Positions 1 through 24,970 of a DNA stretch of 24,970 bases are shown here, piece after piece. A program made the position numbers and the translations under genes. Under the pieces are notes generated by a model, which searched no databases, was not told the origin of the DNA, and saw only the letters and a program-made list of their open reading frames with translations. Each line of letters begins with the position of its first letter. The first letter of the stretch is position 1. Source of the DNA: a virus; IMG/VR virus record IMGVR_UViG_3300032214_000143, positions 1 to 24,970 of that record; one strand, written 5' to 3'.

Positions 1-68
1 ATGTTATAGGCGGTGAGTTCCAGGATAAATACCTAGCGTTCGCACAACGTGGAGAAAAACTACCGTGA
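1..68 (+). CDS. C-terminal end of an unidentified protein (partial)
   Basis: From base 3 the third frame is open to a TGA at 66-68. It encodes about 21 residues ending in AFAQRGEKLP. The stop overlaps the GTG of the next gene as GTGA, the same coupling seen throughout the window, which supports a real gene end. The tail is too short to assign to a family. A late-promoter-like motif lies inside it. Confidence 0.55.
   Translation, partial: VIGGEFQDKYLAFAQRGEKLP
24..32 (+). promoter_or_regulatory. T4-type late promoter candidate (GATAAATAC)
   Basis: GATAAATAC differs from the T4 late consensus TATAAATA at the first base only. The same nonamer occurs upstream of genes at 7199 and 19586, and GATAAATAT at 15941. 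T4 late promoters lack a -35 box and start about 6 nt past the motif, so transcription would begin near 37, ahead of the GGAG at 51-54 and the GTG at 65. It sits inside the end of the upstream gene. Recognition by a gp55-like sigma factor is inferred. Confidence 0.5.
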
Positions 69-658
69 CCAGCAATATTAACTATTTGAGCATTAATGAG
101 AACTTTCCTGTAGCAGGAGAGGACAACGATACACAGACCTTTAGAGATAACTTTGATACTATCAAAACCAGTCTAAGAGCAGGTCAGGAAGAAATCACAG
201 CCCTGCAGGCCAACACAGCAGGACTGCAACTTGTCGAAACCGAAAACGGCAGCGACTTTGGTGGGCGAGAAATATCCAACGCAATTCTAAGAGATACGCT
301 GATAAAGGCATACGGTGGTGGAGTTATTCCCGGTGACGTTACTACTCTAACCATTGACTACGAGAATGGCGGATACCAAAAATTTCAGTTTGCAGGAAAT
401 ATCAGTATTGATTTCCAAAACTTTCCAGATAATGCTTCCATTGGCGGCCTAGGTAAAGTTACTCTTGAATTAACTGCTGATAACGTTGCCAGAACCTTAA
501 CATTTATTTCATCGGGAGGTGTTACCCTTCGACGAAGTTCAACTCCGAACTTTCCTAATCCACTTATAGTAACCAGCCAAACTGCTCCAATTATTATCGA
601 AGTATGGAGACGTGATGCCAACAACATTTTCTTACACTATTTGGGTCAATTTAGCTAA
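65..658 (+). CDS. conserved phage protein, probably a virion or tail-associated component
   Basis: This is a 197-residue protein with a GTG start placed 10 nt after GGAG (51-54) and overlapping the upstream stop. The N-terminus reads NINYLSINENFPVAGEDNDT, then TFRDNFDTIKTSL and a short helical stretch. I recall this arrangement at the start of uncharacterised structural-type proteins of T4-like cyanophages and pelagiphages. The remainder is rich in beta-prone, Asn- and Gly-containing segments, as in phage fibre or decoration proteins. A late promoter directly upstream supports a virion role. No catalytic motif was seen. The structural assignment is inference and no specific T4 homologue is proposed. 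Confidence 0.6.
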   Translation: MTSNINYLSINENFPVAGEDNDTQTFRDNFDTIKTSLRAGQEEITALQANTAGLQLVETENGSDFGGREISNAILRDTLIKAYGGGVIPGDVTTLTIDYENGGYQKFQFAGNISIDFQNFPDNASIGGLGKVTLELTADNVARTLTFISSGGVTLRRSSTPNFPNPLIVTSQTAPIIIEVWRRDANNIFLHYLGQFS

Positions 659-891
659 TGTTTCATCCGTTGCAACAGGATCTTTCAAATTTGTCAGACA
701 ATGAGATTGAATCCAAGTTACAAGAATTGAGCAGAAAATACTTTGCTGCCCAGCGTATGGGCAGTGCAGATCTCTTGACACAAGTGTCAACTTTTGTTAA
801 TATATATAGAAACGAGCTTTCAAGAAGATATATGACTAAAAACAAAGGTGACCTAGATAGAGATCTAGATCAATTGATCAATGTTGATTAA
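658..891 (+). CDS. small helical protein of unknown function
   Basis: This 77-residue protein starts at an ATG fused to the upstream stop (TAATG), so it is probably translated by coupling; no strong Shine-Dalgarno is visible. It is almost entirely charged and helical (for example DNEIESKLQELSRKYF and VNIYRNELSRRY), with no cysteine and no membrane segment. It overlaps the next gene by 11 nt. Its position inside a late operon suggests an accessory or chaperone-like role in assembly, but nothing in the sequence identifies it. Confidence 0.6.
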   Translation: MFHPLQQDLSNLSDNEIESKLQELSRKYFAAQRMGSADLLTQVSTFVNIYRNELSRRYMTKNKGDLDRDLDQLINVD

Positions 892-1354
892 TACCAATGA
901 CGATCTAATAAAAGGTGTAATGCGATTTGGCCCAGACATTTTGGAAAACTGTTCAGCTGACCTAAAAGACATAACAGAATATTTACAACGCATCGACTCC
1001 GAACACTTAAACTATCCGCAGATCAAAAATAACATAGACAAAAATCATTGGTTTATTCCTAGCGAATATCAAAATATGGATATCGAAGAGTTTTTAGTAA
1101 CCCAATGTCCTGAACAAAATTATGACAGATTAGTTAAAGAACTAGAACTGTTTAGGCAAAACGATATGATTCCTGTGCTAAAAACTATGAAATATATAGT
1201 AGATACACTTAGAGCCAACAATATAGTATGGGGTGTAGGTAGAGGATCAAGTGTAGCAAGTTATGTACTCCACCTTATAGGGATACATAAGATCGATAGT
1301 GTTAAATACAATCTACCAATAGACGAATTCTTCAAAGGAGAACAAAATGGGTAA
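881..1354 (+). CDS. truncated DnaE/PolC-like protein (C-family polymerase fragment)
   Basis: This is a 157-residue protein. Residues 118-151 read GVGRGSSVASYV, then an Ile/His segment, then KIDSVKYNLPIDEFF. This closely matches the conserved G-x-GRGS-x-x-GS...D-P-L-x-[FY]-x-L-x-F-E-R-F block of bacterial DNA polymerase III alpha. In DnaE that block is followed at once by the catalytic PDFDVDF motif; here the protein stops before it, so polymerase activity is not expected. Residues 1-117 are charged and helical with no PHP-domain motif seen. The start at 881 overlaps the upstream gene by 11 nt. An in-frame ATG at 920 has a better Shine-Dalgarno (AAGGTG), so the start is uncertain. It could be a regulator or a decoy of host polymerase; the role is unknown. 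Confidence 0.6.
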   Translation: MLINTNDDLIKGVMRFGPDILENCSADLKDITEYLQRIDSEHLNYPQIKNNIDKNHWFIPSEYQNMDIEEFLVTQCPEQNYDRLVKELELFRQNDMIPVLKTMKYIVDTLRANNIVWGVGRGSSVASYVLHLIGIHKIDSVKYNLPIDEFFKGEQNG

Positions 1355-1571
1355 ATTACATACAAGTATGCGTGGCCGTGAAGTTGATATGGACAAATTG
1401 AATCTTCGATTTGAAAATGTTCCAGCCGTAGGCAATGCTAAGGTTAATGCACGTGGTGACGAATTAGGTCCTGGCGGTGCTATCAAGCGCACAAGAGAAC
1501 AGGTACTTCAAGATTACTACGCTAAGAATCCTAAAGCAATGCAGGAAGAACTTGCGGCCAAACGAAAATAA
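1347..1571 (+). CDS. small conserved phage protein of unknown function
   Basis: This 74-residue basic protein starts at an ATG that overlaps the upstream stop by 8 nt, with AGGAG at 1337-1341 in good position. It contains MRGREVDMDKLNLRFE, then AVGNAKVNARGDELGPGG and a Lys/Glu-rich helical tail. I recall similar short proteins with the N-A-R-G-D-x-L-G-P-G-G pattern in marine T4-like phages, always uncharacterised. There is no signal peptide and no membrane segment. It precedes a GroES-like gene and may act in particle assembly, but that is only context. Confidence 0.6.
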   Translation: MGKLHTSMRGREVDMDKLNLRFENVPAVGNAKVNARGDELGPGGAIKRTREQVLQDYYAKNPKAMQEELAAKRK

Positions 1572-1580
1572 GAGGTAACT

Positions 1581-1982
1581 ATGTCTAGTGTTTATGATGT
1601 CAGGACGATGAAAATTCGCGCCCTGCACGATGATGTTATAGTAAAAGACATGGATTTTGGTGAGATGGTCACTGCCGGCGGCATTGTTATTCAAAGTGAC
1701 AATGCCAAGGTACACGGAATCAAACCAAGATGGGGCCAGGTCTACAAAGTCGGACCTAAACAAACTGATGTCAAAGAAGGGCAGTGGATCCTAATCGAGC
1801 ACGGTCGCTGGACTCGTAAGATCAAAATTGACGACGGTGAAGGTCCAAAAGAAATTCAAAAAGTAGAAGTAAAATCTATTCTAGCAGTAGCCGACGAAAA
1901 ACCTAATGATTTTTATCTAGGTACAGAATACGGTCACGGCGCATCTGCAACTATTCGACCCGAAGACTTCGGAGCTCGATAA
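1581..1982 (+). CDS. GroES-like co-chaperonin (gp31-type)
   Basis: This is a 133-residue protein of the Cpn10 fold. MKIRALHDDVIVK (10-22) matches the GroES start (MKIRPLHDRVIVK). GGIVI at 33-37 corresponds to the GroEL-binding tripeptide of the mobile loop. VGP then DVKEGQWILIEHGRW matches the GroES D-V-K-V-G-D core strand, and residues near 100 (EVKSILAV) match the final strand. A tail of about 25 residues (YLGTEYGHGASATIRPEDFG) extends beyond GroES. In T4, gp31 replaces GroES to enlarge the GroEL chamber for capsid protein gp23; the same role is inferred here. The ATG at 1581 follows AGAGGT and is preferred over the internal ATG at 1608. Confidence 0.82.
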   Translation: MSSVYDVRTMKIRALHDDVIVKDMDFGEMVTAGGIVIQSDNAKVHGIKPRWGQVYKVGPKQTDVKEGQWILIEHGRWTRKIKIDDGEGPKEIQKVEVKSILAVADEKPNDFYLGTEYGHGASATIRPEDFGAR

Positions 1983-2221
1983 TGGGTTTTAAGAAGTCTT
2001 GGGATGTGAATGATATCACATCCCAAATCCATTCCCTCTACCGAGAATGTTCGAGTCCTTACAACGACGGTTTCACTGCCTGGGGTTGCAAACAAGACCT
2101 GCTAGTTATACAACAACTAATCAACGATGCTATAAAAAATTCTCCAAACTTCGGCACAATGGAGGAAGAGTGGTTGAAAGAACAAGAACAAAAGCGTATA
2201 ATTAAAATACTTAAACAGTAG
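1982..2221 (+). CDS. small conserved phage protein of unknown function
   Basis: This 79-residue protein is coupled to the GroES-like gene by TAATG. It starts MGFKKSWDVNDITSQIHSLY, has two cysteines (in ECSSPYNDG and WGCKQDLL), and ends in an acidic then basic helix. There is no membrane segment, signal peptide or nucleotide-binding motif. I recall similar short proteins in marine T4-like phages without a known role. Confidence 0.6.
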   Translation: MGFKKSWDVNDITSQIHSLYRECSSPYNDGFTAWGCKQDLLVIQQLINDAIKNSPNFGTMEEEWLKEQEQKRIIKILKQ

Positions 2222-2228
2222 GATAATT

Positions 2229-3023
2229 ATGCGTATAGGAATTATTGGTAGCGGATTTGTTGGATCTGCGGTAGCACACGCTCACTCTAACGATCAAATT
2301 GTTATTAACGACCCTCAGCATCCTAAAAGTACTCCATTAACAGAGTTCATTGATTGTGATGCTATATACATTTGTGTGCCAAGTCCTAGCACACAAGACG
2401 GTCACTGTGACACAACAATATTAGAAGATGTTCTTAAACAACTATTGTTTGTGAATATTGCAACTCAAATTCCAATTATATCCAAAGTCACTGCACCGCC
2501 TAGTGTTTATGATCGTCTGCAAAAACAATACCCCAATCTAGTACACGCACCAGAATTTCTCACAGCTAAAAATGCTATGTGGGACTATAAGTACGGAAAG
2601 TTTGCTATAGTGGGCGGTAATACCGAATGGGGTATACGTGCTATAAAAATTATAGCCTCCGGTCTAGTGGAGATTAGGGAAGGCGATATTGTTCTAACTG
2701 ATATTAAAACTGCAAGTTTTTACAAATATCTAATGAACAGTTACCTAGCAATGAAGGTAACATTTATGAATGATTTTTTTGAACTTGCATCAGTACATAA
2801 CTTAAACTGGGAAGAAGTTCGAACTATGCTAAGAAAAGATACTCGCATAGGAGAGTCACATACTACAGTACCAGGACCAGACGGGCAATACGGTTGGGGT
2901 GGTTTTTGCTTCCCCAAAGATGTTGCTGCTATCTGTGAAGAAGCTTTGGACAATGGATTAGACTTTCCATTGATGCAACAAGTAGAAATGATTAACAAAA
3001 AACATCGGAGAAAAAATGACTAA
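2229..3023 (+). CDS. short UDP-glucose/GDP-mannose dehydrogenase family protein
   Basis: This is a 264-residue protein against about 390-450 for the family. The NAD-binding Rossmann motif GSGFVG is at 7-12, with the dinucleotide-domain strand IYICVPSPS near 47-54. The substrate-domain signature APEFL is at 107-111. K166 and N170 (KYLMNSYLAMK) match the family's conserved Lys/Asn helix. The catalytic-thiol motif is GWGGFCFPKD with C227. The C-terminal UDP-binding domain is absent and the protein ends shortly after the middle helical domain. The family oxidises UDP-glucose or GDP-mannose to the uronic acid. Activity is possible because the catalytic residues remain, but substrate binding may differ. 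TAGGA lies 6-7 nt before the ATG. Confidence 0.82.
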   Translation: MRIGIIGSGFVGSAVAHAHSNDQIVINDPQHPKSTPLTEFIDCDAIYICVPSPSTQDGHCDTTILEDVLKQLLFVNIATQIPIISKVTAPPSVYDRLQKQYPNLVHAPEFLTAKNAMWDYKYGKFAIVGGNTEWGIRAIKIIASGLVEIREGDIVLTDIKTASFYKYLMNSYLAMKVTFMNDFFELASVHNLNWEEVRTMLRKDTRIGESHTTVPGPDGQYGWGGFCFPKDVAAICEEALDNGLDFPLMQQVEMINKKHRRKND

Positions 3024-3387
3024 TCCCTTTCGAGATCAAGAAAAATTTATGCGAGCATCCGACCAATCAGTTGGAGAATTCAACGAGGCGCAGTACAAAT
3101 TGTACCTAGACCTTATGGAAGAGGAGTGGAAAGAACTCCAAGTTGCCTTAGACGCAGGAGATCGTATAGAGCAACTTGATGCTCTATTAGATTTCATTGT
3201 TGTTACGATTGGCGCAATCCATAGTGGCGGCTTTGACGGTGAAGGCGGTTGGAAAGAAGTTATCGGAACTAACCTTGCCAAGATTGACAAAGAAACTGGC
3301 AAGGTTCGCAAGCGTGAAGATGGCAAAGTCTTGAAACCAGTGGGTTGGACTCCTCCTAATTTAGAACCCTATGTTAAAAAGATCTAA
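3016..3387 (+). CDS. MazG/PRA-PH-like nucleotide pyrophosphohydrolase
   Basis: This 123-residue protein is of the all-alpha NTP pyrophosphohydrolase type. LDLMEEEWKEL gives E36, E37 and E40 (the EExxE half), and IEQLDALLDFI gives E52, D55 and D59 (the ExxD half). These are the metal-binding residues of the fold. A Gly-rich turn (HSGGFDGEGGW) and a C-terminal segment NLAKIDKETGKVRKREDGKV follow, as in phage members of the family. It likely hydrolyses non-canonical or excess NTPs/dNTPs, fitting the dCMP deaminase encoded nearby. GGAG is 5-6 nt before the ATG, which overlaps the dehydrogenase by 8 nt. Confidence 0.72.
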   Translation: MTNPFRDQEKFMRASDQSVGEFNEAQYKLYLDLMEEEWKELQVALDAGDRIEQLDALLDFIVVTIGAIHSGGFDGEGGWKEVIGTNLAKIDKETGKVRKREDGKVLKPVGWTPPNLEPYVKKI

Positions 3388-3631
3388 TGTTCTAAATATG
3401 ACTCCTGAGGAAGCTCAGGAGTTTATTCGTCGAGTTATGGGACCACCCAAGAGAGTTATAGAAGGTGACGAATACAAACACGTTTGGCTTATATTAAAAA
3501 TGACTGAGCCTACACGCACTAGTAATAATCAACACAGCTGGTGCGAAGAATATTATGTGGGTGGAAAGTATTATGATGTACATTACTTTCCAAACGAAGA
3601 ACCTATTATAGAAGAGATATTACCAGAATGA
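3371..3631 (+). CDS. small protein of unknown function
   Basis: This is an 86-residue protein overlapping its upstream neighbour by 17 nt. An alternative in-frame ATG at 3398 starts MTPEEAQEFIRRVMGPP. Neither start has a clear Shine-Dalgarno, so the N-terminus is uncertain. The middle is aromatic-rich (HVWLILKM, then WCEEYYVGGKYYDVHYFP) and looks like a small beta domain. It ends with an acidic tail. No family was recognised. Confidence 0.5.
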   Translation: MLKRSNVLNMTPEEAQEFIRRVMGPPKRVIEGDEYKHVWLILKMTEPTRTSNNQHSWCEEYYVGGKYYDVHYFPNEEPIIEEILPE

Positions 3632-4062
3632 AAATAGGATTTACCTGCTCTACATTCGATCTGTTTCACGCAGGTCACTTATTAATGCTCGAAGAAGCAA
3701 AAAAACAATGCGATTATTTAATTGTGGGGCTGCAAACGGATCCCACAATAGATCGTCCTAAAGAAAAGAATAAACCTGTACAAAGTGTGTTTGAAAGATT
3801 TATTCAATTAGAAGCCTGCAAATATGTTGACAAAGTAATTCCCTACGCTACAGAAAAAGAGCTAGTAGACATCTTGCTTTCCTATCATATAGATGTTAGA
3901 ATATTAGGAGAGGAATATATGGAAAAAGATTTTACAGGAATGGAGTTAGGAATGGAATTCTATTTTAATCAACGTAAACATAGTTTTTCAACAACAGAAT
4001 TAAGACAGCGTGTAGTGGCTGCGGAAGTTAACAAAGGATTAAAAGATGGAAGTACAACCTAA
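3628..4062 (+). CDS. cytidylyltransferase-like nucleotidyltransferase (TagD/RfaE type)
   Basis: This 144-residue protein has the full length and motifs of the glycerol-3-phosphate cytidylyltransferase type. The N-terminal strand TCSTFDLFHAGH carries HxGH at 14-17, which binds the nucleotide phosphates. E-R-F-I-Q-L-E-A-C-K-Y-V-D near 56-68 matches the family's R-x...V-D segment. The C-terminal FSTTELR (120-126) is the second phosphate-binding motif. Such enzymes activate glycerol phosphate, heptose or ethanolamine phosphate with CTP or ATP. Together with the dehydrogenase at 2229 it may act on surface sugars or nucleotide-linked precursors. The start overlaps the upstream stop as ATGA. Confidence 0.82.
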   Translation: MKIGFTCSTFDLFHAGHLLMLEEAKKQCDYLIVGLQTDPTIDRPKEKNKPVQSVFERFIQLEACKYVDKVIPYATEKELVDILLSYHIDVRILGEEYMEKDFTGMELGMEFYFNQRKHSFSTTELRQRVVAAEVNKGLKDGSTT

Positions 4063-4213
4063 AGATACAAGCAAGGGGCATTTCTATGTTAGCCTTGTAA
4101 AAAGCGGATTACGAATTATTGCAGGTGCTGTGCTTATTGCAGGTAATCTATATTGGGCAGGTGCTCTTATTATTGCAGCCGAAGTGTTAGGCATTGTTGA
4201 GGAAATAGTATGA
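4046..4213 (+). CDS. 55-residue membrane protein of unknown function
   Basis: This small gene starts at an ATG 17 nt before the end of the cytidylyltransferase and ends in ATGA with gp44. The product is 55 residues with a short polar start (MEVQPKDTSKGHFYVSLVKS). One long or two short hydrophobic segments follow (residues about 21-33 and 35-51), rich in Ala, Gly and Ile. It fills the only space between the two flanking genes, which supports it being real. No function is recognised. Confidence 0.6.
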   Translation: MEVQPKDTSKGHFYVSLVKSGLRIIAGAVLIAGNLYWAGALIIAAEVLGIVEEIV

Positions 4214-5124
4214 AAGAACTATGGGTAGAAAAATATCGTCCTAAAACTGTAGACGGTTATGTTTTTAGAGACGATCATCAACGCAAACAAATTGCTACTT
4301 GGATCAAGGACAAGAGCATTCCACATCTATTGTTGAGTGGATCAGCAGGCATTGGCAAAACAACTCTTGCTAAAATTCTTATTAATGAAATTGGTATCGA
4401 AGATTACGATGTCTTAGAGATTAACGCAAGTCGTACAAACTCTGTTGATGACGTTCGTGATAAGATCACAAACTTTGTTCAAATGATTCCATTTGGACCT
4501 TTTAAGGTGGTATTACTAGATGAAGCAGATTATCTTAGCCCTAATGCACAGGCCGCTCTCCGTGGAGTCATGGAGGAGTATAGTCAGACCAGTCGTTTCA
4601 TACTTACTTGCAATTATCCTAATCGTATCATCCCTGCTCTCCATTCCAGATGTCAAGGATTTCATGTCGAGCGAACCGACCAAACAGAGTTCACCGCTCG
4701 AGTTGCCACAATCCTGGTAGAAGAGAACATTGAATTTGATCTCGATACTCTTGACCTGTACGTTAAAGTAGCCTATCCAGATCTTCGTAAATGTATTCAG
4801 TTAGTACAGCAAAGTTCCACCGAAGGTAAACTGGAATCTCCAAACAAAGGAGATGCTGGAGAAGCCGACTGGAAGTTTGATATGGTTGAATTGTTTAAGG
4901 CTGGTAAAATTAGAGATGCTAGAATCCTATTGTGTGGAAAGATTCGAGCAGAAGAAATTCCAGATGTCTACAGATGGCTCTATGATAATCTTGAGGTATT
5001 TGGTGACGAACAGAAACAAGAAAGTGCTATACCGATTATTAAACAAGGTCTTGTAGATCATACTCTAGTAATGGATCCAGAAATTAACCTGGCTGCTGTT
5101 TTAATTAAACTAGCAAGGCTTTAA
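4210..5124 (+). CDS. 44: clamp loader ATPase subunit, gp44-type
   Basis: This 304-residue AAA+ protein matches T4 gp44 and archaeal/eukaryotic RFC small subunits. ELWVEKYRPKTVDGYV at the N-terminus is the RFC box. Walker A GSAGIGKTT is at 44-52, Walker B VVLLDEAD ends with DEAD at 104-107, sensor 1 is FILTCNYPNRI, and the arginine-finger motif SRC is at 146-148. It should load the gp45 clamp (encoded at 23910) onto primed DNA using ATP. The usual partner gp62 was not found in this window. Unlike the typical cyanophage layout, gp44 is far from gp43 and gp45 here. The start overlaps the small membrane protein as ATGA. Confidence 0.93.
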   Translation: MKELWVEKYRPKTVDGYVFRDDHQRKQIATWIKDKSIPHLLLSGSAGIGKTTLAKILINEIGIEDYDVLEINASRTNSVDDVRDKITNFVQMIPFGPFKVVLLDEADYLSPNAQAALRGVMEEYSQTSRFILTCNYPNRIIPALHSRCQGFHVERTDQTEFTARVATILVEENIEFDLDTLDLYVKVAYPDLRKCIQLVQQSSTEGKLESPNKGDAGEADWKFDMVELFKAGKIRDARILLCGKIRAEEIPDVYRWLYDNLEVFGDEQKQESAIPIIKQGLVDHTLVMDPEINLAAVLIKLARL

Positions 5125-5603
5125 TGGCTGATGAAAAGAAATCAAACTTAGCTAAAGGCCGAGACAGTTTTGATGTAGATGTAGGAGGAACCATAGTTCC
5201 GTTTTTTAACAGAAATGTAACTCCTTATCCGACAGAAGCTGGTGGTCCTAAGTTTGATCTTGTGCCTGTTACTAAACAGAAAGACATAATGCTAAACAAT
5301 GCTAGGCATTTTGCCCAGCAGGAATACGATCGCATTATGGAACTTGTTACGGTACTACAAAAACAGGCCAACGATATAAAACGCAGATTAGATGTTACAG
5401 ATGCTGTACACGCTGCTGAATATCAATTTCAATTGTCAGTAGGACACTGTTATTGGTTAGTGTGGTCTAAGCGAAAAGAAAAAACTTTATTAGTACATAT
5501 GGGGCCTAACGATTGGGCTACAGGCAAACCAGAAGACTACGACTACATAACTAAGGTCAAATTTTTAGGCGATCACACCTGGGAAGAAATAAATGAAGGA
5601 TAA
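5124..5603 (+). CDS. DUF2452-like protein of unknown function
   Basis: This is a 159-residue protein fused to gp44 by TAATG. It has NVTPYPTEAGGPKFDLVPV (31-49), a helical middle (HFAQQEYDRIMELVTVLQKQ), then GHCYWLVW and VHMGPNDW strands ending FLGDHTWEEI. This order is what I recall for DUF2452, found in bacteria and T4-like phages with no known activity. No nucleotide-binding or metal motif is visible. Its place right after gp44 is where gp62 lies in T4, but it has no evident gp62 similarity. Confidence 0.6.
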   Translation: MADEKKSNLAKGRDSFDVDVGGTIVPFFNRNVTPYPTEAGGPKFDLVPVTKQKDIMLNNARHFAQQEYDRIMELVTVLQKQANDIKRRLDVTDAVHAAEYQFQLSVGHCYWLVWSKRKEKTLLVHMGPNDWATGKPEDYDYITKVKFLGDHTWEEINEG

Positions 5604-6108
5604 GTTTGTTAGTCTTTATATGGACTGGGCAAAACGCTGTGCCGAACTAAGTCATGCTCGCAGATTACACGTTGGTGCTGTAATTGTCAAAGACGACACG
5701 GTTATCAGCTATGGCTACAATGGTATGCCCGCAGGATGGGATAATGACTGCGAAGACAAAGTCTGGGATAAGGGTGCCGGTGGATGGCTAAGCCCCGAGG
5801 AGATCGAGGAACAATATCCTTTCGAAGGCTGGCACGAAGGTGCCGGACGAGATGTTCGTTACGGCTTAAAAACTAAACCAGAGGTACTCCATGCTGAATC
5901 AAACGCTATTGCAAAACTGGCGAAGTCTACTAACTCTGGGTTAGGGGCTGACCTATTTGTTACTCATATGCCTTGTCTCGACTGTGCCAAGCTCATTTAT
6001 CAGTCTGGCATTAGTCGTGTATGGTATGGCGCTAACTATAGAGATGATTCGGGAGTCAAGTTCCTCGAAAAGTCTGGAGTCGAAGTAAAACAAATCAAGG
6101 AAGAATAA
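5593..6108 (+). CDS. cd: dCMP deaminase
   Basis: This 171-residue zinc deaminase has zinc ligand His and catalytic Glu in HAESNAI (H100, E102) and the cysteine pair in PCLDCAK (C128, C131). The N-terminal strand RRLHVGAVIVKDDTVISYGYNGMP is typical of phage dCMP deaminases. A long insertion (about 50-97) lies between the substrate loop and the zinc motif, as in T4-type enzymes. It converts dCMP to dUMP, feeding thymidylate synthesis. The start overlaps the upstream gene by 11 nt. Confidence 0.9.
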   Translation: MKDKFVSLYMDWAKRCAELSHARRLHVGAVIVKDDTVISYGYNGMPAGWDNDCEDKVWDKGAGGWLSPEEIEEQYPFEGWHEGAGRDVRYGLKTKPEVLHAESNAIAKLAKSTNSGLGADLFVTHMPCLDCAKLIYQSGISRVWYGANYRDDSGVKFLEKSGVEVKQIKEE

Positions 6109-6350
6109 TGACCGCACGTTATATGATTATAACTTATGTTAAGAAGCCTAACGGCAAATGGGACGAGCTTACAGAGTTTAAAAATAATATTAGGATGAAG
6201 CACATACAATCCGCTAAAGTCATTCTAGACTTTAAAGAAAAGAAATGTGTGATAAATTCACTTAACCGTGAAGCTGGTTTTGATGATATGCTTGAGATGT
6301 ATAAAAGGCTATTGGGGGATCAGTTGACCCCCCACCTCCCTAAAGATTAA
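6108..6350 (+). CDS. small conserved phage protein of unknown function
   Basis: This 80-residue protein is joined to dCMP deaminase by TAATG. It alternates beta strands and turns (MIITYVKKPNGKWDELTEF, then AKVILDFKEKKCVINS) and ends in a helix. It resembles short proteins that follow nucleotide-metabolism genes in cyanophages, but no function is known to me. Its stop (6348-6350) overlaps the stop of the convergent phoH gene. Confidence 0.6.
   Translation: MTARYMIITYVKKPNGKWDELTEFKNNIRMKHIQSAKVILDFKEKKCVINSLNREAGFDDMLEMYKRLLGDQLTPHLPKD
6313..6334. terminator. GC hairpin between convergent genes (weak terminator candidate)
   Basis: TGGGGG and CCCCCA flank a 10-nt interior that contains one extra C, giving a 6-bp G/C stem at the meeting point of the chain ending at 6350 and phoH ending at 6347. 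Neither strand has a T tract after the stem, so this may be a pause or processing hairpin and not an intrinsic terminator. It lies inside the final codons of the 6108 gene. Confidence 0.3.
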
Positions 6351-7078
6351 GAATCACCGTATATTGCTAATATCTCCTTTACTGCTTCGTGGCGTTCAAC
6401 ATCGCCCACATCAAAGTGACATATGTCTACATATCTGTGATTTGCAAAGTTGTTATACAACTTAAGGAATTCGAGTAGACCGTTATTTGATGGGCGGTCT
6501 GCTTGTTGCAAATCTCCAGTAACTACCATTTTAGAACCTTGACCTAACCTAGTAAGCAGCATTTTCATCTGACTAGGGGTAGTATTTTGCATTTCGTCGG
6601 CTATGACGACTGCATTTTTAAATGTTCTGCCTCGCATATAGGCTAGTGGACTGGTTTCTATCACCCCCTCTGCAACCATAGTCTCTATTTCTCTAGCATT
6701 ATAATTTTCGGCAAAGACATCAAAAATAGGTCTTGTCCACGGAGCCATCTTTTCGTTTAGATCCCCGGGTAGGAATCCATGCTCCTCGTCTACTGAAACG
6801 GCTGGTCTAGTTACAATAATCTTAGTAGCGTCGCCGTACTTGAGTTGATCAATTGCCCATTGAACCGCCAGCATAGTTTTGCCCGTGCCGGCTGGACCGA
6901 TAGCAAAAATAATCATTTTTTGCTGATCGTTTAGCTTTAACAGGTAACTTTCTTGATTGAGGTTTTTAGGGTAAATTTGAACTCTAGGACGTTTTTGATA
7001 GGTTTTATCTACTAACTTAATAACATTAGACTCTTGATAATGTGGAGCCTTCAGTACTGCTGCTCTTTTTCGCTTCAT
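6347..7078 (-). CDS. phoH: PhoH-like ATPase
   Basis: This 243-residue protein is the only minus-strand gene in the window. Walker A GPAGTGKT is at 61-68, followed by IIVTRPAVSVDEEHGFLPGD (88-107), a PhoH hallmark. Walker B is VVIADEMQN with D161 and E162, and VTGDLQQ near 186-192 matches sensor 1. A short basic N-terminus (MKRKRAAVLKAP) precedes the domain. PhoH is common in marine T4-like phages. Its biochemical role is unsettled; RNA helicase/RNase-linked activity has been proposed for some homologues. AGGAGG lies 11 nt before the ATG. The gene is convergent with the upstream chain and the two stop codons share bases. Confidence 0.9.
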   Translation of the reverse strand: MKRKRAAVLKAPHYQESNVIKLVDKTYQKRPRVQIYPKNLNQESYLLKLNDQQKMIIFAIGPAGTGKTMLAVQWAIDQLKYGDATKIIVTRPAVSVDEEHGFLPGDLNEKMAPWTRPIFDVFAENYNAREIETMVAEGVIETSPLAYMRGRTFKNAVVIADEMQNTTPSQMKMLLTRLGQGSKMVVTGDLQQADRPSNNGLLEFLKLYNNFANHRYVDICHFDVGDVERHEAVKEILAIYGDS

Positions 7079-7080
7079 AT

Positions 7081-7165
7081 AAGGTTAGCCCTCCTTTAGC
7101 GTGTAGGCACGGACCTCAAAACCGTTTGTGTCCGTAGCCGAACACAAAAGTATTTAACTAACCTT
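7081..7165 (-). other. structured phoH leader / possible non-coding RNA
   Basis: AAGGTTAG (7081-7088) is the exact complement of CTAACCTT (7158-7165), an 8-bp closing stem. Inside it GTGT, GGC and ACGGAC (7101-7114) pair with GTCCGT, GCC and ACAC (7130-7145) around a 15-nt loop, with small bulges. The fold is possible on both strands. In the phoH transcript the closing stem covers the bases between the AGGAGG Shine-Dalgarno and the start codon. The length is near that of a tRNA, but no T-arm motif or anticodon stem could be fitted. Regulation is inferred. Confidence 0.4.
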
Positions 7166-7198
7166 TTCAAAAGTTATGTGTTATGATTAAGTTTTGAC

Positions 7199-7207
7199 GA
7201 TAAATAC
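7199..7207 (+). promoter_or_regulatory. T4-type late promoter candidate (GATAAATAC)
   Basis: The nonamer is identical to those at 24 and 19586 and lies upstream of the 7222 gene. Starting 6 nt past the motif puts the transcript start near 7212, so the leader would be only about 10 nt long and begin at the AGGAG (7212-7216) that serves as Shine-Dalgarno. It would drive the 7222-11603 block, including the lysis genes. Confidence 0.55.
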
Positions 7208-7221
7208 AATTAGGAGAAATC

Positions 7222-7746
7222 ATGGCAGATATTAAAGACATCATTACAAACATAGAACAGATCTACGGTTCTAATAACAGCCTAAATCTACTCAAAGACT
7301 TTGAACGTGTTATAGACGAATTAGATGTCTATGTCTACGATAACTGGATAGACGGTGAACTTATTGAAGGTCCTAAAGAAACACGGTATTATGTACAGTG
7401 TACATTTATGTGGCCTGAAAAGAAGATGCCTGAACCTGTAGGCGGAAAAAGACTATTAGACTACGGTTGCAGAGTCGAAATGGGTCAGGATACATTTGCC
7501 AAGGTTAGAAAAATTAAAACCCCAGACGATATTCGTCCAGGCACACGCAAAGGCAAGATAGATCAAGAAACAGTCTGGGTAGTTCGTATTACTATGCCTA
7601 AAAAATTAATGGCTGATATCAATCGCGGATATCGTAACCTAGATAAGAACAAAGTAGAAGATATACTAAGTATGGCTGGCGGCGTTAACGCTCAGGTAGA
7701 GCCAGTAGAACAGGAGGCCGCAAGTGCAGAACAACCAGCAGCTTAA
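7222..7746 (+). CDS. conserved late phage protein of unknown function
   Basis: This 174-residue protein follows a late promoter and an AGGAG. Helical N-terminal residues (IKDIITNIEQIYGSNNSLNLL) precede a mixed alpha/beta body (ELDVYVYDNWIDGELIEG, then YYVQCTFMWPEKKMP and WVVRITMPKKLM). A disordered Glu/Ala/Pro tail begins near residue 157. I recall homologues in marine T4-like phages that are uncharacterised; a virion or baseplate role is possible from the promoter. No enzyme motif is seen. It overlaps the next gene by 23 nt. Confidence 0.6.
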   Translation: MADIKDIITNIEQIYGSNNSLNLLKDFERVIDELDVYVYDNWIDGELIEGPKETRYYVQCTFMWPEKKMPEPVGGKRLLDYGCRVEMGQDTFAKVRKIKTPDDIRPGTRKGKIDQETVWVVRITMPKKLMADINRGYRNLDKNKVEDILSMAGGVNAQVEPVEQEAASAEQPAA

Positions 7747-8467
7747 TGAAGGATTGAGAAGTAACGATCTTAAGGACATGGTCCGCAACGTTTTCAATAT
7801 CGATACACATCGTAGTAAAATGGGTGAAGATCGTGATGTCTGCGTCCTTAGCTTTACAGTTAAAGATAGAAACCCTGCTAAAGACCTAATGGAGTTTATC
7901 GAAAAAGGATATAACTTTGTACTTGACGCTGATGTTAGCAGTGGAGAAAATGAAGATGGCGAGTATTTGGTATTTGTTGAAATTAATCGAAGCCCCAAAC
8001 TTGCAGAAAATATCAAAGAGTTAGAATATGGAATTTCTAAGCTAACTGACATCAGTGATTTTAAATTTAAATATTATAAAGAAAATTCTGTAAATGATCT
8101 TCGAGAGGAAGTCATTAGCTCGATAGTTCCTACCACTCCTAAAGACTATGATGGGTTTGTTAACAAGGTCCGCACAGAGGGAATTAGACGTTTCTTCAGC
8201 AAGACCCTAATGGACGATCTCACTCTTGACGGAGATGTTATCACTATTCATAAGCCTTTTGATAAGCAGATTAAACTTCGTATGGTTAAAGAAGCCGCTA
8301 CCGACGCAATCTTAGAAGGTGTTACTGACACAATTACTATGGACGAAACGGCTGTCAGTGAAATATTTTGGCTAACTAAAGTGCTAGGCGACTACAATAT
8401 CAATAAAGTAGGCAATAGCTTTATGTTTGACAATCGTGGTCAAGCAATGTTACTTCAAAGGATATAA
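7724..8467 (+). CDS. conserved late phage protein of unknown function
   Basis: This 247-residue protein has a GTG start set by AGGAGG at 7712-7717. The N-terminus QQLNEGLRSNDLKDMVRNVF includes an L-N-E site like those used by T4 prohead protease, but no typical targeting tag. The body contains beta strands (DVCVLSFTVKD, YLVFVEINRSP) and a C-terminal helical half ending MFDNRGQAMLLQRI. It is encoded between a late promoter and the endolysin. No family was identified; a virion protein is the most likely reading. Confidence 0.55.
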   Translation: MQNNQQLNEGLRSNDLKDMVRNVFNIDTHRSKMGEDRDVCVLSFTVKDRNPAKDLMEFIEKGYNFVLDADVSSGENEDGEYLVFVEINRSPKLAENIKELEYGISKLTDISDFKFKYYKENSVNDLREEVISSIVPTTPKDYDGFVNKVRTEGIRRFFSKTLMDDLTLDGDVITIHKPFDKQIKLRMVKEAATDAILEGVTDTITMDETAVSEIFWLTKVLGDYNINKVGNSFMFDNRGQAMLLQRI

Positions 8468-8469
8468 TA

Positions 8470-9099
8470 ATGAGCTTTACATTTGAATTTACAAAACAAC
8501 AACTAAAAGAGATGATACCAAAGAATCCCTATGTGGATCAATGGTACGAAGCAATTTCTGAAATACTTCCCGAATATGAAATCACAACACCACAGCGTGT
8601 GGCTGCTTTCCTTGCACAGTGCGCTCACGAAAGTGGTGGCTTTGTTTTCTTAAAAGAAAACCTAAACTATAAGGCAGCTAGCCTACGCAGAGTGTTTCCT
8701 AAGTATTTTACAGATGATGCTACAGCCGCAGCCTATGCTGGTAAGCAAGAAATGATTGCCAATAGAGTCTATGCTAATCGTATGGGCAACGGAGACGAGG
8801 CCAGCGGTGACGGATGGCGCTACTGCGGTCGTGGACTAATTCAGTTGACTGGTAAAAACAACTATACATTCTTTGCAGCATCATTAGACATTCCGGTCGA
8901 AGAAGCTTCAGAGTATCTTCAGACATTCGAAGGTGCTGTTCAATCAGCTTGTTTCTTCTGGGAACAGAACAAACTTAACCAGTGGGCTGATAAAGGTGAC
9001 ATCTTAACACTAACTAAGCGTATTAACGGTGGCACTATTGGTCTCGAAGATCGTATCAAACACTACGAACACGCTCTACACATTTTTGGAGCACACTAA
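8470..9099 (+). CDS. endolysin, glycoside hydrolase family 19 (chitinase-like)
   Basis: This is a 209-residue GH19-type lysozyme. The catalytic region has AHESGGF with E54, followed by FLKENLNYKA with E63, the usual pair of acidic residues. YCGRGLIQLTGKNNY (118-132) is the strongly conserved substrate-cleft motif, and LTKRINGG near the C-terminus is a further signature. There is no signal peptide, so release depends on a holin. Phage members of this family cleave peptidoglycan. It opens the lysis cassette and is joined to the spanin gene by TAATG. Confidence 0.9.
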   Translation: MSFTFEFTKQQLKEMIPKNPYVDQWYEAISEILPEYEITTPQRVAAFLAQCAHESGGFVFLKENLNYKAASLRRVFPKYFTDDATAAAYAGKQEMIANRVYANRMGNGDEASGDGWRYCGRGLIQLTGKNNYTFFAASLDIPVEEASEYLQTFEGAVQSACFFWEQNKLNQWADKGDILTLTKRINGGTIGLEDRIKHYEHALHIFGAH

Positions 9100-9590
9100 T
9101 GAGCCAGATAGGATGGATGATCAGTCTAATACCTGATGCTGTACTAAGCGGCTTATATTGGGCCATTATTGCTGCTGGTGTTACTGGAGTACTTGCTGGG
9201 TGGCTAGGCAAGTGGATTCCGTTCTATGGGAATTATGTAAAGATTCTACAACCGGTAGGTATTGTGTTGTTGGTGCTAGGTGTATGGCTGCGCGGTGGTT
9301 ATGATACAGAAATGACCTGGCGAGCAAAGGTTGCAGAAGCTGAGGCAAGAGTTGCAGCCGCTGAACAAAAGTCACAAGAAACCAACACTGTTATACAAGA
9401 AAAAGTGGTTGAGAAGACCAAGGTCATCAAAGGCAAGACTGAATACATCACACAATATCTCGATAGAGAGGTTGTTAAAAATCAAGAAATCGTTAAGTAT
9501 ATTGAAAATTGTCCTGTACCTAAGGAAATTATCGACATACACAATCAGGCCGCAGACATAAACAAAGCAGCAGAGGGACCTAAAAAATGA
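9099..9590 (+). CDS. Rz-like i-spanin (inner-membrane spanin)
   Basis: This 163-residue protein has two hydrophobic segments at about 14-37 and 46-64. A long helical, Glu/Lys/Ala-rich stretch (about 72-137) typical of Rz coiled coils follows. The end reads ENCPVPKEIIDIHNQAAD, closely like the C-x-V-P...H-x-x-A-A ending of many Rz proteins. Two membrane segments instead of one is unusual; the periplasmic coil would need the N-terminus outside too. The next gene is a lipoprotein in Rz1 position (ATGA overlap). Fusion of inner and outer membranes is the expected role. Confidence 0.68.
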   Translation: MSQIGWMISLIPDAVLSGLYWAIIAAGVTGVLAGWLGKWIPFYGNYVKILQPVGIVLLVLGVWLRGGYDTEMTWRAKVAEAEARVAAAEQKSQETNTVIQEKVVEKTKVIKGKTEYITQYLDREVVKNQEIVKYIENCPVPKEIIDIHNQAADINKAAEGPKK

Positions 9591-9853
9591 AATTGACTTC
9601 ATTAATTTTAGCCGTGTTCCTTGTTGGATGTTCTACACCTGTGCCAGTCAAACAAAAATTTCCAAATGTTCCTAAAGCCCTAGTTGAACGGTGCGAAAGC
9701 CTAAAAAAGATAGAAGGTGATCGAGTGGCCATAACAGAAATGCTTAAGGTAGTTGTACAAAACTACGGAATGTACTATGAGTGTGCCGCAAAGGTCGACG
9801 GATGGAACGATTGGTACCTTGAGCAAAAGCGTATTTACGAGAGCGCAAAATGA
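9587..9853 (+). CDS. outer-membrane lipoprotein, Rz1/o-spanin candidate
   Basis: This 88-residue protein has a lipoprotein signal peptide: MKLTSLILAVFLVGC with lipobox LVGC and lipidated C15. The mature part starts with Pro-containing STPVPVKQKFPNVPKAL, as o-spanins are often Pro-rich. A conserved-looking core NYGMYYECAAKVDGWNDWY follows. Its position right after the Rz-like gene, with an ATGA overlap, supports an o-spanin. It is not nested within the i-spanin gene, as Rz1 is in lambda. Confidence 0.65.
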   Translation: MKLTSLILAVFLVGCSTPVPVKQKFPNVPKALVERCESLKKIEGDRVAITEMLKVVVQNYGMYYECAAKVDGWNDWYLEQKRIYESAK

Positions 9854-10077
9854 AAATTGCAGTTGGCATTATAGCAGTATTGTTGTCTGGCTGTGCATCT
9901 ATGTCTAATCCAGATGTTGAAAAATCTCTGTCTAGAGATAAAACTATGGAAAAAATGGCCAAAGCTGCACTAATTAACGATATGCTAAACAGCCCAGACC
10001 CGCACATAAGGGCTAAAGGGGCTGCAATTGCAGAGAAATTTTTAACAGAACCAAAGAAGGGTTTATTTGGTTTTTGA
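9850..10077 (+). CDS. small lipoprotein of unknown function
   Basis: This 75-residue protein has a second lipoprotein signal: MKIAVGIIAVLLSGC with lipobox LLSGC and C15. The mature chain is helical and charged (DVEKSLSRDKTMEKMAKAAL) and ends KKGLFGF. It overlaps the preceding lipoprotein gene as ATGA. It may be an extra spanin component or a superinfection-exclusion type lipoprotein; the sequence does not decide. Confidence 0.62.
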   Translation: MKIAVGIIAVLLSGCASMSNPDVEKSLSRDKTMEKMAKAALINDMLNSPDPHIRAKGAAIAEKFLTEPKKGLFGF

Positions 10078-10108
10078 TTAAATATTAGTATATTAAGTAG
10101 GAGCGAAA

Positions 10109-10672
10109 ATGTCAGTAGTTGATTCAGTATTAAAATTATTAAACAAAACCCCAAAAGATCCGGACGCCCCTAAGCCTCCAGCAGGATCACGTTCAGAGCG
10201 TGAAGCAAAATTAAAAGACAAAGCAGGTATGGTTATTTCCGTATTTGCTCTGTTGTTAGCAGTCAACGCTTGGTATGGCGGCAAGTTATCTAGCACAGTA
10301 TTAAACAATACACTAGGTGCTAACAACACGTGGGCACAATATCAAGCTAAAGCTAGTCGTGGTGTTAGCTACGAAATTGCCGCTAAGACAACTAGTGATC
10401 CAAAATTAAAAGCAGAGTTCATGGCCGAGAAAGAGCGTATGGATTCTGACAAGAAAGAAATTGCTGTCAAAGCGAGAGAAATGGAAGCCGCTCGAGAGGA
10501 AGCTAAAAAATCTAGTCCTTGGATTGGATATGCATCAACCGCATACCAACTAGCCATTGTTGTATTGTCAGCGAGTATTCTTGCAGTCAGTATGCCTATG
10601 TTCTGGGGTAGCTTTGTAGTAGCAGGTGTAGGATTAGCATTATCGGCCAATGGTTTATTCCTTTGGTTCTAA
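10109..10672 (+). CDS. DUF4337-like membrane protein
   Basis: This 187-residue protein has three predicted membrane segments at about 40-57, 143-161 and 165-185. The large middle loop carries VLNNTLGANNTWAQYQAKA, the signature I associate with DUF4337, then a charged coiled-coil-like region (100-135). TAGGAG is well placed before the ATG. The family is found in bacteria and is uncharacterised. Its placement between lipoproteins and a holin-like gene suggests an envelope role during lysis, which is inference. Confidence 0.65.
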   Translation: MSVVDSVLKLLNKTPKDPDAPKPPAGSRSEREAKLKDKAGMVISVFALLLAVNAWYGGKLSSTVLNNTLGANNTWAQYQAKASRGVSYEIAAKTTSDPKLKAEFMAEKERMDSDKKEIAVKAREMEAAREEAKKSSPWIGYASTAYQLAIVVLSASILAVSMPMFWGSFVVAGVGLALSANGLFLWF

Positions 10673-10692
10673 AATAAAAATAGGAGCAGACT

Positions 10693-10812
10693 ATGTTAGA
10701 TATTTTATTATGGGTAGCAGTTGGCGCATTTATAGGATGGAATTTTCCTCAACCATTTTGGGCTAAGATTGTACAAGAAAAAATTCAGGCAATGTTGGCA
10801 AAGAAACAATAA
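10693..10812 (+). CDS. 39-residue single-pass membrane protein
   Basis: This short gene is preceded by TAGGAG at 10681-10686 and ends in TAA at 10810-10812. The product has one hydrophobic segment (LDILLWVAVGAFIGW, residues 2-16), then NFPQPFW and a basic amphipathic tail KIVQEKIQAMLAKKQ. It fills the gap between two genes that each have the same style of ribosome site. It might be a small holin, antiholin or lysis modulator; no family was recognised. Confidence 0.6.
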   Translation: MLDILLWVAVGAFIGWNFPQPFWAKIVQEKIQAMLAKKQ

Positions 10813-10830
10813 CCAAAATAGGAGCGAATA

Positions 10831-11376
10831 ATGAGCGAACAAGTTAAAAGCGCAAGCGAACAAAAGAAAGAAGATTGGATGAACAGTAAGTGGCGTCCAA
10901 TGATGGGCTGGATGTATATGCTAGTCTGTACTATGGACATGGTTGTGTTTCCAGTCTTATGGAGTCTATTACAAACAACCACAGGCACACAAATCACACA
11001 GTGGAATCCGCTAACCTTACAAGGTGCTGGATTATTTCACATTGCTATGGGTGCAGTTTTAGGTATTGCAGCTTTTGGTCGCACACAAGAAAAACTAGGA
11101 GGAGCTAATAATGGCGGTATACAACCAATGGGATCGAGTAGCCCAACAACATTTGGCGCTCCGGCAGCAGGAGGCTTCGGTGCTTCCGGCAGTAGTTTTG
11201 GCTCAACACCGTCACCGGCCGCAGGTGGCTTTAGCGGAGGCGGGTTTGGAAGCACACCTGCACCAGCAGCGAGCTTTGGCGGAAGTGCGGGATTTGGAGC
11301 ACCAGCAGCTCCAGCAGTCGTAGCAGGATTTGGTGGTAAGCCTGCTCCAATGCAACCACAACAACCTGAACTATAA
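10831..11376 (+). CDS. holin-like membrane protein with a Gly/Phe-rich tail
   Basis: This is a 181-residue protein. Residues 16-86 have the look of the 3TM-holin family: WMNSKWRPMMGWMYMLV, then two hydrophobic segments (about 24-47 and 63-82) and AFGRTQEK. Residues about 100-178 form a low-complexity tail of Gly, Ala, Pro, Ser and Phe with seven FG dipeptides. The tail is unusual for a holin and may be cytoplasmic. The gene is near the end of the lysis block and preceded by AGGAG. A pore or lesion in the inner membrane is the expected role for the N-terminal domain; the role of the tail is unknown. Confidence 0.65.
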   Translation: MSEQVKSASEQKKEDWMNSKWRPMMGWMYMLVCTMDMVVFPVLWSLLQTTTGTQITQWNPLTLQGAGLFHIAMGAVLGIAAFGRTQEKLGGANNGGIQPMGSSSPTTFGAPAAGGFGASGSSFGSTPSPAAGGFSGGGFGSTPAPAASFGGSAGFGAPAAPAVVAGFGGKPAPMQPQQPEL

Positions 11377-11387
11377 AGGAAACTAAA

Positions 11388-11603
11388 ATGAAAAAATTAC
11401 TATCATTATTAATTGCAGGTGCATTTATTATGCCTGTTATGGCTGCTGACGAAGCACCAAAAACCAAACAGGTCTGTGTAGATGTTCAAGGAAAAGACGG
11501 CAAACCCGTTATTGACCCTAAAACCAAAAAGCCTAAGCAAGACTGTAAGACTGTCAAAGTACACAAGAAGCACGAAGGCACAGAAGTACCTGTCAAGAAA
11601 TAA
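11388..11603 (+). CDS. small secreted Lys-rich protein
   Basis: This 71-residue protein has a clear Sec signal peptide (MKKLLSLLIAGAFIMPVMA, cleavage likely before ADEAP). The mature part of about 52 residues is strongly basic and has two cysteines (VCVDV and QDCKTV) that could form a disulfide in the periplasm. GDGKP/DPKTKKPK-type turns suggest a flexible chain. An AGGAAA ribosome site precedes the ATG. It ends the lysis block before the terminator. The function is unknown. Confidence 0.62.
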   Translation: MKKLLSLLIAGAFIMPVMAADEAPKTKQVCVDVQGKDGKPVIDPKTKKPKQDCKTVKVHKKHEGTEVPVKK

Positions 11604-11631
11604 AATTCTTCATAGAATAGGTATTAAATAC

Positions 11632-11654
11632 AAGGCTGCTTGACGCAGCCTTTT
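11632..11654 (+). terminator. rho-independent terminator after the lysis block
   Basis: AAGGCTGC (11632-11639) and GCAGCCTT (11645-11652) form a perfect 8-bp stem with loop TTGAC, followed by a short T run (11651-11654). It lies 28 nt past the stop of the 11388 gene and ends the lysis block. The loop and first stem base contain a -35 hexamer for the next gene. Confidence 0.75.
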
Positions 11655-11668
11655 CCTTCACATATAAT
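11640..11668 (+). promoter_or_regulatory. sigma70-type promoter for dnaJ, with -35 inside the terminator hairpin
   Basis: TTGACG (11640-11645) and TATAAT (11663-11668) are separated by exactly 17 bp, close to the full sigma70 consensus. The expected start is near 11675, two bases before the dnaJ ATG. Host RNA polymerase is the expected reader, implying early expression. Confidence 0.72.
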
Positions 11669-11676
11669 ATATAACT

Positions 11677-12540
11677 ATGGACTATTACTCTACATTAGGC
11701 GTTCAACGCAACGCATCAGAAGATGAAATTAAAAAAGCCTACAGAAAGTTGGCTATGAAACATCATCCGGATCGTGGAGGGGACGAAGCTACGTTTAAAA
11801 AAATAAGTGAAGCATATGACGTCCTTTCTGATCCTAAAAAGAAAGAAATTGTTGATCTAGGTGGAGATCCTAATCAACAGAATCAGGGACCCTGGGGCAA
11901 CTCATTTAATCAAGGACCGTTCGAATTTCACTTCGGAGGAGGTGTTCCGCCTGGAATGGACGATATCTTTGGGCGATTTGGGTTTGGTAGCGGGTTTGGT
12001 CAGAGACCAATGCGTAAAAATCGAAGTCTTAATATTAACATAGATATTACACTTGAAGAAGTATTAACAGGCAAAGAGCTTAATGCCGAGATTACTATTC
12101 CCGGAACTAATAAAAAGAAGATGATCAATATTTCAATACCTGCAGGTATTGAAAGTGGACAACAGATAAGATACGAAGGTATGGGCGACGATGCTATTAG
12201 AGATATTCGAGCAGGAGATTTAATTGTTAACATCAATGTCTTACCCCATCATAAATTTAGAAGAGATCATAACAACATCATAGTTGAAGAAACAGTAGAT
12301 GCTTGGTCAGCAATGATAGGCAGTCAATTAGAAATACAAACTCTAGATGGCAAGAAATTAACAATTAACATTCCACCCGGCACACAGCCCAATACTATAC
12401 TAAGCTGTAGAGGGGAAGGCCTACCAATTATTCGATCGAGAGTTCGAGGTAACCTATTGGTTAATATCAAAGTTGAAATACCAAGAAATTTGCCGCTGTC
12501 GGTAATAGAAAAATTAAAAATTATCAAAGATGAAGTTTAA
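11677..12540 (+). CDS. DnaJ/CbpA-like co-chaperone (type II, no zinc finger)
   Basis: This 287-residue protein has a J domain at 1-60, with [21 protein letters not shown] and the HPD motif at 30-32, which stimulates DnaK ATPase. A Gly/Phe-rich linker runs to about 112, then the C-terminal substrate-binding beta domains ([57 protein letters not shown]). The cysteine-rich zinc finger of type I DnaJ is absent. No Shine-Dalgarno precedes the ATG, and the promoter places the transcript start next to it. It likely recruits host DnaK, perhaps with the ClpA-like protein downstream. Confidence 0.9.
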
Positions 12541-12547
12541 ATTTTTG

Positions 12548-12576
12548 TTGACAATAAATTTAATTTAAGTTACAAT
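12548..12576 (+). promoter_or_regulatory. sigma70-type promoter for the clpA-like gene
   Basis: TTGACA (12548-12553), a perfect -35, is 17 bp from TACAAT (12571-12576), a one-mismatch -10. The expected start is near 12583, giving a leader of about 24 nt that includes AAGGAAA before the ATG at 12607. The surrounding 66-nt gap is very AT-rich, as expected of a strong promoter. Confidence 0.7.
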
Positions 12577-12606
12577 TAACAAAGAAACTAAGGAAATCAA
12601 AACAAT

Positions 12607-14934
12607 ATGATTGAACCAAGCCAAAAGCTACAAGCGGTATTTGAACATTCTATCGTTGTTGCAAAAAAACTAGGTCACGAATATATCACTATCGAACATC
12701 TAGTATTTGCAATTATGCAGGATGCTGACACATACAATCAAATACAAGAATTTGGTGCTGATGCAAATTTTATAAAAACAAACTTAGAACACTATCTAAA
12801 AAATAACTTAAACGATATTAAGTCAGTTGACTCAGATGTTCGTCCTAGAAAAACACATTCAATTGAACGTGTACTGAATAGATGCTTTAGCCAGGTCTTG
12901 TTTAGTGGTCGGCAGAGGATGGAAATCTTTGACGTTATTGTCAGCGTACTTAGCGAGAAAAATAGCTTTGGCTTTTATTTCCTCCAGAAGGGCGGCATTA
13001 CCAAAGAAAAGTTTATTAAACATTTCCAAGAAACCTTATCCGAAGAACAAGAACAAGATCATCCAGTGGCAAATCCTAATCAAATAGACCGTGTAATCAA
13101 TCAATTCTGTACCAACCTTAGCCTATTGGCCAAACAACGCAAACTTGACCCTGTTATTGGTCGAGACGAAGAAATTGAAAATATTCAACTAGTTCTGGCT
13201 CGCCGTAACAAAGCTAACGTGCTTATGGTCGGTGAACCGGGCGTTGGTAAGACTGCTATTGCAGAAGGCATTGCCCGTAAGATCTTTGAAAAGAAAGTTC
13301 CTAAGTTTATTCAAGACCATACTGTTTATACATTAGATATTAGTGCTTTGCTGGCTGGATCTAAATATCGCGGTGACTTTGAAGAGCGCATTAAAGCTGT
13401 GTTGGCTGCACTAGAAAAGAAAGGCAAAATTATTCTTTTTATCGACGAAGCACATATGATGCAGGGTGCAGGTGCTGCTAATCAAAGTTCTAACGATATG
13501 GCAAATATGCTGAAGCCTATTCTTACCAAAGGTGTGATTAAACTGATTGCATCAACTACCTGGGAAGAATATCGTAAGCACTTTGAAAAAGATCGGGCCT
13601 TGATGCGTAGGTTCCAACGTATCACTATCGACGAGCCTACTAGTGAACTAACAATTAAGATCATCAAAGGTGTTAAGAAATATTACGAAAAGCATCACAG
13701 TGTTAAAATTACAGATGCAGCGATTGAGCAGGCTGTTAAATTGTCCGTTAAATATATGCCGGATAAGAAATTGCCCGACAAGGCTATTGACATCATTGAC
13801 TGTGCCGCAGCACGATATAAACTTAAAGACGATCCAGAAATGGAAGGCGTTGATCAGTTGGTCGATGTTGAACAGGTCACCTACGAACTTAGCAAGATGA
13901 TTAATATGCCATTAGAAACTGTGGCGCAGAAAGAAAGTAAAAATCTTGCTGACTTAGAAGGCGGTCTTAAGAATGTAGTCTATGGACAAGACACTGCTGT
14001 TAGCAATCTGCTGGATAAGATTTTTGTTGCACAGGCAGGAATGAAGGTTCCTAATAAGCCCATTGGTTGCTTCTTGTTTACTGGTCCCACAGGAACAGGT
14101 AAAACTGAAACTGCTAAACAATTAGCAGCTAAAATGAATATGCCGTTACTGCGTTTTGATATGAGTGAATATCAAGAAAAACACAGTGTAGCCAAGTTCA
14201 TTGGTGCTCCTCCGGGCTATGTGGGCTACGAAGAAAACGCAGGACAGTTGATTACCAAACTGCAAGAAACACCTAACTGTATCTTGTTGCTTGACGAAAT
14301 TGAAAAAGCACATCAAGATGTAACTAATGTTCTGCTTCAGTTTATGGACAATGGTTTTATCACTGGATCTAATGGTAAAGTTGCTGACGGACGCAATACT
14401 ATCCTTATTATGACATCAAACCTAGGTGCCGCTGACAATGAACGCAACACTATTGGCTTCGGAGATCTAGGCAAAGAGGACGAAGACGACAAAGCTGTTA
14501 AAAAATTCTTTGCTCCTGAGTTTCGTAATCGTTTAGATGCTGTGATCAAGTTTACAAGTCTAACCCATACAACTGTATGTCAAATTGTCAACAAGTTTAT
14601 CACCGAACTTAACTCACAGTTAAAAGATAAGAATATTGAAATTGTAACTACAGACGAAGCTATTGACTGGATGGCTAAGAAAGGCTACGATAAAAAGATG
14701 GGTGCTAGACCGTTGGCTAGATTAATTGACAACAAGATTAAAAGTCCCCTAAGTCGTAGAGTTTTATTTGGCGATCTACGAGATGGTGGAGTAGTTACGG
14801 TTTCTATCAAAGACAACGATTTAGATTTTTCTGTAGGGGAATTTGTGAAACCCCTAACTAAAGCGGAAAGAAAAGCCCTAAAAGCTGCTGCCGCACAGGT
14901 TGAAAACATTGAAGCCGAAACTAACAACGCATAA
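12607..14934 (+). CDS. ClpA-like AAA+ unfoldase with two ATPase domains
   Basis: This is a 775-residue protein, near the length of ClpA (about 758). Residues 1-150 are a Clp N-domain (QKLQAVFEHSIVVAKKLGHE, then IEHLVFAIM). The first ATPase has Walker A GEPGVGKT (209-216) and Walker B FIDEAH (DEAH 280-283). The second has GPTGTGKT (493-500), pore loop GAPPGYVGYEE and LLDEIEKAH. Sensor 2 is GARPLARLIDNK. There is no ClpB-type middle coiled coil. IGF at 616-618 lies where ClpA carries its ClpP-docking IGL loop. It probably unfolds proteins for host ClpP; no clpP is seen in this window. Confidence 0.9.
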   Translation: MIEPSQKLQAVFEHSIVVAKKLGHEYITIEHLVFAIMQDADTYNQIQEFGADANFIKTNLEHYLKNNLNDIKSVDSDVRPRKTHSIERVLNRCFSQVLFSGRQRMEIFDVIVSVLSEKNSFGFYFLQKGGITKEKFIKHFQETLSEEQEQDHPVANPNQIDRVINQFCTNLSLLAKQRKLDPVIGRDEEIENIQLVLARRNKANVLMVGEPGVGKTAIAEGIARKIFEKKVPKFIQDHTVYTLDISALLAGSKYRGDFEERIKAVLAALEKKGKIILFIDEAHMMQGAGAANQSSNDMANMLKPILTKGVIKLIASTTWEEYRKHFEKDRALMRRFQRITIDEPTSELTIKIIKGVKKYYEKHHSVKITDAAIEQAVKLSVKYMPDKKLPDKAIDIIDCAAARYKLKDDPEMEGVDQLVDVEQVTYELSKMINMPLETVAQKESKNLADLEGGLKNVVYGQDTAVSNLLDKIFVAQAGMKVPNKPIGCFLFTGPTGTGKTETAKQLAAKMNMPLLRFDMSEYQEKHSVAKFIGAPPGYVGYEENAGQLITKLQETPNCILLLDEIEKAHQDVTNVLLQFMDNGFITGSNGKVADGRNTILIMTSNLGAADNERNTIGFGDLGKEDEDDKAVKKFFAPEFRNRLDAVIKFTSLTHTTVCQIVNKFITELNSQLKDKNIEIVTTDEAIDWMAKKGYDKKMGARPLARLIDNKIKSPLSRRVLFGDLRDGGVVTVSIKDNDLDFSVGEFVKPLTKAERKALKAAAAQVENIEAETNNA

Positions 14935-15568
14935 GTTTTATAACAAATGGATGTACAAGGTTACCTTGTACATCCCCGGCGTGGCTATTTTTCGGCTGCA
15001 TAAGATCGATGCAATACCAAACATAAAATTTGATCATTCAAGAAATGCCTTTAGTACAATGGCCAAGGCTGCAATACACAAAGAATCTATAATTAAATTA
15101 AGTAGATTTTTAGTTGAGTGGCCTGCTGATGCCTGGGCAAAAAGGATAGAAAGTTCCAGTATTGATCTGTATACCAACGATAAAGAAATGTATAACAGGC
15201 TGTTATCTGAATTTGTCGATTTGGTAAAATCTTGTTCTGAGCCCGACGAAACAATTAAAACCCTGTTAGAAAACACCGGCAGTGTTATTGTTAAAAAGTT
15301 ACCACACAATAAGTATCATTACAAGGCATTCTTGTTGCCTCACAAGATAAAAAGCCGAGAAGAAAGACAAGACTACATTAACTGGCTGGACACACAGGGA
15401 GATCGTGTACTAATCAGCGAGGTGGTTAAGGACTGGTTTATTAAAACTGAGTGGAACTGGGATCGACGATACATTTTTGTTGAAGATGCGCAGACACTGC
15501 TAATGATAAAGTTAAGAAATGCCGAAGCAATAGGGCGTATCTACGATTACATCATCATCGATAAATAA
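14900..15568 (+). CDS. conserved phage protein of unknown function
   Basis: This is a 222-residue protein. The longest frame begins at a TTG (14900) inside the clpA-like gene, giving a 35-nt overlap; other candidates are a TTG at 14909 and an ATG at 14948. No start has a strong Shine-Dalgarno. HKFYNKWMYKVTLYIPGVAIF near the N-terminus looks conserved and argues against the ATG at 14948. The rest is helical with Trp-rich segments (FLVEWPADAWAKRIE, WFIKTEWNWDRRY). I recall similar proteins in marine phages, with no known role. Confidence 0.5.
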   Translation: MKTLKPKLTTHKFYNKWMYKVTLYIPGVAIFRLHKIDAIPNIKFDHSRNAFSTMAKAAIHKESIIKLSRFLVEWPADAWAKRIESSSIDLYTNDKEMYNRLLSEFVDLVKSCSEPDETIKTLLENTGSVIVKKLPHNKYHYKAFLLPHKIKSREERQDYINWLDTQGDRVLISEVVKDWFIKTEWNWDRRYIFVEDAQTLLMIKLRNAEAIGRIYDYIIIDK

Positions 15569-15571
15569 GAG

Positions 15572-15928
15572 ATGAGCACAGAAAGTCAAGTATTATTAAG
15601 CAATATTACCATAGAAGCAGCTACTTCTACCTATTCCTACGGGGATAAACGCAAGGGTGCGGGCTACAATCGCAGAAGCGACGGCTTACATACCGTAGTC
15701 TACACTGTAGATGGATTTTCAGGGTCTATAAAAATACAGGGTACACTAGAAATGTTCCCCGGTGATGATGACTGGGTAGATATTACTGGTGCCGAAATCG
15801 GTGGAGACAGTACAGTATCAGGGGCTAACACTACCTACAGCAATAATTTCACTGGAAATTTTGTATGGATTCGTGCTGCCTACAATCTACAGAACGGCTC
15901 AATAGTCTCAGTTCGTTATAATCACTAA
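15572..15928 (+). CDS. probable virion protein with a beta-sandwich look
   Basis: This 118-residue protein is rich in beta strands, Gly, Thr, Ser and Asn: HTVVYTVDGFSGSIKIQGTL, then DDWVDITGAEIGG and FTGNFVWIRAAYN, ending RYNH. It resembles small phage fibre or decoration proteins with the pattern I-K-[IV]-Q-G-T-L-E...D-D-W. There is no signal peptide. The upstream stop is 4 nt away (TAAGAGATG) and AAGAG may serve as a weak ribosome site. The virion role is inferred from composition. Confidence 0.5.
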   Translation: MSTESQVLLSNITIEAATSTYSYGDKRKGAGYNRRSDGLHTVVYTVDGFSGSIKIQGTLEMFPGDDDWVDITGAEIGGDSTVSGANTTYSNNFTGNFVWIRAAYNLQNGSIVSVRYNH

Positions 15929-15940
15929 GTAATCAAAAGC

Positions 15941-15949
15941 GATAAATAT
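15941..15949 (+). promoter_or_regulatory. T4-type late promoter candidate (GATAAATAT)
   Basis: It lies in the short gap before the tagged-protein cassette. The expected start near 15954 leaves a leader too short for the ATG at 15961 to have a ribosome site, but a normal one (GGAAG, 15963-15967) for the ATG at 15973. It is the most likely source of late transcription through the cassette. Confidence 0.55.
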
Positions 15950-15972
15950 AGTATCAACCTATGGAAGATACT

Positions 15973-16875
15973 ATGAGAGACATCCTATCTAAATTAGACA
16001 ATATTTTAACCGAGTCGGCAGTCGCCCAGGGCGTAGAAGAAGCTAAAAATGCCGCACAACAGGCAGCTATTGCTGTTTCAATGAAGAAAGACGGTAAGAA
16101 ACCTAAGAACGAAGACTTAGAAGAAGTTTTCCAAGTAGGTGACGACTTTGGCATTAGCTTTTCTGAAGACTTTGAGATCGCTACAGAAATTGTAGGATTT
16201 GTAGAAGACGGTATTGTTGTCGAACTAGATGAACACGCTATAGAACTTTTGGCTGCTCAGGGACTATCTTTCTTAGAAGGTCAAATTCAAGAAGGCAAAC
16301 AAAAAGGTGTTGACGGTAAAGCCTGCTGGGATGGCTACAAACGTATGGGCACTAAACAAAAAGGTGGTAAGACTGTAGACAACTGCGTTAAGATGGAAGA
16401 TCACGGTCCAGAAAATCCAGACGATCCGGTTAACTACGGCGAGTACGATCGCGAAGGCGATATGGCCAAAGATGATCTAAGAACCATCAATGGTGCTGCC
16501 AAAGAACTCTATGACATTTTAGATGCAGATGAAAATCTTCCAGAGTGGGTTCAAAGTAAAATTACCAAGGCTGTAGACTATATTGATACTGTTAGAGATT
16601 ATATGAAATCTAACAAGTATGAAGAAGATATGGATGAAGCCAAATATCAAGGTCGCGAAGTACCGTTAGGTAAGAAGATGGCTGGCGATGTTAAAAAATC
16701 AAAAGTATATGTACGCAAGCCCAATGGCAACATTGTCAAGGTAAACTTTGGCGATAAGAAAATGCGTATTAAGAAATCAAATCCGGCACGTAGAAAATCA
16801 TTCCGTGCTCGTCATAATTGTTCAAACCCAGGTCCACGTTGGAAAGCGAGATACTGGTCTTGCAGGAGCTGGTAA
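15973..16875 (+). CDS. candidate internal head protein with N-terminal tag and Cys-rich domains
   Basis: This is a 300-residue protein if started at the ATG at 15973, which GGAAG precedes; the ATG at 15961 would add MEDT. The N-terminus MRDILSKLDNILTE ends in L-T-E and resembles MDFKSILSKLD of the 19627 product. QGVEE follows at 19-23. The body has an acidic beta region (53-95), a Cys motif CWDGYKRMGTKQKGG...NC (118-138), a helical motif LPEWVQSKITKAVDYI (189-204), and a basic C-terminus with RRKSFRARHNC and ARYWSC. These modules recur, to my recollection, in marine T4-like phages without a known function. Packaging in the head is inference from the tag and late promoter. Confidence 0.6.
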   Translation: MRDILSKLDNILTESAVAQGVEEAKNAAQQAAIAVSMKKDGKKPKNEDLEEVFQVGDDFGISFSEDFEIATEIVGFVEDGIVVELDEHAIELLAAQGLSFLEGQIQEGKQKGVDGKACWDGYKRMGTKQKGGKTVDNCVKMEDHGPENPDDPVNYGEYDREGDMAKDDLRTINGAAKELYDILDADENLPEWVQSKITKAVDYIDTVRDYMKSNKYEEDMDEAKYQGREVPLGKKMAGDVKKSKVYVRKPNGNIVKVNFGDKKMRIKKSNPARRKSFRARHNCSNPGPRWKARYWSCRSW

Positions 16876-17207
16876 TGTTACTAAGAGAAATGTTTAGCCC
16901 AATAGGGGCACCTAAAGAAGAGCAGGATATCGACTGGATTGGAGATTTAAAGTTCTTTATCGATAACGATACTGATATTCTCAGTAAGCAGTTCTTTCCT
17001 GCTATCAAAAGACATCAGCAGCATAAAGGTCATCCTGATGCTTACAAGCTATATCTTCGTCCCTTAGAAGGTGTCTGTGAAACATATTGCAAAAAGTTTG
17101 AAGTAAAAAACAAAGAAGACTGTTTTCCTAAAGAAAAATTAATTGAACTTGCAAAACACTTTGCAGAAGAACAAGAGCGTCATATAGAACACGGCGACTA
17201 CAAATGA
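16875..17207 (+). CDS. small tagged protein of the late cassette, unknown function
   Basis: The frame is open from 16818, but AGGAG at 16865-16869 and the TAATG junction select the ATG at 16875, giving 110 residues. The N-terminus MLLREMFSPIGAPKEE follows the cassette's M-x-x-[RK]-[ED]-[LMF]-F pattern. The body has HKGHPDAYKLYLRPLEGVCE, YCKKFEV and a helical ending with LAKHFAEEQERHIEHGDY. Three cysteines and several histidines could bind metal. No family is known to me. Confidence 0.6.
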   Translation: MLLREMFSPIGAPKEEQDIDWIGDLKFFIDNDTDILSKQFFPAIKRHQQHKGHPDAYKLYLRPLEGVCETYCKKFEVKNKEDCFPKEKLIELAKHFAEEQERHIEHGDYK

Positions 17208-17791
17208 GACTCAGAGAATTATTCGAAGCTGAGGAAAAACATATTACATTCTGCTTTGGTAGAATGAATCCCCCCACCATTGGACACGAACAGTTACTAG
17301 ATACCTGCAAGAGTGTTGGCGGGGATTATAGAATTTTTGTCAGCCAGACACAGGATAAAAAGAAAAATCCCCTAGACTACAGCACTAAAATCAGTTTTAT
17401 TAAAAAGATGTTCCCTGAACACGCTGCTAATGTAGTGGAAAATCCAGCGTTAAACACTATAGGTAAGGTTGCAAGTTTTCTTTATGATCAAGGCTATCGT
17501 CACGCAACTATAGTAGGCGGCAGTGACAGGATTGACGATTTACACAAGTTACTAACGGATTATAATGGCGTGGAAGGCAAAGCTCACGGTTATTACAAAT
17601 TTGATACATTAGATGCTAAGAGTAGTGGCGATCGCGAAGATGGTGCAGAAGGAGTTGCAGGTATTAGTGCCAGCGGTGCTAGAGCCGCAGCTGCCAACGG
17701 AGACATTAATGCATTTGCTGAAGCTACGGGCGCAGGCAAATATGTAGAAGAATTATATGCGGCTGTGCGCAAAGGATTGGGAATGAAATGA
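17204..17791 (+). CDS. tagged nucleotidyltransferase, NMN adenylyltransferase/cytidylyltransferase-like
   Basis: This is a 195-residue protein. The N-terminal tag MRLRELFE directly precedes a nucleotidyltransferase domain: FCFGRMNPPTIGH (16-28), with T-x-G-H in place of H-x-G-H, VGGSDR (104-109) and ISASGAR (154-160), the equivalent of the I-S-[AST]-[ST]-x-x-R phosphate-binding motif. These match the family that joins NMN, pantetheine phosphate or similar to a nucleotide. The first His is replaced, and activity is uncertain. The C-terminal part is Ala/Gly-rich. The gene overlaps both neighbours as ATGA. The tag suggests it may be carried in the capsid, which would be an injected enzyme; this is inference. 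Confidence 0.7.
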   Translation: MRLRELFEAEEKHITFCFGRMNPPTIGHEQLLDTCKSVGGDYRIFVSQTQDKKKNPLDYSTKISFIKKMFPEHAANVVENPALNTIGKVASFLYDQGYRHATIVGGSDRIDDLHKLLTDYNGVEGKAHGYYKFDTLDAKSSGDREDGAEGVAGISASGARAAAANGDINAFAEATGAGKYVEELYAAVRKGLGMK

Positions 17792-18495
17792 GAGCTAAAG
17801 ATTTTATACCGACAGAAAAACCAAGAAACTTTGTTGCCAAGAACGCCAAGATGGGCGGTGCTGGCCAGCACAAAGATAAAAAGAAAGCCGAAAAGCAAGG
17901 CGATGTTAAACATAAAAAGAAACAGCAAGGTGTGGCGGAAGAATTCGGTCCACTGCCGAAAGATAATCAACAAATACGTTTAGGTAGACATACAGTAGAT
18001 ATTGAACGAGTTGGTCTGGATAACGATTATATCAGTTTTGCCTGGAATGACAGCCAAGGCCAAGATCACTACGAAGAAGTACCAGTAGGCGATCTCGGCA
18101 GCTACGATGATTTGATTAAGAGAATCAAACAAGAAATTTCATATCAAGAAAGACAATACACTGATCAAGGTGTAGGTGAAGCGTTTAGCCAGGCGGCTGC
18201 TGATAGAAATAAAATCAAATATCAAAAAACAGGCAGAATAGGACACGGAGTTGGATGGAAACCGATGTCAGACAACCCGAAAGAAATATCCAACGATATA
18301 TTTGATCACTTCAATAACATTACTCGGTTAGTTCAATATGATGAATTAAAATCTGATCATAGTCGACATAAGTTTGTAGAACGCTTCTTTAAAAAATACG
18401 GATATCCATTTGAAGTATTTCCAGAAGTAATTTCACTAATAGATCAACATCTAGCCGACGAATATGCCAAAGCTAGAAAAGGTAGGGCGGACTAA
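17788..18495 (+). CDS. tagged basic modular protein, candidate internal head protein
   Basis: This 235-residue protein has a tag MRAKDFIPTE, then a Lys-rich segment (GGAGQHKDKKKAEKQGD, 23-39) suited to DNA binding. Two linkers, QGVAE (47-51) and QGVGE (127-131), separate it from two further parts: a small beta region (IRLGRHTVDIERVGLDNDYI) with an acidic helix, and a helical C-terminus (SNDIFDHFNNITRLVQYDEL). The V-x-E linkers look like protease sites or inter-module spacers. It overlaps its neighbours by 4 and 1 nt. No enzymatic motif is seen. Confidence 0.6.
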   Translation: MRAKDFIPTEKPRNFVAKNAKMGGAGQHKDKKKAEKQGDVKHKKKQQGVAEEFGPLPKDNQQIRLGRHTVDIERVGLDNDYISFAWNDSQGQDHYEEVPVGDLGSYDDLIKRIKQEISYQERQYTDQGVGEAFSQAAADRNKIKYQKTGRIGHGVGWKPMSDNPKEISNDIFDHFNNITRLVQYDELKSDHSRHKFVERFFKKYGYPFEVFPEVISLIDQHLADEYAKARKGRAD

Positions 18496-18695
18496 TGTCT
18501 GAGTTAGACCAAATTAAAAAACTTGCCGGTATAAATGAATTTAAAGGCTATCAACCTTACGGCGGTAGCAACATAAGTGTTACTGGCAACGAAAAAGGTC
18601 AACTAATGAAAAAGAATAATATCAAGCCAGGAACACCTGAGTGGTTTCAACTTTGGTTTAGTTTGCCTTACCTAACAGGAGAAAAGCCTGTATGA
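18495..18695 (+). CDS. small protein of the late cassette, unknown function
   Basis: This 66-residue protein is coupled by TAATG. The N-terminus [14 protein letters not shown] is an amphipathic helix ending in I-N-E, then a Gly/Asn-rich turn ([17 protein letters not shown]) and a conserved-looking end [22 protein letters not shown]. The tail is aromatic but too short and too polar for a confident membrane segment. It may be another tagged head protein; its tag differs from the MRxxEF type. Confidence 0.55.
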
Positions 18696-19015
18696 TCGAT
18701 ATTACAGAATCAGCTAAAAACAAAATCAAAGATATCTTGTATGACGAAGGTAATCCTAAAATGTCTCTGCGTACATTCGTACAAGGCGGCGGGTGCAGCG
18801 GATTCAGCTACGGCTTTACACTAGACGAAGAACAAAACGAAGATGATTTTGAAATTCCTTTAGATGAATTTAAAATACTTATAGATGCTATGAGTATGCA
18901 GTATCTGCAAGGTGCCAGCATCGACTACAAAGAAGAATTAATGGGCAGTCAGTTTGTTATTAGTAATCCCAATGCTCAATCAACTTGTGGATGTGGAAGT
19001 AGTTTTTCTGTATGA
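18692..19015 (+). CDS. A-type iron-sulfur carrier (HesB/IscA/ErpA family)
   Basis: This is a 107-residue protein of full family length. It starts with the usual [13 protein letters not shown] helix. The three cluster-binding cysteines are C35 in [11 protein letters not shown] and C99 and C101 in [10 protein letters not shown]. The ending CGCGSSFSV is closest to ErpA. The family transfers Fe-S clusters to apo-proteins. Related genes are known in marine T4-like phages. It lies within the tagged cassette but has no tag itself, so it should act free in the infected cell. ATGA overlaps flank it on both sides. Confidence 0.9.
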
Positions 19016-19326
19016 GAGCACACGAGTTCGTCACTGAAGGAAAACGTAAACGCAAGAAGCCTCGTTGGGCTGCTTACGGCCCCGGCCCATATGGAGGTTA
19101 CGGTTACGCTGTAGGATATAGTGGCGACAGCGGTGCAGGAGTAGGCGAAAACTTTGCTGATGGTAAAAACCCTGGACGCAAAGGACTAGCAAAACGTAGC
19201 GGAGTTAACACCAAAGCCAGCGTTAGCGACCTACGTAAAACAGCTAAAAATAGCTCAGGTGAAAAGCAACGTATGGCACATTGGTTAGCTAACATGAAAG
19301 CTGGTCGAGCTAAAAAGAATAAATAA
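19012..19326 (+). CDS. tagged basic protein, candidate internal head protein
   Basis: This 104-residue protein has the clearest targeting-like start: MRAHEFVTE, then [10 protein letters not shown]. It resembles the T4 internal protein III start MKTYQEFIAE, with V-T-E as the cleavage-like site. A Gly/Tyr-rich stretch ([17 protein letters not shown]) and a conserved-looking basic domain ([17 protein letters not shown], then [16 protein letters not shown]) follow. The strong positive charge suits DNA contact in the head. It overlaps hesB as ATGA. Confidence 0.6.
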
Positions 19327-19332
19327 TAAACT

Positions 19333-19590
19333 ATGAAAATTAAAGAGCTTTTAGAAACAGCTACCGCGGGTGCTACTAGTGCTGGTAATATAGGCACCGT
19401 AGTGAGCCCTCATATTGCTATAGGCAAAGATAGAGGTAAAAAAAGCTATACAGGTAGCCCAGGTAAATCTGGTACAAAAGCGCCCGATCTTCCTAAAGTT
19501 GTACAGGCTAAAAACAAAGACGGTACAGCTAAAAACGCCTTAGATATAAAGGGTAATATCTTTGGTGGCGGCTCTGCAATCAAAAGATAA
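19333..19590 (+). CDS. tagged small protein, candidate internal head protein
   Basis: This 85-residue protein starts MKIKELLETATAGATSAGNI, with L-L-E as a possible processing site. The remainder is basic and low in hydrophobics (GKKSYTGSPGKSGTKAPDLP, then DGTAKNALDIKGNIFGGG), so probably disordered. I recall homologues in marine phages with the same T-A-T-A-G-A-T start and no assigned function. Its stop overlaps the next late promoter. Confidence 0.55.
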   Translation: MKIKELLETATAGATSAGNIGTVVSPHIAIGKDRGKKSYTGSPGKSGTKAPDLPKVVQAKNKDGTAKNALDIKGNIFGGGSAIKR

Positions 19591-19594
19591 ATAC
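19586..19594 (+). promoter_or_regulatory. T4-type late promoter candidate (GATAAATAC)
   Basis: The nonamer is identical to those at 24 and 7199, and overlaps the stop codon of the 19333 gene. The expected start near 19599 leaves a leader of about 28 nt with TTAGGA before the ATG at 19627. It gives the 19627 gene its own late transcript. Confidence 0.55.
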
Positions 19595-19626
19595 AATACG
19601 ACCTTTAAAACTTAGGATTTTTAAAA

Positions 19627-20475
19627 ATGGACTTTAAATCAATACTCAGCAAATTAGACAGCATGGATGCTCCTGTTGCTACTCCAGCTGCACCAACAAT
19701 CGCTAAAGCTGTACAGCTTAACGAAGATGCACAACTTCGCGTTCTTGCTGGCCAAACTACTTATGTAGCAGAAGCTAAGAAAAAGAAAGACGAAGAAATG
19801 AAAGTAGGTGATAAAAAGCCTAGTTCAACTGGCGGAACTATTGAAAAAACCGCAACTGGTGTTAAGCATCACGCTGGTAAACACTACGGTGGCGACAAAG
19901 CTCCTAAGGATGATGAAGAAGATTCTCCTAAGTCCAAGAAGGCAAAGAAAGAAAGCATTGAGCCAGAATTCAAATCTAAGTTTATGAAGATGGTCGAAGC
20001 TAAGAAAGAAGAAGCTGAGAAAAAGAAAGCTGACAAGAAAAAGAAAATGGAAGAAGCTGCTAAGCCAGACTTCTTAGACATCGACAAAGACGGTGACAAA
20101 GAAGAGCCAATGAAAAAAGCTGCTGGGGAAAAAGGCGGCGATAAGAAAGATGGCAAGAAAGGAATGAGCGACAAACAGGCCAAATACTTCGGTGGCAAAA
20201 CTGAAAGTAAAATGATGCCAAAAGGTAAGAAGCGTCCTGTTAAAGAAAGCATCGAATCAAAGATGAGTTTCAAGGATATGATTAAACTTGTCCAAGAAAG
20301 TGGCGGACAACAACAAATTGATGCACTTGATCAAGATTTGTTTGCCTGGGCTCAACGTGTTGCTCGCAACAAGTTTGACGAAGGTATGAAAGCAGAAGTC
20401 TACGCAGGTCTAGTCTATGAAAGAATGGGCGGACGTTTTGAAATGTACGATGTACTAAGCGAAGACCAAAAGTAA
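19627..20475 (+). CDS. highly charged late protein, candidate internal head or scaffold protein
   Basis: This is a 282-residue protein. The N-terminus MDFKSILSKLD parallels the 15973 product; QLNE at 30-33 is a prohead-protease-like L-x-E site. Residues 48-210 are a dense Lys/Glu/Asp region with long helical runs (AKKEEAEKKKADKKKKMEEA), as in T4-type scaffold or internal proteins. DIDKDGDKEE (151-160) looks like an EF-hand or dockerin-type calcium loop. KESIE plus F-K-x recurs at 108-126 and 206-225. A compact C-terminal helical domain (IDALDQDLFAWAQRVARNKF) closes it. It could be a core scaffold protein in place of gp22. Confidence 0.6.
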   Translation: MDFKSILSKLDSMDAPVATPAAPTIAKAVQLNEDAQLRVLAGQTTYVAEAKKKKDEEMKVGDKKPSSTGGTIEKTATGVKHHAGKHYGGDKAPKDDEEDSPKSKKAKKESIEPEFKSKFMKMVEAKKEEAEKKKADKKKKMEEAAKPDFLDIDKDGDKEEPMKKAAGEKGGDKKDGKKGMSDKQAKYFGGKTESKMMPKGKKRPVKESIESKMSFKDMIKLVQESGGQQQIDALDQDLFAWAQRVARNKFDEGMKAEVYAGLVYERMGGRFEMYDVLSEDQK

Positions 20476-20493
20476 TATAACCAATTACTACTT

Positions 20494-20524
20494 AAAAGCC
20501 GGCAATTAGTTGACCGGCTTTTTT
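20494..20524 (+). terminator. rho-independent terminator after the tagged cassette
   Basis: AAAAGCCGG (20494-20502) pairs with CCGGCTTTT (20514-20522); CAA/TTG inside the loop can extend the stem with one bulge. A run of six T follows (20519-20524). It lies 18 nt past the stop of the 19627 gene. The right arm contains a -35 hexamer for the next gene. Confidence 0.85.
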
Positions 20525-20538
20525 GTTGGCTATATAAT
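20510..20538 (+). promoter_or_regulatory. sigma70-type promoter with -35 inside the terminator hairpin
   Basis: TTGACC (20510-20515) and TATAAT (20533-20538) are 17 bp apart, the same layout as at 11640-11668. The expected start near 20545 precedes TAGGAGAG (20546-20553) and the ATG at 20559. It should drive the 20559, 20819 and gp43 genes early, using host RNA polymerase. Confidence 0.72.
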
Positions 20539-20558
20539 AGTCCTATAGGAGAGATATT

Positions 20559-20822
20559 ATGTCAACAAGAATGTACGGCCCCGAAGAAAAAGCAAAACTA
20601 GAGCGTCTTATCAATGAGGGCTCCAATGTACTACGTGAAGTAGAAGATCTACAAGAAGGTCTCAAAGAAACTGTCAAAGCAGTTGCAGAAGAACTACAAA
20701 TCAAACCCAGCATTATCAACAAAGCAATTAAGATTGCACACAAAGATAATTGGAAAGATCACGAGCAAGAATGGAATGACATTGAGATGATTCTTGGTGT
20801 AACTAAGAGACTGCCCGAGTGA
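20559..20822 (+). CDS. small DNA-binding-type protein, possibly DsbA-like
   Basis: This 87-residue, all-helical, acidic/basic protein contains EEKAKLERLINEGSNVLREV, then LKETVKAVAEELQIKPSIIN and KAIKIAHKDNWKDHEQEW. The last part is similar in pattern to T4 DsbA (89 residues, a double-stranded DNA-binding protein linked to late transcription), which has an R-A-K-D-E-L-G...N-R-L-L-A-L-Y-H-K-D-N stretch. Length and order agree, but the identity is low by eye. It lies upstream of gp43 under a sigma70-type promoter. Confidence 0.6.
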   Translation: MSTRMYGPEEKAKLERLINEGSNVLREVEDLQEGLKETVKAVAEELQIKPSIINKAIKIAHKDNWKDHEQEWNDIEMILGVTKRLPE

Positions 20823-21109
20823 ACGAATTATTAAAACCAACATTTGACTGGATACGTGATGACTTTAGATCTCATCCAATTCGGTTTACTATTGAGCTTA
20901 TTGCTTGGGCTATTAGTATTGGTTGCAGTATTACTATGGCAGTTACGGTCCCCAACCCTCCGCTTCTTGCTCTTTATCCTATTTGGATTCTTGGCTGTGC
21001 TATGTACGCTTGGGCTGCTTGGACTAGGAAATCTTTTGGTATGTTGGCTAACTACATTTTGCTAACCGCCATCGATACCGTTGGCCTAGTAAGAATGCTA
21101 AGTAATTAA
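20819..21109 (+). CDS. three-segment membrane protein of unknown function
   Basis: This 96-residue protein has a GTG start overlapping the upstream stop as GTGA. Hydrophobic segments are at about 22-43, 48-68 and 74-93 (for example IELIAWAISIGCSITMAV), following a polar start NELLKPTFDWIRDDFRSHP. I recall similar proteins close to DNA polymerase genes in marine T4-like phages. The function is unknown; an inner-membrane location is likely. Confidence 0.6.
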   Translation: MNELLKPTFDWIRDDFRSHPIRFTIELIAWAISIGCSITMAVTVPNPPLLALYPIWILGCAMYAWAAWTRKSFGMLANYILLTAIDTVGLVRMLSN

Positions 21110-21150
21110 TATAGATGGTAGGCTGGGCCACAAACCGCACAGTTGGTATT

Positions 21151-21168
21151 TGCAAGCCACAAATTGCA
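21151..21168 (+). promoter_or_regulatory. putative translational operator hairpin for gp43
   Basis: TGCAA (21151-21155) and TTGCA (21164-21168) form a 5-bp stem with the 8-nt loop GCCACAAA. It sits directly against the Shine-Dalgarno ATAGGAG (21168-21174) of the polymerase gene. T4 gp43 represses its own translation through a hairpin with a 5-bp stem and an 8-nt loop at the same place. The loop octamer occurs again at 21127-21134. The loop sequence differs from T4, so binding is inferred from form and position. Confidence 0.5.
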
Positions 21169-21180
21169 TAGGAGAAAAAT

Positions 21181-23850
21181 TTGAGTTACGTAGACGCTTT
21201 CTATGATAGAGAGCAGGATATGATCAATGTTGTCGAACGAGATGACAAAGGTCAAAGACATTACAAAGAATATCCAGCTCGTCATATCTTTTATTACCCA
21301 GACCCTAAGGGTAAATTTACATCAATTTACGGACAGCCATTGTCCCGTGTAAGTTCTAAGAATGTTAAAGAACACAGAAAAGAACTTGCTATCTATAGCA
21401 ATAAAAAACTCTATGAAAGCGATATTAATCCAATTTATCGTTGTCTAGAAGATAACTATCTCAACGCAGATGCACCTAAACTAAATGTAGCCTGGTTCGA
21501 TATTGAGGTAGACTTTGACCCAGAACGTGGTTACGCATCACCCGAAGATGCATTTATGCCTATCACTGCTATTGCTGTTCATCTACAATGGTTAGATACA
21601 ATGGTATGCCTGGCTATTCCGCCCAAGACTCTAAGTATGGCCGAAGCTGAAAAGCAGGTAGCAGACTTTCCTAACACAATGTTGTTTTCTACAGAATCTG
21701 AAATGTTAGATACATTTCTAAATCTGATCGAAGATGCCGATGTCTTAAGTGGTTGGAACAGTGAAGGTTTCGATATCCCTTATACTGTTAATCGTGTTAC
21801 CAAAGTTCTAAGCAAAGAGGACACACGTAGATTTTGTTTATGGAATCAGTTTCCTAAGAAAAGAGAGTACGAAAAGTATGGAAAGGCCGCTGTTACTTAT
21901 GATCTTATTGGTCGTGTTCATTTGGACAGTCTCGAGTTGTACCGCAAGTACACCTATGAAGAACGCCACACCTACAGATTGGATGCAATTGGAGAAATGG
22001 AGATAGGTGAGAACAAGACAGTCTACGAAGGCACACTTGATCAACTATACAACAACGACTTTAAAAAGTTTATTGAGTACAATAGACAAGACTGTGCTCT
22101 ACTAGATAAACTAGATAAGAAACTAAAGTTCTTAGATCTTGCCAACACACTGGCACACGAATGTACTGTATTGCTACAGACTACTATGGGTGCTGTGGCT
22201 GTTACTGAACAGGCTATTATCAACGAAGCCCACAAGCGTGGATTCATTGTTCCTAATCGTCGTAAGATGGAAGAACATGGTGATACACAGGCTGCTGGTG
22301 CCTATGTTGCTTATCCCAAGAAAGGCATTCACGAATGGATTGGTTCACTAGATATTAATTCTCTGTATCCTTCTGCGATTCGTGCGTTGAATATGGGCCC
22401 AGAAACTATTGTTGGTCAGTTACGCCAAGACGGTACAAAAGATTATATTGCTGCCGAAATGGCTAAAGGAAGATCATTTGCCGCTGCCTGGGAAGGTGTG
22501 TTTGGAAGTTTAGAATACACTGCCGTAATGAATAGAGATGTTGGAAGGGATCTAACCATTGACTGGGAAGATGGAAGATCCGATACTCTAAGCGCGGCAC
22601 AGGCATATGATCTTATTTTTGAAAGCAATCAACCCTGGATGGTATCAGCTAACGGTACTATCTTTACCTACGAGAAGGAAGGTATTATTCCTGGACTGCT
22701 AAAGCGTTGGTATGCCGAACGTAAAGAGATGCAGAAGAAGTTAAAAGACTCTGTAGCCGCAGGTAACAAAATTGAAGAAGAATACTGGGACAAGCGACAG
22801 TTAGTCAAGAAGATTAACTTGAACAGTTTGTATGGTGCCATTCTTAATCCTGGATGCCGCTTCTTTGATAACCGTATCGGACAATCAACTACACTAACTG
22901 GCCGTGCTATTGCTAGACATATGGCTGGCAAGGTTAATGAGATTATCACAGGGACCAACGATCATATCGGAAAGGCAATTATATATGGCGACACTGACAG
23001 TTGTTATTTTAGTGCTTATAGCACTCTCAAGAAGGATATTGAAAAAGGAAATATCCCCTGGTCAAAAGAAAATGTCGTTGAACTCTACGACACCATCGGT
23101 GAAGAAGTAAACTCAACATTTCCTAAGTTTATGCAGGATGCTTTCCACTGTCCAAAGACTCGTGGCGAAGTTATCAAGGCAGGTCGCGAGATTGTTGCCA
23201 GTCGCGGCCTGTTCATTACAAAGAAACGCTATGCTGTTCTTTACTATGACAAAGAAGGTAAACGTGCAGATGTGGATGGCAAGCCAGGTAAGATCAAGGC
23301 TATGGGTTTAGACTTGAAGCGTTCGGATACTCCTGTGGTTATCCAGGACTTTTTAAGTGAAGTATTAACCAAAGTTCTAAATAACGGTACCAAGGAAGAT
23401 GTATTAGAGTACATTACTGATTTCCGCACAGAGTTTAAAACTCGACCAGGTTGGGAGAAAGGTAGCCCAAAACGTGCTAATAATATTACAGAGTATGCTA
23501 GTAAAGAAAAGAAAGCAGGCAAGACCAATATGCCCGGACACGTTCGAGCAAGCCTTAATTGGAATACACTAAAGCGTATGATGGATGACAAATACTCTAT
23601 GAATATTACAGACGGTGCCAAAGTTATTGTCTGTAAGGTCAAAGACAACCCAATGGGCTATACTTCAGTAGCGTATCCTGTTGATGAACTAAGATTACCT
23701 CAGTGGTTCAAAGACTTGCCTTTTGACGATGCTGAAATGGAAAATGCAGTCATCGACGAAAAGTTAGAAAACCTTATCGGTGTTTTGGAATGGGACATCA
23801 GTTCAACAAGGTCGGACAATACATTCAGCAAACTTTTTGATTTTGAGTAA
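21181..23850 (+). CDS. 43: DNA polymerase, family B (gp43)
   Basis: This is an 889-residue replicative polymerase with proofreading exonuclease. Exo I is FDIEV (D107, E109), Exo II WNSEGFDIPY (D198), Exo III YNRQDCALLD (D304). Polymerase motif A is SLDINSLYPSAI (D391), motif B KKINLNSLYGA near 543-552, motif C YGDTDS (602-607). The C-terminal FSKLFDFE resembles the clamp-binding tail of T4/RB69 gp43. The start is a TTG with AGGAG 7 nt before it, since no nearby ATG in frame has such a site. The downstream gp45 clamp is its partner. A hairpin before the start may allow autoregulation. Confidence 0.96.
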   Translation: MSYVDAFYDREQDMINVVERDDKGQRHYKEYPARHIFYYPDPKGKFTSIYGQPLSRVSSKNVKEHRKELAIYSNKKLYESDINPIYRCLEDNYLNADAPKLNVAWFDIEVDFDPERGYASPEDAFMPITAIAVHLQWLDTMVCLAIPPKTLSMAEAEKQVADFPNTMLFSTESEMLDTFLNLIEDADVLSGWNSEGFDIPYTVNRVTKVLSKEDTRRFCLWNQFPKKREYEKYGKAAVTYDLIGRVHLDSLELYRKYTYEERHTYRLDAIGEMEIGENKTVYEGTLDQLYNNDFKKFIEYNRQDCALLDKLDKKLKFLDLANTLAHECTVLLQTTMGAVAVTEQAIINEAHKRGFIVPNRRKMEEHGDTQAAGAYVAYPKKGIHEWIGSLDINSLYPSAIRALNMGPETIVGQLRQDGTKDYIAAEMAKGRSFAAAWEGVFGSLEYTAVMNRDVGRDLTIDWEDGRSDTLSAAQAYDLIFESNQPWMVSANGTIFTYEKEGIIPGLLKRWYAERKEMQKKLKDSVAAGNKIEEEYWDKRQLVKKINLNSLYGAILNPGCRFFDNRIGQSTTLTGRAIARHMAGKVNEIITGTNDHIGKAIIYGDTDSCYFSAYSTLKKDIEKGNIPWSKENVVELYDTIGEEVNSTFPKFMQDAFHCPKTRGEVIKAGREIVASRGLFITKKRYAVLYYDKEGKRADVDGKPGKIKAMGLDLKRSDTPVVIQDFLSEVLTKVLNNGTKEDVLEYITDFRTEFKTRPGWEKGSPKRANNITEYASKEKKAGKTNMPGHVRASLNWNTLKRMMDDKYSMNITDGAKVIVCKVKDNPMGYTSVAYPVDELRLPQWFKDLPFDDAEMENAVIDEKLENLIGVLEWDISSTRSDNTFSKLFDFE

Positions 23851-23857
23851 AATAAAT

Positions 23858-23886
23858 TTGCTTTTTATCTCAGATCTAAATATAAT
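23858..23886 (+). promoter_or_regulatory. promoter candidate for gp45 (sigma70-type or MotA-like middle)
   Basis: TATAAT (23881-23886) is a perfect -10. TTGCTT (23858-23863) lies 17 bp upstream as a weak -35. The same bases contain TTTGCTT, similar to the T4 MotA box of middle promoters, though its distance to the -10 is a few bases longer than in T4. AGGAG precedes the ATG at 23910. No motA gene is in the window. Confidence 0.5.
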
Positions 23887-23909
23887 CTTAATATACAGGA
23901 GAACTTTCA

Positions 23910-24644
23910 ATGAAAGATATTTTACAAGACATCGTGTCTCATACACAAAACCTAGGCTTCTTAACTACAGTTAAAGTTACAGGCGACGCAAAGAAAACAG
24001 TTATCAATTCAATGGCTGATGACCGTTCAGTTATTATGGAGGCTGAAACTGCTGCACCATATCCAGATATGATCGGTGTGTTTGGTATGCCACAACTTAA
24101 CAAGCTCAAATATTTGTTAGATGGTAATGAATACAAAGAAGATGCAAAAATTAGCATTACCTTTGCAGAACGCAATGGCGAATCTGTACCAGTAGGTATT
24201 CACTTTGAAAACAAAGACGGTGACTTCAAAAACGACTATCGTTTTATGAACACAGAAGTTATTAATGAGAAAATGAAGACTGTTAAGTTCCGCGGTGTTA
24301 AGTGGGATGTTGAGCTAGAGCCTAGTGTAGCTTCTGTACAACGTTTTAACTTCCAGGCTGGCGCACACAGCGAAAGTCCTACATTCCTAGCCAAGACAGA
24401 TAACGGCAATTTAAAATTTACCTTTGGTGATGCAAGTACACACGCTGGCGAATTTGTATTTGCTATGAGTGTTACAGGTAAATTAGATCGCGGTTGGACT
24501 TGGCCAGTGTTGCCAATCTTAAGCATCCTTAAGATTGCAGATGTCAACAACACCAAGATGTCGTTAAGCAACGAAGGTGCTATTCAGATTACTCTCGATA
24601 GCGGTCTTGCTACCTACAAATACATTATTCCTGCTCAGGCATGA
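23910..24644 (+). CDS. 45: sliding clamp (gp45)
   Basis: This 244-residue protein is slightly longer than T4 gp45 (228) and matches in order. It starts with a helix (DILQDIVSHTQNLGFLTTVKV). MIGVFGMPQLNKLKYLLDG (54-72) is the typical gp45 segment, GKLDRGWTWPVLPILSILKI marks the second domain, and it ends in strands ITLDSGLATYKYIIPAQA. The trimeric ring tethers gp43 to DNA, and in T4 it also activates late transcription with gp33 and gp55, which would fit the late promoters here. CAGGAG precedes the ATG. Confidence 0.9.
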   Translation: MKDILQDIVSHTQNLGFLTTVKVTGDAKKTVINSMADDRSVIMEAETAAPYPDMIGVFGMPQLNKLKYLLDGNEYKEDAKISITFAERNGESVPVGIHFENKDGDFKNDYRFMNTEVINEKMKTVKFRGVKWDVELEPSVASVQRFNFQAGAHSESPTFLAKTDNGNLKFTFGDASTHAGEFVFAMSVTGKLDRGWTWPVLPILSILKIADVNNTKMSLSNEGAIQITLDSGLATYKYIIPAQA

Positions 24645-24970
24645 TATCAAATATTACAGCAACAGGTAATCCCCTCCTCTGGATAAGCTCTGGAGGAAGT
24701 TCTATGCCTTACATCAATATGGGAGCACCTAGCTCCGGTATGATGAGATACAACGGTAACAATCAGTCAATTGAAGTGTTTGACGGCAGTTCAAATGTTT
24801 GGTTGCAGATGCACGGTAAAAACGTTGATATTCAACTTAGCGCACAAGTACAATCTGTTGTATCTTGGGCTCAACTGCGAATGGCCGAAGAATCGGAGTG
24901 GGAAAAGTTGGCAAAAACTAATGATGCTGTTAAAATTGCATTAGAAAATATGAAGAAGGCAAAGCAGCAA
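24641..24970 (+). CDS. unknown protein, C-terminus beyond the window (partial)
   Basis: ATG overlaps the gp45 stop as ATGA and the frame stays open to the last base, 110 codons. The N-terminal half is rich in Gly, Ser, Met and Asn (LLWISSGGSSMPYINMG, then SIEVFDGSSNVWLQM), with a beta look. From about residue 65 it turns helical and charged (SWAQLRMAEESEWEKLAK). I recall similar proteins after the clamp gene in marine T4-like phages, uncharacterised; a virion role is possible. Confidence 0.65.
   Translation, partial: MISNITATGNPLLWISSGGSSMPYINMGAPSSGMMRYNGNNQSIEVFDGSSNVWLQMHGKNVDIQLSAQVQSVVSWAQLRMAEESEWEKLAKTNDAVKIALENMKKAKQQ

What the first reader, a model, noticed from the sequence alone, without database searches (positions are those of the whole stretch)
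21127..21174. gp43 leader hairpin with the same dimensions as the T4 polymerase operator
TGCAA-N8-TTGCA forms a 5-bp stem with an 8-nt loop, immediately before the Shine-Dalgarno of a TTG-started polymerase gene. T4 gp43 binds a hairpin with a 5-bp stem and 8-nt loop there to repress itself. The loop octamer GCCACAAA is repeated 29 nt upstream (21127-21134), perhaps a second contact. The loop sequence is different from T4, so protein and RNA may have co-evolved.
Basis: partly seen in the sequence, partly recalled or inferred. Interest (0 to 1): 0.7.

Follow-up and report, generated by a model that had tools for sequence, protein, structure and literature searches.

The report
Paired RNA knots before phage polymerase
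Upstream of the DNA polymerase gene of a large family of uncultured phages sit two copies of a small folded RNA (a hairpin whose loop also pairs with bases just before it) next to or over the ribosome-binding site, which most likely lets the phage turn polymerase synthesis down, much as phage T4 does but with a different and so far undescribed RNA shape.

Summary
The hairpin is real, at the stated place, and conserved as RNA. In 55 distinct related leaders its stem keeps pairing through double changes. It has T4's operator dimensions (5-bp stem, 8-nt loop) but not T4's loop. The "repeated octamer" is the loop of a second copy of the same module 29 nt upstream. In both copies the loop's GCC pairs with a GGU/GGC just before the stem, so each module is a small H-type pseudoknot. 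Prediction scans support this: every gp43 leader with GCU in loop 1 has AGU upstream (10 of 10), and every one with AGU has GCU (7 of 7), none mixed. All 117 IMG/VR hits of a 16-base module pattern have a complementary stem (10 of 117 in bacterial genomes), and the 116 testable ones precede gp43. In a sister clade the stem overlaps the Shine-Dalgarno core in 38 of 56 leaders. Best reading: a translational operator of gp43, probably autogenous. Pseudoknots and location are shown; the ligand is inferred. No Rfam family matches, and a T4 review reports no evidence of a pseudoknot in its gp43 operator.

The parts
21097..21104 (+). T4-late-promoter-like element GCTAAGTA, 12 nt before module 1
   Evidence: In relatives this place reads ATAAATA, CTAAATA or GATAAGTA, mostly 9-14 nt before the GGY. 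Its role as a promoter is inferred.
21117..21119 (+). Module 1, S1 5' strand GGU (pairs with loop GCC 21127-21129)
   Evidence: GGY or AGU in nearly all relatives; GGU/GGC with GCC, AGU with GCU
21122..21126 (+). Module 1, S2 5' strand GC(U)GG with one bulged base
   Evidence: Compensatory stems in relatives: GATCA/TGATC, AACCA/TGGTT, GCGG/CCGC, TGCAG/CTGCA
21127..21134 (+). Module 1 loop GCCACAAA (GCC = S1 3' strand; ACAAA = loop 3)
   Evidence: consensus GCCAYAAN in relatives
21135..21138 (+). Module 1, S2 3' strand CCGC
21145..21147 (+). Module 2, S1 5' strand GGU (pairs with loop GCC 21156-21158)
   Evidence: Invariant in 95 leaders of A2; AGU with GCU in L231 and L262
21151..21155 (+). 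Module 2, S2 5' strand UGCAA
   Evidence: Inner three pairs fully covary
21156..21163 (+). Module 2 loop GCCACAAA
   Evidence: Consensus GCCNNAAA
21164..21168 (+). Module 2, S2 3' strand UUGCA
21170..21174 (+). Shine-Dalgarno AGGAG, one base after the module-2 stem
   Evidence: in a sister clade the SD core lies inside the stem's 3' strand in 38 of 56 leaders
21181..23850 (+). gp43-type family B DNA polymerase, TTG start
   Evidence: phrog_262 E=2e-204; RB69 gp43 1clq E=8e-64; N terminus aligned with ATG-started relatives

Best explanation
The 5' leader of the gp43 mRNA carries two tandem H-type RNA pseudoknots (S1 = GGY:GCC, 3 bp; S2 = variable stem of about 5 bp; A-rich loop GCCNNAA). The second lies against, or in a sister clade inside, the Shine-Dalgarno sequence. 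Shown by sequence comparison: the two helices of each module, their strand, their exclusive place before the gp43 cistron or operon, and the overlap with the SD in the sister clade. Inferred: when the pseudoknots are folded and bound by a protein, the 30S subunit cannot reach the SD and translation falls. The most likely protein is gp43 itself, acting when it is in excess over primer-template, as in T4 and RB69. Two copies would allow cooperative or bidentate binding. A late-type promoter just upstream would put the pseudoknots at the very 5' end of the transcript.
For: Covariation of S2 in both modules and of S1. Reciprocal prediction tests of S1: GCU goes with AGU 10/10, AGU goes with GCU 7/7, none mixed; 3 to 6 separate changes on a gp43 tree. 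Module-2 S1 test: only the double change AGT/GCT found before gp43 (L231, L262), no single changes. RNAalifold picks GGY:GCC without being told. In all 95 rows of A2 the third S1 pair of module 2 is U-G, which pairs only on the sense RNA. Every pattern hit in IMG/VR (116 of 116 testable) precedes gp43 or its operon; one strong hit per contig in 19 large contigs. SD overlap in 38 of 56 clade-2 leaders, and SD within 4 nt in another 16. T4 and RB69 gp43 are known autogenous repressors acting at a hairpin in the same place (PMC3014915).
Against: No binding or expression data. The same review says some T4-related gp43 proteins do not autoregulate. The closest cultured relatives (gp43 about 50% identical or less) lack the element. 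In L092, L116, L231, L262 and four clade-2 loci one or more genes stand between the element and gp43, so control of gp43 there would need translational coupling or fails. The T4 loop bases UAAC are absent.
Confidence: 0.6

Rival explanations
1. Same pseudoknot operator, but the repressor or activator is another phage or host protein (for example a single-strand binding protein as in T4 gene 32, or a small unknown RNA-binding protein).
For: T4 gp32 binds a leader pseudoknot (PMC3014915). The element also stands before inserted first cistrons in some loci.
Against: The element was found only before the gp43 cistron or operon, not before other genes. A general RNA-binding regulator would be expected to have several targets.
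Confidence: 0.17
2. A small-molecule riboswitch: tandem pseudoknots sense a metabolite tied to DNA synthesis and gate the SD.
For: Compact pseudoknots that overlap the SD and tandem copies with a conserved loop are familiar in riboswitches (general knowledge: preQ1, mini-ykkC/guanidine-II). The S1 and loop bases are nearly invariant while the stems drift.
Against: Confined to one phage gene, with no Rfam match. Every conserved base except the loop A's is explained by pairing, which leaves little for a ligand pocket.
Confidence: 0.12
3. Cis-acting only: the 5' pseudoknots set a constant low translation rate or protect the 5' end of the transcript, with no ligand.
For: A late-type promoter element lies 9-14 nt upstream in most leaders, so module 1 would sit at the mRNA 5' end.
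Against: Two nearly identical copies with invariant loop bases exceed what simple occlusion or 5' protection needs.
Confidence: 0.09
4. DNA-level inverted repeats bound by a dimeric DNA-binding protein, not an RNA structure.
For: The element lies just after a promoter-like motif.
Against: Stem sequence drifts freely while pairing is kept; the S1 pairing has U-G wobbles that match only the sense strand; the GGY-GCC pairing is not a palindrome; the element abuts or overlaps the SD.
Confidence: 0.02

Closest known systems
T4 / RB69 gene 43 translational operator (autogenous repression by gp43)
   Same: Before a gp43-type polymerase gene; a hairpin of 5 bp and 8-nt loop next to the ribosome-binding site; conserved loop and variable stem.
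   Different: Two modules instead of one; each is a pseudoknot, while the T4 review finds no evidence of one; loop GCCNNAAA instead of AAUAACUC; binding unproven here.
T4 / T2 / RB69 gene 32 leader pseudoknot
   Same: H-type pseudoknot in the leader of a replication gene of a T4-type phage, linked to translational control.
   Different: Gene 32 has one pseudoknot about 67 nt upstream followed by unstructured A+U repeats that gp32 coats; here two pseudoknots lie next to or over the SD, before gene 43, with a 3-bp S1 and no A+U repeat array.
E. coli rpsO (S15) pseudoknot operator
   Same: Autogenous translational control by a leader pseudoknot (mentioned in PMC3014915).
   Different: Ribosomal protein gene; different sequence and a single pseudoknot.
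Mini-ykkC / guanidine-II tandem-hairpin riboswitch
   Same: Two tandem small hairpins with the same conserved loop before the SD.
   Different: Guanidine-II hairpins interact loop to loop; here each loop pairs with bases just upstream of its own stem; different loops and gene context.

Membership tests
T4-type gp43 autogenous operator | Located in the leader of a gp43-type polymerase gene next to the ribosome-binding site | tested here: met
T4-type gp43 autogenous operator | Conserved hairpin, about 5 bp with 8-nt loop | tested here: met
   Covarying 5-bp stem with 8-nt loop in module 2; T4 and RB69 leaders read for comparison
T4-type gp43 autogenous operator | Loop bases UAAC (T4, RB69) or UAAA (RB49) | tested here: not met
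   Loop consensus is GCCNNAAA (module 2) or GCCAYAAN (module 1). UAAA can occur through the variable bases (e.g. GCCCUAAA) but is not conserved.
T4-type gp43 autogenous operator | Simple hairpin, no pseudoknot, single copy | tested here: not met
   Two modules, each with GGY:GCC pairing
T4-type gp43 autogenous operator | Bound by gp43, which represses its own translation | not testable with these tools
   Needs binding and reporter assays
Gene 32 leader pseudoknot | Before gene 32, bound by Ssb, followed by A+U repeats | tested here: not met
   Gene downstream is gp43; module 2 abuts the SD
H-type RNA pseudoknot (structural class) | Hairpin loop pairs with sequence outside the stem, supported by covariation | tested here: met
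   S1 double changes AGU/GCU, 3 to 6 separate origins, no single changes
Any Rfam family | Match to a curated covariance model | tested here: not met
   No match in the leader at E up to 1 against 4227 families

The most novel reading that the evidence does not exclude
A new class of ligand-sensing tandem pseudoknot (a riboswitch or a two-site ribonucleoprotein switch) that tunes phage DNA polymerase synthesis to the state of replication, unlike the T4 operator in shape and perhaps in ligand.
Probability: 0.15. Interest if true: 0.85.

Novelty: new variant of a known kind. Interest (0 to 1): 0.62.

Why it matters
The gp43 operator of T4 was the target of the first RNA SELEX experiment (stated in PMC3014915), yet how polymerase-operator pairs evolve beyond close T4 relatives is little known. 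Here is a widespread polymerase leader element with many natural variants, no Rfam match and a clear pseudoknot, in phages whose gp43 is recognisably T4-type. It makes the question of whether polymerase autoregulation persists, and how the RNA it reads changes shape, directly testable with one protein and one short RNA. The 2010 review also noted that the gene 32 pseudoknot might be the only viral example used in autoregulation of translation, so a second case, doubled and before the polymerase gene, would be of interest to RNA biologists.

Tried and rejected
Single-sequence folding does not show the hairpin; it cannot model pseudoknots and was set aside. The octamer repeat as a chance repeat was rejected because both copies are loops of covarying modules. 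A second weak model hit in L133 (6551-6628) was read and lies in the 3' part of the coding sequence upstream of the clamp gene: judged chance. Pattern hits in bacterial genomes encode no gp43 and their stems pair in only 10 of 117: chance matches, used as control. Five 'AGT/GCC' cases in clade 2 from a first parser were a different upstream hairpin; the corrected parser gave none. GAT/GTC, GGT/GCT and GGT/GTC forms of module 2 were searched for and none stands before gp43. Distant DNA search of the leader in cultured phages gave nothing, and paper searches found no description of the motif.

Full report
What was checked. The sequence is as described: TGCAA-GCCACAAA-TTGCA at 21151-21168, a second GCCACAAA at 21127-21134, AGGAG at 21170-21174, TTG at 21181. 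An exact TGCAA-N8-TTGCA occurs once in the window with 0.02 expected; the octamer repeat on its own is not significant. The downstream gene is a gp43-type family B polymerase (phrog_262; RB69 gp43 1clq, E 8e-64). Folding the single leader does not reveal the hairpin, so the case rests on comparison.

Relatives. The 80 closest gp43 loci of IMG/VR were fetched. All show the hairpin before the start codon, with stems TGCAA/TTGCA, TGTCA/TGACA, TGTCT/AGACA, TGCGA/TCGCA, TGTGA/TCACA, TGTAA/TTACA and TGAGA/TCTCA, and a loop GCCNNAA. They also show a second hairpin upstream with the loop GCCAYAAN. On 55 distinct leaders the module-2 stem pairs in 98.9% of cells, with double changes at three pairs and none of the slid controls close. 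On a covariance-model alignment of 95 distinct leaders spread over gp43 proteins down to about 64% identity, the whole structure has 266 double-change cells against 89 in shuffles, and a covariation score of 0.407 against at most 0.103 when slid. That alignment was fitted to the S2 stems, so S2 counts lean towards them; the S1 pairs were not part of the model.

The pseudoknot. Both modules are preceded by GGU or GGC, which can pair with the loop's GCC. RNAalifold, which cannot draw pseudoknots, chose GGY:GCC for module 1 unprompted. In module 1 of 141 distinct leaders, 134 have GGY with GCC, three have AGU with GCU, one has GGU with UCC, and three have lost the module (L114, L231 and L262). 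Two scans then tested the prediction. Leaders with GCU in loop 1, whatever lies upstream: 10 of 10 distinct gp43 leaders have AGU. Leaders with AGUU upstream, loop free to be GCC or GCU: 7 of 7 have GCU (the remaining hits of the first scan are not gp43 leaders). Scans of module 2 for AGU with GCY, GGU with GCU and GRU with GUC found, before gp43, only the double change AGU/GCU (L231, L262). On a gp43 tree of 116 rows the module-1 change needs 3 (well supported branches) to 6 events, always on both sides together; with only three supported independent pairs the sign test cannot reach significance, so the reciprocal scans carry the weight. L105 and L153 keep GGU/GCC in module 2 while module 1 has AGU/GCU, which shows the pairing is within each module. 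The third S1 pair is U-G in nearly all, which is a pair only in the sense RNA.

Specificity. All 117 have a complementary inner stem, those searched with the two-module model match it, and 116 lie before gp43 or its operon (L104 ends at the contig edge). The same pattern in bacterial genomes gives 117 hits of which 10 pair. The two-module model finds one strong site in each of 19 contigs of 45-238 kb. The closest cultured phages (Phosso, PA5oct, Atu_ph07, 121Q and others, gp43 about 50% identical or less) have no match.

A sister clade. Eighty loci around L262 (gp43 about 67% identical to the window's) were fetched. In 56 of 67 distinct leaders one module stands next to the start codon, always GGC or GGU with GCC. 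In 38 the SD core GGAG overlaps the stem's 3' strand (e.g. CCG-GCCATAAA-CGGAG), and in 16 more it lies within 4 nt of it. In place of module 1 there is a different hairpin, GAGTCG-stem-stem-CATGAATCA. In four of the eleven exceptions the element lies 330 to 1048 nt upstream, ahead of inserted genes. The persistent contact with the SD is the best evidence that the element controls translation.

Mechanism. Shown: two helices per module, sense-strand RNA, position against or over the SD, and exclusive association with the gp43 transcript in the data searched. Inferred: folded, and probably protein-bound, pseudoknots block the 30S subunit. The likeliest protein is gp43, because T4 and RB69 gp43 repress themselves at a hairpin in the same place (PMC3014915) and because no other gene was found to carry the element. 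The geometry is reasonable for a coaxial H-type pseudoknot: a 3-bp S1, a 5-bp S2, a first loop of 2-3 nt, no second loop, and an A-rich third loop of 5 nt (general knowledge). A late-promoter-like element 9-14 nt upstream of the GGY in most leaders suggests that module 1 is at the 5' end of the transcript; this is inference.

Comparison with the known. T4's leader reads AGCCU-AAUAACUC-GGGCU and RB69's AGAC-AAUAACUC-GUCU. Same dimensions, different loop, no second copy. The T4 review states there is no evidence of a pseudoknot in the gene 43 operator, and that the gene 32 pseudoknot may be the only viral example used in autoregulation of translation. The element therefore works like the T4 operator in place and probably in effect, but it fails two tested features of that family (loop bases, simple single hairpin) and is not filed as a member. 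No Rfam family matches. Prior description could only be checked in the open-access library held here.

Noticed in passing
L446-L525 leaders, about 55-30 nt before gp43: In the sister clade a different conserved hairpin, GAGTCG-(GTTC/GAAC, GCTC/GAGC, GTTGC/GCAAC, GCCC/GGGC)-CATGAATCA, stands where module 1 is in the window's clade; its stem also varies with pairing kept.
   Followed up: partly
L092:4840-4998, L116:409-600, L231 and L262 before gp43: A short ORF (in L092 and L116 rich in cysteine) is inserted between the element and gp43, so the element now heads a two-gene transcript.
   Followed up: partly
L474, L481, L505, L520 (clade 2): The element lies 330-1048 nt upstream of gp43, in front of one or more inserted genes of unknown identity.
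   Followed up: no
L114:101-191: Module 1 is replaced by a terminator-like hairpin (GTGGTTGA..TCAACCAC followed by seven T), while module 2 is kept.
   Followed up: no
window 7199, 15560, 15941, 19318, 19586, 23875 and 21097: T4-late-promoter-like octamers (GATAAATA, AATAAATA, TCTAAATA) lie shortly before several genes, including the putative sliding clamp gene at 23910.
   Followed up: partly
window 20559-20822: A DsbA-like (PF11126) transcription regulator gene lies two genes upstream of gp43.
   Followed up: no
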